Shown: one piece after another, positions 1 to 63,716 of the stretch | Numbering within the stretch: position 1 is the first letter of the stretch | Layout of the letters: each line of letters opens with the position of its first letter | Source: Candidatus Methylacidiphilales bacterium | GTDB taxonomy: Bacteria > Pseudomonadota > Gammaproteobacteria > JASGCS01 | DNA: 63,716 bases | Direction: 5' to 3' | NCBI GenBank assembly: GCA_030054035.1 | Contig: JASGCS010000005.1 | Span: forward strand, 50,400 to 114,115 | Translations under genes and position numbers: made by a program | Notes under the pieces: model-generated | Databases searched by the model: none | What the model saw: only the letters and a program-made list of their open reading frames with translations | Told to the model about the DNA's origin: nothing

Positions 1-582
1 GCTCAAATTAAACTTGGAAGCCTCTACTACGATGGAAAAGGAATTGCGCAAGATTTCAGTGAAGCATTTAAGTGGTATAAGTTAGCTGCTGAGCAAGGGA
101 ACGTTGATGCTCAAATTAAACTTGGAAGCCTCTACTACGATGGAAAAGGAATTGCGCAAGATTATAGCCAAGCGTTTAAGTGGTATAAGTTAGCTGCAGA
201 TAAAGGTAAGACAAATGCTCAGTCTATCATTGGAAAACTTTACTATGACGGCAATGGCATTTCTCAAGATTACAATGAAGCATTAAAGTGGTATGAATTA
301 GCTGCAGATAAAGGAAATGCACTTGGTCAATATTATCTAGGTGACTATTATTCCGAAGGAAAAGCCACTAGACCTAAATACCGTAAAGCAATTAAATGGT
401 ATAAACTCGCCGTCAAACAAAATGAATACAGATCACAATACAAGCTAGGCCTTTTTTACTATGAAGGTACCGGAGTCTCACAAGACAATGAAGAAGCATT
501 GAAATTATTTAAACTCTCAGCAGAACAAGGCTATGCAGTTGCTCAAGAAAAACTAAAATTACTAAACGCAGAAACCAAATAA
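1..582 (+). CDS. Sel1-repeat protein, 5' end outside the window
   Basis: The frame is open from the first base to a TAA at 580-582, giving 193 residues of consecutive 36-residue Sel1-like (TPR-related) repeats with the usual pattern LGxxYxxGxGIxQDxxxAxKWYxLAAxxGxxxAQ. About five full repeats are visible, the fourth degenerate. Such solenoids are protein-binding scaffolds and are common in secreted or host-interacting proteins of gammaproteobacteria such as Legionella and Coxiella relatives; the role here cannot be told. The first two 108-bp units begin with 55 identical bases (1-55 and 109-163), so this part of the repeat was copied recently. The signal peptide, if any, lies outside the window. 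Confidence 0.93.
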   Translation, partial: AQIKLGSLYYDGKGIAQDFSEAFKWYKLAAEQGNVDAQIKLGSLYYDGKGIAQDYSQAFKWYKLAADKGKTNAQSIIGKLYYDGNGISQDYNEALKWYELAADKGNALGQYYLGDYYSEGKATRPKYRKAIKWYKLAVKQNEYRSQYKLGLFYYEGTGVSQDNEEALKLFKLSAEQGYAVAQEKLKLLNAETK

Positions 583-699
583 GACAAATATTCAAGCATT
601 CTTTGAATAGATCAATGGTGCATTTAAAATTAAATAATGACCAAATATCTCATCGATGAAATGGCACAGACGATGGGGGAAGGTCACCGTTTGTATAAA
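583..699. other. Short spacer at the restriction-island edge, possible gene relic
   Basis: This spacer separates the plus-strand Sel1 gene from the convergent hsdR. It contains a 24-codon plus-strand frame starting at 637 (MTKYLIDEMAQTMGEG and on) and ending at 711 inside the hsdR end. Its base composition is less AT-rich than its surroundings and the peptide looks protein-like, so it may be the truncated start of a lost gene. I cannot assign it to a family. No convincing terminator is present. Confidence 0.3.
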
Positions 700-3600
700 T
701 TATTGATTTAATTCATTTGCAAGTAACTCAGCTTGCTTCAAAACTCTATCGGTAGCCTCTGATTGCTTATCTGGCGGATAGCCATATTGGTTTAATATTC
801 TCCTTACATCACGGCGTAACTTGGCTCTGATATTTTCCTTCAATGTCCAGTCAATTTTTGCATTAGATTTGACACTATTAAAAACTTCAACTGCAATCAC
901 AGCTAATTGTTTATCGCCTAATACTTCTTTTGCACTGTCATTATCAGCAAGCGCATCATAAAAAGCTAATTCATCTTCTTTTAATTTTAAATTCTCACCT
1001 CGTTTATCAGAATTACGAATTTCTTTAGCTAAGCTCACTAGTTCATCTATTACCTGTGCAGCGGTCAGAAGATTGCTTTGATATCTTTTAATAGCCCTAT
1101 TCAGCATTTCTGATAGCTTACGACTCTGAATAAAGTTCTTTCTTGACCTTACTTTTATATCATCACCTAATATTTTTCTCAGCAACTCTAGTGCAATATT
1201 CTTTCTATTCATTAATTTAATTTCTGCAAGAAATTCATCAGACAAGACCGATATGTCAGGTTTTTTAATTCCAGCAGCATCAAAAACATCAATGATTCCA
1301 TCAGAAACTAAAGCTTTATCTACAATCTGCCTAATCGCTGTTTCTATTTCAGCATCTGATTTACCCGATCCTTCTGGCTCAAATTTGGTAAGCCTCGCTT
1401 TAACTGCTTGAAAGAAACCAACTTCATCTTTAATTTCCATAGCTTTTAAATTTGGAACGGACAAAGCAAAAGCCCGAGAAAGTAGGACAACATTTTTAAC
1501 AAATCTATTTTTATACTCATCTCCAAAGCCAAGGATAAATTCTTGCACTTCAAGTATAACGGTAAGTTTTGATCTGGTATCACTAGAGAAATATTTTTTA
1601 TAATCAAATTCCTTAAACATTTGCACAACTATTTCATATTTTTCAAGCATCGTTTCAACTGCTTTACTTTGATCAAAGGTAGGGGTACCTTTTCCACCAC
1701 TAGTCGTATAAGTCGCAACCGCAGATTTTAAATTAGAGGCAATGCCGATATAATCTACTATCAGACCGCCATCCTTATCCTTAAACACACGATTTACTCG
1801 TGCAATTGCCTGCATGAGATTATGTCCCCGCATTGGCTTATCAACATACATCGTATGCAAACAAGGCACATCAAAGCCTGTAAGCCACATATCGCGAACG
1901 ATAACTAACTTTAACCCATTGCTCTCATCCTTGAAACGGTCACCAATTGATTTTCTGGATTTTTTGTTAGTGCTATGTTTTTGCCAAGATTCAGGATCAG
2001 ACGATGAAGTAGTCATTACAACTTTAATTGTACCCTTGCTCAGATCAGCGTCATGCCATTCAGGACGAATGGCAATAATTTCCTCATACAACTCAACAGC
2101 TATTCTTCGACTCATACAAACTATCATGCCCTTTCCAACTATAGCACCTTCCCTACTCTCAAAATGTTTAATCAAATCCGAAGCCACCAACTTTAGTCTA
2201 TCTTTATTCCCAACAATCGCTTCTAATTGCGTCCATTTTGATTTGGCTTTTTCAGCTCCCATACTTTCTTCGCCTTCAGTTATAGCATCAACTTCTGCAT
2301 CAAGCAAATCCGACATCTCTGGCTTTTGATGCACCTGTACTAGTCGTGATTCGTAATAAATACGAACAGTTGCACCATCTTCTACTGCTCGAGCAATATC
2401 ATACACATCAATATAATTACCAAATACTGCTGGAGTAGAAATATCTTCTTTTTCTATTGGAGTACCAGTAAAGCCTATAAAAGACGCATTAGGTAAGGCA
2501 TCGCGTAAATACTTAGCAAATCCATATCCAGTAGTAATCTCACCATTCTTCTCAGTTGTTTTTACACCAAAACCATATTGACTGCGATGAGCTTCGTCTG
2601 CAATAACAACAATATTAGCTCTATCTGATAACATATCAAAACTTTCAGAACCATCTTCTGGAAAAAACTTTTGAATGGTAGTAAACACAACCCCACCACC
2701 CGCAACTCGCAATAAAACTTTTAAATTATCCCGACTCAATGCTTGAATCGGATCTTGGCAAAGCAAATGCTTACAGGATGCAAAAGTATCAAAGAGCTGA
2801 TCATCTAAATCATTTCTATCGGTCATAACAACAATTGTAGGATTACGTAACTGTAATATAATTTTCCCAGCATAAAACAGCATTGAGAGAGACTTCCCAC
2901 TCCCTTGTGTATGCCACACTACTCCTGCCTTATGATCACCTACAGGCTGACTAAGCACACTTGACAAACCATAACTAACCGGATCTTCTCTCACCATTAA
3001 AGGTTCATTCAACGCACATGCTCTAACAGTAGATTCAACAGCTTTATTAACTGCATAATATTGATGATACGCTGCAATCTTCTTCACAGAAGTAACCTTC
3101 TCACTCATATCAAAAACAATAAAATGACGAATTAAATCAAGCAATACTTTCTTAACCAACATACCTTTAATCAAGGTTTCAATCTGCGGAATAGTGTCAT
3201 AATCCACCCCCACACCATCGCTAGACTTCCAAGACATAAAACGAGAAAATTCAGAAGAAACAGTACCAGCTCGAGCATCTAAACCATCAGAAGCTACCAA
3301 CACAGCGTTATAAGCAAATAGAGATGGTATAGCGCTTTTATAATTTTGCAATTGCGTAAATGCCTTCAAAACAGTAGCAGATTCATCTATTGGATTTTTA
3401 AGCTCAATAACAACCAAGGGCAGACCATTCACAAATAAAACCACATCAGGACGCCTAGTAACGCCATTCTCAGTCACACTAAATTGATTACACACCACAA
3501 ACTCATTTCTCTCAGGAGACTCAAAATCAACAAGCCAAACCTTATCACCCCTAATCCCCTCCTCTCCCATCACCTCAATCTCAACACCTCTAGTAAGTAA

Positions 3601-3858
3601 GCGATGAAACAGTTCATTATTTTCAAGCATATTTTGACTTGATAAATTCTTCACCATGCTAATAGCTTGATCACTACCCTCTTCTGCAATAGCGGGATTA
3701 ATTATTTCAATAGCTTGCTTTAAACGATCAATCAAAATTACTTCAGTAAAATCTGATCTCTCTTTTTCAAGATCCTCAGGCGATACATACTGCCAGCCTT
3801 GTTTCTGTAAAAGTTTAATTACAAACTCTTCAATATCTGATTCAAATATTTTGGCCAT
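700..3858 (-). CDS. hsdR: Type I restriction enzyme R subunit (HsdR)
   Basis: This 1052-residue protein is the motor and nuclease subunit of a type I restriction-modification complex: it translocates unmodified DNA with ATP and cuts it. The N-terminal nuclease fold has the PD-ExK residues (RRPDVV with D138, then VIELKNP with E152 and K154). The helicase part follows, with Walker A HTQGSGKS near residues 316-323, a DEAH box (VVIADEAHRSQYGF) and the motif TGTPIEKED; a helical C-terminal region completes it. The length is normal for the family. It is the last gene of the operon: its ATG at 3858 overlaps the end of the AAA ATPase gene by 17 nt, so translation is probably coupled. No damage to catalytic motifs is seen. 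Confidence 0.97.
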   Translation of the reverse strand: MAKIFESDIEEFVIKLLQKQGWQYVSPEDLEKERSDFTEVILIDRLKQAIEIINPAIAEEGSDQAISMVKNLSSQNMLENNELFHRLLTRGVEIEVMGEEGIRGDKVWLVDFESPERNEFVVCNQFSVTENGVTRRPDVVLFVNGLPLVVIELKNPIDESATVLKAFTQLQNYKSAIPSLFAYNAVLVASDGLDARAGTVSSEFSRFMSWKSSDGVGVDYDTIPQIETLIKGMLVKKVLLDLIRHFIVFDMSEKVTSVKKIAAYHQYYAVNKAVESTVRACALNEPLMVREDPVSYGLSSVLSQPVGDHKAGVVWHTQGSGKSLSMLFYAGKIILQLRNPTIVVMTDRNDLDDQLFDTFASCKHLLCQDPIQALSRDNLKVLLRVAGGGVVFTTIQKFFPEDGSESFDMLSDRANIVVIADEAHRSQYGFGVKTTEKNGEITTGYGFAKYLRDALPNASFIGFTGTPIEKEDISTPAVFGNYIDVYDIARAVEDGATVRIYYESRLVQVHQKPEMSDLLDAEVDAITEGEESMGAEKAKSKWTQLEAIVGNKDRLKLVASDLIKHFESREGAIVGKGMIVCMSRRIAVELYEEIIAIRPEWHDADLSKGTIKVVMTTSSSDPESWQKHSTNKKSRKSIGDRFKDESNGLKLVIVRDMWLTGFDVPCLHTMYVDKPMRGHNLMQAIARVNRVFKDKDGGLIVDYIGIASNLKSAVATYTTSGGKGTPTFDQSKAVETMLEKYEIVVQMFKEFDYKKYFSSDTRSKLTVILEVQEFILGFGDEYKNRFVKNVVLLSRAFALSVPNLKAMEIKDEVGFFQAVKARLTKFEPEGSGKSDAEIETAIRQIVDKALVSDGIIDVFDAAGIKKPDISVLSDEFLAEIKLMNRKNIALELLRKILGDDIKVRSRKNFIQSRKLSEMLNRAIKRYQSNLLTAAQVIDELVSLAKEIRNSDKRGENLKLKEDELAFYDALADNDSAKEVLGDKQLAVIAVEVFNSVKSNAKIDWTLKENIRAKLRRDVRRILNQYGYPPDKQSEATDRVLKQAELLANELNQ

Positions 3859-6166
3859 TTATTCTTCTCAAGGTATTTAAAAGATTATTAGCATATATTC
3901 GTGTATCTTGGATATTTTTACCAGAAAAAGCATGGTGCTCGTGATTTAGAGATTCTCGGTAGGAATTTAATTTATCATGTATATCTTTTGATATTAATTG
4001 ATGATTATATAAACCAATAATTAATGAATGAAGTGATGAAACAGATATATTATTTTCAAGAATATTATTTTGAAAAATAATTTTTAAATAGTTTTCTAGA
4101 TAAACACGGAGATCTTGGCTTATATCTTCATCATGTTCTTGTTTAATAAAGCGATATATTTTATCAAAAGCCAGCTCTTGGTCAGACTTAGTAAATTTAT
4201 CAACTTTAAGATTGTTATAAGTACAAGTAATATTATTTTTACTTAACTCAAAGTAAGCCGCATTAACTTTATAATTCAATAATCTCTTAATAAAATAAGG
4301 ATAATGTGTAAATACTATAATTTGCTTAAAATCATCAACAAGCGACTTAATGATGTCTACAGTGATTCTAATACGGTGATCATCAAAACTAACAACAGGA
4401 TCATCTAAGACAACTATATACTTATCTTTTTCGGCAAGCGATTGAAGTTTAGTAAGAAATATAGAAAATGCTAGGCTGCGTTTGTCTGATTCACTCAATA
4501 ACTTGTGAATTTGGCCATTTGGAATATCAATATCTTTGTATGAAATATTAAATTCATATACTTTCTTATTACCACGATTATGGGTACTACTTTTCAATTC
4601 AAATTCACCACTACCTAAGCTAGAGTATTGTTTATTTAGCTCATCATAATATTTACAAATGTATTCCGACTGCTCAGTCTCTAAGTTTATCTTTTCAGTT
4701 GCTATTCGATTTTCTAATGTTTTTATTTCCTCTTGCTGTGCAATTCGTATTTCGCAGTCTCTGTTATGATCGATACGATCTTTTTTTCTCTTTAATATTT
4801 CTATATCCTTTCCTACAGTCGCCACTTTAGTTTTAACCTCGTCAGGAGTTAGTTTAGTAATATCTTCCTTGAATTTATTTGCTTTAGAAATGAGATTATC
4901 TAAAATCAGACATTGAGCTTTAAACATATCTAAGAATGCAGATAAAGATAAAGAAAGCTTTTCGCTTAATGTGATATCGCTTGAAGCAACATGAGGTTCT
5001 TTATTTTTTTGTATAATCGCATTCTTCACATATATTTTCCATTCCTCAAGATTTGAATTTAATTCATCTTCCGATATTTTTAGCTGAACAATATCTGATA
5101 CGAACTCTAATGTTGGGTTATATTCTTTATATTTATTAAAGTGGAGTTCCGCCTCAATAAAACTCCTAGTTGCACTAACATTCAATTTATCAATCATCGC
5201 TTCAACGCTTGAAAGTTTTGATGAAATGTCCTTAGTATAACTCTCGTAATTATTATTAAAGTATGAATGATACATATCAATTAATTTACTAGCTAATTCT
5301 GAAATATTCTGACCACAAAATGGACAGTGATCATTTTTTTTAAGAAGCAAGCCTGTCTTAACCCATTGATGAGGCTCTTTATTAGTAATACACTTATCAA
5401 AATGGTCAGTAATAAAATTAAGAGTTTCTTTTGTAACATCCTTATAATTCTTTATAAATTCTAAATTCATTTTTTCAACAACATCCTTAATTTTCTCTTC
5501 TAAGTCAAAGACTGGGACACTAGTTTCAGGTAATGCTGAAATCTTAGCTTGATTATTTAGGTGACTTAATTCATTTTCTTTTAATTTGATAGATTCTTTA
5601 AGCTCCTCAAGGCTCTCATTAACTTGCATATTTATAAATTGATTTATTTCGTCAGCTGTTGAATTTTTATTAAGTGAGCCTGGAATAATTATCTTACTTT
5701 TTAATACGGTTAATTGCTCATTCAGAACTCGTATATTTTCAGAAATACTCACACCACCTTCTCCAAGTATAAAATCTGTATAGGATTCTTTATTCGCACG
5801 TGTTATCTCAAACCCAGTGATTAAATTCCGATGAATAAAATCATTGTCAAATACTAATACTCTCCCCTTAAGATCACTGCTACTCCATTTATCATTGGCA
5901 AACTTATACTCCATCTCCTCACAAGTATTTTTTTTGTAGCACAAGACAACTTCTTGTAAAGTCCTATCCATAGCAGGAATAGATTTACGCACTGTAATTT
6001 GACTTGGATCATCAAGCGCTAGGGAGTTAAAAATATCTTTAAAAGTTGTCTTACCTTGGGTATTTTCACCATAGAAAACAACTGTATTTTTAAATTCATA
6101 TTTTGCTATATCATCTGTTTTATGAAAAACACCTGTTTGAATAATTTTTTTGAAACGTATGAACAT
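3842..6166 (-). CDS. AAA_13-type ATPase, PrrC/RloC-like putative anticodon nuclease
   Basis: This 774-residue protein has an SMC/Rad50-like split ATPase. The N-terminus carries a P-loop, GENTQGKTT at 33-41. Coiled coil follows, interrupted by a zinc-hook-like CPFCG at 281-285. The C-terminal half has an ABC-like signature (SESDKRSLAFS) and Walker B VVLDDPVVSFD. After it lies a helical tail with LRVYLENYLK (R687, E691) and RESLNHEHH (N741-H745), resembling the R-x3-E ... H layout of HEPN-type anticodon nucleases. PrrC and RloC are tRNA anticodon nucleases of this family; prrC lies between hsdS and hsdR, exactly this gene's position, and RloC has a zinc hook. Assignment to the ATPase family is firm; the nuclease activity is inferred. 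It starts 2 nt after the hsdS-fusion stop. Confidence 0.78.
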   Translation of the reverse strand: MFIRFKKIIQTGVFHKTDDIAKYEFKNTVVFYGENTQGKTTFKDIFNSLALDDPSQITVRKSIPAMDRTLQEVVLCYKKNTCEEMEYKFANDKWSSSDLKGRVLVFDNDFIHRNLITGFEITRANKESYTDFILGEGGVSISENIRVLNEQLTVLKSKIIIPGSLNKNSTADEINQFINMQVNESLEELKESIKLKENELSHLNNQAKISALPETSVPVFDLEEKIKDVVEKMNLEFIKNYKDVTKETLNFITDHFDKCITNKEPHQWVKTGLLLKKNDHCPFCGQNISELASKLIDMYHSYFNNNYESYTKDISSKLSSVEAMIDKLNVSATRSFIEAELHFNKYKEYNPTLEFVSDIVQLKISEDELNSNLEEWKIYVKNAIIQKNKEPHVASSDITLSEKLSLSLSAFLDMFKAQCLILDNLISKANKFKEDITKLTPDEVKTKVATVGKDIEILKRKKDRIDHNRDCEIRIAQQEEIKTLENRIATEKINLETEQSEYICKYYDELNKQYSSLGSGEFELKSSTHNRGNKKVYEFNISYKDIDIPNGQIHKLLSESDKRSLAFSIFLTKLQSLAEKDKYIVVLDDPVVSFDDHRIRITVDIIKSLVDDFKQIIVFTHYPYFIKRLLNYKVNAAYFELSKNNITCTYNNLKVDKFTKSDQELAFDKIYRFIKQEHDEDISQDLRVYLENYLKIIFQNNILENNISVSSLHSLIIGLYNHQLISKDIHDKLNSYRESLNHEHHAFSGKNIQDTRIYANNLLNTLRRINGQNI

Positions 6167-6168
6167 AA

Positions 6169-7698
6169 TTAGTTGCCAAATCCTTTAATTCTCACTTCAC
6201 CACTCATTAGTTTTGGTAAAAGCGAATCTCGAAATGTCGAAAGTGTTTGAATCTGAAACGAGTTCTCAATTATTTTTTCAAATACAGGATATGAAAGAAC
6301 ATTAAAGGATTCTAGAACTTTGTGCGTTGGAATTAGCAACTCTAAATTTTCTACTTCTTGTTTGTTAATGTGCTGTTGCGCCCCTCCAGTAGCACAAGAG
6401 TAGAGCTTATTCTTCATTTGTTGAATCCAAAAATATATATAACCACATGAGAATTTTTCTGTTTCTAATAGGCCTAAAACAGACTGATTTCCTGATGATT
6501 CAATACCCAAAAAACTAACTTTTATTTCGCTTCCACGGGTAATAACGAAAGGAAGAACTACTGTTTTTGCAGGCATCAATTTTGCAGCAGAGTTTTTTAA
6601 CCCATCTTCAGTGATATATTCCGAAGCTCGCATGATTGGAAAGTTATTTATTGCTCCAGAGTTAATCCAAGGAATTGAACCGGTATCCCAGAATAGATTG
6701 TTAGCTCGACTAGGCGTCCCCCCTAAAATTGTTTTTATATCATATTTAATTTTACCAATCTTCCATCCCTTAGGTATTTTCCCAAGTTCTGAATCAACCA
6801 TCCTCCCAGTTGCTCCAGGATAATTAAATTTAACAAACCATTCTTTGAAAATTGTTTGGGCGATGGCCTCTAATGTCTTGCTCTGCTCTCGTAATAGTTC
6901 AATCTTATCATCAAGTGATGATAACACAGCTGCAATTGCATTTTGTTCGCCAAGTGGCGGTAAACTGAGTGAAAGGTTCGTCAAAAGTAATTGGTTTAGA
7001 TTTTGCTGAGCGGCGCCAGTTGCCATATTTTTAATTTCAGAATATCTACTTAACAAATTAAAGTAAATAAAGTGATAATTTGATCGATCAATATCTAAAA
7101 TAAAATTACAACACGCTTGATTTGTTGTGAGATTAATTTTCGTAAGTGCAACTCTTCCTGCTGATTCGCCATACATAGCAATAATTACTGAATTTTTTGG
7201 AACCCATTTTGCGGAAGAATTAGCCAAGGCTTCATTTGTGATTTTTATATCTGTACTATAAATATAATTAAAATTAACCTCTTGTGTTCTTAACCACGGA
7301 ATATCCCCTTCAATATAATATTTTTTATTTGAAGTTGATGGCGTCCCGCCGCTATGCACTTTATTCGCCACCGCTCCCAATGTCGTCGTTTTCCATCCCT
7401 TAATATAGAATATTTTTTTAGTCCTTTGATACTCTTTGTAGAGGGATTCATCAGTGATTAAATTATGATTAATTAGGTCAATTGAGTAGATGATATGCAG
7501 ATCATTTAATTGATCTTTAATAGTGGATGTAATGTTTTTGTGATTAGGGGCAAGTTCTATTGCTAGGTCAATATCTGAAGTTCTAGTGAATGTATTGGTT
7601 GCCCTAGAGCCATAAATGAAAGCTCTCGTTATCTGTGTATGCTTGGCAAACACATTATGGATTAGTGATATTTCTTCAGTGGTCAGACCAAATTTCAT
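6169..7698 (-). CDS. hsdS: MntA-type nucleotidyltransferase fused to type I specificity subunit HsdS
   Basis: One uninterrupted 509-codon frame joins two proteins. Residues 1-100 are a complete minimal nucleotidyltransferase of the MntA antitoxin type: GS at 30-31, ten residues, then D42-I-D44 (the GSX10DXD motif), and a third carboxylate D74 in IDLIN. From about residue 102 (GWKTTTLGAV) a normal-sized HsdS follows: target-recognition domain 1, a helical conserved region near 250-290 (SSLDDKIELLREQSK), domain 2 with its own start-like GWKIGKI, and a terminal conserved helix (DSLLPKLMSGEVR). HsdS determines the DNA sequence read by the M2S methylase and the R2M2S nuclease. There is no linker between the domains. 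The ATG overlaps the hepT-like stop as ATGA, so both halves of the toxin-antitoxin pair are translationally coupled. Confidence 0.93.
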   Translation of the reverse strand: MKFGLTTEEISLIHNVFAKHTQITRAFIYGSRATNTFTRTSDIDLAIELAPNHKNITSTIKDQLNDLHIIYSIDLINHNLITDESLYKEYQRTKKIFYIKGWKTTTLGAVANKVHSGGTPSTSNKKYYIEGDIPWLRTQEVNFNYIYSTDIKITNEALANSSAKWVPKNSVIIAMYGESAGRVALTKINLTTNQACCNFILDIDRSNYHFIYFNLLSRYSEIKNMATGAAQQNLNQLLLTNLSLSLPPLGEQNAIAAVLSSLDDKIELLREQSKTLEAIAQTIFKEWFVKFNYPGATGRMVDSELGKIPKGWKIGKIKYDIKTILGGTPSRANNLFWDTGSIPWINSGAINNFPIMRASEYITEDGLKNSAAKLMPAKTVVLPFVITRGSEIKVSFLGIESSGNQSVLGLLETEKFSCGYIYFWIQQMKNKLYSCATGGAQQHINKQEVENLELLIPTHKVLESFNVLSYPVFEKIIENSFQIQTLSTFRDSLLPKLMSGEVRIKGFGN

Positions 7699-8090
7699 TC
7701 TGAATGATTGTTGAGGTAGTTAATAAGATCTTGAATAGCAGTTATGTACTTAGTCGTTATTTGTCTGTGGATGCTTCTACTATCAGTATCAGAATATCTA
7801 TGAGTTAGTGTGTTTCTATCATTAAACATGGCTAGCCATGTTTGGTCATCCGTAATAATTTGAGCTTTAAATGCAGTTTTTAAGACTGCTTTAGGGGATG
7901 ATGTATCTTGATGTCCTAGTTCTTCTAGGTAAATCTTTAATGTTTTCCAAACTAGCTCATAAGTGAATTCAAATCGTTGAATGGTGCCATCAATCTCAAG
8001 TTCATTTGGGTTATCTATTTTTGTTGCTTCAAGTAGCCTATTAAATGCTTTTTGTAGCTTATCCATATTCAATTGCCATCTATAATTCAT
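7695..8090 (-). CDS. HepT-like HEPN toxin (HI0074 / nucleotidyltransferase substrate-binding family)
   Basis: This 131-residue all-helical protein has the HI0074-family signature RFEFTYELVWKTLK and the HEPN RNase motif RNTLTHRY: R92, four residues, H97, one residue, Y99. RX4HXY is the motif of HepT toxins, in which R and H are catalytic and the tyrosine is adenylylated by the partner MntA to switch the RNase off. The partner domain is the N-terminus of the next gene, overlapped by 4 nt. The gene lies 17 nt downstream of hsdM. ATG at 8090 gives the family length; an internal Met at residue 9 is an alternative start. Toxin function is inferred from the motif and the pairing. Confidence 0.9.
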   Translation of the reverse strand: MNYRWQLNMDKLQKAFNRLLEATKIDNPNELEIDGTIQRFEFTYELVWKTLKIYLEELGHQDTSSPKAVLKTAFKAQIITDDQTWLAMFNDRNTLTHRYSDTDSRSIHRQITTKYITAIQDLINYLNNHSE

Positions 8091-8107
8091 AGAAATGTTT
8101 TCATGTA

Positions 8108-9661
8108 TTAGATTTTTAAATTTAGGCCAATATTTTTTAATTGCTTCTTTATCTCTTGGTTTAGTTTATTTTCTTCGTTTATCTGGGTTGCAAGTGTTGA
8201 GGTGAGCTCAGCTATCTTCTTTTCAAATGGGATGCCGTCATCAATCTCATCTTTAATTCCAACATATCGTCCAGGTGTTAGCACAAAGTTTTGCTTAGAG
8301 ATTTCCTGAAGAGTAGCAGATTTGCAGAATCCAAGTATATCTTTATAGGCTTTACCTTTCTTCCTCCAAGAATGATATGTTTTGGATATTTTAGTAATGT
8401 CGTCATCTGTAAAATCTCGATGAGTTCTATCTGCCATAAAACCAAGATCAGAGGCGTCAATAAAGAGGATTTCTCCACTTCTTTTACGATCACCATTACC
8501 AGTTCTTTTTCTTGAGATGAACCATATGCAAGCAGGAATTCCAGTATTATAGAAAAGCTGTTTAGGTAGTGCAACAATGCAATCTACCAAATCATCTTTA
8601 ATCATACCTTGTCTAATCACATCTTCATTGCTTGATTGTGAAGAAAGCGAACCATTTGCTAACACACATGCCATCACGCCCTTTGTTGAGAGATGATAGA
8701 TCATATGCTGGAGCCATGCAAAGTTTGCATTGTTTACTGGTGGTGTGCCATATTTCCACCGTAGGTCTTTTTGTAATAGATGCCCTGACCAATCACTATC
8801 ATTAAAAGGTGGGTTAGCTAAGACAAAATCAGCTTTGAGATCGGGATGCATATCATCTAGAAATGAACCTTGCGTATTCCATTTAACCTGACTACCCTCA
8901 ATTCCTCGAATCGCAAGATTCATACGACACAAGCGGTATGTGGTCTGGTTGCTTTCTTGGCCATTAATGGAAATATTATCAATATTACCTTCATGGTTTT
9001 TTATAAATTTTTCACACATGATAAACATGCCGCCACTACCACAGGCAGGATCATATACCCTGCCATCAAAAGGCTCAATCATTTCAACCATTAATCTGAC
9101 AATTGATTTTGGTGTATAAAATTGCCCACCTTTTTTTCCTTCCGAATTAGCAAATTCACCTAGAAAATATTCATACACTCTACCGAGCAAGTCCTTTGAT
9201 TTAGCTGCTTCAGTACCTAATTTAATATTACCAATTAAATCTATCAATCCGCCAAGCCCATCTTTATCTAGATTGGGGCGAGCATAGACCTTTGGTAAAA
9301 TCGTTTTAAGCGAAGAATTTTCCTTTTCGATGCTTTCCATTGCATCATCAATATCCTTACCAATAGTAGGTGTTTTAGCACGGGCATAAAGATAAGACCA
9401 ACGAGCTTTTTCTGGTACAAAGAAAACTTTTTCAGCAAGATATTCATCTTTATCTTCAGGATTAGCACTACTATGATCACCCTCGCCTTCTTTGATTATC
9501 GTATGTAGTTCTTCAAATGAATCAGATATGTATTTTAAGAATATTAGTCCTAGTACGACATGTTTGTATTCAGCCGCATCCATATTTTTGCGTAACTTAT
9601 CCGCTGCTTTAAAAAGTGTTTTCTCAATCGGCTCTGAATTGCCCTTATTATTATTTGCCAT
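8108..9661 (-). CDS. hsdM: Type I restriction-modification methylase subunit (HsdM)
   Basis: This 517-residue N6-adenine DNA methyltransferase has the helical N-terminal HsdM domain (about 10-140), the SAM-binding motif I DPACGSGG starting at D204, and the catalytic motif IV NPPF at 283-286. It pairs with HsdS to methylate the recognition site and protect self DNA. The length is typical. It is the first gene of the five-gene restriction operon. The upstream 237 bp are very AT-rich and should hold the operon promoter, although I could not settle on one -35/-10 pair. Confidence 0.97.
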   Translation of the reverse strand: MANNNKGNSEPIEKTLFKAADKLRKNMDAAEYKHVVLGLIFLKYISDSFEELHTIIKEGEGDHSSANPEDKDEYLAEKVFFVPEKARWSYLYARAKTPTIGKDIDDAMESIEKENSSLKTILPKVYARPNLDKDGLGGLIDLIGNIKLGTEAAKSKDLLGRVYEYFLGEFANSEGKKGGQFYTPKSIVRLMVEMIEPFDGRVYDPACGSGGMFIMCEKFIKNHEGNIDNISINGQESNQTTYRLCRMNLAIRGIEGSQVKWNTQGSFLDDMHPDLKADFVLANPPFNDSDWSGHLLQKDLRWKYGTPPVNNANFAWLQHMIYHLSTKGVMACVLANGSLSSQSSNEDVIRQGMIKDDLVDCIVALPKQLFYNTGIPACIWFISRKRTGNGDRKRSGEILFIDASDLGFMADRTHRDFTDDDITKISKTYHSWRKKGKAYKDILGFCKSATLQEISKQNFVLTPGRYVGIKDEIDDGIPFEKKIAELTSTLATQINEENKLNQEIKKQLKNIGLNLKI

Positions 9662-9898
9662 AGATAATTAAATAAATCTACAATAATCGTAAATATCTCA
9701 ATAGGTTTTATAATATTCATTGTAACATATTTAAACTTACTACATTAACTGTGCATTTTCACTAATTAGATATAATTTAACTTAAGGATTTATGTTTATA
9801 ATAAAAGATAAAATATTTGTTGTCATATTTTATAACTTCAAATATTAAACATCAGATAATAGTCTGTTTTTTTATAATGATTTAGAACCGAATAATTA
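9662..9898. other. AT-rich intergenic region upstream of hsdM
   Basis: This 237-bp stretch separates the DUF1524-like stub from hsdM. It has no convincing gene; an 18-codon plus-strand frame at about 9793 is too short and low-complexity to support. It probably contains the operon promoter, but several A/T-rich hexamers compete and none has a good -35 partner. Confidence 0.5.
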
Positions 9899-10198
9899 TT
9901 ATATTTTAATTTCAGTACCAATAAATTTTAATATGGTGTCTTTAATTTTATTTGTTCTCTTAATAATATCTTCTTTCGTCCAATCATCTTTATTGTGATA
10001 ACATAATTCTTGAACTGCAGGATTCCATATTTTTTTACTTTCAAGTGACAAATTATATTTTTCTTTCTTTAGCTTAAAATACTTATCTCCAGCTTTAATG
10101 TTGGTTTTCTTATCAAGCGCAACTTTATTACCAAGATATTCAATATATTTCTTGCCAAGTGAAGATTTATTTACATTTAAACTAACATTTTCAGTCAT
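9899..10198 (-). CDS. Short protein resembling the C-terminal tail of DUF1524 (GmrSD-type) nucleases
   Basis: This 99-residue protein has an ATG at 10198. Its order of features, IEYLGNKVALDKKTNIKAG, then KYFKLKKEKYN, then KDDWTKEDIIKRTNKI, matches the C-terminal end of DUF262/DUF1524 proteins, where LGN(L/x)xLL is followed by a Lys-rich turn and W-T-x-x-x-I-x-x-R. The DUF262 part and the HNH residues are absent, so this is either a decayed remnant of a GmrSD-like modification-dependent nuclease or a stand-alone stub. Its place between a restriction operon and a cyclase/peptidase pair fits a decayed defence gene. The family match is by pattern only. Confidence 0.5.
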   Translation of the reverse strand: MTENVSLNVNKSSLGKKYIEYLGNKVALDKKTNIKAGDKYFKLKKEKYNLSLESKKIWNPAVQELCYHNKDDWTKEDIIKRTNKIKDTILKFIGTEIKI

Positions 10199-10251
10199 AG
10201 TATTTTCACATTATACATTTTTTTTAATTTATATTATTGCCAAAAGTTACT

Positions 10252-11109
10252 TTAAGATATTAATTCTTTCGCCATTGTCTGTATGTATCGTTTATGGGAT
10301 TCTGGAAAATCCCCAAATATCACATTGTCCATATCACCAAGCAGATAGGGCTTGCAAAAGAACAATTCATTATTGACGCTTTTAAATAACTCATCTAAGT
10401 AAGCTAATGATTCTTTAGGGTTTGCTTCTTTACTTCCTTTCATGCTATTGAATTTATTTTGCAACTCAGAAATCTCAATATAATATATTGGATATAATTC
10501 ACCTTCCAGTAATCCTTTTATATTTTCCAGTTTATAAAAATATAAAGGTAGATTTTTATTATGGTAATCACTGTTAGGTTTAGACATGTATTGAAATAGA
10601 AAATAGGCTAGTTCGGCTGTAATACATAAATAATCTGCAGTGGAATATTTTGAGATTCTAAATCCAGCATCTATACTTGGTCCAATAAAGTCAAATGATC
10701 CTACATTGTTATTGTCATAATCATTTCTAAAACTCATATTGATTACTGGGAAGCCTGCAATCCATGCTGTCCCTTTAATTGGAAGTTCTTTGATGGGATT
10801 AAATTTTCTCATTTCTTTAATGGTGTCTATAAATATTTTTAAGCCATTTACCAAAGTTTGTGGTTGTTTAATATCCACATAGTAAATTAGCTCATCTCCT
10901 AAAAATTTCCAATAGTTATAATTTAATTCGATATAGCTTTTTTGATGTTCACGGAGGGCGCGGTTAAATCTTTCAAAACACTCAACGATAGAACTTCTCC
11001 AGTCTTTATCACTTGTAAGATTTTCAGAGAGATGCTTAGTTTTAAATTCTGTAGAACCAACTAAATCAACACTTAGAAACAATTTTAAGCTACTTGCACT
11101 TTCAAGCAC
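10252..11109 (-). CDS. Class III nucleotidyl-cyclase-like protein
   Basis: This 285-residue protein carries the landmarks of a class III cyclase homology domain: FLSVDLVGST (metal-binding D15), YWKFLGDEL (K68, second metal Asp D72), and DFIGPSIDAGFRISKYS (about 140-156), which corresponds to the family's G-x-x-V-N-x-A-x-R segment. The C-terminal 100 residues are helical and unassigned. No transmembrane or sensor domain is seen, so it is cytosolic. The start is GTG at 11109, one base after the stop of the ImmA/IrrE gene (TAA-t-GTG), so the two are surely co-translated. Stand-alone cyclases in defence islands include the cCMP/cUMP synthases of Pycsar, but no Pycsar effector is recognised here. 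The cyclase fold is likely; product and role are unknown. Confidence 0.72.
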   Translation of the reverse strand: MLESASSLKLFLSVDLVGSTEFKTKHLSENLTSDKDWRSSIVECFERFNRALREHQKSYIELNYNYWKFLGDELIYYVDIKQPQTLVNGLKIFIDTIKEMRKFNPIKELPIKGTAWIAGFPVINMSFRNDYDNNNVGSFDFIGPSIDAGFRISKYSTADYLCITAELAYFLFQYMSKPNSDYHNKNLPLYFYKLENIKGLLEGELYPIYYIEISELQNKFNSMKGSKEANPKESLAYLDELFKSVNNELFFCKPYLLGDMDNVIFGDFPESHKRYIQTMAKELIS

Positions 11110-11110
11110 A

Positions 11111-11686
11111 TTAATTCAAATTTAATGTTTTTAGTCTGACAGCAATAGCGGCATCGGAAACATTGAAATGAATTGATAATTTAATATTCTTATTGTCATC
11201 ACCATGCAATCTACTATTTTCATCTCTAAAAGATTCGCTTGGCATTAGAAATGCCCCTGCAAAATAATTAGCTTGATATTCCATTTTATCACTAGCAATT
11301 TCTCTCTTGAAAACACTGGGAATCGCCCCCTCATTTGCATGAAGGTAGTAATGTCCGAGCTCATGTGCAATCGTAAATCTATCTCGTTTAAAAGAAGTTC
11401 CTTTTGGAATATAAACGACAAAGGATTTGTCTGTTGCTATACTTATAGCTCCAGAGATTTTATTTTCGTAATCAAAATCATAATTACAATATTCAATTCT
11501 TCCATTAATATTTTTAACTAGCTCAGTTAAGTCTTCTCCAGGTTTATACCCTAGACGCTCTGCCTTTTGCTCTGCAAGCCGCATTATTTCTTCATTAGTT
11601 AAAGTGCTTGGTTCTATTTTTGGTATGTCGGTGACTAAATCGTGCAATTTATATTCTTTTGGGACTGGGTTGTTATTAATACCCAT
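11111..11686 (-). CDS. ImmA/IrrE-family zinc metallopeptidase
   Basis: This 191-residue protein has the HExxH motif in FTIAHELGHYYLH and the third ligand region EYQANYFAGAFLMP, followed by the family's closing segment SDAAIAVRLKTL. Members cleave repressors or regulators in response to damage or phage signals. The usual N-terminal helix-turn-helix is missing, so target choice must come from another protein. It is followed after one base by the cyclase-like gene. The start lies 11 bp downstream of the htpX stop, so the pair may be read through from htpX or from a promoter inside it. Confidence 0.9.
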   Translation of the reverse strand: MGINNNPVPKEYKLHDLVTDIPKIEPSTLTNEEIMRLAEQKAERLGYKPGEDLTELVKNINGRIEYCNYDFDYENKISGAISIATDKSFVVYIPKGTSFKRDRFTIAHELGHYYLHANEGAIPSVFKREIASDKMEYQANYFAGAFLMPSESFRDENSRLHGDDNKNIKLSIHFNVSDAAIAVRLKTLNLN

Positions 11687-11697
11687 GGCTTCCGTTG

Positions 11698-12585
11698 CTA
11701 AATATTCCCCAACGACTTCAAATACTCCACCCTGCTCTCAATGGTTGGGTGGGTGCGAAATAACATTGCTACTGCACTGCCATTGATGCCGAGTGCTGCG
11801 ACTGATTTAGGGAGTCCTTCTGCTTGTGGTTGGGTGGATCGTTGAATGGCGAGCAGTGCGTTGATCATGTTTTGTGTTCCTGCTAGTCTTGCGCCACCTT
11901 CGTCTGCTCGGTATTCTCTGCGTCTTGAAAACCACATGAGGATAATAGAAGCAAGGATGCCGAGTAGTATTTCAAGGATCATGACGGTAAAGAAGTATCC
12001 TATGCCACGACCTGATGATTGATTTCTGCCTTTGTTGAGTGCATTGTCTATGATGCCACCGATTACTCGAGCTAGGACAAAAACAAAGGTGTTGAGTAAT
12101 CCTTGTAGGAGTGTCATGGTGACCATGTCTCCGTTGCTGATATGGCTGATCTCATGTCCAATCACTGCTTCTACTTCTTCTTTGTTGAGATGGTTGAGTA
12201 GTCCTGTACTCACTGCGACTAGTGCGTTATTTTTGTTCATGCCAGTTGCAAAAGCGTTGGGTAGTTGATGATCAAAGACACCAACTTCTGGCATACCGAT
12301 ACCTGCTTGTTGTGCCATTCTGGCTACGGTGTCTTTAATAAATTGTTCTGAGCTGTTCTGTGGTCGGTCTATGATCTTAACGCCCATAGAAAGTTTAGCA
12401 AAGTATTTGGAGAGGGCTAGTGAGATGAATGCTCCGCCGAAGCCAAAAATTGTTCCGAAGAAAAATAGGGTAGTTAGGCTATTACTGCCAAGTTGTATGC
12501 CGAAAAATGGGGCTAATATAGATGCAGTAATTGATAAGGTGATCATTATCAAAATGTTGGCGACTAAAAAAAGCATTATTCTCAT
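11698..12585 (-). CDS. htpX: Membrane zinc protease HtpX
   Basis: This 295-residue inner-membrane M48 peptidase takes part in membrane-protein quality control. Two N-terminal membrane segments (about 4-25 and 35-58) precede the catalytic HEISH in AVIGHEISHISNGD; two further segments follow (LLNTFVFVLARV and the FTVMILEILLGIL stretch); the third zinc ligand lies in YRADEGGARLAG. The length is standard. The start at 12585 is preceded by a good ribosome site, AGAGGAA, six bases away. The defence island begins immediately behind its stop, which suggests this 3' end as an integration edge. Confidence 0.96.
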   Translation of the reverse strand: MRIMLFLVANILIMITLSITASILAPFFGIQLGSNSLTTLFFFGTIFGFGGAFISLALSKYFAKLSMGVKIIDRPQNSSEQFIKDTVARMAQQAGIGMPEVGVFDHQLPNAFATGMNKNNALVAVSTGLLNHLNKEEVEAVIGHEISHISNGDMVTMTLLQGLLNTFVFVLARVIGGIIDNALNKGRNQSSGRGIGYFFTVMILEILLGILASIILMWFSRRREYRADEGGARLAGTQNMINALLAIQRSTQPQAEGLPKSVAALGINGSAVAMLFRTHPTIESRVEYLKSLGNI

Positions 12586-12600
12586 AAAATTCCTCTGTAA

Positions 12601-14871
12601 TTAATTTGAATTGATTATAACATAAATTAAATCGGAGAGATTTTTATGGTGTGGCTTGCCAGCATTGCCGATTTTTCCTGAGTATTCTAGGAGTTGTTTG
12701 GCTGACATGGTGATGGTGCTATTGTTTTTAAGCGTAATGGTAATGGATTGTTTATGATCAAAACCGACCATAGCGATGAGAAGTTCTGGTTGCTTTTTGG
12801 AAGTGGAAAGTTGAATAAGTCTCTCACCTTTGGCATTGATGGTTTGAGGGAGTTTGTTAGTTTTGACAACGAGGATTCTGGAAGTAGAGGTGAAGAGCGC
12901 TAAAAATTCATTATGTAAGGTGATGGGGTTTATCGCTTGGGCATTGGTGACCTTGATGACTTGTTTGCCATTTTTATTTTTGGTGATTAATTCTCGGTAG
13001 GTGGTTTTGAACCCGAAACCATTGGATGAGGCTAATGCGATTGGAGTGTCTTCGCTGGTATTAATCAATCCTGATAGGGTGGCACCAGTTTGAAGATTAA
13101 CTCGTGCTGAAAGGGGTTCACCTAGTCCTCGGATAGAAGCTAAATCATGGCTCATGGTGGTGTAGGCTCTCCCTTTGGTATCTAGGAACATAGTCTGAAA
13201 ATTAGTTTTGGCATTGATGGCTGCTAGAAAAGTATCGCCAGGTTTGTAAGTGACATTTGTGGTATCAAATGAATGCCCTTGCGCACTACGAATCCAGCCA
13301 CCTTTACTCGCCACAATAGTAATCTCACGCTCTTCTATAAGTGATTGGGCTGAAAGTGCTGTGGGTTTTTCTCTGGAGACAATTGGGCATTGTCGTTCAT
13401 CGCCACATTGTTCGAGTGATTGATTAAGCTCCTTGATAATGAGCTGTTTAAGTTTCTTTTCATCTGATAGAACTTCTTTGATCTCTTTACGCTCTGCACT
13501 TAGGGTGCGGTGCTCGTCTTTGATTTTTATTTCTTCTAGTTTTGCGAGTTGTCGTAGTCTTATTTCCAAGATGGCATCTGCCTGTTGTTCGCTCAGCTTA
13601 AATTTTTTTATTAATGCTTGTTTGGGCTCCTCTGCGTTCCTGATAATTTTAATTACCTCATCAATTGATGCGTAAATCGCAAGAAGTCCATCTAAGATAT
13701 GCAGGCGATCATTTAATTTATCTAACCGGTAGCGTAATCTATTGGTGACAGTTTTTTGTCGGTAGGAGAGCCAGGTGGAGAGGAATGGTTTTAATCCAAA
13801 CACTTGCGGAGCGCCTTGTAGGTTAATTACATTAAAATTAATCCGTACGCTTTTTTCTAAGTCAGTAGTAGCGAAAAGATGTTCCATGATTTCATTATGA
13901 GGCATCTGTTTTGATTTTGGCACTATGACAATGCGGACATTTTCTTCTCGGTCGGATTCATCGCGAACCTCTTCTATCATAGGTAGTTTTTTTTGTTCAA
14001 TTAACGAGGCGAGTTGACTTACCATACTTGCGGTGGCGACTTGATACGGTAATGCTGAGATGATGCAGTTGCCTTTTTCTACGCGATACCTGGCCCGCAC
14101 GCGAATGGTGCCATTACCAGTTTGATAACATTGTTTGATTTCTTCTCTTGAACTAACTATCTCACAACCACTAGCAAAGTCTGGTGCAGGAATAAACTCC
14201 ATAAGATCATCAAGGCTAAGTTTAGAATTCTTGAGCAAGGCAATGGTGGCTTTACCCACTTCAAGCATGTTGTGAGGTGGAATATCGGTTGCCATCCCAA
14301 CGGCTATTCCGCTCGCTCCATTAATAAGCGCCATGGGGAGCTTCGCAGGCAATAATGTTGGCTCATCTAAGGTGCCATCAAAGTTTTTTTGCCAAGTCAC
14401 GGTGCCCATGGCAAGTTCATCTAACAAAAGATTAGCAAAGGGAGATAGCTTCGCTTCGGTATAGCGCATAGCTGCAAATGACGAGGGGTCATCGATTGAT
14501 CCCCAGTTACCCTGCCCGTCAATATAAGGATAACGAAACGCAAAAGGTTGCGCCATTAATACCATGGCTTCATAGCAAGCAGAGTCGCCATGTGGGTGAA
14601 ATTTTCCAAGCACATCACCTACCGTTCTTGCTGATTTTTTGTACTTAGCAGTAGCATTAAGTCCTAGCTCACTCATGGCATAAATAATTCTTCGTTGCAC
14701 CGGCTTTAAGCCATCGGCAATATGTGGCAAGGCGCGATTTAAAATCACATACATTGCATAGTCTAAATAGGATCGTTCACTAAAATCATGCACCAGCACT
14801 GAATCAATCGCGGCTTTAGTAATGGGTGAGGAAATTTTTTTATTTATTTTAATTTTATTTTTGGTTTTCAT
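12601..14871 (-). CDS. parC: DNA topoisomerase IV subunit A (ParC)
   Basis: This 756-residue type IIA topoisomerase A subunit decatenates chromosomes with ParE. The catalytic tyrosine is Y137 in [10 protein letters not shown]. The quinolone-resistance region reads [13 protein letters not shown], with S97 and E101 (E. coli S80 and E84 shifted by a 17-residue N-terminal extension), so it has the susceptible-type residues. The C-terminal part forms the usual beta-pinwheel and is of ParC rather than GyrA length. It begins 16 nt after parE and is certainly co-transcribed. Confidence 0.97.
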
Positions 14872-14887
14872 AACAGCACTGGTTTGG

Positions 14888-16777
14888 TTAGTTTATCGCG
14901 ACACTGTTGCCTTTTTCTTCAAGCCATTTTCTTCGCTCTGCGCTTTTTTGTTTCGCTAAGAGCAGACTCATCATTTTAGTAGTTTTATTAGCTTCACCCA
15001 TCCTGAGTTGAATCAAACATCTCGTTTGTGGGTCCAGGGTAGTTTCGCGCAATTGTTCAGGGTTCATCTCACCTAATCCTTTAAATCTCTGCACCGATAC
15101 TCGCTTTTGCGCACTGGGAGTTAGCTGCTGAATATAGGAATCTTTATCTTTTTCGGTAATCGCATAATGTACTTGGTTGCCAAGATCTATTCTAAATAAT
15201 GGGGGTTGCGCGACGAAGATTTTTCCAGACTCTACAAGGATAGGAAAATGCTTAACAAAAAGTGCGCAGAGCAAAGTGGCAATATGCGCGCCATCAGAAT
15301 CAGCATCCGCTAAAATACAAATCTTATCGTAGCGCAAGCCCGAGCAGGTCTTGGCATTCGGCTCTACGCCGATTGCTGTGGCAATATTAGCAACTTCACT
15401 TGAAGCACAGGCTACAGAAGCTGAGACCTCCCAAGTATTTAAAATCTTACCACGCAAGGGAAGAATCGCTTGGGTTTTTCTATCGCGTGCTTGCTTTGCG
15501 CTTCCACCGGCGCTGTCGCCCTCGACCAGAAACAGTTCGGTGCCAGAGCCAACTGGATCGGTGCAGTCAACTAGCTTGCCAGGAAGTTTAACCCCAGCAC
15601 TAGATTTTTTCTTTGCCTGGCGAGAAGCAGCGCGAGCTCGCTCCTCAGCAACTTCCACAGCGAGGGCTATAATAGCTTCGCCAAAAGCGATGTGGGTGTT
15701 CAACCAGACACTAAGCTGGCCACTTACCATAGAGGTGAGGAACGAAACTGATTCTTTGGAGCTTAATTTTCGTTTAGTTTGACCAGCAAACTGTGGATTA
15801 GTAATTTTTAATGACAAGATAAATGAAGCATGCTGCAGAATATCCTCGCCACTTAGTTTGATATGTTTCGGCACACAATTTCTAACTTCAGAAAATTCTT
15901 TAAGTGCTTGCACGATGCCAGTGCGAAATGCTGCGACATGAGTACCATGCTCTGGAGTAGGGATTAAATTCACATAGCTTTCTTGTAGGATCTCATCTTC
16001 TGGACTAAACAACAGCGCCCAGGTTGCTACACTGGAATGTGTGGCGTCTTTAGTGGTATCGCAGATTGGCTTACCATGAACACAACTGCGCGTCATCGGA
16101 ATTGTTTTTAGATAACTGGTAAATCCATCTGGATAAAAATAAACAATTTTTTCTTGATTGATTTTATTGGTGTAGGTAATTTTTACGGTATTGCAGAGCA
16201 CTGCTTTAGCTTTCAATAGTTGGAGTAATGCTTGGTAGTCTAGCGAGACGGAATCAAAATACTTGGCTTCAGGTTTAAATCTAATGTAGGTGCCATGTTG
16301 TTTTTTATCTTTAGCTTTGCTTTGTTTTATCGGTGAGGTCGGCACACCATGTTTAAAGAGTAACTTGTATTGGTTGCCTTCGCGATGCACGACAACTTCT
16401 AGCCATTCACTCAAGGCATTTACCACGGAAATCCCCACTCCATGCAATCCACCTGCGTAGGCGTATTGAGCGTTAGAAAACTTTGCTCCAGAATGCAGGC
16501 TGGTAAAGATAACCTCTAGCGCGCTTTTATTGGATTTTTTGTGGAGATCAACAGGAATGCCACGGCCATTATCTTCAACTTCTATACTACCATCTGATTT
16601 AATGGTTATGCTAATTTCATTGGCATGTCCGTTTTGCGCTTCATCAATAGCGTTATCTATCACTTCTTGCACGAGGTGATTCGGGTTTGCGGTATCTGTG
16701 TACATGCCCGGTCTTTTTTGAACGGGGGTTAGACCTTCTAATACTTCAATATCCTGCGCGGTATAATTTTTAGACAT
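14888..16777 (-). CDS. parE: DNA topoisomerase IV subunit B (ParE)
   Basis: This 629-residue ATPase subunit of topoisomerase IV has a GHKL ATP site ([13 protein letters not shown] and EDNGRGIPV), the transducer region, and a TOPRIM domain with [26 protein letters not shown] and the metal-binding DADSDGAHI. The length matches ParE and not GyrB, since the GyrB insert is absent. It heads the parE-parC operon. Its ATG is only 22 bp from the divergent helicase-nuclease gene. A TATAAT (16788-16793, minus strand) with TTTAGA 17 bp upstream (16811-16816) would put the transcript start within a few bases of the ATG. Confidence 0.97.
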
Positions 16778-16787
16778 TCTGCAAGGT

Positions 16788-16816
16788 ATTATATACTCAA
16801 TGACTTTAGATCTAAA
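16788..16816 (-). promoter_or_regulatory. Probable parE promoter lying inside the divergent gene
   Basis: On the minus strand TTTAGA (16811-16816) is followed by a 17-bp spacer and TATAAT (16788-16793), 10 nt before the parE ATG at 16777. The predicted leader is only a few bases, and the -35 sits within the first codons of the opposite gene. Confidence 0.55.
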
Positions 16817-19652
16817 CCAACCACATCAAAGTTTTGTAGTTACTGCATCAGCGGGAAGTGGTAAGACCCACGCCCTGCTCTCCAGATATTTACGATTGCT
16901 GGTTACCACGCCAAACCCCGCACAGATTTTAGTGGTTACCTTTTCAAGAAAATCAGCGCAAGATGTCACACGAAAGATACATGAGCTCGTGCGTCAAGCC
17001 GCCTTAGGAAACCAACAAGAAATTGAAGCGCTCCTCACGCGCATTGGCTTGACGCCTTCAGAGAAAACCATTCTAAGTTTACAATCGCTCTATAACAAAA
17101 TTTATTTAGGTAATCAAGGCTTAAAGATAAAAACTTTTCATTCTTTTTTTCTTGAACTCGTACAAACCGTACCGCGAGGACTCGGGTTAGCATTACCGGG
17201 TACCGTGTTAGATAACCCCATTACGCTCCATGATCAAGTATTTAACCAACTTATGCAACAACCGTTGCGTTCAGAAGGAAGTAGACATCTCCTTACATTA
17301 TTAATTCATGTAGGGGGATTGTTTACTACTAAAAAACTTCTCAGACAGTACTTAGAATTAAGAAATACGCTGGCGCTTGCCCAGCATGCTCACGGTATTG
17401 GCTCACTCTCGTATCACTGGCATAAAGCCGGCGAGCTATTTAACACTGCGGTACATCGCGAAGCGAGCCGTCAGTTTGTTTTTGAATATTCAGATATTGA
17501 ACTTGAAGCCTATGGTCTATTACAACACCAAGATGAATTTAGCTACCTTTACTATACCCTCTACAACAGAATTACCCATGTCTTAGTTGATGAATTTCAA
17601 GACACCAATCCTTTAGCATGGCAATGTTTGCACTCATTGCTCTCTGCAACGATGCAACAAGCAGATGACCGAGGAAGTCGAGGTTTTTTTATCGTGGGCG
17701 ACAACAAACAAATGATTTATAGCTTCAGAGGCGCACTTGCTGATATGCAACCACTCGCCTATTTGCGCTTAAGAGAATCTTTTGGGGCTGAGAGCGCTGA
17801 GCTAACCACTTCACACCGTTGCCCGACTCCGATTCTTGCTTTTGTTAATGCAGTTTTTAGTTCTTGTGCCACACTGAGCTCACCATCATTTACTTTTAGT
17901 AATCACATTGCCAGCAATCCAAATAAAAAAGGAAGAGTGGAAATAGGTCACATGTTTGGCGACAGCGCAAAACAATCCAAAGCAAATGCAGAGCAAGAGT
18001 CAATGTTTGTAGCTAAAAAAATCAAGGACTTGGTAGCGGGCCACATGAGCATTGCAGGAGTGGCCTATCGTTATAGCGATGTTATGATTCTTAGAAAAAA
18101 CCGACTGCGTAGCCAACTATTAGAAAAGGCATTAGCAGAAGTCGGAGTACCATTCATAAGCGATGATGAAAAAAACGGCTACGAAGATGAAACAGTACTT
18201 GCGCTTATTTCTCTGATGCGTTGGGTTACCCGATCTACTTCCACGCAGGCAAATGGAAGTTTGCTAGATTTTATTTGTAGCGAATTGGCTGGGTTAAGTC
18301 AGTCTAACATTCAAGCGATACTATCTTTACAAGAATTAAGAATAGCGCAAAGTGAAACTGCTTCATCAATACTACTTTGGGATACGCTACACCTGGTCGT
18401 GAAGCAACAAGCGAACGACCTTACCCTATTGCTAAGTACATTAGAATACTGTGTTTCCCATTGGGTAGAATATACTCCCCATGATCTATTAACCATGGTG
18501 TTGGCAAAATTACGATTTGAGGAGCGTGTTTATGATTTTGCGCCAATCACTCCAATTGCAGTAGCGGCATTTTTAGATAGCGCCTTGTCTTTTCGGCAAG
18601 GGCGCTACCCATCCATGCGTGATTTCTTAAGCTACACTGAGCAGCTCCTAGAGCTTGGTGCGTTACAATTAGCAACCCCACCCACCGAGCGAGACGCAGT
18701 GCGAATATTAACTATTCATGCTGCAAAAGGGCTTGAAGCAAAAGTTGTTTTTTTTATGGATGTTGCCTGTCCAACTGAACAGGGAAAATACAAAACGCAT
18801 CTTGAGCGAAATGGGTTAACTATTAGTTCAGTTTCACTCTTTGATAGCAATAAACCAGTTACTGACAAGATTAAAAAAAACTGGGAGGAAGCGGCGATGA
18901 TAGAACTTGCCAATCTCATGTATGTTGCGCTAACCAGAGCCTCTGAGCTACTGATTCTCAGCGCCCATTATCCATCCAAGCGAACTGAGCAAAGTATACA
19001 GTGGTTTGAATTTTTTAAGCAATCATTACCTCATCCTCAGGAAGAATTATCTTGGGGGGTTGGCTATGGCGATACATTTGTTCAGGGAGCATTAAGCGAC
19101 ATGGTGTCCCCAACAATCGGCAAACTCGTGGCGAAGCGGCCAACCTTGCGACAAAAGCCAATCCATGCACAAACCAAGCCCGCAGTTTTTTCAAGCCGTT
19201 TAGAAATTTTAGCTCTAGATCGAGGCACGATTATGCACCGAATGCTGTATCTATTAAGCAATCCCCAGGCTAAACTTGATCTTTCCACTACGCAATTAAA
19301 AATCTATTGTCAAGCCGTGGGGAATAGTGAACAGGAGATTGCCCAACTTGCCAGCCAAGCTCTTGCCATTATCAATAACCCTTCTTTTGATTGGATATTC
19401 TCAAAGTATAAAGAGGCCTTTAAAGAACTTCCCCTCTATGCCGAATCACTCGGAGGCAAAATAATCATAGATAGATTAATTGTCACTGATGTAGCGGTGT
19501 ATGTTATTGATTTCAAAACTGGTGTATATCGCTCAGAATATAGAACGCAACTTGAAATCTATCGTAGCTATGTAACCTATCTCTACCCAAATCTCCCCAT
19601 TCACACTGGAGTTCTCTTGATAGATTCCAATCGCTACCTACCGTTTGAATAG
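16800..19652 (+). CDS. RecB/AddA-like UvrD-family helicase-nuclease
   Basis: This 950-residue protein begins with the helicase motif I TASAGSGKTHALL (about 12-24), followed by DEFQDTNPLAW (motif II), FIVGDNKQMIYSFRGA (motif III), TIHAAKGLEAKVVFF (motif V) and YVALTRASELLIL (motif VI). The C-terminus has a RecB-family nuclease signature, IIDRLIV ... VYVIDFKTG ... QLEIYRSY. It should process double-strand DNA ends for recombination, as AddA does. AddA is normally about 1100-1200 residues and encoded beside addB; no addB or recC/recD is visible here, so a partner must be elsewhere or it may act alone. It is divergent from parE with a 22-bp gap. Confidence 0.88.
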   Translation: MTLDLNQPHQSFVVTASAGSGKTHALLSRYLRLLVTTPNPAQILVVTFSRKSAQDVTRKIHELVRQAALGNQQEIEALLTRIGLTPSEKTILSLQSLYNKIYLGNQGLKIKTFHSFFLELVQTVPRGLGLALPGTVLDNPITLHDQVFNQLMQQPLRSEGSRHLLTLLIHVGGLFTTKKLLRQYLELRNTLALAQHAHGIGSLSYHWHKAGELFNTAVHREASRQFVFEYSDIELEAYGLLQHQDEFSYLYYTLYNRITHVLVDEFQDTNPLAWQCLHSLLSATMQQADDRGSRGFFIVGDNKQMIYSFRGALADMQPLAYLRLRESFGAESAELTTSHRCPTPILAFVNAVFSSCATLSSPSFTFSNHIASNPNKKGRVEIGHMFGDSAKQSKANAEQESMFVAKKIKDLVAGHMSIAGVAYRYSDVMILRKNRLRSQLLEKALAEVGVPFISDDEKNGYEDETVLALISLMRWVTRSTSTQANGSLLDFICSELAGLSQSNIQAILSLQELRIAQSETASSILLWDTLHLVVKQQANDLTLLLSTLEYCVSHWVEYTPHDLLTMVLAKLRFEERVYDFAPITPIAVAAFLDSALSFRQGRYPSMRDFLSYTEQLLELGALQLATPPTERDAVRILTIHAAKGLEAKVVFFMDVACPTEQGKYKTHLERNGLTISSVSLFDSNKPVTDKIKKNWEEAAMIELANLMYVALTRASELLILSAHYPSKRTEQSIQWFEFFKQSLPHPQEELSWGVGYGDTFVQGALSDMVSPTIGKLVAKRPTLRQKPIHAQTKPAVFSSRLEILALDRGTIMHRMLYLLSNPQAKLDLSTTQLKIYCQAVGNSEQEIAQLASQALAIINNPSFDWIFSKYKEAFKELPLYAESLGGKIIIDRLIVTDVAVYVIDFKTGVYRSEYRTQLEIYRSYVTYLYPNLPIHTGVLLIDSNRYLPFE

Positions 19653-19690
19653 CTATTGTTTGTTACGGTACAATACTGTTAAACAGAACG

Positions 19691-21400
19691 ATGATATCTA
19701 TAGATGAATTAATAACAAGAAAATTTAAGCAAAGTGATAAAAGTAAACTGCGCGGATTGCTGGTATTATTTTTACAATGGCTGATACGAGAGCAAGACCT
19801 CCAAGTGCTACAAAAAAAATATGCGGATCTTAAAGCAACATCATTTTGTGACGCACTGCTTAGAGAATTTATAGTAAATGTACAGTGTAAACATCTAGAA
19901 TTGGAAAATATCCCTAGTCAAGGTAGATGCTTAGTATTAGCCAACCATCCAGTTGGAGCACTTGACGCGTTGGCCTTAGTTGTAGCAATTAGCAAAATAC
20001 GAGATGATATCAAGATCATCGCCAGTGAGTTACTCTCGGGGGTGGATAATTTACGCCCGATTCTAATTCCCATTGACTATGAACGAGGAATTATTAGTGA
20101 GTCTTCCATGCAAGAAATATTTAAACATGGAAAGGATGGATTGCTTATTCATTTTCCCGCTCTTGAAGTTTCCAGAAATAGTATTTATGAAAAATATTGG
20201 CATAGTACTTTTATTTCCATTGTACGAAAATTACAATGTCCGATCTTGCCAGTCTTTATATCTGCACGACATACATTATTTTTTAAATTTGTTGCCATGA
20301 TAAGTCAACATTTGAGCAAACTTTTATTGCCTAGGGAAATGTGGTGGATGAAAAACTCAACCATCAATTTAACTATTGGTGAACTCATTCCATTCAAACA
20401 AATTTTTAATAACCAGTTCTCAGAGGCTACGGTAACTTCCAGACTGAGAAAACATTTAATTCATCTTGGCGAAGATAAAGAGTTGATATTTAGAACTGAA
20501 GCTGGGATCGCATTGCCAGAAAAAAGAAGTCACCTTAAACAATTCCTAAATAAACTCACCCCAATACTAAGTATTGAATCAGGATTACAGGTGTACTTGT
20601 GCGGTGCAGACGCCAATTCACCGCTACTAAAAGAAATTGGGAGATTGCGAGAGATTTCTTTTCGCACCAGTGGCACCGGCAGTGGAAAAGCCTATGATAC
20701 CGACAAATTTGACAATCATTATAAACACTTAGTGCTATGGAATGATGCAGAGCTTGAAATAATGGGAGCGTACCGACTTGGGATTGGGAAAGAAATAATG
20801 GCACAGCAAGGGAGTGGAGGTTTTTACTCAAGTACCTTATATTCATTTAGTCCTGACTTCTTGGCGATTCTGCCAGAGTCAATAGAGTTTGGCAGAAGCT
20901 TTGTACAACCAAAATACTGGAACAGCAAAGCTTTGGAACATCTTTGGGCTGGAATAGGAGCCTTCATTTCTAACCATCAAGAGATAAAATTTTTTTTCGG
21001 ACCGGTGTCACTACCTGATTCTTTAAGCAGCGTAGCTACTTCATTGATTGTTGCCTATTACCAAACGTTTTACACATTGCATGGATCGCAAAATGTTTCA
21101 GCTCAGCATCGCTATCCATACCTGGTCAACAAAACAGATTTAAAAGAATTTAGTTCAATTTTTACACAAAACGATCCAGTCATACGGCAACAAGAATTTA
21201 GACTTGCGCTTAAAAATATGGGTTCTAGAATCCCTACACTTTTTAAGCAGTATAGTGAATTAGTAGAAGATGGAGGAGTTGCATTTGTTAGTTTTGGAAT
21301 AGATCCTGATTTTACTAATTGTATTGATGGGCTGATGTTGCTACGGTGTGATTACCTCAAGCAAGATAAATTAAAACGATACAACATATCACGAGTTTGA
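19691..21400 (+). CDS. Bifunctional acyltransferase, OlsF-like ornithine lipid synthase
   Basis: This 569-residue protein has two acyltransferase parts. The N-terminal half has the phospholipid-acyltransferase block VLANHPVGALDAL (about 77-89) and a second block LLIHFPALEVSR, as in OlsA-type lysolipid acyltransferases. The C-terminal half (from about 300) is a hemolysin/OlsB-like GNAT domain with EISFRTSGTGSGKAYDTDKFD and HLVLWN. OlsF of Serratia has this order and length and makes ornithine lipids in one polypeptide. Phosphorus-free ornithine lipids replace phospholipids under stress. The domain order makes OlsF the best guess; the substrate is inferred. It is convergent with znuA and overlaps it by 12 nt. 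Confidence 0.72.
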   Translation: MISIDELITRKFKQSDKSKLRGLLVLFLQWLIREQDLQVLQKKYADLKATSFCDALLREFIVNVQCKHLELENIPSQGRCLVLANHPVGALDALALVVAISKIRDDIKIIASELLSGVDNLRPILIPIDYERGIISESSMQEIFKHGKDGLLIHFPALEVSRNSIYEKYWHSTFISIVRKLQCPILPVFISARHTLFFKFVAMISQHLSKLLLPREMWWMKNSTINLTIGELIPFKQIFNNQFSEATVTSRLRKHLIHLGEDKELIFRTEAGIALPEKRSHLKQFLNKLTPILSIESGLQVYLCGADANSPLLKEIGRLREISFRTSGTGSGKAYDTDKFDNHYKHLVLWNDAELEIMGAYRLGIGKEIMAQQGSGGFYSSTLYSFSPDFLAILPESIEFGRSFVQPKYWNSKALEHLWAGIGAFISNHQEIKFFFGPVSLPDSLSSVATSLIVAYYQTFYTLHGSQNVSAQHRYPYLVNKTDLKEFSSIFTQNDPVIRQQEFRLALKNMGSRIPTLFKQYSELVEDGGVAFVSFGIDPDFTNCIDGLMLLRCDYLKQDKLKRYNISRV

Positions 21401-22279
21401 AAAACAACGCGCCAATTCCTCGGCAAGCGTTATTAAATCTTCGGGGTAACTATTCGCTTCACCATATTTCCTTGCTCGGATACCAATCGGTTGTGCGACA
21501 ATGTACTGAATCGGTAATTTTTTTATTGTCCGTTCAAGCCATGGTGGAGGCACTGCGCTATCACTAATTAGACAATAGGCTCTTTCAGCAGTCACACGGC
21601 GCTGGAAGCGTAGCAACGCTTCTGCTGAAGGGGCTTCATGGTGATAGCTATGGGTTAAAAGCGAAATGGGATCTGTGAGCCCCGCGGATCTGGCAAAATA
21701 TTTCCAACCTCCGGTTGGAGTTACCCAAGCTCGATGTTTATAGGAGACCAAGAGATTTTGGATTTTTTTTGTCGCAGTACGCAATGTTGAGATGTACTGC
21801 GAAGCATTTTGCTTGATTTTTTGCGAATGATCTGGAAAAATTGTAAGTAGTGTTGCTTCAAGTCCCGAGACTAATGGCACCGCTTGCTCAAGGTCCTGCC
21901 AAAGATGAATGTCTGGATTTTTATTGATGTCAGCAATCCAGTTACAAGTTACAATTTCACATAGAACAACCCTTGTCACAGCAGGTGCCACACTATGGAT
22001 TTTTTGGTGTAGCGCACTTTGAGAATTTTTATCTAAGAAAACTATGAGTGAGGAATGTAACACCGATAACGATTGCCGTGGGGTGAGGGATGAGAGATGT
22101 TCATCTTGCTCTACCTGCACCAGTGAAATGACCGTAACATTTGGAATTGCTGAGGTAAGCGCACGCACCAATGAAGTTAAAAACGGGAGTGTGGTAATAA
22201 TGTTCGTAGGAGCCTGCTGAGCAATTCCTACGGAATAGTAGAGGCTAAAAAAAAGCACTGCCAATACTTTCCATTTCAT
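21389..22279 (-). CDS. znuA: Zinc ABC transporter, periplasmic binding protein (ZnuA-like)
   Basis: This protein of about 296 residues starts with a signal peptide (MKWKVLAVLFFSLYYSVGIA, cleavage after GIA). It belongs to the ZnuA/TroA cluster of metal-binding proteins: EDEHLSSLTPRQ resembles the first metal-histidine region and DIHLWQDLEQAV the family's DPHxWL block; SYHHEAPSA holds further histidines. The long His-rich loop of E. coli ZnuA is absent. A longer frame reaches 22324 but would put 15 residues in front of a perfect signal peptide, so I place the start at 22279. It is divergent from znuCB, so the promoter region is shared and co-regulation is expected. Confidence 0.8.
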   Translation of the reverse strand: MKWKVLAVLFFSLYYSVGIAQQAPTNIITTLPFLTSLVRALTSAIPNVTVISLVQVEQDEHLSSLTPRQSLSVLHSSLIVFLDKNSQSALHQKIHSVAPAVTRVVLCEIVTCNWIADINKNPDIHLWQDLEQAVPLVSGLEATLLTIFPDHSQKIKQNASQYISTLRTATKKIQNLLVSYKHRAWVTPTGGWKYFARSAGLTDPISLLTHSYHHEAPSAEALLRFQRRVTAERAYCLISDSAVPPPWLERTIKKLPIQYIVAQPIGIRARKYGEANSYPEDLITLAEELARCFSNS

Positions 22280-22322
22280 ATCTAACATTATATACTTCAC
22301 CTTGTATAATAAACAACTTACC
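22280..22322. promoter_or_regulatory. Divergent znuA / znuCB promoter with inverted repeat
   Basis: Facing -10 elements are visible: TATAAT at 22305-22310 on the plus strand (with CTAACA 17 bp upstream) and TATAAT at 22287-22292 on the minus strand. Between them TTATATAC and GTATAATA form an imperfect inverted repeat around an 8-bp spacer. This is a natural place for a zinc-responsive repressor such as Zur, but the match to known Zur boxes is weak. Confidence 0.5.
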
Positions 22323-23039
22323 ATGAACGCCCTACTTCATGCAACCAATCTCAATGTCATTAAAAATCAAATTAAAATTATTGACTCAGTTAGTCTATCT
22401 ATAATCCCCAAAGATTTTATCACTATCATTGGTCCTAACGGAGCAGGTAAAACAACATTAATAAAAACCCTGATGGGGTTGGAACGGGTATCAAGCGGAT
22501 CAATCGAAAAGAACCCGTTGTGTAGTTTTGCTTACATGCCACAGGATCAAAAAATTAACCCATCGATTCCAATGAGAGTTGCTGATTATTTAGTGCTTGG
22601 TAATAGCCACCCCGACACTACCTTACACAAGGAGTTGCTCAGTAGTTGTGATCTTCACCACCTTCAACATATTCAAATTTCACAGATTTCCAGTGGTGAA
22701 TTAAAACGAGTTCAATTATGTCGGGTATTGCTTAAAAAACCAGGATTATTATTCTTAGATGAACCCACCCAATACTTAGACTTACCAAGTCAAGCGGCCC
22801 TATATAAAATTATTCAAACCTATTATGAAACCTATCCAATAGCTATTGTCATGGTATCACATGACCTACACTGGGTTATGGCAGAGAGTAAACAGGTGCT
22901 GTGTTTTTATCATCATATTTGTTGCTCGGGCACCCCAGAAACTGTTGCACAGGATAAGGAATTTATTGAAATTTTTGGCAGTGAATTTGCAGGCACCATG
23001 GCGCGATATCGGCATCACCATGATCACACCCACGCTTGA
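22323..23039 (+). CDS. znuC: Zinc ABC transporter ATPase (ZnuC-like)
   Basis: This is an ABC ATPase of 238 residues from the ATG at 22323. It has Walker A GPNGAGKTT, signature ISSGELKRVQL, Walker B LLFLDEPTQYLD and the switch histidine in VMVSHDLHWV. The end, YRHHHDHTHA, is a histidine-rich metal-binding tail typical of ZnuC. It powers zinc import through ZnuB. A frame from 22302 adds seven residues, but the internal Met fits the family start better. ZnuB follows after four bases. Confidence 0.88.
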   Translation: MNALLHATNLNVIKNQIKIIDSVSLSIIPKDFITIIGPNGAGKTTLIKTLMGLERVSSGSIEKNPLCSFAYMPQDQKINPSIPMRVADYLVLGNSHPDTTLHKELLSSCDLHHLQHIQISQISSGELKRVQLCRVLLKKPGLLFLDEPTQYLDLPSQAALYKIIQTYYETYPIAIVMVSHDLHWVMAESKQVLCFYHHICCSGTPETVAQDKEFIEIFGSEFAGTMARYRHHHDHTHA

Positions 23040-23043
23040 TACG

Positions 23044-23856
23044 ATGGAACAATTTTTTGAATTAGTAACTACAGACTTCGTGCTTCTAGCGTTGGTGTCA
23101 GCAATTTTATTTTCATGTGTCACTGGAACGATTGGCTGTTTTTTGTTGTGGAGAAACTTATCTTTTCTGAGCGATTCAATGGCGCACAGTACATTTCTTG
23201 GCGTTGCGCTCGGATATGTTGTCGCGATCAACCCCACCATATCCTCAATAGCGGTACTGTCAGTTTTTTTAATACTCTTTGTCGTCTTACTTCGCGCGCA
23301 TACTAACTCACGCGATGCGCTGCTCAGCGCTCTAGCACAGTGGTTTTTTGCCTTAGGTGTTTTAATACTTTCTACCGCAGAGGTGGCAACAAGCAACTTT
23401 CAAGCAATGTTGTTTGGAGATCTCTTAAGCGTAACTATTCTTGATCTGTGCTTACTCATGGTAATCGTACTAGTTACTTTAGTGTTCTTATATTTCCACT
23501 TTAATAATTTAATCCTAATATCATTTCACTCAGATCTTGCGCTTGCAGAAGGTATTGCGGTAAAGAACATTGAATTAGCGCTTACTTGTATTTGTGGTGT
23601 GATTATTGTTTTTGCCATCAAGACGATTGGAATTTTACTGGTTAGTGCCTTAATGGTGTTACCAGCTTTGTATGCCCAGGTAATCGCAGTATCCCCTAAA
23701 CAATCAGTGCTCATTTCAACGCTAATGAGCGTGCTCATGGTCACTACCGGAATACTACTTTCGCTAGTGTTTAACTTTCCCCCAAGCCCAACCATTGTAT
23801 TTTGTATGGGCTCTGCATATATGATTCAAAAAATTTATCTTCGACTGGCTAGGTAG
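23044..23856 (+). CDS. znuB: Zinc ABC transporter permease (ZnuB-like)
   Basis: This permease of 270 residues has about eight membrane segments. It belongs to the ABC-3 family: GCFLLWRNLSFLSDSMAHSTFLGVALGY contains the family's conserved DxxxHxxxxG block that faces the ATPase, and VSALMVLPALYAQ is the characteristic later helix. The frame is open far upstream inside znuC; I choose the ATG at 23044, four bases after the znuC stop, because it gives the usual ZnuB N-terminus (MEQFFELV). It ends convergently with the glycosylase gene, overlapping by 8 nt. Confidence 0.85.
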   Translation: MEQFFELVTTDFVLLALVSAILFSCVTGTIGCFLLWRNLSFLSDSMAHSTFLGVALGYVVAINPTISSIAVLSVFLILFVVLLRAHTNSRDALLSALAQWFFALGVLILSTAEVATSNFQAMLFGDLLSVTILDLCLLMVIVLVTLVFLYFHFNNLILISFHSDLALAEGIAVKNIELALTCICGVIIVFAIKTIGILLVSALMVLPALYAQVIAVSPKQSVLISTLMSVLMVTTGILLSLVFNFPPSPTIVFCMGSAYMIQKIYLRLAR

Positions 23857-24397
23857 GGATTTTTTTAATGCGTTTTCCGACCGGACAGGTATGATGATGT
23901 GCGCCAGGTAGTATGCCAATGCCAGTTAACAGTTCCTTGGTTACTTCCTGACCAATAAAGGTGAATTTGCTTTTGAGAATTGCCGTCCATTGCGCGAGCG
24001 TGCTACCGCGGTAAGACAGTAACCAAGCTCTGCAAGAGCTGTGGGTTTTTGTTATTTCAAGTATACTCGCAGCATTGTAAATAGTTGCTTTTATCTTGGC
24101 TTCACTTCTAATAATGTCTGAGTTATGCAATAACTCATCTATGGTTGGCTTTGTAAATGTAGCTACCTTGGCTATGCAAAAATCACAATAGGCCTTACGC
24201 AGAGCTGCTTCTTTAGATAAGATCAACCCCCAATTGAGTCCGGCTTGATGTATCTCCATCGTCAATCTTGCAAAAAATTCGTCATCTGATATCGGAAATC
24301 TACCATGGACCTCATCATGGTGCTTCCTATGTAAGCGAGCGTAGGCTGAAGATTTCTCTTCGTGAATTTTGACTGCTTTACAATATGATACAACCAT
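23849..24397 (-). CDS. tag: DNA-3-methyladenine glycosylase I (Tag)
   Basis: This 182-residue protein follows the Tag family: DDEFFARLTMEIHQAGLNWGLILSKEAALRKAY (alkyl-adenine pocket), IIRSEAKIKATIYNA, and the zinc-binding end GAHHHTCPVGKR. It excises 3-methyladenine from alkylated DNA. The zinc-snap N-terminus is altered: the usual CxWC block and EWGVP motif are replaced by SYCKAVKIHEEKSSAYARLHRKHHDE, so the N-terminal ligands are probably C6 and a later His. It is divergent from the PotD-like gene. Confidence 0.83.
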   Translation of the reverse strand: MVVSYCKAVKIHEEKSSAYARLHRKHHDEVHGRFPISDDEFFARLTMEIHQAGLNWGLILSKEAALRKAYCDFCIAKVATFTKPTIDELLHNSDIIRSEAKIKATIYNAASILEITKTHSSCRAWLLSYRGSTLAQWTAILKSKFTFIGQEVTKELLTGIGILPGAHHHTCPVGKRIKKIPT

Positions 24398-24418
24398 GAC
24401 TTATGATAAAGTATTAAT

Positions 24419-25501
24419 ATGAAAAAGATGTTTCGCGGTTCATTCTACTCCATTATAATCATTATCTTGGTAGCTACATTTGCTATTTTAGTTATTCCAT
24501 TGTATAGACATTCAACTAGTCAAGAATTACTTGTATTGTTGTGGAATACGAAATTGCCTGATAGTATTGTAAAACGATATCTAGATGAACGAGGTGTCAT
24601 GATCACGACTATTTCCCCAAAAACTCGAGATGAATTTTTCCGTGAACTAGACAATCGCAACCGTATTGTCTCTCTATCCCAGAAAATTGATTTAATTTTT
24701 GCACATGATGAGATTGCGCTTGAACTCGTTCAAAAAGATTACATCAAAGAAGTAAACTCAATCAATATACCTAACTTATCTCAATTAATTCCAGAAGCAT
24801 TTAACCACTATTACGATCAAAAAGCAACTCTAGTTATTCCGTATAGCGCAGGTCTGATTGGCATCATCCAGGACCTACGCTTTAACCGTCCTCAATTTAA
24901 AAAATGGTTAGACGTTGCCGTCAGCTTGTCAAACAATCCTCAAATCACACTTTTGGTGAACACATCAAATGCAACGAGACTTTTAAACCATATAAATGGT
25001 AATCGAGATTTTTGCACTGACTCAACCTATGTATTTACTGTAGCTAAAGTAATAGAAAATTCTTTATGGGACTATAATCCTCGAGGATCTCTAAATGAAT
25101 TAATAAACGCCAATAGTGAATTAACAATTGCAGATAGTGGTATGGGTATAGGTATTATGAGAATCAGCGAGTATTATAAATTTTTCTCATCCCCTGAAGG
25201 TGGAATGAAATTTTACACCACTTTAAGTGTGGCAAAATCAAGCTTTAAATCTGAGCAAGCTGAAGATTTTATTAACTTTATGTTCAGCATTAGAAATGCT
25301 GTACTTTACACCAATGAAACCAATTTATATCCCATGGTTAAAATTGACAGTAATTTACTAAACAATCAATTGTATCTCAGCGGTGGTTTTACAAACTTTT
25401 ACAATACCAACGATTCAATACTGCAAAAATGTAGCCCGTTAGAAGAAAATAAGTTAGACTATTCAAAACACTGGAATAAAGTCAAATTACCCTTTGAATA
25501 G
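24419..25501 (+). CDS. PotD-like extracytoplasmic binding protein, membrane-anchored
   Basis: This 360-residue protein has a single N-terminal hydrophobic helix (about 9-28, IIIIILVATFAILVIPLY) without a clear cleavage site. The rest resembles polyamine/iron binding proteins: LLVLLWNTKLPDSIVKRYLDERGV, then a two-lobed body with VIPYSAGLIGIIQD and SSPEGGMKFYTTLSVAKSS, close to the PotD pattern. Polyamine or a related small cation is the likely ligand. No permease or ATPase partner lies nearby, so it would depend on genes elsewhere. It precedes paaG by 13 bp on the same strand, although its relation to phenylacetate breakdown is unclear. Confidence 0.62.
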   Translation: MKKMFRGSFYSIIIIILVATFAILVIPLYRHSTSQELLVLLWNTKLPDSIVKRYLDERGVMITTISPKTRDEFFRELDNRNRIVSLSQKIDLIFAHDEIALELVQKDYIKEVNSINIPNLSQLIPEAFNHYYDQKATLVIPYSAGLIGIIQDLRFNRPQFKKWLDVAVSLSNNPQITLLVNTSNATRLLNHINGNRDFCTDSTYVFTVAKVIENSLWDYNPRGSLNELINANSELTIADSGMGIGIMRISEYYKFFSSPEGGMKFYTTLSVAKSSFKSEQAEDFINFMFSIRNAVLYTNETNLYPMVKIDSNLLNNQLYLSGGFTNFYNTNDSILQKCSPLEENKLDYSKHWNKVKLPFE

Positions 25502-25514
25502 CATATAATTAAGT

Positions 25515-26306
25515 ATGGTCCAAACCATTAAAAAATCAGTAAACGCACATATTGCTGAACTAACCCTCAACCGACCAGCTATGTTAAATAGTTTTAATGA
25601 GGAAATGCATCTTGAGCTCAGAGACTTATTGACATGGTGTCTAGACACTGATGATATAAAGTGCATAATACTCACGGGTGAAGGAAAAGGTTTTTGTGCC
25701 GGACAGGATTTGCAAGACCGCGCCACAAAGCCAGGACAAGAAGAGCGAGTGGATTTATCTTTGACTGTTGAGCGACATTATAATCCGCTTATCCGCACCC
25801 TAACTTCTATGCCAAAACCAATTATCGCTGCAGTAAATGGGGTAGCTGCTGGAGCTGGTGCAAGCATTGCGCTTGCATGTGATATAGTTATTGCCGCAAA
25901 ATCCGCTAGCTTCGTCCAAGCCTTTTCAAAAGTTGGTTTAGTGCCTGATTCAGGAGGAACTTGGTCATTACCCAATGCTATCGGCTTACCACGCGCTAGA
26001 GCGTTAGCTCTATTAGGCGAAAAACTCCCAGCAGAACGGGCCCATCAATGGGGTCTAATTTGGAATGTTGTGGATGACGACAAACTCTTAGGAGAAGCGA
26101 GAGCGGTCGCCTCGATACTTTGCGAACGAGCGCCCTTAGCAATCGCTGAAACCAAGCGGTTAATGCTCGAAGCATGTGGTGATTCGCTACTTAATCAATT
26201 AGATAAAGAGAGGGTCGTCATGGGCAAACTTGGATCTAGTAATGACTACCGTGAAGGCGTGTCGGCATTTTTAGAAAAACGCCCTCCTCAATTCAAAGGA
26301 TCATGA
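25515..26306 (+). CDS. paaG: Ring 1,2-epoxyphenylacetyl-CoA isomerase (PaaG)
   Basis: This 263-residue crotonase-fold enzyme converts ring 1,2-epoxyphenylacetyl-CoA to the oxepin form. It matches E. coli PaaG along its length: TLNRPAMLNSFNEEMH, GKGFCAGQDLQDR, VERHYNPLIRTL, KPIIAAVNGVAAGAGASIALACDIV, FSKVGLVPDSGGTWSLP (catalytic Asp region) and DYREGVSAFLEKRPPQF at the end. It opens the main paa run and overlaps paaI by 4 nt (ATGA). A TATAAT lies at 25504-25509, five bases before the ATG. Confidence 0.95.
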   Translation: MVQTIKKSVNAHIAELTLNRPAMLNSFNEEMHLELRDLLTWCLDTDDIKCIILTGEGKGFCAGQDLQDRATKPGQEERVDLSLTVERHYNPLIRTLTSMPKPIIAAVNGVAAGAGASIALACDIVIAAKSASFVQAFSKVGLVPDSGGTWSLPNAIGLPRARALALLGEKLPAERAHQWGLIWNVVDDDKLLGEARAVASILCERAPLAIAETKRLMLEACGDSLLNQLDKERVVMGKLGSSNDYREGVSAFLEKRPPQFKGS

Positions 26307-26728
26307 CAACAGTGACTCCAGAAGAACTAGCACTTCGTTGCAGTAAAACTATGTGGGAGAAAGATAAAGCCTCTCAACATCTTGGGATATCAATAGTTAC
26401 TATCAGACCAGGTTCAGCCACTCTGCAGATGCAAGTTACAGAAAAAATGCTAAACGGATATGCAATTTGCCATGGGGGGTATATTTTTGCACTCGCTGAC
26501 TCATGTTTTGCGTTTTCCTGCAATACTTATAATAATATTACCGTGGCACAAGGTTGTTCAATTGAGTATTTAAAAGCAGTGCCCGTGGACTCTGTACTCG
26601 TGGCGACTGGATTTGAACGAAGGCGGAACAAAACAACCGGTGTTTACGATATAGAAGTCCGCATAGAACAAGAACTTATTGCCCTTTTTCGTGGCAAGTC
26701 CTTTGCGTTAGGAAAACCAATTTTTTAA
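26303..26728 (+). CDS. paaI: Hydroxyphenylacetyl-CoA thioesterase (PaaI)
   Basis: This 141-residue hot-dog thioesterase has the PaaI helix NGYAICHGGYIFALADSCFAFSCN, with the catalytic Asp in ADSC and the conserved HGG. PaaI rescues coenzyme A from dead-end hydroxylated phenylacetyl-CoA intermediates. The length is typical. It is translationally coupled to paaG and followed by a 44-bp gap before paaA, the largest in this run, where a secondary promoter is possible. Confidence 0.93.
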   Translation: MTTVTPEELALRCSKTMWEKDKASQHLGISIVTIRPGSATLQMQVTEKMLNGYAICHGGYIFALADSCFAFSCNTYNNITVAQGCSIEYLKAVPVDSVLVATGFERRRNKTTGVYDIEVRIEQELIALFRGKSFALGKPIF

Positions 26729-26772
26729 TTACATAAAATAATTTTTTTAATAAATTAGTGTAAAATATAATT

Positions 26773-27693
26773 ATGAATACATTTGAACAAACAATAGATA
26801 AAAAATTAAAAATTGAAGCAGATGATGTTATGCCCGATACATACCGTTCAAGCGTCCTGCGACAAGTAAGCCAACATGCACATTCTGAAGTAATAGGGAT
26901 GCAACCAGAAGCTTCATGGATCACCAGAGCTCCTTCGCTGCGTAGAAAAACTATCCTATTAGCTAAGGTACAAGATGAGGCTGGCCATGGACAATATTTG
27001 TATTGTGTATCTGAATCACTTGGCAGTTCTCGTGAGGCTCAGGTTCAAGCACTCCATGCTTTAACCGCAAAATACTCTTCAATTTTTAATTACCCTACCC
27101 CAGAATGGTCCGATATCGGAGCAATTGGATGGCTGGTTGATGGCGCGGCAATAGTTAACCAAGTCTCACTCCAGAGAACCTCATATGGGCCATACGCGAG
27201 AGCAATGATTCGTATTTGTAAAGAAGAGAGTTTCCATCAAAGGCAAGGATATGAAATAATGATGGCGCTGGCTCGGGGTACAAGTGAGCAAAAAGCCATG
27301 GCTCAACGAGCACTAGATAGATGGTGGTGGCCATCATTGATGATGTTCGGTCCTACAGACCAAAAAAGTACCCACGCCGAACAGTCATTACGATGGGGAT
27401 TAAAAGTTGAATCTAATGATGTGCTCAGACAGAGGTTCATTGATCAAACAGTACCCCAGGCAGAATACCTCGGATTGACTATTCCAGACGCCAAATTACG
27501 CCTAAACGAAAAAACCGGACATTATGATTTTGGTGAAATTAATTGGGAAGAATTTTATCAGGTCATCAGCGGTAACGGTCCATGCAACAAACAACGGATT
27601 TCTCACCATCTCAAGGCTCATACCGATGGGGCATGGGTACGCGACGCAATGGCTCATCACCACAACCAATCACAATTTAATAAAATCGCATGA
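26773..27693 (+). CDS. paaA: Phenylacetyl-CoA epoxidase catalytic subunit (PaaA)
   Basis: This 306-residue bacterial multicomponent oxygenase subunit has diiron ligands in the paired motifs [13 protein letters not shown] and [13 protein letters not shown] (E...ExxH twice). PaaA with PaaC, PaaB and the reductase PaaE epoxidises the aromatic ring of phenylacetyl-CoA, the committed step of the pathway. The length is like that of E. coli PaaA. A TATAAT (26766-26771) ends one base before the ATG and there is no Shine-Dalgarno, so the site is either a chance A/T match or part of an unusual start. It overlaps paaB by 4 nt. Confidence 0.97.
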
Positions 27694-28040
27694 AAAAAAA
27701 TATCAAAAAAAAACTACCTGTTAAGACTAAAACCAAAAAAAAACAGTCAAAAAAAAACACTGCAATAATTTCATTATTTGAAGTGTTTATAAGACAGCGA
27801 CGAGGTTTGGCGCATATCCATGTAGGTAGCGTCCATGCCCATGATATCGACCATGCGCTGACACTTGCAAGAGACTGTTATTTACGCCGAGGTGAAGGAT
27901 TAAGTCTATGGGTAACTCCCGCATCCGCAATACGGGCCAGTACCCAAGAAGAAGTTTCAAGTTTTTATGAGCCCATGCAAGAAAAAGACTATCGTAAAGC
28001 AGAATATTACCATATCCCGCAAGAGGTTAAACATCTGTAA
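27690..28040 (+). CDS. paaB: Phenylacetyl-CoA epoxidase subunit PaaB with lysine-rich N-terminal extension
   Basis: The conserved part starts near residue 26: [31 protein letters not shown] and then [20 protein letters not shown], a clear PaaB. PaaB bridges the PaaAC dimers in the epoxidase. The 116-residue length exceeds the usual 95 or so because of an N-terminal stretch of about 24 residues with 13 lysines. No later Met exists before the conserved core, and the ATG overlaps the paaA stop (ATGA), so the extension appears genuine. Its codons form A8-A9 runs, which are prone to polymerase slippage. paaC follows in a TAATG overlap. Confidence 0.93.
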
Positions 28041-28795
28041 TGAACTCTGCTACCGAACCACTACTTCGTTCAGTTTGTGCGCTTGGTGACGACTCACTGC
28101 TACTTGCGCAACGGCTTGGCGCTTGGTGTTCTTATGGCCCAACGCTAGAAGAAGATATAGCCTTAACTAATACTGGCCTAGATTTTCTAGGACGAGCAAG
28201 ATTGCTCTATCAACATGCTCATGATTGCAATCCCAAAGAGCAAGGTGAGGATTATTTTGCCTATGTTAGAGATAGCAAGGAATTTTCAAACCATTTAATT
28301 TATGAAATGCCAAATGGTGATTTTGCATACACTATGGTACGACAGTATCTCATTGACCTTTTTGAGTCATGGTACTACGCTGAATTACAGAATAGCAACT
28401 ACCCTCCGCTCGCTGCCATTGCAGCTAAATCGCTAAAAGAAATCACATACCATCTCAAGCGTAGCGTTTATTGGATACATGTACTAACTAACAGCACCAA
28501 AGAAGCAAAAACACGATTTAATCATGCTTGGAGCTCGCTCTTTCCGCTTTCAGCACAACTGTTTTCAGACCGTGAATATGAAGTCACATTAATTCAGCAA
28601 AATCTGCTCCCCTCAAGGCAAAAATTATCCACAACCTACTATCGTGAAGTGAAACAATTTATTACCCACTGTGGATGTAACGCACCGCAACGATTACGAA
28701 GCGCTTCATTTACATTGCAACATCATGAAGATTTTGAATCCTTAATTTCGGAAATGAGATATATAACTAACACAATGCCTAACTGTAAATGGTAA
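28040..28795 (+). CDS. paaC: Phenylacetyl-CoA epoxidase structural subunit (PaaC)
   Basis: This 251-residue ferritin-like subunit binds PaaA and lacks a functional diiron site. Family markers are GDDSLLLAQRLGAWCSYGPTLEEDIALTN, LDFLGRARLLYQHA, and LKEITYHLKRSVYWIHVL. The start overlaps the paaB stop by one base (TAATG), and paaD starts 7 nt before its stop. The length is as in E. coli PaaC. Confidence 0.95.
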   Translation: MNSATEPLLRSVCALGDDSLLLAQRLGAWCSYGPTLEEDIALTNTGLDFLGRARLLYQHAHDCNPKEQGEDYFAYVRDSKEFSNHLIYEMPNGDFAYTMVRQYLIDLFESWYYAELQNSNYPPLAAIAAKSLKEITYHLKRSVYWIHVLTNSTKEAKTRFNHAWSSLFPLSAQLFSDREYEVTLIQQNLLPSRQKLSTTYYREVKQFITHCGCNAPQRLRSASFTLQHHEDFESLISEMRYITNTMPNCKW

Positions 28796-29265
28796 ACATA
28801 GATTCATTTGATGCGTTAATTAACGCCACACGATCAGTATGTGACCCAGAACTACCAGGGGTCACCATCCATGATTTAGGAATTCTACGAAACATTACGA
28901 GAGATGGCAATACTGTCACCATTACTATCACCCCGACATATTCAGGCTGCCCTGCAGTAGAAGCCATCATGCAGGATGTGTACAGCGCAACAAAAAGTTA
29001 TGGGCAGTTCATCGTGAAGGTGGAAATAGCAATTAGTCCGGCCTGGAATACTTCCATGGTAACAGATTCGGGTAGGAAAGCTCTTGCTCAGCTCGGCATA
29101 GTGCCGCCTCCAAAAGACACAAACACGGTTAGTTTTTTGCAATGTCCAAGATGTCAATCAAAAACAATATCCTGTATTAATGCCTACTCTTCTACCGCTT
29201 GTAAGTCACTCTATCGATGCTTAGCATGCCATGAACCATTTGAACTTTTTAAACAACTCGCATGA
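28789..29265 (+). CDS. paaD: PaaD, iron-sulfur maturation factor of the epoxidase
   Basis: This 158-residue protein has an N-terminal MIP18/DUF59 domain (VCDPELPGVTIHDLGILRN, TPTYSGCPAVEAI) and a C-terminal four-cysteine zinc-ribbon-like end (LQCPRCQSKTIS ... LYRCLACHEPFE). PaaD is required to assemble the Fe-S or reductase part of the epoxidase. It overlaps paaC by 7 nt and paaE by 4 nt. Confidence 0.94.
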   Translation: MVNIDSFDALINATRSVCDPELPGVTIHDLGILRNITRDGNTVTITITPTYSGCPAVEAIMQDVYSATKSYGQFIVKVEIAISPAWNTSMVTDSGRKALAQLGIVPPPKDTNTVSFLQCPRCQSKTISCINAYSSTACKSLYRCLACHEPFELFKQLA

Positions 29266-30341
29266 AACAAAAAGACTCTACCTACCTCCCTCTCACCGTT
29301 ACTGCCATAGATAAAAGCACTCCTGACAGTGTCTTAATCACGCTACAACCACGAGAAAACGCACAGTCGGGGTTCAACTTTCGAGCTGGGCAGTTTCTTA
29401 CCTTTATTTTTCCAAATCTCAAAAACTCTCCAGTTCGTTCCTACTCACTATGCTCTCTGCCAGAAAGTAAAATCCTCACCGTCGGGGTGCGAGTTCAACC
29501 CCAAGGTATAGCTTCGTCATGGTTAGGCAGTAGTGTTTCTGTAGGGGACACATTACAATCTCTAACTCCTCGAGGAAATTTTCAACTCAATAAACCAACC
29601 CCGCACGGACATGCACTATTTATTGCTGGTGGAAGTGGCATAACTCCTATTTACCCAATGCTTTCAGAATACTTGCGAAACTCAAAATACGCTAGTGCTA
29701 CATTGCTATACTCCAATACTACTAGTGAACGAATAATGTTACAAGAAGAAATAGCATTTCTTAAAAATACTTACCTAGGACGATTACAAATTATTAACTT
29801 TTTTAGTCGCGAACCCCAAGCAGTTGAGATATCTAATGGGAGATTGACCGGAGAGGTTTTAACAAAATTAATTAAAAATAATTATATCCCATCAATCAAA
29901 AATATTGATCACGCGTATTTATGTGGGCCAAGTCAAATGATTGAATCGTTAATTAAAATTTTAAGGTCATTAGCAATGCCATTAAAATCAATTTCATCAG
30001 AATTATTTACCAACACCAACCAGTACATCCCTCCTTATTTTAGTAAGCAAGCTGCAGCCGGTGCAACCATAGAGATCCAGCACCTCGGTCGTACCAGAAG
30101 TATCAGCAACACCTCTGCACAGAAAAGTGTACTGCAGCAAGGATTAGAGCAAGGACTGGAATTGCCGTATTCTTGTAAAGCTGGTGTATGCTCAACTTGT
30201 AAAGCAAAAGTTATTTCAGGTGAATTCGTTCGGGGACTTGATCATGTCCTTAGTGAAGATGAGAAGAAAAGAGGATATGTTCTTACCTGTCAAACCTTTA
30301 CCAACGACAAACTGCTTTCCGTATCATTTGATGATGTGTAG
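29262..30341 (+). CDS. paaE: Phenylacetyl-CoA epoxidase reductase (PaaE)
   Basis: This 359-residue reductase passes electrons from NADPH through FAD and a 2Fe-2S centre to PaaAC. The FAD-binding part has PVRSYSLCSLPE (RxYS), the nucleotide part has LFIAGGSGITPIYPML and YLCGPSQMIES, and the C-terminal plant-type ferredoxin has SCKAGVCSTCKAKV with a last Cys in VLTCQTF. Domain order and length match E. coli PaaE. It is coupled to paaD (ATGA) and followed after 11 nt by paaX. Confidence 0.96.
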   Translation: MKQKDSTYLPLTVTAIDKSTPDSVLITLQPRENAQSGFNFRAGQFLTFIFPNLKNSPVRSYSLCSLPESKILTVGVRVQPQGIASSWLGSSVSVGDTLQSLTPRGNFQLNKPTPHGHALFIAGGSGITPIYPMLSEYLRNSKYASATLLYSNTTSERIMLQEEIAFLKNTYLGRLQIINFFSREPQAVEISNGRLTGEVLTKLIKNNYIPSIKNIDHAYLCGPSQMIESLIKILRSLAMPLKSISSELFTNTNQYIPPYFSKQAAAGATIEIQHLGRTRSISNTSAQKSVLQQGLEQGLELPYSCKAGVCSTCKAKVISGEFVRGLDHVLSEDEKKRGYVLTCQTFTNDKLLSVSFDDV

Positions 30342-30352
30342 TTCACCATTCC

Positions 30353-31273
30353 ATGAAAAAATCACTCGCTGATATAATAGAACATAGTTGTAAAATTCAA
30401 CGAACGAATCATAAAACCACTTGTCAAAGTATGTTGGTTTCATTTTTTGGAGATGTTCTAGCAGTTCATGGTGGGGTTATATCACTCAATAGCCTCGTAG
30501 GTATGTTTAAAAAATTTGGCTACACTGAACAAACTACAAGAATAACCATCTATCGACTGCAAAAAGATGGCTGGATTACTAGCAATAGACTTGGGAAAAA
30601 TAAATTCGTAAGCTTTAGTTCAGTTGCCTATGCTCAATATCACGAAATTAGTAAACGGCTCTACGGTAGCCACCAAACTACCTTTGAAAATACATGGATA
30701 GTAATCTTTGCGCCTCTGCTAAACAATAAAAAGCTCTACTTACTAAATTCACGATTACAATGGCTCGGCTACTGTGCAATATTACCGAGGTGTTATATTA
30801 GGCAAAGTAGCAATATTAAGCAAATTATAGAAATTCTAGATGAGTATGACCTTAACGATAAAACCATTGTGCTCTCTGGAACACTTGAAGATATTACCAA
30901 ACATAATTTAATCTTTTCTGTGTTACCTCAAAAATTACAAATACAAACACTAAATAAACGCTATCAGCAATTTATCAACTATTATCTACCTATTGCCGAT
31001 TTTATTCCTAAATTTGCTGAACTAAAAGATACCCACCATGTACAACTTAGAATTTTTCTATTAAATGATTTTAGAAAGATACAATTACGCGATCCATGTC
31101 TACCTAGCTCATTTCTTTCATCAAATTGGATTGGCTATCGGGCAAGGCAACTCTTTAATCGTCTATATAGCGCTACGGCAAAACTATCTTCAGAATATAT
31201 TAGCAAGACGCTACGCAATGAACAAGGCTACTTACCTGAAGCTTCAATAGAATTTAAACAAAGATTACAATAA
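30353..31273 (+). CDS. paaX: PaaX-family repressor of phenylacetate catabolism
   Basis: This 306-residue regulator begins with a winged helix (SMLVSFFGDVLAVHGGVISLNSLVGMFKKFGYTEQTTRITIYRLQKDGWI), the typical PaaX DNA-binding region, then a central domain and the PaaX C-terminal region. In E. coli PaaX represses paa promoters and is released by phenylacetyl-CoA. Here the gene lies inside the operon it should control, between paaE and the hydratase/dehydrogenase gene, giving a feedback arrangement. It has 11-nt and 4-nt gaps to its neighbours. Confidence 0.92.
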   Translation: MKKSLADIIEHSCKIQRTNHKTTCQSMLVSFFGDVLAVHGGVISLNSLVGMFKKFGYTEQTTRITIYRLQKDGWITSNRLGKNKFVSFSSVAYAQYHEISKRLYGSHQTTFENTWIVIFAPLLNNKKLYLLNSRLQWLGYCAILPRCYIRQSSNIKQIIEILDEYDLNDKTIVLSGTLEDITKHNLIFSVLPQKLQIQTLNKRYQQFINYYLPIADFIPKFAELKDTHHVQLRIFLLNDFRKIQLRDPCLPSSFLSSNWIGYRARQLFNRLYSATAKLSSEYISKTLRNEQGYLPEASIEFKQRLQ

Positions 31274-31277
31274 AGCC

Positions 31278-33227
31278 ATGATTACAATAACTTACCATAA
31301 TTCACTTGCCATTATTTCATGCGATCACCCTCCAGTAAATACTATAAATCAAGCAATAAGAAAAGGTCTAATCAGTAATATCCAAGCAGCTCGTGAGCAA
31401 GGAGCTAAAGCGATTCTCATTCGTTGCAAAGGCAAAACTTTTTTCTCTGGGGCAGATTTAAATGAATTTGATTTTGAAAACCCTCCATCACCAACCCTTC
31501 CTGATGTGATTAGCGCCATGCAAACCTGCCCTATCCCGATTATCGTATCCTTACATGGGACCACCTTTGGGGGAGGATTGGAAATTGCCATGGCGGCGAG
31601 CTATCGCATCGCAGAAAAACAAACCAAGCTAGGATTACCGGAAACATCGCTCGGCGTGATTCCAGGCGCTGGTGGAACACAACATTTACCTCGCTTAATC
31701 CCATTGGAGCAATCAATTACCATGATACTAGAAGCAAAGCCAATAGATGCCACCACCGCACTAGAACTTGGATTACTTGATAAAGTAACCGAGCATGAAA
31801 CTTTTGAGCAAGACGCTCTTGAATATAGTTTATTAATCGCAAACCAGTCATCTCCTCGCAAAGATTGCAGTCAAATTCAACCGCAAACTATATCAGTAGA
31901 AAAACAAAATGAATTAATCAGTAACGCTAAGACCACCATAGCAAAAAAATACAAGGGGCACATTGCTCAATGTAAAGCATTAGAACTGATCCAAGACGCA
32001 TATCGACTTCCCTATCTAGAAGCAAGGGCAAAAGAACGGCAAGTATTTTTAGAGCTAAGAAAAAGTCTCCAGAGCAAAGCTCTACGCCATGTATTTTTTG
32101 CAGAACGAAATGTCGCAAAAGCAACACAAAAGAAAAACATCACAAGCATCATTGTTATTGGTGGTGGAACCATGGGTAGAGGCATAGCGTTAGCATGCGC
32201 AGGAGCCTCTGTAACAACACATCTTTTTGATATTAACAACGAAATCCTCAAACAAGCTCAAACTTCTATTACCCAAACAATCACCACACAAGAAGAGAAA
32301 AATCTTATCACAAAACAACAAGCGCAGCAGACACTCTCACACCTCCATTACAATTCTAGCTTACCCCAAGAAATTAATCCTACCATGTGCATAGAAGCGG
32401 TTATAGAAGATCCAAGCATTAAGAAAACAATCTTTGCACAATTACAGGCATCATACCCTCAGGCTATCATTGCCTCAAATACATCTTACCTAGACCTAGA
32501 AGCTATTACCGAGACAATGCCAAGTAGCACCTCATGTGTCGGATTACATTTTTTCAACCCAGCCGATCGCATGAAACTTCTAGAAATTATAAAAATTAAA
32601 AAAACCAACCAAGATACCCTAGACTATTGTCTAACTCTAGCCTCTTTGCTAAAAAAAATTCCCATAGTAGTGAACCATTGTTTTGGATTTGCTGCCAATA
32701 GACTCTACACCGTCTACAATGCTGAAAACAATCTTATGCTTTTAGAAGGGATGAGCCCAGAAATAATAGATCAAGCGTATCTAGATTTTGGTATGGCTAT
32801 GGGACCATGTGAGGTGCTTGATAGTTCGGGTATAGATGTGGGTTATCTCGGCAGGAAAAATAATCCTAATCCACCCCAAGATCCCAGATACTTTGCCGCA
32901 ATTAATTCTCTCGCGCAGCATTCTTTATTAGGTAAGAAAACTAATGCAGGATTTTATCTCTATCAACAAGGTAAAAAAACTGGAGTTAATCCAAGAGCAC
33001 TAGAACTAATCAAAGCACAGGCCGATATACTGGGTGTTAGTCCAAATCTCACAGCACTAGAACAAATCCCAGTACGATCCTTTACAAAAGTATGTGCAGA
33101 AGCAAATCAAATGATCCAAGAAGGAATCATAGACAATCAGCAAGCGGTTGATTTACTATGGATACATGGGTATGGCTACCCCCGCATTAAAGGCGGGCCT
33201 ATGTTTTCATTCAACAATACTCTATAA
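31278..33227 (+). CDS. Fused enoyl-CoA hydratase / 3-hydroxyacyl-CoA dehydrogenase (PaaF-PaaH equivalent)
   Basis: This 649-residue two-domain enzyme has a crotonase domain at about 1-190: KTFFSGADLNEF, then GTTFGGGLEIAMAASYRIA and LPETSLGVIPGAGGTQHLPRL with both catalytic Glu. From about 285 a Rossmann domain follows (IVIGGGTMGRGIALA) with HFFNPADRMKLLEI and dehydrogenase C-terminal helices. The order is that of FadB/FadJ, but it is shorter and lacks some linker. In this cluster no separate paaF or paaH exists, so it most likely hydrates 2,3-dehydroadipyl-CoA and oxidises 3-hydroxyadipyl-CoA, ending in the paaJ substrate. A general beta-oxidation role is the alternative. It overlaps the convergent symporter gene by 6 nt. 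Confidence 0.88.
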   Translation: MITITYHNSLAIISCDHPPVNTINQAIRKGLISNIQAAREQGAKAILIRCKGKTFFSGADLNEFDFENPPSPTLPDVISAMQTCPIPIIVSLHGTTFGGGLEIAMAASYRIAEKQTKLGLPETSLGVIPGAGGTQHLPRLIPLEQSITMILEAKPIDATTALELGLLDKVTEHETFEQDALEYSLLIANQSSPRKDCSQIQPQTISVEKQNELISNAKTTIAKKYKGHIAQCKALELIQDAYRLPYLEARAKERQVFLELRKSLQSKALRHVFFAERNVAKATQKKNITSIIVIGGGTMGRGIALACAGASVTTHLFDINNEILKQAQTSITQTITTQEEKNLITKQQAQQTLSHLHYNSSLPQEINPTMCIEAVIEDPSIKKTIFAQLQASYPQAIIASNTSYLDLEAITETMPSSTSCVGLHFFNPADRMKLLEIIKIKKTNQDTLDYCLTLASLLKKIPIVVNHCFGFAANRLYTVYNAENNLMLLEGMSPEIIDQAYLDFGMAMGPCEVLDSSGIDVGYLGRKNNPNPPQDPRYFAAINSLAQHSLLGKKTNAGFYLYQQGKKTGVNPRALELIKAQADILGVSPNLTALEQIPVRSFTKVCAEANQMIQEGIIDNQQAVDLLWIHGYGYPRIKGGPMFSFNNTL

Positions 33228-34751
33228 ACCTTCAGAGCGTTTTACCATTGCTGCATGGCCTTCTCGGTCAATAGTAGCACGGGGACTTTTATCCAGTAAA
33301 GCGACCACGATCGCAACTGTCAAAACAATTGGCAAGGTAATAATAGTAGGGTAATCAAAAGGTATTATTGCTTCTTCAAAGTGAAATATATCAACCCAAA
33401 CTTTTGGTCCCACCACAATCAAAACAAAAGATGCAAGTAAACCTACAATACCAGAAACTAACGCTGCTCTGGTGGTAAAATTCTTCCAGTACATAGTAAG
33501 CATTAAGAGTGGAAAGCAAACATTAGCCGAAAGCACTAATGGAAAAACTGCAGTGATAGCTACATTTTGATTTTCAAACAACAATCCAAACACAATCCCT
33601 AATAAACACACTATTAAAATTACAAATCTAGATAACTTTAATTCAAAATCAGGATCTGGTTTGCCCTTTTTAATAACTTCAGCATAGAGATCATGCGCCA
33701 CAGTCGCCGCCCCACTGATACTTAAACCTGCGACCACGGCAATAATGGTCGCAAAAGCAACTGCAGAAATAAATGCAAGCAACATAGGCCCGCCTACTAC
33801 ACCTGCAAGATGAATAGGGGTCATATTACTCCCACCAATAAGTTTGCCATTAGCAAATAATTCAGGATGTTGGTATAACATCGCTATAGAACCATACCCT
33901 AATACCACCATTAAGAGAAAAAAGAAGCTCATAAATATTGATGCCCAAAAAGCACTGCGACGAGCTTGTTTCATATCTGGGACAGTAAAAAAACGCATCA
34001 GGATATGCGGTAATCCTGCAATACCAAAAACCATAGAAAGCAATACACTAGCAACCTGTTTCCAATCACTATACAATAACCCTGGTGAGAGTATATCAAT
34101 TGACTTTGGATGGACTAATACTGCCGTTGTAAACAAAGCTTCAAAAGAAAAATTAAACTCTGCTAACACTAATAATACTATTACCGTTGTTCCGCCAAGC
34201 AACAGGACTGCTTTGATAATTTGCACCCAGGTAGTAGCAAGCATACCTCCAAAAAAAACATACATCAAGACTAACAACGCAATAACACATAGCGCAACCC
34301 AATACTCTAAACCAAACAATATTTGAATCAGCTTACCTGCACCAACCATTTGGGCAATCAAATAAAATACTACAATAAACAAAGTAGTAACAACAGAAAA
34401 CATTCTTAACCTACGAGGCTCAAAACGAAAGGTAACCACATCCACAAAGGTATGCTTACCTAAATTCCTAATCCGTTCCGCCATTAAAAAAAACACCACA
34501 CCCCAGGCTGACACTGCTCCGAGACCAAACAATAATCCATCAAAACCAAATAAAAACACCAATCCCGTAACACCGAGAAAAGAAGCTGCGCTTATAAAAT
34601 CACCAGCTATCGCTAAGCCATTTTGAAAACCAGATAATTTACCACCCGCAGTATAAAAATCTTCCTTAGTCTTTGTTCGTTTTGCCGCATAGTAGCTAAT
34701 CAACAATGACATTACGACAAAGCCAATAAACATTACTATCGTACCACTCAT
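33222..34751 (-). CDS. Sodium/solute symporter, ActP/PaaL-like (probable phenylacetate permease)
   Basis: This 509-residue protein has about 13 membrane segments. It is an SSS-family carrier: AKRTKTKEDFYTAGGKLSGFQNGLAIAGDFISAASFLG is the ActP-type start and FGIAGLPHILMRFFTVPD the ActP signature. ActP carries acetate; its relative PaaL of Pseudomonas putida carries phenylacetate, and the location between paaFH and paaZ makes phenylacetate uptake the better guess. An in-frame extension reaches 34832, but the MSGTIVMF start at 34751 forms an ATGA overlap with the upstream small gene and gives the normal N-terminus. Confidence 0.83.
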   Translation of the reverse strand: MSGTIVMFIGFVVMSLLISYYAAKRTKTKEDFYTAGGKLSGFQNGLAIAGDFISAASFLGVTGLVFLFGFDGLLFGLGAVSAWGVVFFLMAERIRNLGKHTFVDVVTFRFEPRRLRMFSVVTTLFIVVFYLIAQMVGAGKLIQILFGLEYWVALCVIALLVLMYVFFGGMLATTWVQIIKAVLLLGGTTVIVLLVLAEFNFSFEALFTTAVLVHPKSIDILSPGLLYSDWKQVASVLLSMVFGIAGLPHILMRFFTVPDMKQARRSAFWASIFMSFFFLLMVVLGYGSIAMLYQHPELFANGKLIGGSNMTPIHLAGVVGGPMLLAFISAVAFATIIAVVAGLSISGAATVAHDLYAEVIKKGKPDPDFELKLSRFVILIVCLLGIVFGLLFENQNVAITAVFPLVLSANVCFPLLMLTMYWKNFTTRAALVSGIVGLLASFVLIVVGPKVWVDIFHFEEAIIPFDYPTIITLPIVLTVAIVVALLDKSPRATIDREGHAAMVKRSEGL

Positions 34752-34945
34752 CTTGCACCACCAAAACGAACAGGAAGAACAATATACAAACCTTCTAGCA
34801 CAACCAACATTACAATAATGCCCATATACCATTTAATACTAAAAAACGAATCAAACACGAACAGCTCCTTAACCGCAGGAACAAACAATAGTACAAAACT
34901 AAAAATCACCATCAGTGATGCTAACGACCATATAATTCTTTTCAT
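34748..34945 (-). CDS. Small two-helix membrane protein paired with the symporter
   Basis: This 65-residue protein consists of two hydrophobic helices (about 5-24 and 39-58) joined by a short polar loop. It occupies the place of the DUF485 (YjcH-type) small partner that often precedes ActP, but the sequence is shorter and I cannot confirm that family. A good ribosome site (GAGGAG, ending 4-5 bases before the ATG at 34945) supports translation, and its stop overlaps the symporter start as ATGA. A stability or assembly partner role is inferred from the pairing. Confidence 0.75.
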   Translation of the reverse strand: MKRIIWSLASLMVIFSFVLLFVPAVKELFVFDSFFSIKWYMGIIVMLVVLEGLYIVLPVRFGGAR

Positions 34946-34960
34946 AACTCTCCTCTATAT

Positions 34961-34995
34961 AAAAAACAAGGGCAACCCATTATAAGTTGCCCTTG
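34961..34995 (-). terminator. Rho-independent terminator behind the TonB receptor gene
   Basis: A perfect 10-bp stem, CAAGGGCAAC (34967-34976) with GTTGCCCTTG (34986-34995) around a 9-nt loop, is followed in minus-strand reading by six T residues (34961-34966). It ends 18 nt after the receptor stop and separates it from the small-protein/symporter pair. Confidence 0.9.
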
Positions 34996-35012
34996 ATAAA
35001 CACTAACTAACC

Positions 35013-37445
35013 TTAAAACTTATATTCAAGAGTAATACCACTCATTCTTGGTAAGCCTGGTACACCTTGTGCGCCATTACCTACGCTATAAGTATGAATG
35101 ACATGATAGGTATCAAAAATATTATTCACCCAAAGAGACACTTCAAAATCTTTTTCTTTAGATTCCCAAGATAATCTTGCATTAGCTAATGTACGAGCCC
35201 AACGATTTGCAAGAGGATTAGAAAAATCCGTAGTTGTTTCACTTAAATAATTAAAATCAAGCGAAGCAGAAACTACAGACTGGTCATTTTGTACAGAATT
35301 ATACAATACACCCATATCCCACTTTACTTCAGGAGTTTCATACAGGGTTCTTCCTTTAAGATTAACCCCATTAAATAGTAATTGATCTGAAGTGTATTCA
35401 CTATCAATTAGTGAGAGCGATGCGTTAAATATAACCGATTCAACAGGAATCCAAGTAATTTCTAATTCAATACCTCTAGATACCGCATCTGCAGCATTGA
35501 ATGTTGAAAATACTCCAAATGAAGATGTCAATCCATACTTAGCTTGAGATGCTGGACTAGCTGGTCCAAATTGTTGAATCTGTAAATTTTTGTAAAGATT
35601 ATAAAATAGTGAGAAATTAACCCTAGTATTTCCACTAACATCTGCTTTCACACCAAGTTCATAGCTATCAGCAGTTTCAGGTTTTAGCTCTATGAATACT
35701 TGTGGCACGGCAGGAGCAGCTGGAAAACCACCACTCTTAAACCCTCTAGCATAGGACAGATAAAAATTCGTACCATCTGGATCACTGTACGCAAAGACTA
35801 GCTTAGGTGAAAAATCATTCCATGAAGCACTTTTCTTTGCCGAAAAACAACCGTTGATTGGCTCACAAGATTTTATACCATCCCATTTGGTTGATAGAGA
35901 TCCTGAAGGAGAAATAATAAATGGGAACCGAGATCCATCTACTGATAAAGAATCAATAACTTTTTCATCCACAGTGTATCTTCCGCCAATCTTCACACTC
36001 CAGTTGTCGCCAATATCAATATCAAACTGTGAGAATACGGCATAGCTAGTAGTTTCATTGGTTTGTCTATACCAATCCTGATCGCAACCACCAATTGTTG
36101 TAGATGTAAAATAGATATTATAATTATTCTGATTACAAGTAGCGGCAGATAAACCAAAATTCACATCATCAGTTCGAGTAAATCCTTCAAAACGATCTGT
36201 ATCTTCTAAATAGTACCAAAGTCCAACCACATAAGAATACCCATCGCCTTTACCATTAAATCTAAATTCTTGCGAGGTTTGTTTGGTCTTATCATAAATA
36301 TTATCAATAAGAGCTCCAGTAATAACATTAGTTACAAGATTTGGAATATCACTAGGAACGCAAGGGACACTAGGAGGAACTGAATTAGGACCTGATTTAT
36401 TAGGTGTTAGACACAAATAAAAAGATCCCCCACCAACTGAGTCCATTTCCCAATCTACTACGCTACTACGAATCGCTGTAATAGAAGTAAAAGTAGTATC
36501 GCTATCAATTTCAGAGGTTACTTTTATGCTTGTACCCTCGGCATCTCGTTTGGCAAATCCATCAACTGCAGACGCATTACAATACTGACGATCAATACCA
36601 GAAGGAGCACATTTTTGATTATACAAAGCATTGTAAGAACCTAATGATAAACCACTTAACGAAATTCTACCCATATCATTGATATCAATGGTGTTTTTAT
36701 CATAGTTGATTAAAACATCTGCATCATCACCTTTTGCATAAATACTTAAGCGATAGTTAGTTGAGTTTTCATCTTGTAATTTTTTTGTGTTGTTGTTATA
36801 CCATTTGTCTGGTTGCACATAGTAATCTTTAATCCAACCATCTCTAGTTTTTTGCTGTGCTGAAAGTTTAATCGCAGCTTCATTTTCTACGAGAGGTATT
36901 GAAACTAAAAATCCATAGTCTCTTTTGTTGTAGGTACCTGCAGTAATTTTTAAACTACCTGAAACTTTGTCTAGTGAAGGTTTCTTAGTTATTATATTAA
37001 TTGCACCACCAAGGGTATTTCTACCGTATAGGGTACCTTGTGGTCCGCGAAGTACCTCAATTCGTTCTAGGTCTCCCATTTCAAAGTTAATGTTAGAAAC
37101 TCTACCAAGGTAGACTTCATCTTGAAATATCGCAACAGAGCTTTCTGTACCTGCTCCATCATCGTTAGATGAAACACCTCTGAGTGAAATAATGTTTTGA
37201 CCTGGTGAAAATGGCGCAAAAACTAACGAAGGAGTTTTAAGCGCAATTGCTGTTAGGTCATGGATGTCAGATCTGTTAATTACAGATTCAGTTAGTGCTG
37301 TTATGGCAACTGGAACTGATTGTAAGTTTTCAGATTTTCTTTGTGCTGTTACAGTCACTTCTTCAAGTGTGCTTTCAGCTGCGAATGTTACACTCCATGA
37401 CAGTGCCATAGTGAGTGCGGTTATTATTAGTGTTACTTTTTTCAT
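35013..37445 (-). CDS. TonB-dependent outer-membrane receptor
   Basis: This 810-residue protein has a signal peptide (about 1-22, cleavage after TFAA), a TonB-box-like EEVTVTAQRKSENLQ, the plug domain with LRGVSSNDDG, GDLERIEVLRGPQGTLYGRNTLGGAINIITKKP, and a beta-barrel ending in aromatic Phe (GITLEYKF). Receptors with this N-terminus are common in marine and aromatic-degrading Proteobacteria and import unknown substrates with TonB energy. The ligand is unknown; the place inside the paa region suggests an aromatic or iron-chelate compound. The ribosome site AGGAGG is ideal, a strong promoter lies upstream and a clean terminator follows, so it is its own transcription unit. Confidence 0.95.
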   Translation of the reverse strand: MKKVTLIITALTMALSWSVTFAAESTLEEVTVTAQRKSENLQSVPVAITALTESVINRSDIHDLTAIALKTPSLVFAPFSPGQNIISLRGVSSNDDGAGTESSVAIFQDEVYLGRVSNINFEMGDLERIEVLRGPQGTLYGRNTLGGAINIITKKPSLDKVSGSLKITAGTYNKRDYGFLVSIPLVENEAAIKLSAQQKTRDGWIKDYYVQPDKWYNNNTKKLQDENSTNYRLSIYAKGDDADVLINYDKNTIDINDMGRISLSGLSLGSYNALYNQKCAPSGIDRQYCNASAVDGFAKRDAEGTSIKVTSEIDSDTTFTSITAIRSSVVDWEMDSVGGGSFYLCLTPNKSGPNSVPPSVPCVPSDIPNLVTNVITGALIDNIYDKTKQTSQEFRFNGKGDGYSYVVGLWYYLEDTDRFEGFTRTDDVNFGLSAATCNQNNYNIYFTSTTIGGCDQDWYRQTNETTSYAVFSQFDIDIGDNWSVKIGGRYTVDEKVIDSLSVDGSRFPFIISPSGSLSTKWDGIKSCEPINGCFSAKKSASWNDFSPKLVFAYSDPDGTNFYLSYARGFKSGGFPAAPAVPQVFIELKPETADSYELGVKADVSGNTRVNFSLFYNLYKNLQIQQFGPASPASQAKYGLTSSFGVFSTFNAADAVSRGIELEITWIPVESVIFNASLSLIDSEYTSDQLLFNGVNLKGRTLYETPEVKWDMGVLYNSVQNDQSVVSASLDFNYLSETTTDFSNPLANRWARTLANARLSWESKEKDFEVSLWVNNIFDTYHVIHTYSVGNGAQGVPGLPRMSGITLEYKF

Positions 37446-37496
37446 AAGTTTACCTCCTGGTTTTTATAAATTTTTTACACATTTCTTCATTACAAT

Positions 37497-37525
37497 TTTA
37501 TACTACATTTTATTCAATTTGTCAA
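37497..37525 (-). promoter_or_regulatory. Strong sigma-70 promoter of the TonB receptor
   Basis: On the minus strand TTGACA (37520-37525), a 17-bp spacer and TATAAA (37497-37502) form a near-consensus promoter. The expected leader of about 45 nt ends with AGGAGG, seven bases before the ATG at 37445. Confidence 0.85.
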
Positions 37526-37544
37526 CTCTAATTTAAATATTTTT

Positions 37545-39599
37545 TTAAATATTTTCATTGATCTGAACTAATGTAAGTATATCATACATTGCAACTAATA
37601 CACTGTGCTGATTAAATAATTGGACATACCATACCACCACCCCAGTTTTTTTATTATCCCCTTCTTTTTTAGGCTTCTCAATCTTGCGTTTTACCGTTAT
37701 TGTGGCTTGAATAGTATCGCCAATACCGACTGGTTCAATAAATCTCAAGTTATCCATGCCATAGTTTGCTAACACTGGGCCTAGGTTTGGCCAGACGAAA
37801 AGACCTGCAGCCATTGAAACGAGGTAATACCCATGGGCAACTCTTTTACCAAACAATGAACTGGCTGTCGCAGTTTCGTCAAAATGGGCATAAAAGTGAT
37901 CGCCCGTTAGGCAGCCAAAATTAACTATGTCGGCTTCTGTAACTGTTCTCTTGTGAGTGGTGAGTGAATCTCCAATGTGTAGCTCATTAAAATATTTTCT
38001 AAATGGATGTTTGATATCCTCATGGGTAATCGCACCTTGATAGTATTCTTGTGTAACGCTAGTGAGGTCTGTTGGTGTGCCTTGCAGTGCTGTCCTCTGC
38101 ATATAATATTTAATTGAACGAACTCCACCTAATTCTTCCCCCCCACCTGCTCTACCGGGACCACCATGCACTAATGGAGCAAGTGGCGACCCATGCCCTG
38201 TAGATTCTTTTGCGGTTAATTCATTAATAAGTAATAATCGTCCATGGTATGGTGCAATGCCCAAGGTAAGCTGTTGCTGTTCTTCAGGTTGTGTAGATAC
38301 AATACTAGCGACTAGACTACCTTCACCTTTATTGGTGAGGGCGATAGCTTGGGAAATATTTTGATATGGAATAACGGTGCATACCGGCCCAAACGCCTCA
38401 ATTGAATGCAGCTCGGATGCCTCAGGGTTTTTCGCAATGAGAACTACTGGCGCCATAAAGCCACCTTTATCTTCTGAACCTTCTATAACCGTGATAGGAG
38501 ACTGAATCAATATATCCGCAGATTGTCTGAGTAGCGCTACCTGTTCTTGCACTTCTCGTCTTTGCGTAAGTGAGACGAGAGGGCCGAGGTGAACTTTTCC
38601 TTTTTCCACTTGATATCCAGCTGGTGCGATTTGTACTCTTTGTAATTGTTGCTCTAGCTCGGTTTGAAAAGGTTTGACAAAGTCTTCATGAATGATGACC
38701 CTTCGTATTGCGGTACATTTTTGGCCTGCCTTAGCGGTAAGCTCACGAAGAACTTCCTTAACACCCAAACTAAATGCTACTGTACCCGGCCGTGCAGACT
38801 CACCAAAGACTATAGCATTAAGCGAGTCAGCTTCTTTGTTTATTTTGACATTGTGATGGATAAGATTTTGATTAGAAGCAATAGTTTTTGCTGTGGATGC
38901 GGAGCCAGTAAAGGTTACGGTATCCTGACCATCTAGATGATCTAAAAGAGAATGAATATTTCCAATCAAAAGTGAAAGACTGCCCTTAGGTAAACAGTTG
39001 ACTTCTTGGATAAGTTTCATTAAGGCAAAGGTTAAATAAGAAGTTTGGGTGGCGGGTTTAATGATTGACGGAACACCTGCAATGAATGTAGGTGCAAACT
39101 TTTCAAGCATACCCCAGATTGGGAAATTAAATGCATTAATATGTACTGCAACTCCAGTTTTTGGTGTCAAGATATGCCTAGCAACAAAGCTTCCACTTTT
39201 AGATAAAGTTTCAAGATTTCCTTCGGTAATAAAAGGCTGGTCAGGCAATTCCCTGCGCGCAATACTTGAAATACTTAACATGGTGCCTATCCCACCTTCA
39301 ATATCAACCCAACTATCGGCCCTGGTGGCACCAGTATAGGTAGAAACCTTATATAATGTCTCTTTCTGCTCTAGTAATGCTAAACCCAGCTGTTTAAGTA
39401 ATAGCGCCCTTTGATGTATGGTTAATGCACGAAGAGTGGGGTTACCAACAGATTTGGCATAGGAGATACAGTTTTGCACCTCTGAATCACTGATATGAGC
39501 AAAGCTAGCCACTGGTACGGAAGAATTAGCGTCAATTAATTCCTGTGATTTGGTTCCTGAAATAAATTTGTCATTTACAAAACTTTTAATTTCTATCAT
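37545..39599 (-). CDS. paaZ: Oxepin-CoA hydrolase / 3-oxo-5,6-dehydrosuberyl-CoA semialdehyde dehydrogenase (PaaZ)
   Basis: This 684-residue two-domain enzyme opens the oxepin ring and oxidises the aldehyde. The N-terminal ALDH domain (about 1-520) has HINAFNFPIWGMLEKFAPT, the catalytic Glu region NKEADSLNA and the nucleophile in KAGQKCTAIRR. The C-terminal MaoC hot-dog domain has CLTGDHFYAHFDE (Asp-His pair) and VAHGYYLVSMAAGLF. Both active sites look complete and the length matches E. coli PaaZ. A GAGGGAAG ribosome site precedes the ATG at 39599. It is divergent from paaK. Confidence 0.97.
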   Translation of the reverse strand: MIEIKSFVNDKFISGTKSQELIDANSSVPVASFAHISDSEVQNCISYAKSVGNPTLRALTIHQRALLLKQLGLALLEQKETLYKVSTYTGATRADSWVDIEGGIGTMLSISSIARRELPDQPFITEGNLETLSKSGSFVARHILTPKTGVAVHINAFNFPIWGMLEKFAPTFIAGVPSIIKPATQTSYLTFALMKLIQEVNCLPKGSLSLLIGNIHSLLDHLDGQDTVTFTGSASTAKTIASNQNLIHHNVKINKEADSLNAIVFGESARPGTVAFSLGVKEVLRELTAKAGQKCTAIRRVIIHEDFVKPFQTELEQQLQRVQIAPAGYQVEKGKVHLGPLVSLTQRREVQEQVALLRQSADILIQSPITVIEGSEDKGGFMAPVVLIAKNPEASELHSIEAFGPVCTVIPYQNISQAIALTNKGEGSLVASIVSTQPEEQQQLTLGIAPYHGRLLLINELTAKESTGHGSPLAPLVHGGPGRAGGGEELGGVRSIKYYMQRTALQGTPTDLTSVTQEYYQGAITHEDIKHPFRKYFNELHIGDSLTTHKRTVTEADIVNFGCLTGDHFYAHFDETATASSLFGKRVAHGYYLVSMAAGLFVWPNLGPVLANYGMDNLRFIEPVGIGDTIQATITVKRKIEKPKKEGDNKKTGVVVWYVQLFNQHSVLVAMYDILTLVQINENI

Positions 39600-39657
39600 A
39601 TCTTCCCTCTATTGTTAACAATTCTTTTAATTTGATATATCATATTGTATTATAATT
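39600..39657. promoter_or_regulatory. paaZ / paaK divergent control region with a 10-bp palindrome
   Basis: The 58-bp gap holds the perfect palindrome TGATATATCA (39633-39642), a plausible repressor half-site pair, and TATAAT at 39651-39656, one base before the paaK ATG. PaaX is the obvious candidate regulator, but this does not match the E. coli PaaX operator closely and could be bound by something else. Confidence 0.4.
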
Positions 39658-40938
39658 ATGACTATGTTTCTAGACAAGATTGAATCAGCATCTGAGAAAG
39701 AATTACAAGCACTTCAACTCGAGCGATTAAAAGGCACCATTCATCATGCCTACCACAATAATCCTTTTTGGAAAAAACACTTTGATCAACATAAGGTCGG
39801 TCCTGATACAATCAAATCACTTTCTGATTTGGCTAAGTTTCCATTTTTAGTTAAAGAGGATTTACGCAAACAATACCCATTCGGAATGTTTTGTGTCCCG
39901 CAAAAAGAAATATCAAGGATACATGCTTCAAGTGGTACCACGGGATCTCCAACAGTCGTGGGTTATACGAAACACGATATTGATGATTGGGCAAATGTAG
40001 TAGCAAGAAGTATTTTTACTGCAGGTGGTAGGCCAGGTGATATAGTGCAGGTCTCTTATGGATACGGACTATTTACTGGAGGACTAGGAGCGCATTACGG
40101 AGCTGAACGATTAGGTTGTGTAGTAGTGCCTCATTCAGTCGGTCAAACAGAACGACAGATAAAGTTACTTAAAGATTTTCAATCTAAAATTATAATGGTT
40201 ACTCCTTCATATCTACTCACCATTGCAGATGCTATGGATAGTTGTGGGGTGCGCAAAGAAGAGTTGGGTTTGCGTATTGGTATATTAGGAGCCGAACCAT
40301 GGACATTTGCCATGCGTGAAGAGATTGAAAGAAGAATCGGTATTGACGCTCTAGACATTTATGGATTATCAGAAGTTATTGGTCCTGGTGTTGGGCAAGA
40401 ATCTAGCCTCCATAAAGGCACCACGATACTATGGGAAGATTATTTTTATCCTGAAATTATTGACCCAGATGGGAATGTATTACCAATGGGAGAGAGTGGT
40501 GAATTGGTGTTCACTTCCTTACGAAAACAAGCAATGCCCATAATTCGCTATCGTACTAGAGATATAACAAAACTCAACCCACCTTCCCATGGCCGATGTA
40601 TGAGGAGCATGGATAGAATAGTTGGAAGAAATGATGACATGATGATAATTCGCGGGGTAAATGTGTTTCCATCGCAACTAGAAGAGCAAATTATTACTTG
40701 TAATGGTTTGCGAGCAAATTATCAAATCCAACTCTACAAAAAAGATCGGCTTGATATGCTTCTATTACAAGTAGAGTCAGAGCATGCTGGGGTAGATATC
40801 AATACCATCAAAAATGAATTAGTAAAAAAAATTAAGACCTTTGTTGGCATTCAAGTTGAAGTCTCAATAGTTCCAAAAGACAGTTTGCCAAAATCAGAAG
40901 GTAAAGCAAAAAGAGTAACAGACAAAAGAGGAGAATAA
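39658..40938 (+). CDS. paaK: Phenylacetate-CoA ligase (PaaK)
   Basis: This 426-residue AMP-forming ligase activates phenylacetate with CoA and ATP, the entry step. Markers are the P-loop HASSGTTGSPTVVGYT, YGYGLFTGGLGAHYGAERLG, DIYGLSEVIGPGVGQE and RIVGRNDDMMIIRGVNVFPSQLEE. Its length is standard. No Shine-Dalgarno is visible before the ATG, with A/T-rich promoter-like sequence abutting it, so the transcript may have little or no leader. The lipoprotein amidase follows after 4 nt. Confidence 0.97.
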   Translation: MTMFLDKIESASEKELQALQLERLKGTIHHAYHNNPFWKKHFDQHKVGPDTIKSLSDLAKFPFLVKEDLRKQYPFGMFCVPQKEISRIHASSGTTGSPTVVGYTKHDIDDWANVVARSIFTAGGRPGDIVQVSYGYGLFTGGLGAHYGAERLGCVVVPHSVGQTERQIKLLKDFQSKIIMVTPSYLLTIADAMDSCGVRKEELGLRIGILGAEPWTFAMREEIERRIGIDALDIYGLSEVIGPGVGQESSLHKGTTILWEDYFYPEIIDPDGNVLPMGESGELVFTSLRKQAMPIIRYRTRDITKLNPPSHGRCMRSMDRIVGRNDDMMIIRGVNVFPSQLEEQIITCNGLRANYQIQLYKKDRLDMLLLQVESEHAGVDINTIKNELVKKIKTFVGIQVEVSIVPKDSLPKSEGKAKRVTDKRGE

Positions 40939-40942
40939 CACT

Positions 40943-42370
40943 ATGAGTAAAAAAATAATTGTAATTTCATTATTAGCAAGCATGATGTATCTTGGAGGAT
41001 GCGCTGACAAAAGCAAAACAAATCCAGTAGCAACAAAGATTGAATCTCTGCAGCAACAATATGAAACAGTCAAACAATACAATAGCTTTTTAGAAATTGA
41101 TTTTGATAATGTAAAGAATCAAGCAAAAGCTTTAGACGCACAACCTATCAAAGGGGCGTTGCATGGCTTAACTATTGCTGTAAAGGATAATATTGACGCT
41201 TTGCCATATCACACCACAGCAGGCACTAAGGCCTTTGCAGGATACAAACCGACAAAAAACGCTTCTACAGTTCAAAGATTAGTAGATCAAGGCGCACTTA
41301 TGGTTGGTAAAACTAATATGCATGAATTAGCATTTGGGATCACGAACATTAATGCAAGCTACGGCACCGCACATAACGCAATAAATTTTGATTACATAGC
41401 TGGTGGGAGTAGCGGCGGTACTGCTGTAGCAGTTGCCCTAGGATTAGTTGATGCTGGATTAGGTTCTGATACAGGGGGTTCAGGCAGAATACCGGCTGCT
41501 TTTAACGGAGTGGTTGGTTTTAGACCTACAACAGGTAGATACGCAAACGACGGTCTTGTGCCAATTTCTCCTACCCGAGATACTGTTACCATAATGGCAA
41601 AAACGGTGGATCTGGTAAGGACTTTAGACGCCGTCCTTTCTGGTACTAAGCCTTCTTCCAAAAAATTTAAGCCCGAAGAGATTTCTTCAATTACCATTGG
41701 GATACCTAGGAATTATTTTTACGAATCACTAACTCCTGAAGTTTCACAAAATATTGAACTTGCCATTGCAATCTTAAAACGATTAGGAGCTAAGATTGTT
41801 GAGGCGCCCTTACCAGGTGTTGGTGAATTAAATGAGAAAATTAGTTTCCCAATTGTATTATTTGAATCAGGAAAAGGATTTAACGAACTGCTCGCTACCT
41901 ACGCACCAAATCTAACTAACCCCAAGGACTTTTTGAACAATGTTCAATCTCCGGATGTTCGTGCAACATATGAAAAGTTTATTATTCCTCATGGTATTCC
42001 AGAATCTGTCTATACCGATGCTATCGCAAATAAACGACCTGAGTTACAAGCTCTTTATAAAAAATATTTTGAAGAGCATAAAATTGATATTATCTTGATT
42101 CCAGTAACTCCTAGTCAAACAATTCCTATAGCAGGAAATGAAGAACAATTTAAGCTAAATGGCAAAATGGTGCCTACGTTTCAGACTATGATTAAAAACA
42201 TGGATCCTTCAAGCAATGCAGGGATTCCTGGGATAGCCATTCCGTTTGGAAAAACATTAACTGGTATTCCTATTGGTATTGAGCTAGAATCTTTTGAAGG
42301 TAACGATGAGTATTTACTTGCCGTAGCGGAACTGATACTTAGCTTACTTCAAAAAGAATCAACTCCTTAA
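40943..42370 (+). CDS. Lipoprotein amidase (amidase-signature family)
   Basis: This 475-residue protein starts with a lipoprotein signal peptide and lipobox LGGC (MSKKIIVISLLASMMYLGGC), with Ala after the Cys, the outer-membrane type in E. coli terms. The catalytic domain has the amidase-signature triad: Lys in AVKDNIDA, the cis-Ser in AGGSSGGTAVA and the nucleophile Ser in GSDTGGSGRIPAAFN. It hydrolyses an amide outside the cytoplasm. Lying 4 nt behind paaK with a strong AGGAG site, it may release arylacetic acids from amides for the paa route; the actual substrate is unknown. The stop codon overlaps the convergent paaJ stop in TTAA. Confidence 0.87.
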   Translation: MSKKIIVISLLASMMYLGGCADKSKTNPVATKIESLQQQYETVKQYNSFLEIDFDNVKNQAKALDAQPIKGALHGLTIAVKDNIDALPYHTTAGTKAFAGYKPTKNASTVQRLVDQGALMVGKTNMHELAFGITNINASYGTAHNAINFDYIAGGSSGGTAVAVALGLVDAGLGSDTGGSGRIPAAFNGVVGFRPTTGRYANDGLVPISPTRDTVTIMAKTVDLVRTLDAVLSGTKPSSKKFKPEEISSITIGIPRNYFYESLTPEVSQNIELAIAILKRLGAKIVEAPLPGVGELNEKISFPIVLFESGKGFNELLATYAPNLTNPKDFLNNVQSPDVRATYEKFIIPHGIPESVYTDAIANKRPELQALYKKYFEEHKIDIILIPVTPSQTIPIAGNEEQFKLNGKMVPTFQTMIKNMDPSSNAGIPGIAIPFGKTLTGIPIGIELESFEGNDEYLLAVAELILSLLQKESTP

Positions 42371-42385
42371 ACCTTTTTAAGGAGT
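42362..42385. terminator. Hairpin shared by the convergent amidase and paaJ ends
   Basis: ACTCCTTAAA (42362-42371) and TTTAAGGAGT (42376-42385) form a perfect 10-bp stem with a 4-nt loop, covering both stop codons. It lacks a following T run in either direction, so it is not a canonical intrinsic terminator but could block read-through or protect both 3' ends. Confidence 0.5.
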
Positions 42386-43590
42386 ACTGCGACTCCTTGC
42401 CCGACACCAACACACATGGTGGCGATGCCGTAGGTGAGAGATTTAAGTTTGAGCTCAAGCGCAAGGGTTCCAATTAATCTTGTTCCACTCATACCGAGCG
42501 GGTGACCGAGTGCGATGGCACCTCCATTTGGATTTACCCTAGGGTCATTATCACTAATACCCAGCTCACTTAGACAAGCTAATACCTGGCTGGCAAACGC
42601 TTCATTAATTTCAAAAAGATCAATCTCATCAATTGATAATCCGGTTTTTTTAATGAGCGCCCTGCAAGCATCACGCGGACCGATGCCCATTATATTTGGC
42701 TCAACCCCACTTCGGGCGACGGCAACTATTTGTGCAATGGGATTTAGTGAAAATTGCTTTATCGCAGCTTGGTTTGCTAATAATGTCATTGCGGCCCCAT
42801 CATTAACTCCACTCGCATTCCCTGCGGTTACCGTGCCATGAGTAAATAAAGGTGACAGACTCTGCAACTTCTCAAGCGAGGTGTCTTGGCGCGGATGTTC
42901 GTCAATTAAAAAATCTATGGAACCACCTTTACCACCACCTTTAGAACTGGGAATTTTTACTGGAGTAATTTCCTCTGCAAAACGGCCTTGTTTAAATGAC
43001 TGTGCGTATTTTTGTTGCGATGCAAAAGCAAACTCATCTTGTCTTTCTCTGGAAATAGCAAATCTTTTTGCAACCTCCTCACCAGTTTCAGGCATGCTTA
43101 AGGTGCCAAACTGCTCTGCGATTTTTTTATTGATAAAACGCCAGCCAATGGTTGTGTCGTACATTGTGGCTTCTCTAGAAAAAGCAGTTGGAGATTTACC
43201 AAGTACAAATGGTGCACGAGTCATGCTTTCTACACCACCAGCTAAAAACATCCAACCATCTTGGGCTTTGATACTGGCACTTGCAAAAGCAACTGCGTCC
43301 ATACCTGATGCACATAGTCTATTAATGGTAGTCGCGCTCACTGAGATTGGCAATCCGCTGAGTAACACGGCCATCCGAGCCACGCATCGATTGTCCTCAC
43401 CAGCTTGATTCGCGCATCCTGCTAATACATCGCTAACGGTACTCCAGTCAACACTTGGATTTCTTGTCATAAGAGCTTGTATCGTGATCGCAAGTAAATC
43501 ATCAGGCCTAACTGATGCTAAACTTCCGTTATAACGACCAATTGCGGTGCGTTGGTAATCACAAATAAATGCTCCTTCAATTAATGACAT
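42367..43590 (-). CDS. paaJ: 3-oxoadipyl-CoA thiolase (PaaJ)
   Basis: This 407-residue thiolase splits 3-oxoadipyl-CoA into acetyl-CoA and succinyl-CoA, the last paa step. It matches E. coli PaaJ closely: AFICDYQRTAIGRYNGSLASVRPDDL, the acylated Cys in INRLCASGMDA, VESMTRAPFVLGKSPTAFSREA, and the base Cys/His pair in GGAIALGHPLGMSG and TMCVGVGQG. The ATG at 43590 lies inside the first copy of a direct repeat that may be an operator. It is divergent from the MBL-fold gene. Confidence 0.96.
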   Translation of the reverse strand: MSLIEGAFICDYQRTAIGRYNGSLASVRPDDLLAITIQALMTRNPSVDWSTVSDVLAGCANQAGEDNRCVARMAVLLSGLPISVSATTINRLCASGMDAVAFASASIKAQDGWMFLAGGVESMTRAPFVLGKSPTAFSREATMYDTTIGWRFINKKIAEQFGTLSMPETGEEVAKRFAISRERQDEFAFASQQKYAQSFKQGRFAEEITPVKIPSSKGGGKGGSIDFLIDEHPRQDTSLEKLQSLSPLFTHGTVTAGNASGVNDGAAMTLLANQAAIKQFSLNPIAQIVAVARSGVEPNIMGIGPRDACRALIKKTGLSIDEIDLFEINEAFASQVLACLSELGISDNDPRVNPNGGAIALGHPLGMSGTRLIGTLALELKLKSLTYGIATMCVGVGQGVAVLLKKV

Positions 43591-43627
43591 GTTACAATTT
43601 CCTAATAATATGATATAACATGTTACA
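43587..43627. promoter_or_regulatory. Direct repeats in the paaJ / MBL-fold divergent promoter
   Basis: ACATGTTACA occurs at 43587-43596 and again at 43618-43627, 31 bp apart, about three helical turns. The second copy lies in the perfect palindrome TAACATGTTA (43616-43625) preceded by TGATA. The first covers the paaJ start codon. This looks like a two-site operator for a dimeric regulator; the regulator is unknown. Confidence 0.45.
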
Positions 43628-43629
43628 TT

Positions 43630-44607
43630 ATGAATAAAAAATTTGCATCACACGCTGATACTGAAGAAAAAAATATCCATTTTACCAAGCTGTCTGATCG
43701 AGCTTATGCCTACACCGCAGAAGGTGATCCTAACACTGGGATTATCATTGGCGACAAAGAAGTGCTAGTCATAGACACCCAAGCAACTCCTATCATGGCG
43801 CAGGATGTTATTGCCAGAGTCGCAGGCGTTACTGACAAACCTATCCGTCATGTGCTCCTTACACACTATCACGCTGTTCGTGTTTTAGGTGCGAGTGCTT
43901 ACTCACCAGTAAGTATTATTGCATCGCAACCTACTTTTGAATTAATTTGCGAACGAGGTGAGCAAGATTACAAAAGTGAGGTAGGTAGATTCCCTAGACT
44001 ATTTAGAGGGGTGGATTCTGTACCTGGATTAACTTGGCCCACCCATGTCTTTAGCAATGCAATGAAATTTTTTATGGGCAAGACCCGCGTTGACATTTCA
44101 AACCCAGGTCGAGGTCACACCAAAGGCGACACGATAGCTTGGTTAGAACAAGAACGAATTTTATTCTCAGGTGATCTTGTTGAGTATGGTGCAACTCCAT
44201 ATAGTGGTGATGCCTATCATCGCGACTGGCCTTCTACATTAGATAAACTTCTCGCATTACAACCTGAGATGCTCGTACCTGGCCGAGGCGAAGCGGTAAT
44301 TGGTAAAAAGAAATGTATAGAAGCTATTGAAGGCACTAGAGAATTTGTGCAGGCCATGTTCTCAAGCGTGGAAGCTGGGAAGAAAAAAGGTAAATCCTTG
44401 TCTGAGTGTTATATTGACGCCTACACCACTTTGGCACCAAAATACAAACAATGGGTTATCTTTGAGCATTGCTTGCCTTTTGACATTACCAGATGTTTTG
44501 ATGAAGCTGGTAACGAATATCCCGACCCAAGAATTTGGACTGATAGTAGAGATCAAGACATGTGGCACTCATTACAATCAGCGTTAGATACGGTAAATAA
44601 AACCTAA
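43630..44607 (+). CDS. Metallo-beta-lactamase-fold protein of homogentisate clusters
   Basis: This 325-residue MBL-fold protein has VLVIDTQATPIMA, LLTHYHAVRVLGAS, NPGRGHTKGDTIAW and ILFSGDLVEYGATPYSGDAYHRDW. The canonical HxHxDH zinc motif is reduced to H-Y-H-A-V-R, so the second metal site lacks its Asp and His; the downstream His and Asp are present. The length and C-terminal region are more like hydrolases that accompany aromatic-acid clusters than like beta-lactamases. It heads the run with the flavin hydroxylase (9-nt gap), suggesting a thioesterase or ester hydrolase role there. The substrate is not known. Confidence 0.78.
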   Translation: MNKKFASHADTEEKNIHFTKLSDRAYAYTAEGDPNTGIIIGDKEVLVIDTQATPIMAQDVIARVAGVTDKPIRHVLLTHYHAVRVLGASAYSPVSIIASQPTFELICERGEQDYKSEVGRFPRLFRGVDSVPGLTWPTHVFSNAMKFFMGKTRVDISNPGRGHTKGDTIAWLEQERILFSGDLVEYGATPYSGDAYHRDWPSTLDKLLALQPEMLVPGRGEAVIGKKKCIEAIEGTREFVQAMFSSVEAGKKKGKSLSECYIDAYTTLAPKYKQWVIFEHCLPFDITRCFDEAGNEYPDPRIWTDSRDQDMWHSLQSALDTVNKT

Positions 44608-44616
44608 CTAACTAGT

Positions 44617-46224
44617 ATGCCAATCACGGATTTTTCATTTACCACCTATGAAAGCACGGTACATGAAGATTTAGATAACCAAACAACACGAACCGTTCCG
44701 GTAATAATTGTTGGCGCAGGGCCGAGTGGATTAACGCTTGCGCTTGAATTGGCGGCCCAACAAATCCCTTCAGTAATAATTGATAAAGACTCCACAGTTA
44801 GCTTTGGCTCACGGGCGATTTGTTATAGCAAAAGAACTTTAGAAATTCTAGGACGACTTGGGATTGGCAAAAAACTTCTAGCCAAAGGAGTTAGATGGAA
44901 TGATGGTTCAGTATTTTTACAAAATTCCCTGATCTACAAATACCGATTAGTAAATGAAAAAGATTTTCAGATGCCGGCATTTATTAATTTACAACAATAT
45001 TATCTTGAAGATTACCTGGTGCAGGCAGTTTTGATGCAGCCACTTATTTCTCTTAGATTTGAAGAATCGGTTTCAAATCTTGTCGCGCACAGGTCTGGAT
45101 CCATTGTCACCGTCACTTCACAGAAGGGAACCTACCAACTTGCGTGCCAATATCTCATCGCTGCAGATGGGACAAACAGCACGATTAGATCGATGATGAA
45201 TCTTCATCCGGTAGGAGAATCTTTTGAAGATTATTTTTTAATTTGTGATGTAAAAACTTCAACTACCTACACCAATGAAAGAATCTATTGGTTCAATCCT
45301 TCTTTTTACCCCCAAGGCTCAGTATTGCGCCATCAACAACCAGACAAAGTTATTAGAATTGATTTTCAACTTGGTCCACATTGCAATCCTGAAGTAGAAA
45401 ATCAGCCTGCGCAAGTGGCAAAATATCTTAATGCCATGCTTGGTGAGAACGGCTGGTCACTTGAATGGTCAAGTATTTATAAATTCAGGTGTCGCAGGCT
45501 TTCTTCCTTTGTGCACAACAATGTTATATTTCTCGGTGATAGCGCACATCAAGTTTCACCATTTGGAGCACGAGGCGCAAATGGAGCAATTGCAGCTGCT
45601 CAAAACCTCGGATGGAAACTAGCAAGAGTACTGAAAAAAATCGCGCCTAAAAAACTTCTTCAGTCATACGATGAGGAGCGAGGCTATGCTTCAGATATTA
45701 ATATACTCAATTCTACTAGATCGGCATTGTTTATTAGCCCCCTCAACCAAACTTGTCAAACCATACGAGATTCGGTGCTTTCTCTCGCAAAAAACCACTC
45801 TGCAGTTCAGCCCCTAGTAAATAGTGGCAGATTATCAGAGCATTGTGATTACCCCGCCAGCACGCTAAGCGACCAGCAAGATGGTTGTTGGTTGATGCAG
45901 GACGCTCCGCTCACTCATCAAGGAAAAAATAAATGGTTACATAATGTACTTTCAAATAAATTCACTTTACTGTCTTACCTGTTACCCCACAATAAAACTA
46001 TTGAAACCTATTGTCAAAACCATGGCGATCTTAACTATCTCGTCATAGGGAAAAACGCAAATCAATATCTTGACAGAAAAAAATTACTTCCAAATCGATT
46101 ACGGTTGCAAGAACCCTGCCTGTTATTAATTAGACCCGACCAGTATCGCTGTGCAAGCTTTAAGAGCTTTAATCCAAGTCAGGTTTCACGAGCGTACAAT
46201 CGTGCGATTGGGAGACTTTCATGA
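44617..46224 (+). CDS. FAD-dependent aromatic hydroxylase (MhaA-like)
   Basis: This 535-residue flavoprotein of the PheA/TfdB/MhpA type has the FAD motif VIIVGAGPSGLTLALELAAQ, the DG motif in LIAADGTNSTIRS and the second FAD motif VIFLGDSAHQVSPFGARGANGAI. The next gene, overlapping by 4 nt, is a tiny partner. In Pseudomonas putida, MhaA with the small MhaB hydroxylates 3-hydroxyphenylacetate to homogentisate, and hmgA is adjacent here, so this function is the best supported. Another ring hydroxylation giving homogentisate cannot be excluded. Confidence 0.82.
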   Translation: MPITDFSFTTYESTVHEDLDNQTTRTVPVIIVGAGPSGLTLALELAAQQIPSVIIDKDSTVSFGSRAICYSKRTLEILGRLGIGKKLLAKGVRWNDGSVFLQNSLIYKYRLVNEKDFQMPAFINLQQYYLEDYLVQAVLMQPLISLRFEESVSNLVAHRSGSIVTVTSQKGTYQLACQYLIAADGTNSTIRSMMNLHPVGESFEDYFLICDVKTSTTYTNERIYWFNPSFYPQGSVLRHQQPDKVIRIDFQLGPHCNPEVENQPAQVAKYLNAMLGENGWSLEWSSIYKFRCRRLSSFVHNNVIFLGDSAHQVSPFGARGANGAIAAAQNLGWKLARVLKKIAPKKLLQSYDEERGYASDINILNSTRSALFISPLNQTCQTIRDSVLSLAKNHSAVQPLVNSGRLSEHCDYPASTLSDQQDGCWLMQDAPLTHQGKNKWLHNVLSNKFTLLSYLLPHNKTIETYCQNHGDLNYLVIGKNANQYLDRKKLLPNRLRLQEPCLLLIRPDQYRCASFKSFNPSQVSRAYNRAIGRLS

Positions 46225-46424
46225 AAAAAATATCTAGCTCGGTCTTTACCCGAGAATCCGGTGATGAATTTTTATACCAACTTTCTCGGGCCATTGACAA
46301 AGTGCCTCAGCCACAGAGAGAGGCTTTTTTAAGCAGGCTGGTCATTCTTCTCGCAATATCCAGCCACGATAGTCAAAGCAAACTTGATGCGATCACTCTT
46401 GCACTGAAAGATATTTCAATTTAA
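46221..46424 (+). CDS. Small hydroxylase partner (MhaB/DUF2783-like)
   Basis: This 67-residue soluble, mostly helical protein has RESGDEFLYQLSRAIDKVP, QREAFLSRLVILLAI and SQSKLDAITLALKDI. Size, position (ATGA overlap with the flavin hydroxylase) and sequence pattern fit the small proteins of the DUF2783 type found next to such hydroxylases, including the coupling protein MhaB. It probably prevents uncoupled NADH oxidation by the flavoprotein. The stop overlaps the convergent hmgA stop within a shared TTAA. Confidence 0.78.
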   Translation: MKKISSSVFTRESGDEFLYQLSRAIDKVPQPQREAFLSRLVILLAISSHDSQSKLDAITLALKDISI

Positions 46425-47734
46425 GGTTTTTTAAATTTTTTTGAAAACCCTTGCCAGCATTGGTGATATTCTTTTTGCCTAGCTGAAGTGTCGAGTGCAA
46501 ACAAGGTTGGGAATAAAGTATATCTCGTCTCTACCATAAACGCCATGGTACCGAGTAAATGAACTGGCTTTAACTCGCTTTCACTTCCATGCGTATGGGC
46601 CTGCACATCAGGGCCATGGGGTGTCATGGTATTATGCAAACTCATGCCACCAGGAATAAATCCATCGGGTTTTGCGTCATACACTCCATGAATTAATCCC
46701 ATCCACTCACTCATACAATTACGGTGAAACCATGGAGGTCTAAAAGTGTTTTCCGCAACCATCCAGCGCGGTGGAAAAATCACAAAATCAATATTAGCCA
46801 CACCTGGTGTATCACTTTGTGAAGTTAGCACAGTGAAAATTGAAGGGTCAGGATGATCATAAGAAACAGTATTTATGGTGTTGAACAGTTGTAAGTTATA
46901 TTTGTATGGTGCGCTATTCCCCACCCATGCAACAACATCCAACGGGGAATCTTGCAGAGCTGTCTCAAAAAATAAGCCGGCAATTTTTCTAATTAACTTG
47001 CAATCACCAATTCCCTCCTCATACCAAGCCTGTGGATATAAAAAATCTCGATCATTAGCAAAGCCATCCGATCCGATTGGACCACGCTCAGGAAGGTCTA
47101 ATGGCGCACCGTAATTTTCACAAAGATAGCCCGCTGCTACCGAACCACCTTTGCAGTTAACTGAGAATACCATACCACGCGGAATTACAGCAATTTCTAA
47201 AGGAGCTAATTCTAACACCCCACATTCAGTTTTAATAATGAGATCACCTTGGTGGGGGATAAAAAGCATCTCCGCATCAGCATTAACAAAATACAATCGC
47301 TCATTATTTTTAGAAAATTGATACAGACTAACTGCAGTACCTATTTGTGTTCTCGTGTCACCTGCGATAGCGACAGTTCTAATAGAAGACAGGAAATCAA
47401 TTTGCTTTTGTGCTGGTGGAATCGGATCCCAGCGCATTGCACGAGGATCGTACTCAGCGAGTTCCTCATCGCTCCCAATACCTGCCGTTCGCCAATTTGG
47501 GTACTGGTTCGCTAGCCGTTGCATTTCACTTCGTACCACTGAAGGTAACATTCGGTAAAACCAACTTCTTCGGTTTTTTGCGCGAGGTGCGGTAAAGGCA
47601 GTAGAAGAAAATTTTTCGGCATAAAGCCCTAGTGGGGGTTTTTGAGGAGAAAAACAACCGAGTGGTAGTGCTCCGACCACCGCTTCGCTGCTATGCTCAT
47701 TGCCAAACCCAGTTAAATAACTTACTTTCATCAT
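46421..47734 (-). CDS. hmgA: Homogentisate 1,2-dioxygenase (HmgA)
   Basis: This 437-residue enzyme opens the homogentisate ring to maleylacetoacetate using Fe(II). The start YLTGFGNEHSSEA is the family hallmark; the iron ligands (His, Glu, His) and active site are in GMSLHNTMTPHGPDVQAHTHGSESELKPVHL. The length is normal. TATAAT lies 8 nt before the ATG on the minus strand, so the leader may be nearly absent. It is divergent from fahA with a 34-bp gap. Confidence 0.97.
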   Translation of the reverse strand: MMKVSYLTGFGNEHSSEAVVGALPLGCFSPQKPPLGLYAEKFSSTAFTAPRAKNRRSWFYRMLPSVVRSEMQRLANQYPNWRTAGIGSDEELAEYDPRAMRWDPIPPAQKQIDFLSSIRTVAIAGDTRTQIGTAVSLYQFSKNNERLYFVNADAEMLFIPHQGDLIIKTECGVLELAPLEIAVIPRGMVFSVNCKGGSVAAGYLCENYGAPLDLPERGPIGSDGFANDRDFLYPQAWYEEGIGDCKLIRKIAGLFFETALQDSPLDVVAWVGNSAPYKYNLQLFNTINTVSYDHPDPSIFTVLTSQSDTPGVANIDFVIFPPRWMVAENTFRPPWFHRNCMSEWMGLIHGVYDAKPDGFIPGGMSLHNTMTPHGPDVQAHTHGSESELKPVHLLGTMAFMVETRYTLFPTLFALDTSARQKEYHQCWQGFSKKFKKP

Positions 47735-47768
47735 TCAATTATATTATAAAATAAGTAAAGTTACCATT

Positions 47769-49064
47769 ATGATTTTTACACTAGACGAAACACACTCTCC
47801 AAAACGAAATAGCTTTATCACAAGCGCACAATCTCAAACCACAGAATTTCCCATACAGAATCTCCCTTTTGCAGTAGCGCAAAACGGAAATAGAAATTCT
47901 ATCATGGTTGGGATCGGTGACTTACTTTTTAACCTATCAGCATTTTGCGAAGCGCATTCACAAGCAATTGATATACCTAGCGTGACCTGTAGCGCTCTAC
48001 TTCATTCCGATATGTCAAAGCTTATGAATTTATCTTTTTCACAATTACTAACCTTACGGCATAGTATCTCAAATCTACTTTGTGAATCTTCAGTTCATAA
48101 AGATAAAATTCTCGCGCACTGTTCTCCGATTGCCCAGGCACAATTTGTTCTTCCAACCATTATTGGTGATTATACTGATTTTTACGCATCCTACTACCAC
48201 GCGCAAACCGTTGGTAAAATGTTTAGGCCTGATCAGCCCCTAATGCCGAACTATGTGCATGTGCCAATCGGATACCATGGCAGAAGCTCTAGTATTCGGG
48301 TAAGTCCATCAATAGTAAAACGACCTAAAGGACAAATTAAAAATCCAGATCAACCTCTACCGACATACAGTTCAACTGCAAAACTAGACTTTGAAGTTGA
48401 GCTCGGAATATTTATTAGAGGCGGTAATCAATTGGGTGAGCCTATCCCAATTGAATCAGCAGAAGAATATATTTTTGGTTATTGTTTACTCAACGATTGG
48501 TCAGCTCGTGATATTCAATCTTGGGAATATCAACCACTTGGTCCATTTTTAGGTAAAAGTTTTGCAACCACTATTTCTCCATTTGTAATCACTGGTTTTG
48601 CATTAACGCCTTTTTTTGTGGCTCATAAGAGAATTGCTGGACTTCCGTCCACGCTCCCTTACTTAACTAAAGAACCTTCATTAATTCCTGATATCTCAAT
48701 TACCGCCTCAATACTTTCTCCAATGCTGCGAAAAACCTCAAGCTCACCTAAGGTTATTTGTAAAACAAATAATTCATTTTTACTCTGGACTCCAGCCCAA
48801 TGTATCGCCCATCATTCCAGCAATGGATGCAACTTACAATCAGGTGATTTATTAGGTACTGGAACTATTTCTGGCCCTGAACCCTCGCAGGCTGGCTCTC
48901 TATTAGAATTAACCGCCAATGGTAAAACACCAATTGCTATATCTAACGATGAGGGGCGAACATTTCTACTCGATGGTGATAGCGTACTTCTCAAAGCCAC
49001 ATGCACAGCTAATCAGGCAGTCTCAATTGGATTTGGGGAAGCGTTCGCCACCATCGAGCCATAG
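47769..49064 (+). CDS. fahA: Fumarylacetoacetase (FahA)
   Basis: This 431-residue hydrolase splits fumarylacetoacetate to fumarate and acetoacetate, the last step of the homogentisate route. Hallmarks are DYTDFYASYYHAQTVGKMFRP, VPIGYHGRSSSIR, DFEVELGIFI, LLNDWSARDIQSWEYQPLGPFLGKSF and LLGTGTISGPE with the metal-binding Asp/Glu. Its length is standard. maiA starts 13 bp behind the stop. Confidence 0.97.
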   Translation: MIFTLDETHSPKRNSFITSAQSQTTEFPIQNLPFAVAQNGNRNSIMVGIGDLLFNLSAFCEAHSQAIDIPSVTCSALLHSDMSKLMNLSFSQLLTLRHSISNLLCESSVHKDKILAHCSPIAQAQFVLPTIIGDYTDFYASYYHAQTVGKMFRPDQPLMPNYVHVPIGYHGRSSSIRVSPSIVKRPKGQIKNPDQPLPTYSSTAKLDFEVELGIFIRGGNQLGEPIPIESAEEYIFGYCLLNDWSARDIQSWEYQPLGPFLGKSFATTISPFVITGFALTPFFVAHKRIAGLPSTLPYLTKEPSLIPDISITASILSPMLRKTSSSPKVICKTNNSFLLWTPAQCIAHHSSNGCNLQSGDLLGTGTISGPEPSQAGSLLELTANGKTPIAISNDEGRTFLLDGDSVLLKATCTANQAVSIGFGEAFATIEP

Positions 49065-49077
49065 AAGTCTATTCCCA

Positions 49078-49710
49078 ATGCAATTAACTCTATACGATTA
49101 TTTTAGATCTACAGCAAGCTACCGAGTTCGCATTGCTTTGAATCTCAAGTCACTTAGCTATGAAAAAAAGACTGTTAATTTACTCAAAAAGGAAGACAGA
49201 GGCGAGCAGTTTCGCAAAATTAATCCACAAGGACTTATTCCTGTGCTTCATGTTGCTTCCAGCAATGTAGATTTTTATCTTTACCAATCAATGGCCATCT
49301 GTGAGTGGCTTGATGAGCAATACCCCCAGCCACCATTACTTGGTAATGACCCACAAACACGGGCTACGGTGCGCTCACTTTGTCTAATACTTGCATGCGA
49401 CATTCACCCCCTTAACAATTTGAGAGTGCAACAGTATCTAGAGCAAGAATTACATTGCACTGAACAAAATAAAATCGCATGGATGCATCACTGGATGCGA
49501 GAAGGTTTTATTACCCTTGAACAACTCGCACCAGAGCAAGGATTTTTAGCCAAAACTTCCACTCCCAGTCTTGCTGATATTTTTTTAGTCGCTCAATGGT
49601 ACAACGCCTTGCGATTTTCACTTGATTGCACTCCGTATCCTAAGCTTGCGGCCATAGTCAATACTTGCTGCGCGTTGGAGTCATTTAGTAAGGCATATCC
49701 TCAGGAATAA
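49078..49710 (+). CDS. maiA: Maleylacetoacetate isomerase (MaiA)
   Basis: This 210-residue glutathione-transferase-like isomerase has TLYDYFRSTASYRVRIALNLKSL (Ser-rich glutathione site), NPQGLIPVL, YQSMAICEWLDEQYP and C-terminal PSLADIFLVAQ. It converts maleylacetoacetate to the fumaryl form. The frame extends upstream to 48919 inside fahA, but the ATG at 49078 gives the exact family N-terminus, so I take that. With fahA and hmgA it completes the pathway. Confidence 0.95.
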   Translation: MQLTLYDYFRSTASYRVRIALNLKSLSYEKKTVNLLKKEDRGEQFRKINPQGLIPVLHVASSNVDFYLYQSMAICEWLDEQYPQPPLLGNDPQTRATVRSLCLILACDIHPLNNLRVQQYLEQELHCTEQNKIAWMHHWMREGFITLEQLAPEQGFLAKTSTPSLADIFLVAQWYNALRFSLDCTPYPKLAAIVNTCCALESFSKAYPQE

Positions 49711-49713
49711 TAC

Positions 49714-50856
49714 ATGGTATCAAACAAATATATTTGTTTGATTTTATTGACTTGTTCTTTCACTAATGTAACCTTAGTGAGCGCAGAACAAACTGATTTT
49801 AAAAAGATCGTGAGCAAAGAGGTTACTCATTATCTCATTACCTACAGAAGCAATGCGTTTGGTGGGCTTAAAACCATCGCCTTTACGCTTGATAACAAAG
49901 ATATTGAAAAAGGACGCCAAACCTTAAGGCAACATGCTGAGATAGATTCGGTAGTAAGACAAAAAAACCAGCAGGTAGTTGAGAATACCAACCAACAAAT
50001 CCAATCAGTAATTGAACATAATTTTCAAGCCCTCTACGAACAGGCACAAAGCCAAGCATCTTTACTGGCTCGGCGTTACCCACCAGGCACCACTATTAAT
50101 GTTACCATTCAAGACAAAAACTTACAACTAACCAGCACATTACAGTTTAAACCTGGTGCAAGTGACAAAGAAAACCGGCAATTGCAGATTGCCTTTACTC
50201 AGGAACTTGAAACCCTGGCGAGAAATATCAATGCCCAGGCAAAAGAACATCACGATCAAATCAACCAATTGGTAATTGATTCAAAAAAAGGTATTGAAAA
50301 TACTTCTAAAGAAATATTTAATTCTGAATTAAAAAAATCATACGCTACCATAGTTAACTCGGATAATGAATTTATTCCAATCATTCAAGTTGATTATAGG
50401 CAAGTGGTATTAGATTATAAACCTGCACTCGCGAATCTTGCTAAACAATTTTCTAACACTGCAAGTACGCGCGAACTAATTGCTACTATAACTTCTTTTT
50501 TTCAATCAATTCCTTACCAGGCCATAGAAGATAAGGATAGATTTTCTGCTTTAGGAATAGTGCTTCCCACAACATTATTAGATAATAACCTTGGAGACTG
50601 TGATACAAAAGCGATAGCGGCAGCAAGCACTTTGCTCAACCATCTCCCAGGCTTACCTTTGCTTTTAGTGCTTGTACCCGAACATGCGCTCTTGGCGGCC
50701 GCAATCAAAAGCGAACCAGGTGATTCCTCTATCACTAAGGACGGTATTACCTATGTGCTGTTTGAGGTAGCTGGCCCAGCCATGACAATACCAGGTGAGG
50801 TGTACCCAAAAACAAAAGAAATACTAGCCAACCACCAAGTCATTCCTCTCCACTAA
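49714..50856 (+). CDS. Exported transglutaminase-like protein of unknown role
   Basis: This 380-residue protein has a signal peptide of about 24 residues (cleavage after LVSA). A long Gln/Asn-rich helical middle (about 60-200, many coiled-coil-like QNQQ stretches) is followed by a region with NNLGDCDTKAIAAAS (Cys) and LVPEHALLAAAI (His), the arrangement of transglutaminase-like cysteine enzymes. It is periplasmic or secreted. It starts 3 nt after maiA, but no link to homogentisate is visible. The Cys/His assignment is by pattern; the family is not firmly known. Confidence 0.65.
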   Translation: MVSNKYICLILLTCSFTNVTLVSAEQTDFKKIVSKEVTHYLITYRSNAFGGLKTIAFTLDNKDIEKGRQTLRQHAEIDSVVRQKNQQVVENTNQQIQSVIEHNFQALYEQAQSQASLLARRYPPGTTINVTIQDKNLQLTSTLQFKPGASDKENRQLQIAFTQELETLARNINAQAKEHHDQINQLVIDSKKGIENTSKEIFNSELKKSYATIVNSDNEFIPIIQVDYRQVVLDYKPALANLAKQFSNTASTRELIATITSFFQSIPYQAIEDKDRFSALGIVLPTTLLDNNLGDCDTKAIAAASTLLNHLPGLPLLLVLVPEHALLAAAIKSEPGDSSITKDGITYVLFEVAGPAMTIPGEVYPKTKEILANHQVIPLH

Positions 50857-50860
50857 AAAG

Positions 50861-52264
50861 TTACTGCCTGGAAGAATACAATACATACACCAACACTCCA
50901 ACAAGCATCCATAGCGCAAACATACTAATGGTATGTGTCGGTAAGGCAAGAATTAATCCAAAGCAAGACAGTGCGCCAAGGATAGGTATAATCAAACCCC
51001 CAGGAATAACAATTTTACTTATGTACTGCGGGTATCTTTTCCTTGCAACTGGCACCGCTAAACAAACAAAAATAAACGCCGACAAAGTACCGATATTGAC
51101 AATCTCAACTAACGTATTAAACGGTAATTCACCAGCAATAAAAGACATGGTGATTCCAGTAGCTATAATAATTCGAGTTGGGGTTTTGGTTTTACTATTA
51201 ACAGAAGAAAAAAAACTTGGGATCAATGTATCTCTTGATAAGGCAAATAAAATTCTCGTCAAAGCATAATAGAGCACTAACATCACAGAGGTAAGTCCTG
51301 CAATTACTGCGGTACCAACTAATGCTGACGCACCTTTAAAGCCAATTTGGGTGAGCGCATGTGAAGCTGGTGATGAAACATTTAATTCTTTATAAGAAAC
51401 AATTCCAGTCATAAGACCTGACACCACAATATAAATCAAAGTACAAAAAACAAGTGAACCTATTATTCCAATCGGCACATCGCGTGCAGGATTCTTAGAT
51501 TCTTCGGCGGCAGTTGAAACCGCATCAAACCCAACATAGGCAAAGAATACCAATGAAGCCCCGGCAATGATACCTACCGTATGGCCATCTGCAGTAGTTG
51601 AAAACCAACCGTAGGGTATAAATGGCGACCAGTTGCTAGGCTGGATATTAAACATTGCCACCCCAATAAATACTATTACCGCAAAAACTTTAATTGCGAC
51701 TAATACAGTATTGAGCGTTGCACTCTGTCGCACTCCAACGAGCAGCAACCCCATCAGAATTAGTAAAATCAAACTTGCCGGTAAATTAATAATGCCTTTT
51801 TCTGGATTTGAAAAATATCCTACGGTGAGAGACTCAGGCAATGGCATCCCTATATTATTTAAAACATTAATCAAATATCCTGACCACCCTACCGATACCG
51901 CAGTAGTGGCAATTAAGTACTCTAAAATTAACATCCAAGCTACTAAAAATCCTATCCCCTGACCAAATACCGCATAACTATAACCATATGCACTTCCACA
52001 ACCCCCAATCTTGGAAGAGAGTTCAGAGTAACAGAGCGCAACAAAAGTACACACCACACCTGAAATAATGAACGAAATAACTACTGCTGGGCCTGTAGCA
52101 GTTGCGGCAGTAACACCAGTCAGAACAAAAATACCAGTACCAATAATCGCCCCAACACCAAGAAGAATTAGATCGAGCGGACCTAGGCAACGGTTGAGAG
52201 TTTTAGCTGATTGATCGTCTTCTGCACGAAACTGTTCAATTGACTTAATCTTAAAAAAATTCAT
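50861..52264 (-). CDS. Amino-acid permease (APC superfamily, cationic-type)
   Basis: This 467-residue protein has about 12 membrane segments. It has the APC signature GVGAIIGTGIFVLTGVTAATATGPAVV near the N-terminus, LCYSELSSKIGGCGSAYGYSY, and AYVGFDAVSTAAEESKNPARDVPIGI, typical of CAT/YfnA-type amino-acid carriers. The substrate is probably an amino acid such as a cationic or branched-chain one, but cannot be read from sequence. It follows the dehydrogenase gene by 12 nt with an AGGGGG-type ribosome site, so the two are likely co-transcribed. Confidence 0.9.
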   Translation of the reverse strand: MNFFKIKSIEQFRAEDDQSAKTLNRCLGPLDLILLGVGAIIGTGIFVLTGVTAATATGPAVVISFIISGVVCTFVALCYSELSSKIGGCGSAYGYSYAVFGQGIGFLVAWMLILEYLIATTAVSVGWSGYLINVLNNIGMPLPESLTVGYFSNPEKGIINLPASLILLILMGLLLVGVRQSATLNTVLVAIKVFAVIVFIGVAMFNIQPSNWSPFIPYGWFSTTADGHTVGIIAGASLVFFAYVGFDAVSTAAEESKNPARDVPIGIIGSLVFCTLIYIVVSGLMTGIVSYKELNVSSPASHALTQIGFKGASALVGTAVIAGLTSVMLVLYYALTRILFALSRDTLIPSFFSSVNSKTKTPTRIIIATGITMSFIAGELPFNTLVEIVNIGTLSAFIFVCLAVPVARKRYPQYISKIVIPGGLIIPILGALSCFGLILALPTHTISMFALWMLVGVLVYVLYSSRQ

Positions 52265-52276
52265 GGATTGTACCCC

Positions 52277-53164
52277 CTAGTTAGATTGCGGATTATTATT
52301 ATATGAAAGAATTAAACTTGAAGTATCTAACTCACTATTACCAAGCTCACAGAGCTGTTTATATCGTCTTAGCACCTCCAATGCGTTTGGATAATTACTC
52401 TTAGTGTCACCACATGCATCTAAAAAAAGCTCTAAATCCTTAACCATATTTTTAATTGAAAAGCCATGATTAAATTTATTTTCCAGAATGGTTTCACCTC
52501 GATGTTGCATCTGCCAACTTCCTGCCGCGCCCTGTATCAACAGCGGCAACGCTAATGACAGGTCAACTTCTGCTGATTTTCCATAGCTTAATCCTTCAGA
52601 TATTCCTGCTAACACTCCAGCTATACAAAGTTGGTTAACTAATTTAGTTTGATTGCCGATCCCTGCCCCACCCATTAGTTTTATTAACTTGCAATACGAA
52701 GAGCTGACTTTTTTCAAATCATCAAATTTTCCAGCATCCCCACCTACCATACATACCAGAGTTCCTAACCGAGCTCCCTCTGCACCACCACTAACTGGCG
52801 CATCAAAAGCGTAGATATTTTTACTTTGCGCCTGATCATAAATGGCACGGCTTAATGAAGGTGCTGTGGTTGAATGGTCTATAATCATACTGCCTGTTGG
52901 CATGGAAGCAAGCGCTCCACTATCCCCAAGTATGACTTCACGAACCTCGGCTACGGTATTGACACAAGTAATGACATAGTCTGCGCCATCACATGCTTCA
53001 GAAATTGAAGTGGCGACATATCCTGGATTTAGCTTTAACCATTGATTTACTTTTTCCTTGGTACGATTAAACAATCGCAAACTATACCCTGCCTTGGCTA
53101 GATGGCTAGCCATTGCACCTCCCATTACCCCTACGCCAATAAAAGCAATAGTTTTTGAGGTCAT
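52277..53164 (-). CDS. Beta-hydroxyacid dehydrogenase (3-hydroxyisobutyrate dehydrogenase family)
   Basis: This 295-residue enzyme has the NAD(P) loop AFIGVGVMGGAMASHLAKAGY, the substrate loop DAPVSGGAEGARLGTLVCMVGG, and the catalytic Lys region GAGIGNQTKLVNQL. The family includes 3-hydroxyisobutyrate dehydrogenase and tartronate semialdehyde reductase; substrate choice cannot be told here, but an adjacent amino-acid permease fits valine breakdown. Its ATG follows the upstream stop directly (TAA-ATG). Confidence 0.9.
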   Translation of the reverse strand: MTSKTIAFIGVGVMGGAMASHLAKAGYSLRLFNRTKEKVNQWLKLNPGYVATSISEACDGADYVITCVNTVAEVREVILGDSGALASMPTGSMIIDHSTTAPSLSRAIYDQAQSKNIYAFDAPVSGGAEGARLGTLVCMVGGDAGKFDDLKKVSSSYCKLIKLMGGAGIGNQTKLVNQLCIAGVLAGISEGLSYGKSAEVDLSLALPLLIQGAAGSWQMQHRGETILENKFNHGFSIKNMVKDLELFLDACGDTKSNYPNALEVLRRYKQLCELGNSELDTSSLILSYNNNPQSN

Positions 53165-53476
53165 TTACAACGAATTTCTTTTTTTAAATTCTATTACCTT
53201 GGCAACCTGCTCTTGTTTAGGAGTAGATAATATTCCTAACCACAAGCGATGTCTAATATATCGTTCAAATTCATAAAAATTAAAAGCAAGATCTTGTTTG
53301 GTGCCTGATTCAGACCGAACCGTTATTAGAATAGTTGTGCTATCTTCTATTTCAATTTCTAGATGATACCCAAAGTCATACACAACTGCATAGCCATCAT
53401 CTATTGAAAAATCATATGGCTCAAGGTCGTATTTTTCTAACAATGTGATAATTGAAAGAATGTTAAGAATTAACAT
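53165..53476 (-). CDS. Hypothetical small acidic protein
   Basis: This 103-residue protein has no family I recognise. It has an acidic alpha/beta middle (YDLEPYDFSIDDGYAVVYDFGYHLEIEIED) and a basic, helical end (YEFERYIRHRLWL, KVIEFKKR). It is predicted cytosolic. It lies 24 nt behind the carbonic-anhydrase-like gene and directly before the dehydrogenase, so it is part of that operon. Coding status is supported by tight packing and plausible composition. Confidence 0.7.
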   Translation of the reverse strand: MLILNILSIITLLEKYDLEPYDFSIDDGYAVVYDFGYHLEIEIEDSTTILITVRSESGTKQDLAFNFYEFERYIRHRLWLGILSTPKQEQVAKVIEFKKRNSL

Positions 53477-53500
53477 GCCTATAGTTTAGCACACCCTTAA

Positions 53501-54028
53501 TTAACTTAGTAGGTAAATCTTGTTGTCTTCTACTTTATAAAACAGTGGTGTGACCATAATAAGCGGGTACATTCGTTTAATTCTCTCACATTCACTTAAA
53601 ACAAACTCCTGCTCGTTGTGAATTTCATGCATCAAGGCAAGATTCATAAAATGATCTTCTGCCTCAATCTTATCCCAACCCGCACCCTTAATAAGTCCGT
53701 TTATAAACTGGTCTTTTTTAGAGATTAAATTAACCATCCCACAGTTAGAATGCCCCATAATAGCTATTGAGCGCACCCCTCCTACGCTAATCGCATAGGA
53801 TACCTTAAATGCACTATAACGCAAATTAGCACCACCAGAACGAATAATATAAGCAAAATTATCAGGCATGATTAAATGCTTTCTATTATCCATACACATA
53901 CCTATCAATAATTGAGCATTATCATATCGGTCAAATGGCCTACCAAGATTATGGTATTCCAATAACCTACCCACAGGAGTATCTTTTAATGAATTGGGAA
54001 TTGCATTACTTGAATCAATCTTTTGCAT
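53501..54028 (-). CDS. Beta-carbonic-anhydrase-like protein
   Basis: This 175-residue protein has the beta-class zinc motifs: GMCMDNRK (C-x-D-x-R) and, about 50 residues on, MGHSNCGMVN (H-x-x-C). It may hydrate CO2 or carry out a related zinc-dependent reaction; the length is at the short end for the family. Its first 20 codons and upstream DNA are duplicated at 58492-58691. A TATAAT (54036-54041, minus strand) lies 7 nt before the ATG, with TTGAAA 19 bp further up. Confidence 0.85.
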   Translation of the reverse strand: MQKIDSSNAIPNSLKDTPVGRLLEYHNLGRPFDRYDNAQLLIGMCMDNRKHLIMPDNFAYIIRSGGANLRYSAFKVSYAISVGGVRSIAIMGHSNCGMVNLISKKDQFINGLIKGAGWDKIEAEDHFMNLALMHEIHNEQEFVLSECERIKRMYPLIMVTPLFYKVEDNKIYLLS

Positions 54029-54169
54029 GAACTGTATTATACAACCTGTATTGTACGATATTTCAAATTGTATAAAATTTGTAGTAGGTGATTAGGGCAA
54101 AACTTACTATTTATATAAAATATTAAAAGTCACTTGATATTTATTTAAATTTTGTATTGCGCTTCTGTA
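53970..54169. repeat. 200-bp duplication, copy A
   Basis: The segment matches 58492-58691 in the same orientation with about six differences. It includes the first 20 codons of the carbonic-anhydrase-like gene, its promoter, and a 3'-terminal relic of a barrel gene: read on the minus strand, 54100-54169 codes for AIQNLNKYQVTFNILYK and a stop, close to the end of the barrel at 58626-60434. Confidence 0.92.
54036..54041 (-). promoter_or_regulatory. Probable -10 element of the carbonic-anhydrase-like gene
   Basis: TATAAT on the minus strand, 7 nt before the ATG at 54028, with TTGAAA 19 bp upstream. The transcript would start at or almost at the start codon. The same element exists in the duplicated copy at 58558-58563. 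Confidence 0.55.
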
Positions 54170-54202
54170 CTGTTCCGCGCATTACAATAATATAAATTGC
54201 AA

Positions 54203-55924
54203 TCAGTAATAATAAGTAACACCAAACCCAATGATAATACTATCGGCGCCTTTGCTAGCTTCAGTTCTAGTTCTGAAATCAAGTGGGGAAGCAAAACCTT
54301 TTTGATTTCTAGGCGATGTAGGTGTATTTGAAAGATACCTATATTGTTTTGCAATGTTAATAATTTTTGGTAAATCAGGAATATAGAAATAGTTAAATGA
54401 GTAATCACCAACAAAATGAGCTAAATATAAATTAAATTGAACTTCTTCGTAACTTTGATTCTCGTATGACATACCAATACCAAAACAATTATTACAACTG
54501 GTATAGTTACCAAAAAGAAAAGATAGAGTTTCTTTTCTTTCATCATCAAGATACTTTCTTACGACAAAAGTAGGTATTCCATCTTGATATGTTTTTTTAT
54601 TATAGTAAGATTGGCTATCGTTAGATACTTTCTTGAATTTAATTTGCAATCCATAAAAATAAAAATACGCATCAAGATTTTCCCCCAAATAACTAAAACC
54701 AATTGAGAGATACGAGTAAGTTGCCTCATCATACACTTTATTATTATTCTTTTTAATTGCTAGTATGGCATCGTTATTTAAACAATAATAATATTTATTA
54801 AGATCACAATTACTATTATAACTTTGTAGATCAAATTCTATCGTTCTACTTCCAAAATAATTCTCATCGTCATAAAAAGGTATTTTATTTAATAAGGAGA
54901 GGAGATCAAATTCTAAAGAATAACGCCCAACTGGAATTGCGAGCTCAAGACCAATGGCTCTGATAAATGCATAACCATTACCAAAATCTGTATGTAAATT
55001 ATAGTGCTTAGGTAGACCACTTTCAACAATCTTTAATTTCTTTCCTTCTATCCCTGGTACTTGACCCCAAAATCCTTCAAAATATGTTACGCCAATATTC
55101 ACATCTTTTGAATAAAGGAGCCTAAACGCTGATTGTGAGTTTGAATTAGAAGCGTACCCTACGGAATCGTAAGCATACAACAATGAGCAATCACCACTGC
55201 CCACTTGCTGATTTTTTGCACAATCAGGTGTTATTTGAATATTATCGTGCTTAGCGTATTCTTTAAGATAATCAATATATACATGTGAAGTTGGGTCTCT
55301 TGTGTGATTAAAGTAATAGTACAACCCTATTTCTAATTCAGGGATTGGATAGATAAGTAAAGAGGTAGAAAGCATGGGATACAAATACTCACTTATGGAT
55401 TTTTTCACACTATATTCTGAATGATTAATCGGTAGTAATAAATTAATCGGTGAAAATATTTTATTCTGGCCCCATACAAATTTTTGATTGCCTAAGCGCC
55501 ATACTAAATAATCATTTTCAACCTGGATAAAGGTCTCATCAAAACGATAGTAGGAGTGGCGACTTGAGATTTCAAATACTGAGTTTCCATCTTTATTATA
55601 GCCATAATTCATCTCAAAATTATATTTAGCACTTGAATTAAATAAATATAAATCTACTTGTACAGTAAATATTTCATCAAAAGTATCTCTCCATTTTAAT
55701 CTCGCAGAAATACTTTGCAAATATTGAAAATCTTCAATGTTGCCTTTTGTCAAAATTGAATAATTTATCTCACCTGATAGATTTTTATCTATATTTCCAG
55801 TTTCATCATTTGCAATTGCTAATTGAGTACATTGGCAAAGTGCAATGATAATTAAAATACTATAACCGAATGATTTGTATTTATTCACATAAACCAGTGG
55901 ATGTTGGTCTTCTGTCGTAAACAT
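54203..55924 (-). CDS. Outer-membrane beta-barrel, paralogue 1
   Basis: This protein of about 573 residues has a signal peptide (hydrophobic segment FGYSILIIIALCQCTQLAIA, cleavage after AIA) and then a barrel rich in alternating Tyr/Phe strands, ending in VTYYY, the aromatic C-terminus of outer-membrane proteins. It shares with its two paralogues the blocks NLSGEINYSIL, RLGNQKFVWGQNKIFSPINLLLP, YPMLSTSLLIYP and YYFNHTRDPTS. The frame extends to a GTG at 55948; I prefer the ATG at 55924, which has a GGAAG site. Function unknown; the WGQ-SP block recalls DUF1302-type porins. Confidence 0.8.
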   Translation of the reverse strand: MFTTEDQHPLVYVNKYKSFGYSILIIIALCQCTQLAIANDETGNIDKNLSGEINYSILTKGNIEDFQYLQSISARLKWRDTFDEIFTVQVDLYLFNSSAKYNFEMNYGYNKDGNSVFEISSRHSYYRFDETFIQVENDYLVWRLGNQKFVWGQNKIFSPINLLLPINHSEYSVKKSISEYLYPMLSTSLLIYPIPELEIGLYYYFNHTRDPTSHVYIDYLKEYAKHDNIQITPDCAKNQQVGSGDCSLLYAYDSVGYASNSNSQSAFRLLYSKDVNIGVTYFEGFWGQVPGIEGKKLKIVESGLPKHYNLHTDFGNGYAFIRAIGLELAIPVGRYSLEFDLLSLLNKIPFYDDENYFGSRTIEFDLQSYNSNCDLNKYYYCLNNDAILAIKKNNNKVYDEATYSYLSIGFSYLGENLDAYFYFYGLQIKFKKVSNDSQSYYNKKTYQDGIPTFVVRKYLDDERKETLSFLFGNYTSCNNCFGIGMSYENQSYEEVQFNLYLAHFVGDYSFNYFYIPDLPKIINIAKQYRYLSNTPTSPRNQKGFASPLDFRTRTEASKGADSIIIGFGVTYYY

Positions 55925-55948
55925 AAATTGATCTTCCCGCTTTTCCAC

Positions 55949-56212
55949 CAGATAATGTAGGATGTAATGCTTTAAGATAAATATTTTACTCTATAATTTT
56001 TAGCTATAGCATTTAATCTACTATGCTTATTTGTTATAGTTGTTGTTATTTTTGATGGGTTAGTAACTGTACAACTATAATTTTGATCGTTTCTGTTTTT
56101 ATATACATTAAACCCAGGCTTATATTTAATACATTTGCATTAATATTTCTAGTATATGCCGAGGCTTTAGTTAAAACAGCCCAGATATTTTTATAGAATG
56201 AGTTGAGGTTCC
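55949..56212. other. Spacer between barrels 1 and 2, possible decayed gene
   Basis: Minus-strand reading shows two partly open frames in succession that look like one broken protein: one runs NLNSFYKNIWAVLTKASAY and on, the next runs KYKPGFNVYKNRNDQNYSC and on to a stop. A single frameshift would join them. I do not recognise the protein. It may be a relic of a gene in the duplicated array. Confidence 0.3.
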
Positions 56213-58150
56213 CTAATAATAATATTTCACACTAAAAGTAAGTGATCCGGTACGACCTATAGGGTGACTCTCATTACTATATTCTGCACTATAGAGAGAT
56301 TCTGGCCCATCTGTTTTGTGTCCATATTGCTTAAGTTTATTTTCAATCTGAGGTAACGAAGGTAGATACACACCTGAAAAACCAAGTTCAGCTGATATGA
56401 CACTTAATGTAACTGTAAATTCAACATTGTCAATTGATTTGTTGGTGTAATATAACCCTAAAGCTATTTCTTTATCTAACTCTTCTGTTATTTTCCAAAT
56501 AAACCCAACTGATTCACTTCTCTCATGTCCAAAGATATACTGTGTAGCTATGAGAGGTAAATAATAAAGTTCTGTTTTTGATTTTAAGATTTTTCGATTA
56601 AATAAATCATATATTTCGTAGAATTTTATAAAATTTATGTTACGGTATTTTTTCTTATAAATAAACACTTGAAATGTTGTATTCCATTCTTCGCCTTGAT
56701 AATCAAAACCCAGAGACGCAAGTTCATAGTCAACTAAAATATCCAACTTGCCTTTGTTTTTAATTAAAATATAATTAAAATAAACTTGCTCAAGATCTGA
56801 AGTGCAACCTTGAAGATATTTACCATCAATTAAAGTAAAATCAGCATATAGTGCTTGACGAATGTCTGCACAGGTTGGAATAGCTAAATAGTGTGGTTGA
56901 TCTGTGGCTATTATTGAGTTCAAAGCAGTTCTTGAATCAGGTATTGCGTTTAATACTTTTAAATAATCAAATTTAAAAGTATAACGATCATCGGGTACTG
57001 ATAATTCAAAAGCCACAGCTTTAATTTTTGCAAATCCAGATCCAAAATCAGTAAAAGTACTATACAGTGGAGTAAAACGAGATGGGTCAACATACTCGCT
57101 GCGAATTGGGTTTTGGTAGGTAGGCGGTGCGACATCAAGGACTTGCACCGCTCTTCTGTGCTTCCCTTCCACTCCATGTAACTGCCCCCAATATCCATTA
57201 AAAAAAGTCAGGCCAAGAGTTACAGCAGGATTAGAATATAAAATTCTTATCGCTTGCTGATCATCGCTAGTATCTATCAAACGGTATTGAGCAAACTGTG
57301 GAATAAAGGTATATCCTGGTCTACCCCAATCATTTGCAGTCAATGCATTATCAAGCCTGGGAAATGCGCTTTTTTCAAGCCTACTTACATCAACAAAAGC
57401 AGAATTAAAGTACTTATATCCTAACGGATCTCTATCGTGATTAAAAAAATAATGTAATTCTATTTGCCATTCAGGATCGGGATAAATAGATAACGTAGCA
57501 GATAAAATTGGATAAAGAATATTATTTTTATTTGCCTGATGAACACTACCTGTAAGTTGCAAGGGTAATAAATATGATATAGGAGAAATATCAAATTGTC
57601 CCCAGTTTAATTTTTGCCTACCAACTCTGAATCGAAGTAAGTCAGTTTCATAATTAATATAGGCTTCTGAGACAAGCAACTGTGTGTATTTATTTTTAAT
57701 AGGGATAGTAATTTCATAATTAAAATGCTCTTTGCTTGCTTGAATATCTATGCATCTTTGAATAATTTCTGAAGGCTGGATTGTTTTAGTATTACCATAA
57801 TGATAAATATATGGTCTAAAAGCAAGGTAATTATATCTAGGCAAAAAATTAAATTGAGGTTTCCAATAAACTCCGCAACTCATAATCCCAATAAATTTAT
57901 AATTAATAGATGTATGTAAAGCATCAATTTCAATCGCAATTCCAAAATGGGGCAAAAGTTCAAAATCTTGCCATCTAAAGTTTGCACTAATACTATATAG
58001 CTGGTTTGATGTAGTTTTTACCCCCGACAAACCAGCAATTCCAGAAATAACTAGATTACCAGATATATGTTTATTTACATATGTGTTTTCACCATTAGCA
58101 TTAGTAATTAAATTAACAAGTATGAATAGAATAAAAACTATACAGTTCAT
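56213..58150 (-). CDS. Outer-membrane beta-barrel, paralogue 2
   Basis: This protein of about 645 residues has the signal peptide MNCIVFILFILVNLITNANG; the barrel begins KHISGNLVISG and ends SVKYYY. It shares with paralogue 3 the blocks KLNWGQFDISPISYLLPLQL, FFNHDRDPLGYKYFN, GRPGYTFIPQF, VEGKHRRAVQVL, YVDPSRFTPLYSTFTDFGSGFAKIKAVAFELSVPD and others, so they arose by duplication. The frame extends to 58327, but those residues lie before a clean signal peptide and overlap the chimeric ORF. Role unknown; probably a porin-like or surface channel. Confidence 0.85.
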   Translation of the reverse strand: MNCIVFILFILVNLITNANGENTYVNKHISGNLVISGIAGLSGVKTTSNQLYSISANFRWQDFELLPHFGIAIEIDALHTSINYKFIGIMSCGVYWKPQFNFLPRYNYLAFRPYIYHYGNTKTIQPSEIIQRCIDIQASKEHFNYEITIPIKNKYTQLLVSEAYINYETDLLRFRVGRQKLNWGQFDISPISYLLPLQLTGSVHQANKNNILYPILSATLSIYPDPEWQIELHYFFNHDRDPLGYKYFNSAFVDVSRLEKSAFPRLDNALTANDWGRPGYTFIPQFAQYRLIDTSDDQQAIRILYSNPAVTLGLTFFNGYWGQLHGVEGKHRRAVQVLDVAPPTYQNPIRSEYVDPSRFTPLYSTFTDFGSGFAKIKAVAFELSVPDDRYTFKFDYLKVLNAIPDSRTALNSIIATDQPHYLAIPTCADIRQALYADFTLIDGKYLQGCTSDLEQVYFNYILIKNKGKLDILVDYELASLGFDYQGEEWNTTFQVFIYKKKYRNINFIKFYEIYDLFNRKILKSKTELYYLPLIATQYIFGHERSESVGFIWKITEELDKEIALGLYYTNKSIDNVEFTVTLSVISAELGFSGVYLPSLPQIENKLKQYGHKTDGPESLYSAEYSNESHPIGRTGSLTFSVKYYY

Positions 58151-58172
58151 ACGAGTTAATGCTAGTTCTTTT

Positions 58173-58550
58173 TTAATGGCATCGTTGATCGATTTTATAC
58201 AAAGGATAAAGGATTGGATATGGTCTAGAAACTGGGGCTGTATTACAAACATATCCGAGAATTGAATCTGCTTGAATTTGGAAATAATCATTTGTTGGAT
58301 TTGAAGACCAAGGATTTCTATATACATGATTACTTTCAGCTTTATCCCTTAAACATTCATTTCCCAATAGAACATTGCAAGTTATCTTAACGATAATTGG
58401 ATTATTTTGCGCATTTCTATTAACTATTCTCATATCTGACAATAAATATGCGTAATATGAATCTACTACATCTAGGATAGATCTAGATTGTCCCACAGGA
58501 GTATCTTTTAATGAATTGGGAATTGCATTACTTGAATCAATCTTTTGCAT
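58173..58550 (-). pseudogene. Chimeric ORF: carbonic-anhydrase start fused to a subtilisin-like protein tail
   Basis: This 125-codon frame starts with the same 20 residues as the carbonic-anhydrase-like gene (MQKIDSSNAIPNSLKDTPVG). It then switches to a relic of the C-terminal tail of the neighbouring subtilisin-like protein: DSYYAYLLSDMR matches DSYWGRFISDRS, and NECLRD ... FQIQADSILGY ... RPYPILY matches NDCLRD ... LQLQSDSILGY ... RPNPILY. None of the carbonic-anhydrase zinc residues are kept. It stops 22 nt before barrel 2, so the copied promoter may now drive that barrel. It is probably nonfunctional as a protein. Confidence 0.85.
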
Positions 58551-58691
58551 GAACTGTATTATACAATCTGTATTGTACGATATTTCAAATTGTATAAAAT
58601 TTGTAGTAAGCGATTAGGGCAAAACTTAATATTTATATAAAATATTAAAAGTCACTAGATATTTATTTAAATTTTGTATTGCGCTTCCGTA
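58492..58691. repeat. 200-bp duplication, copy B
   Basis: Copy of 53970-54169 with about six mismatches. It covers the first codons and promoter of the carbonic-anhydrase-like gene and the last codons of barrel 3. The 4522-bp offset between copies equals the distance from the chimeric junction to copy A, as expected for a tandem duplication of a unit of that size. Confidence 0.92.
58558..58563 (-). promoter_or_regulatory. Duplicated -10 element in front of the chimeric ORF
   Basis: TATAAT on the minus strand, 7 nt before the ATG at 58550, is carried by the 200-bp repeat. It could transcribe the chimeric ORF and the barrel-2 gene. Confidence 0.5.
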
Positions 58692-60434
58692 GGATTTAAT
58701 CTCAGTATCAGAAGGTGTGTCGCGTTGATATCCAGCTATTTCTTTCGCTGAACTTTCAACTTTTGGTAAACCAGGCAAATAATTAGTGGTAAAACTGATT
58801 GGTGAAGTTTGATTGCCTATAAAAATAGAATATGTTGTAGTCTCTAAGTAAGTATAATTATAAAACAATCCTACATTTAACACGCCTAAATTTAAGTCAT
58901 AGTTAAATATTCCTCCGATATTATGATCTGCATTATCACCAAAAGTATAACTAGCTACCGTAAAGGGGAATAAATATCTCTTATTTGAGCAGTGAGAATA
59001 AGTTAATAAAACATCTAATGTACAGTTTGAAATTTTTTTCTGATACAACACTATCCCAAAAGTAGCTTTCCATAGATCTGATAAATAGTCAAAACCAATC
59101 AGCGCATAATCGTAAGTCACATTTCTATCTAATTTACCCCTATTTTTATTAATAATATATTCATATTCATTTCTTTGATCTGAGACACATCCTTGAAACA
59201 ATTGCTTGTTATTACTTTGCACTACATCGTATAAATTAGCACATGAAGGTAAATAGTAACGAGTAGTCTCAAAATTTAAGCGGTTATTTAAGTCATAATA
59301 AGAACTAGGAATTGGGGTGAGAATTTTTAAATAGTCAAATTTAAAAGTATACTCATTGTCTGGAATTGCAATTTCAAAAGCGACAGCCTTTATTTTTGCA
59401 AAACCTGAACCATAATCAGTAAATACATTGTAAAGAGGTGTAAATAGGGATGGGTCAACATAACTTCCAGGGCTTTGGTAAGTAGCAGGAACACGAGGCA
59501 ACGCCTCAACTGCGAATCTTTTTCTGCCTTCCACACCTTTTAACTGACCATAATACCCAACAAAATAAGTCAATCCAATTGTCATATTTGAATTCGAATA
59601 TACCGCCCGTAAAGCCACTTGACTATCTCTTGTGTTTGTAATTTTATATTTCCCAAATCTAGGTATAAATGTATACCCATTTCTACCCCATGTTTCTATT
59701 GCTGACATATCATTAACCTTAACATCAATACCCTTATCATATCGAACAGTATCGCCCGCAGCATAGGTATAATAGTTATTGCCCAATGGATCCCGATCAT
59801 GGTTAAAAAAATAGATTAAATCCAATTGCCATTCATTGTCAGGAAAAAAACTAATTGAAGTAGTTAAAGTAGGATACAAGATGTCTGACTTTGACTTAAA
59901 GTTCGCATAACGACTTAAATTTAATGGCAAGAGCAATAAGATTGGCGATAAATCGAACTGCCCCCAGAAATGCTTTTGCAAACCAATTTTAAAACTGAAT
60001 AAATCTAAATCATACCTTAAATAGAGTTCTTCAATTCTTGATTTAGTATATTTCAAATGTACTGGAATGACAAATTCATAATTTTCATTTAGAGGAGGCA
60101 TTTCAGGATTATATCTATTAAAACTACTAGGCAGATAGTCTCCATAGTACATGTAGTCTGCTTTTACAAACATAGAGCTAAATTCAAATACCATTCCTAG
60201 GTTTTCATAAATTGAATCATCTTTCCAACGTAAACTAAATTCTAAAGAATGTAACACATTCTCATTTTTATTCGTATCTAAATTTAAACCATTTATTAAA
60301 GAATATGAAATAGTACCTGAGAAATGTTTGTCAAAATAAAAATCATTTTCTGAGTATGATTTCGAAGCTATTAGTAATAAAACTATAGCTATTGGTGGCT
60401 TTAGATTAAATTGAATGTCTTTAATTAATTGCAA
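58626..60434 (-). CDS. Outer-membrane beta-barrel, paralogue 3
   Basis: This 602-residue protein has a signal segment (PPIAIVLLLIASKSYS) and a barrel that starts DKHFSGTISYS, contains KHFWGQFDLSPILLLLPLNL and FFNHDRDPLGNNYY, and ends FNILYKY with a terminal aromatic. No ATG is available near the N-terminus; the frame begins with TTG at 60434, overlapping the stop of the subtilisin-like gene by 10 nt, so translation is probably coupled to it. It is the closest relative of paralogue 2. The last 66 bases belong to the 200-bp repeat. Function unknown; the coupling suggests it works with the secreted peptidase. Confidence 0.85.
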   Translation of the reverse strand: MQLIKDIQFNLKPPIAIVLLLIASKSYSENDFYFDKHFSGTISYSLINGLNLDTNKNENVLHSLEFSLRWKDDSIYENLGMVFEFSSMFVKADYMYYGDYLPSSFNRYNPEMPPLNENYEFVIPVHLKYTKSRIEELYLRYDLDLFSFKIGLQKHFWGQFDLSPILLLLPLNLSRYANFKSKSDILYPTLTTSISFFPDNEWQLDLIYFFNHDRDPLGNNYYTYAAGDTVRYDKGIDVKVNDMSAIETWGRNGYTFIPRFGKYKITNTRDSQVALRAVYSNSNMTIGLTYFVGYYGQLKGVEGRKRFAVEALPRVPATYQSPGSYVDPSLFTPLYNVFTDYGSGFAKIKAVAFEIAIPDNEYTFKFDYLKILTPIPSSYYDLNNRLNFETTRYYLPSCANLYDVVQSNNKQLFQGCVSDQRNEYEYIINKNRGKLDRNVTYDYALIGFDYLSDLWKATFGIVLYQKKISNCTLDVLLTYSHCSNKRYLFPFTVASYTFGDNADHNIGGIFNYDLNLGVLNVGLFYNYTYLETTTYSIFIGNQTSPISFTTNYLPGLPKVESSAKEIAGYQRDTPSDTEIKSYGSAIQNLNKYLVTFNILYKY

Positions 60435-63400
60435 TTTAAATTGTTAGAATTATTAGTTGAATAAAGGTACAAAATCGGATTAGGTCTTTTTTGCATACAG
60501 TTATAGAAATAACCCAATATAGAATCTGATTGTAATTGAAGATTAATATTTTTTACTGTTGTACTGTTTGGATTTCCATTATTACTTGTAGTAATTATAT
60601 CTCTTAGACAGTCATTGCTATTACATTGACTTTTCACAGAGATTAAATAATTTCCTGTCGTTGATTTAACACTACTTCTATCAGAAATAAATCTCCCCCA
60701 ATATGAATCAAGTCTTAAATCACGAGTAGGCCTTATCCCTTCACATTTTCTTAATGAAGGTCCTCCCGGGAAAGTGTAATAAGACCAATTATCATTATCA
60801 TATTCAACAACAGCATAAGGGATGCCAAATTCCCTTTTAGTACGAATTATATAACCTCCACATCTCATGCGCCAGTTTTCAATATAACTTAAACTATTAG
60901 TCTCGCCTGAAACATCTTCACCAGCTAATGGAGAAACTTCAGTATTATCACTCCAATTTATATAATTTAACCCACCAGCATATGATGCATTAGCAGCAAT
61001 CTGTTCTCTGGTATTTACTTTATCTCTACCCACAATGCCACCTGCAAAAAGGTGTGGTTGATTATTTCTTGAAGAAAAAGTAGCGTTTAAATTGATGGTG
61101 AGATAAGAAACTGATTTGTCGGGAGAGCAATTCGTATCGGCAGCAATACAAGTTCTAATTCCATTTTTCTCATTACTCCCTACAATCCCTCCCGCAAAGA
61201 CCCGATACAATCCAGGGTAGGTATGGTTAATTGACCCTGTTGTTCTTACATTTATTATTATGCCAGCATTTCTTGCTGCAACAGGTCCAATGAGAATGGG
61301 ATTTTCTCCATTGGGTGTATTGTCAAAGGTAATCGTTGAATTGTAGTTTACATGGAGGTTTTTAATCACCGCTGTTTCACTAGTAGCAGCAAAGAGACCA
61401 TAGTAGGTATCCTGATTTGCAGTTTCAGGCTTTTGGTTATTATCATTGATTGTGATGGTATGATATTTACCATCAAAAGTTGATTTAAATACAGGCATGC
61501 TGTTTCTACCAGGTCCTATCGGATTCCAATTATTCACGGTGATGTCATTAGTAAGCTCATAGCCATAGCAACCACTACTAGGACAACCTCCAGTATAAGA
61601 TACTCCATTAATAATTAGAGAAGTGCCATTTGTGTTGTAACGAATAGCATCAAGAAACTTTTGGTTGGAAATCTCTATTAGCCCATTTCCATCGTTATCA
61701 ACTTTAACATTTGGATCATACAAAGTTACAGTAAAGTAACTATACTGACGCTGGACATCAGTAGTTGAGGTGTCGCTTACACTACTTTCGTATGAATTGG
61801 CAAATGACACTTCTTCACGGATAGTGCATGTTCTGTTCTCAAATGAATACTTAGTGAAATCAAAAGTGAGTGAACCAGTTACTGTATTAACAGTGCAGAG
61901 GTCGCTACCAGTTATAACTGTATATGAAACCCCCCAACTTCTAGAAACTAAGAAATTGTAAATGCCGTAGTTTCTGTAGGAGGTGCCTTTGCTAGGCAAT
62001 AAGGGTTGTGAATCACCTTTAGTAAATGAACTGGCTGGATAACTAAATGCATTAGCGGGGGTTACACTGGGGACATAATCACTAACAGTTGATCCAGCAT
62101 CTATTATCCCAGCACCATATTTTTGCGTGTCATTTTGATTGCTATTAGCAAATATTTTTAGGTGTTTTTTAATTTCATTGACATCTGGGAAAGATGCTGC
62201 GTCAAACCTGTAATAAAGGTGTTTCGATTGTATAAGAGCAATAATGCCTGAGACTATAGGTGCTGAATAAGAAGTTCCTTCATCTTGAAAAGCTTGATCA
62301 ATTAAAAATAATTTTTTAATTGAGGTTGGTACTGCGATATCATTGGCATTGGCTATATATATACTTTTTATCGCCACTAATACATCCTTACCTGGTGCCA
62401 TTATGGTAAGTGGCTTTTCAGTACTGGTGCTGTAATTTGAAAATGTCGCTCTGTTTCCATCTTTGTCAGTTGAACCAACAACAATAACATTGGGAGAATT
62501 TTGAGGGTAATGTAAATAATTAGAAAGTTTGATTTTTATGGGATCGACTTCGATAGCAGCTTCTGTTGAAAAATCCAAATCATCGTTACCTGCAGCAACA
62601 ACAAGAGTGCCTTTGGCATTTTTAAAATTTGATATGGCATTATTTAAAGTGTCAATTTTTTCTTGGGCTTTACTTTGTTCAGTGGAATCTTTAACAAGTG
62701 TGCTGGGTTTAATAAGTGTTGCGTGGCCAGAAAAATTAATAATAGTGGCTCCATGGGTTCTTGCATAATCAATAGCGGCAGTAAGATCCGCTGCTTCGCA
62801 ACCTGCAACTCTTAGATGCATAATTTTTACATTAGAAGCGATACCACTCATGATTTTGGAATTGTTGGTTACAGCAGATACGATACTTGAAGTTTTTAGT
62901 CCATGATTACCAATAGTAGTATCAGATATATCATTAGAAGCTTCACCATCGCAGAAGTTTTTACCATTTCTATGTTCTTTAGTATAATCAAAATCAGATC
63001 TATCGTTATACCAAAGATCTGCTTCTCTTATATCTGGATGGGGTGTGTACCCTGTATCTATAAAAGCGATGACGATTGGTAAACCCAAAACAAGACCATC
63101 ATTTACTGAAAATAAATGTTTCCACGCAGTTCTAATATCAACACCTTTGTAAGTTGAGTTATTGATTAAATGCCATGCACATGGTGGTTTTGAAGCTAGA
63201 GCAGGGAATTGTGTGGATTGACCTTGATCAAATTGATCCCCATTTTCATAATTTAAAGGAAAGCTATCACAAGGTGCACTTTCATTCCAATAGGTATCGT
63301 CAGGTGAATTATTTGGATTGTAATAACTCTTTTCAGTTTTAACACGCAATGAAAACAATCCTTGTATTTTTGGTAATCGCAGAATATTTTGTTCAATGAT

Positions 63401-63716
63401 AGGATTTTGATACTGTGCCAATGATTCAGATTTATTAGTAAATTGAATATCTACATACAATAAACTTACTTCACGACTATATCTCAGATTTATTATTGCA
63501 TTTACTGGAATACCTAAGGCTCTTCGTTGGTTTTGAATATCAGTAATTACTGTGTCATCTTGTGCGTAAAAAATAGTTGAAAAATAATTTGAGAATGGGA
63601 TTGGGTTTAATTGCGCGCTTTGGGATGGGAGAGGTTGGGTTCTATTTCTAGTTGCCAATAAAGGCCAGCTACTAGGAGTATTAATGAACGCAGTGCCTAG
63701 TTGATCTGCTAGGGTG
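60425..63716 (-). CDS. Large subtilisin-like (S8) secreted serine peptidase, 5' end outside the window
   Basis: The frame remains open past the window edge; the first codon of the visible long ORF (63658) is only a TTG, so the true start lies upstream. The S8 catalytic triad is present: Asp in IAFIDTGYTPHPD, His in GNHGLKTSSIV (in place of the usual HGTHVAG), Ser in DEGTSYSAPIVSG. The oxyanion Asn fits VVAAGNDD. The C-terminal half is a beta-rich passenger with DNDGNGLIEISNQKFLDAI, GIIGPVAAR-like and GGIVG repeats of GLUG/beta-helix character, and many Cys. It is probably exported to the surface. It overlaps barrel 3 by 10 nt, implying a secreted-protease/barrel pair. Confidence 0.88.
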   Translation of the reverse strand, partial: TLADQLGTAFINTPSSWPLLATRNRTQPLPSQSAQLNPIPFSNYFSTIFYAQDDTVITDIQNQRRALGIPVNAIINLRYSREVSLLYVDIQFTNKSESLAQYQNPIIEQNILRLPKIQGLFSLRVKTEKSYYNPNNSPDDTYWNESAPCDSFPLNYENGDQFDQGQSTQFPALASKPPCAWHLINNSTYKGVDIRTAWKHLFSVNDGLVLGLPIVIAFIDTGYTPHPDIREADLWYNDRSDFDYTKEHRNGKNFCDGEASNDISDTTIGNHGLKTSSIVSAVTNNSKIMSGIASNVKIMHLRVAGCEAADLTAAIDYARTHGATIINFSGHATLIKPSTLVKDSTEQSKAQEKIDTLNNAISNFKNAKGTLVVAAGNDDLDFSTEAAIEVDPIKIKLSNYLHYPQNSPNVIVVGSTDKDGNRATFSNYSTSTEKPLTIMAPGKDVLVAIKSIYIANANDIAVPTSIKKLFLIDQAFQDEGTSYSAPIVSGIIALIQSKHLYYRFDAASFPDVNEIKKHLKIFANSNQNDTQKYGAGIIDAGSTVSDYVPSVTPANAFSYPASSFTKGDSQPLLPSKGTSYRNYGIYNFLVSRSWGVSYTVITGSDLCTVNTVTGSLTFDFTKYSFENRTCTIREEVSFANSYESSVSDTSTTDVQRQYSYFTVTLYDPNVKVDNDGNGLIEISNQKFLDAIRYNTNGTSLIINGVSYTGGCPSSGCYGYELTNDITVNNWNPIGPGRNSMPVFKSTFDGKYHTITINDNNQKPETANQDTYYGLFAATSETAVIKNLHVNYNSTITFDNTPNGENPILIGPVAARNAGIIINVRTTGSINHTYPGLYRVFAGGIVGSNEKNGIRTCIAADTNCSPDKSVSYLTINLNATFSSRNNQPHLFAGGIVGRDKVNTREQIAANASYAGGLNYINWSDNTEVSPLAGEDVSGETNSLSYIENWRMRCGGYIIRTKREFGIPYAVVEYDNDNWSYYTFPGGPSLRKCEGIRPTRDLRLDSYWGRFISDRSSVKSTTGNYLISVKSQCNSNDCLRDIITTSNNGNPNSTTVKNINLQLQSDSILGYFYNCMQKRPNPILYLYSTNNSNNLNCN

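Follow-up and report, generated by a model that had tools for sequence, protein, structure and literature searches.

In the stretch of DNA analysed here (the window, 63,716 nucleotides), a HEPN-MNT toxin-antitoxin pair (type VII-like, of the HI0073/HI0074, Legionella class) is merged into a type I restriction-modification operon, and its antitoxin is built covalently into the restriction machinery, as the N-terminal domain of the specificity subunit HsdS. Such fusions, mostly to HsdS but in single cases to HsdM or HsdR, appear to have been made repeatedly and occur across many phyla, where the database name 'restriction endonuclease subunit S' hides them. By analogy with characterised pairs, the fusion would link the status of restriction directly to toxin activity, and it looks like a fail-safe built into a phage-defence machine.

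The operon lies on the minus strand in the order hsdM, HEPN, MNT::HsdS, AAA_13 ATPase and hsdR (Table 1), with an overlap of 17 bases between the last two genes. All three type I components, i.e., hsdM, hsdS and hsdR, are full length and belong to this single operon, and the HEPN gene sits inside it, between hsdM and the fusion gene, which is the layout of a PrrC-like guard. Parts were assigned with Pfam, NCBIfam and PADLOC profiles, and folds with AlphaFold2 and Foldseek.

Table 1. Features of the hsd operon in the window.
Feature	Position	Strand	Evidence
hsdM, type I N6-adenine methyltransferase subunit, 517 aa	8108..9661	-	N6_Mtase 3e-108, HsdM_N 3e-25 (Pfam); PADLOC MTase_I 6e-198
HEPN RNase toxin (predicted; HepT-like, HI0074 class), 131 aa	7695..8090	-	PF08780 2e-33; TIGR01987 104 bits; solved relatives 1wty, 8xdj, 1jog
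ATGA stop/start overlap, toxin TGA over fusion-gene ATG	7695..7698	-	sequence
MNT antitoxin (predicted nucleotidyltransferase) domain, fusion residues 1-99	7402..7698	-	PF18765 7e-14; Foldseek 8xeo TM 0.91
HsdS specificity subunit, fusion residues 100-509, full length	6169..7401	-	Methylase_S 2e-35; AlphaFold2 pLDDT 89; Foldseek 1yf2 1.6e-36
AAA_13 SMC-like ATPase, 774 aa, between fusion gene and hsdR	3842..6166	-	PF13166 1e-31; PADLOC candidate PDC-S06 1e-154
hsdR, type I restriction/translocase subunit, 1052 aa	700..3858	-	HSDR_N, SWI2_SNF2, T1RH-like_C 6e-125 (Pfam)

Both central open reading frames, their ATGA coupling and the RX4HXY motif of the first (R92-NTLT-H97-R-Y99) are as an earlier note on this DNA had described them. 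Besides its match to NTase_sub_bind (PF08780), the toxin matches HepT-like PF01934 (3e-6), and it scores 104.2 bits against TIGR01987, the HI0074-class model, whose cut-off is 55.8. An adjoining MNT of Pol-beta fold, with GSX10DXD and a third Asp, completes the features of the HI0073/HI0074 class. In contrast, the Shewanella-type NCBIfam equivalogs score only 21.4 bits (HepT) and 35.2 bits (MntA) against a cut-off of 60 each. The earlier description of a complete HepT/MntA toxin-antitoxin pair is thus right as to its completeness, but the subclass is that of Legionella and not that of Shewanella. In an alignment of 28 fusion-linked toxins (about 25% identity), the only invariant residues are Q38, F40, E41, R92, H97 and Y99. 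All of these except F40 would belong to one of the two proposed active sites or to the AMP acceptor: R92 and H97 correspond to the classical HEPN site, Q38 and E41 to a putative Mg-site pair, and Y99 to the acceptor. The Mg site of the Legionella toxin (Q44/E47) was found to be essential (PMC11586414), and the AMP-receiving Tyr is known from the Shewanella and Legionella toxins (PMC7641770, PMC11586414).

The fusion ORF (6169..7698, minus strand, 509 aa) begins with an MNT domain whose catalytic motif reads G30-S31-X10-D42-x-D44, with D74 as the third Asp, and continues into a complete HsdS with two target-recognition domains and two long helical conserved regions. Pfam places Polbeta (PF18765) at residues 13-98 and finds Methylase_S (PF01420) in the remainder. 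An AlphaFold2 model based on an alignment of 33 fusions, in which the invariant MNT residues include G30, S31, D42, D44 and D74, has a mean pLDDT of 89.2; because its final MNT strand (residues 95-99) is followed so closely by the first HsdS strand (103-106), there is no linker. When the model was submitted to Foldseek, it retrieved HsdS structures (1yf2 among them), and its N-terminal part (about 100 residues) retrieved the Legionella pneumophila MNT antitoxin 8xeo (target-normalised TM 0.91, rmsd 1.7 A). Sequence, profiles and structure therefore agree with the claim that a full MNT domain runs without linker into a normal HsdS. The window gene has no ATG or GTG from the end of its MNT to the first HsdS strand, so that full-length HsdS can be made only as the fusion and every M2S complex must carry one MNT; judged from the sequence, the antitoxin thus has to travel with HsdS, as had been proposed, and so to be present in the holoenzyme.

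The same architecture was sought elsewhere. Searches with the MNT domain through 369 genomes of the window's class and 398 of its phylum returned long open frames that were MNT::HsdS, plus one MNT::HsdR and one MNT::HsdM, and of the 18 ORFs in the two sampled sets that bear this MNT and reach 350 aa or more, 17 are type I subunits. A second MNT class, 'class B' (WAFGSRAKWTAK..SDLDL), whose alignment served as the query for a scan of GTDB genomes, yielded 80 loci, mostly of the order HsdM - HEPN - MNT::HsdS - HsdR. After dereplication across all loci, the count of fused ORFs is 69 (67 MNT::HsdS, one MNT::HsdM and one MNT::HsdR). By record title they come from at least 10 bacterial phyla, most of the genomes being metagenome bins for which individual phylum labels need caution: Pseudomonadota, Chloroflexota, Planctomycetota, Nitrospirota, Acidobacteriota and Cloacimonadota, together with Bipolaricaulota, Fibrobacterota, Melainabacteria, Actinomycetota and Myxococcota. 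Isolates with the fusion include Pseudomonas sp. 8Z, Xanthomonas arboricola, X. nasturtii, Nitrosomonas mobilis, Novosphingobium and Sphingobium, and it is also carried by the finished Zymomonas mobilis plasmid pZMOB01 (NC_017180.1). The Zymomonas protein (389-1972, WP_014466389.1) has an N-terminal MNT, yet is titled plainly 'restriction endonuclease subunit S'; its partners on pZMOB01 (strain ATCC 10988) are HsdM WP_014466415, HEPN WP_014466388 and HsdR WP_014466390. MNT and HsdS occur as separate neighbouring genes in about 10 loci, and on an Acetobacter plasmid HEPN, MNT and HsdS are three overlapping genes. With the window's HsdM as query (sampled genomes of the class, E <= 1e-100), 21 further loci were examined, and 4 of them, or about one in five, have an intact pair directly downstream. 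Searches at the family and order levels returned the window's own genome only, and two scans of viral contigs returned no relatives.

Several loci depart from the common form. L069 (158-3761) has a HEPN gene followed by an MNT on the N-terminus of an EcoR124-like HsdR (1064 aa; R-subunit and helicase domains by Pfam), and L080 encodes an MNT::HsdM of 687 aa, confirmed by Pfam. This Magnetococcales operon (L080 3193-6882, identical to L160) contains two HEPN-MNT pairs, one on HsdM and the next on an HsdS from which most of the middle has been deleted, and the shortened protein (6157-6882) retains a full MNT. HEPN and MNT are united in one polypeptide, as a single-chain toxin-antitoxin, at L084 2965-3873 (also L052) and in L050. 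Some candidates were rejected: among the plasmid tblastn hits H1-H9, which at first looked like matches across the fusion, H1, H3 and H4 were inspected and, like H17, are internal matches in ordinary HsdS; the 522-aa frame of L029 has a real ORF of 153 aa; and L071 is an MNT-like stretch inside an unrelated ORF.

The toxin accompanies the fusion almost without fail. Of the 69 fused ORFs, 66 have a HEPN gene immediately upstream in the same orientation, the commonest spacing among these loci being a 4-nt overlap, and RX4HXY is kept by 64 of the 66 adjoining toxins and GSX10DXD by 68 of the 69 fusions. Judged from their predicted gene content, the exceptions obey toxin-antitoxin logic: L117 has lost its MNT active site along with the end of HEPN while keeping HsdS; in L150 and L076, the toxin alone has been lost; and L201, which has the sole HEPN-like gene found without an MNT, no longer has RX4HXY.

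The relationships among MNT domains indicate that there were several independent fusions. On a tree of 151 MNT domains, which are short sequences, so that many forks are unresolved, and in which some of the 'alone' rows come from incomplete contigs, parsimony counts 21 changes between fused and unfused states, and at least five are forced by well-supported branches; the L066 fusion, for example, sits within a clade of otherwise unfused MNTs that has 100% support. Because the window MNT groups with the mostly unfused class A, away from the bulk of class B (its exact place being fixed by no starred branch), the window fusion was probably an event separate from those in class B. Several class B fusions have a start codon at the junction, just before HsdS (GMxxEW), and the window gene has none. 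These relic starts suggest that fusions arose by loss of the stop codon between overlapping MNT and hsdS genes, and some class B fusions may also produce free HsdS. Pairwise distances co-vary most strongly between HsdM and HsdR (Spearman 0.81), followed by toxin and MNT (0.64; permutation maximum 0.23), MNT and HsdM (0.56), toxin and HsdM (0.39), and toxin and HsdR (0.11, not significant). Since the toxin co-varies more with its MNT than with HsdM or HsdR, the pair appears to move as a unit that is swapped among restriction systems.

Other genes near the fusion were also considered. The C-terminus of the AAA_13 protein has an R737/N741/H745 pattern that is kept in two relatives, which are plasmid-borne and stand alone in Psychrobacter and Yersinia; a sequence search for solved relatives of this protein returned none. 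With a layout distantly like that of PrrC and RloC and a putative nuclease, the ATPase may be a second suicide effector of the PrrC/RloC kind. The possibility that it always accompanies the fusion was rejected: the only other such locus, L119, has a different subtype without the C-terminal pattern. Beyond hsdM, a short ORF (9899-10198, minus strand) matches only the C-terminal part of the GmrSD type IV restriction enzyme and is probably a remnant. A 285-aa ORF (10252-11109, minus strand) with a class III cyclase-like motif (LSVDLVGSTEF) and no Pfam match adjoins an M78 peptidase that resembles CapP (11111-11686, minus strand; PADLOC 3e-25), and the two are possibly a further defence module beside the hsd operon.

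In characterised pairs, the MNT blocks the HEPN RNase by covalent AMPylation of a tyrosine from ATP (PMC7641770, PMC11586414). The C-terminal helix by which Shewanella MntA is anchored to its toxin is absent from the Legionella MNT, which has a weak affinity for a HEPN tetramer and modifies it incompletely, and the authors of that study propose that HEPN is activated at low ATP or after de-AMPylation (PMC11586414). Because the window HsdS starts exactly where the C-terminal helix of an MNT would be, HsdS may supply an anchor or an allosteric input to the MNT. If the window pair acts as its published relatives do, the MNT domain would move AMP from ATP onto Y99 of HEPN and block the RNase, and MNT::HsdS would assemble with HsdM and HsdR, the toxin being bound and modified on the holoenzyme. 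Upon operon loss, translation shut-off, or displacement, degradation or inhibition of the holoenzyme (e.g., by a phage antirestriction protein or a fall in ATP), newly made or de-modified HEPN would then remain active, cut cellular RNA and stall the cell, and the pair would put a price on losing the restriction system or having it overcome, as PrrC does in the case of EcoPrrI.

The earlier note had held that loss or inhibition of HsdS would free the toxin, a trigger that is too simple. AMPylation is covalent, so HsdS loss would not at once free modified toxin, and either new, unmodified toxin or de-AMPylation would be needed. Moreover, since the target-recognition domains lie C-terminal to the MNT, most lesions or truncations of HsdS would leave the antitoxin intact, as in the truncated Magnetococcales protein; and the loci in which MNT and HsdS are separate genes imply that the fusion is not strictly required. 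We consider it probable, on balance, that a HEPN-MNT pair with its antitoxin as the N-terminus of HsdS is a PrrC-like guard as well as an addiction module. A more specific form of this model can be put forward only tentatively: HsdS would double as an AMP-transferase, and the occupancy or conformation of the holoenzyme (under antirestriction proteins, DNA mimics or ATP loss) would gate AMPylation of HEPN, such that phage inhibition is itself the trigger and the defeat of restriction leads to growth arrest. If this gating were to operate, type I restriction enzymes of a widespread class would carry their own fail-safe.

An explanation by artefact or chance, i.e., a frameshift, misassembly or one-off fusion, would fit the order-level search, which returned the window genome only. 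However, the open frame is clean, the linker-free model is confident, and the architecture is seen again, after dereplication, in 68 further fused ORFs and on the finished Zymomonas plasmid; recurrence refutes this explanation, whose probability is negligible, and with it the objection that a sequencing error had created the fusion. It is also conceivable that the pair is no toxin system, and that HEPN is a substrate-binding subunit with which the MNT modifies HsdM, HsdR, HsdS or a phage factor, thereby tuning restriction. Such a role is favored by the name of the family (nucleotidyltransferase substrate-binding), by older literature that PMC3710099 quotes and by the near-constant presence of HEPN beside MNT; but we regard it as very improbable, given that the RNase residues and the acceptor Tyr are invariant in 28 toxins and that the close structural relatives from Legionella have been tested as toxin and antitoxin (PMC11586414).

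A more serious alternative is that the pair does no more than penalise cells in which the operon is lost or silenced; the fusion would ensure that the antitoxin is made together with HsdS, and the state of HsdS would go unsensed. The toxin-first order and translational coupling of nearly all loci are in accord with such plain addiction; split HepT-MNT-HsdS operons would serve equally well; and the exchange of the pair among restriction systems, with several copies borne on plasmids, and the weak co-variation of toxin and HsdR, fit it too. What it does not readily accommodate is repeated, independent fusion to type I subunits specifically (mostly S, also M and R): since overlapping genes already give co-expression, fusion suggests something more. 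We therefore favor guard plus addiction over addiction alone, which is possible, though clearly the less probable of the two. The system is widespread, seemingly convergent, and readily testable.

To our knowledge, guards of restriction systems are known in few cases, namely PrrC, PARIS and embedded DarTG. The co-location of HEPN toxins with restriction genes, the analogy to PrrC and the presence of a toxin-antitoxin pair in a type I operon are already known (PMC3506569, PMC3710099, PMC12255303). HEPN toxins near restriction-modification genes were proposed in 2012-2013 to be a PrrC-like back-up (Makarova et al. 2012, PMC3506569; Anantharaman et al. 2013, PMC3710099), and the relevant passages of these papers describe HEPN fused to nucleases, helicases and ATPases, with no mention of MNT fused to HsdS. 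A 2025 review of restriction (PMC12707154) gave no match for HEPN or nucleotidyltransferase. In the main texts of the open-licence papers searched, no description was found of an MNT antitoxin fused to HsdS, HsdM or HsdR; fusion of an antitoxin to a restriction subunit thus seems undescribed before, prior mention elsewhere being possible.

Of the systems compared, the Legionella pneumophila HEPN-MNT pair (type VII; PDB 8xdj, 8xeh, 8xeo; PMC11586414) shares with the window an HI0074-class HEPN, RX4HXY, the Q/E Mg site, a short MNT without long C-terminal helix, and neighbouring genes; but its MNT is a free 108-aa protein, whereas that of the window continues at its C-terminus into HsdS within a type I operon. 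The Shewanella oneidensis HepT/MntA pair (type VII; PMC7641770) likewise combines an RX4HXY toxin, a GSX10DXD adenylyltransferase antitoxin and a Tyr acceptor, but MntA has the C-terminal helix, forms a HepT6-MntA2 octamer and has no tie to restriction, and the window pair falls below its NCBIfam cut-offs. DarTG2 in an E. coli type I system (PMC12255303) is also a toxin-antitoxin pair inside an hsd operon, in a tested phage-defence island; its toxin chemistry is different, however, and its genes are separate, lie between hsdS and hsdR, and are fused to no restriction subunit. Finally, in PrrC-EcoPrrI, the anticodon nuclease guard of a type Ic system (PMC3710099, PMC12707154), a HEPN-fold RNase encoded in a type I hsd operon is a second line if restriction is blocked. 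PrrC is a single ATPase-nuclease protein that is kept inactive by binding, whereas in the window a separate HEPN would be held in check by an enzyme domain of HsdS itself.
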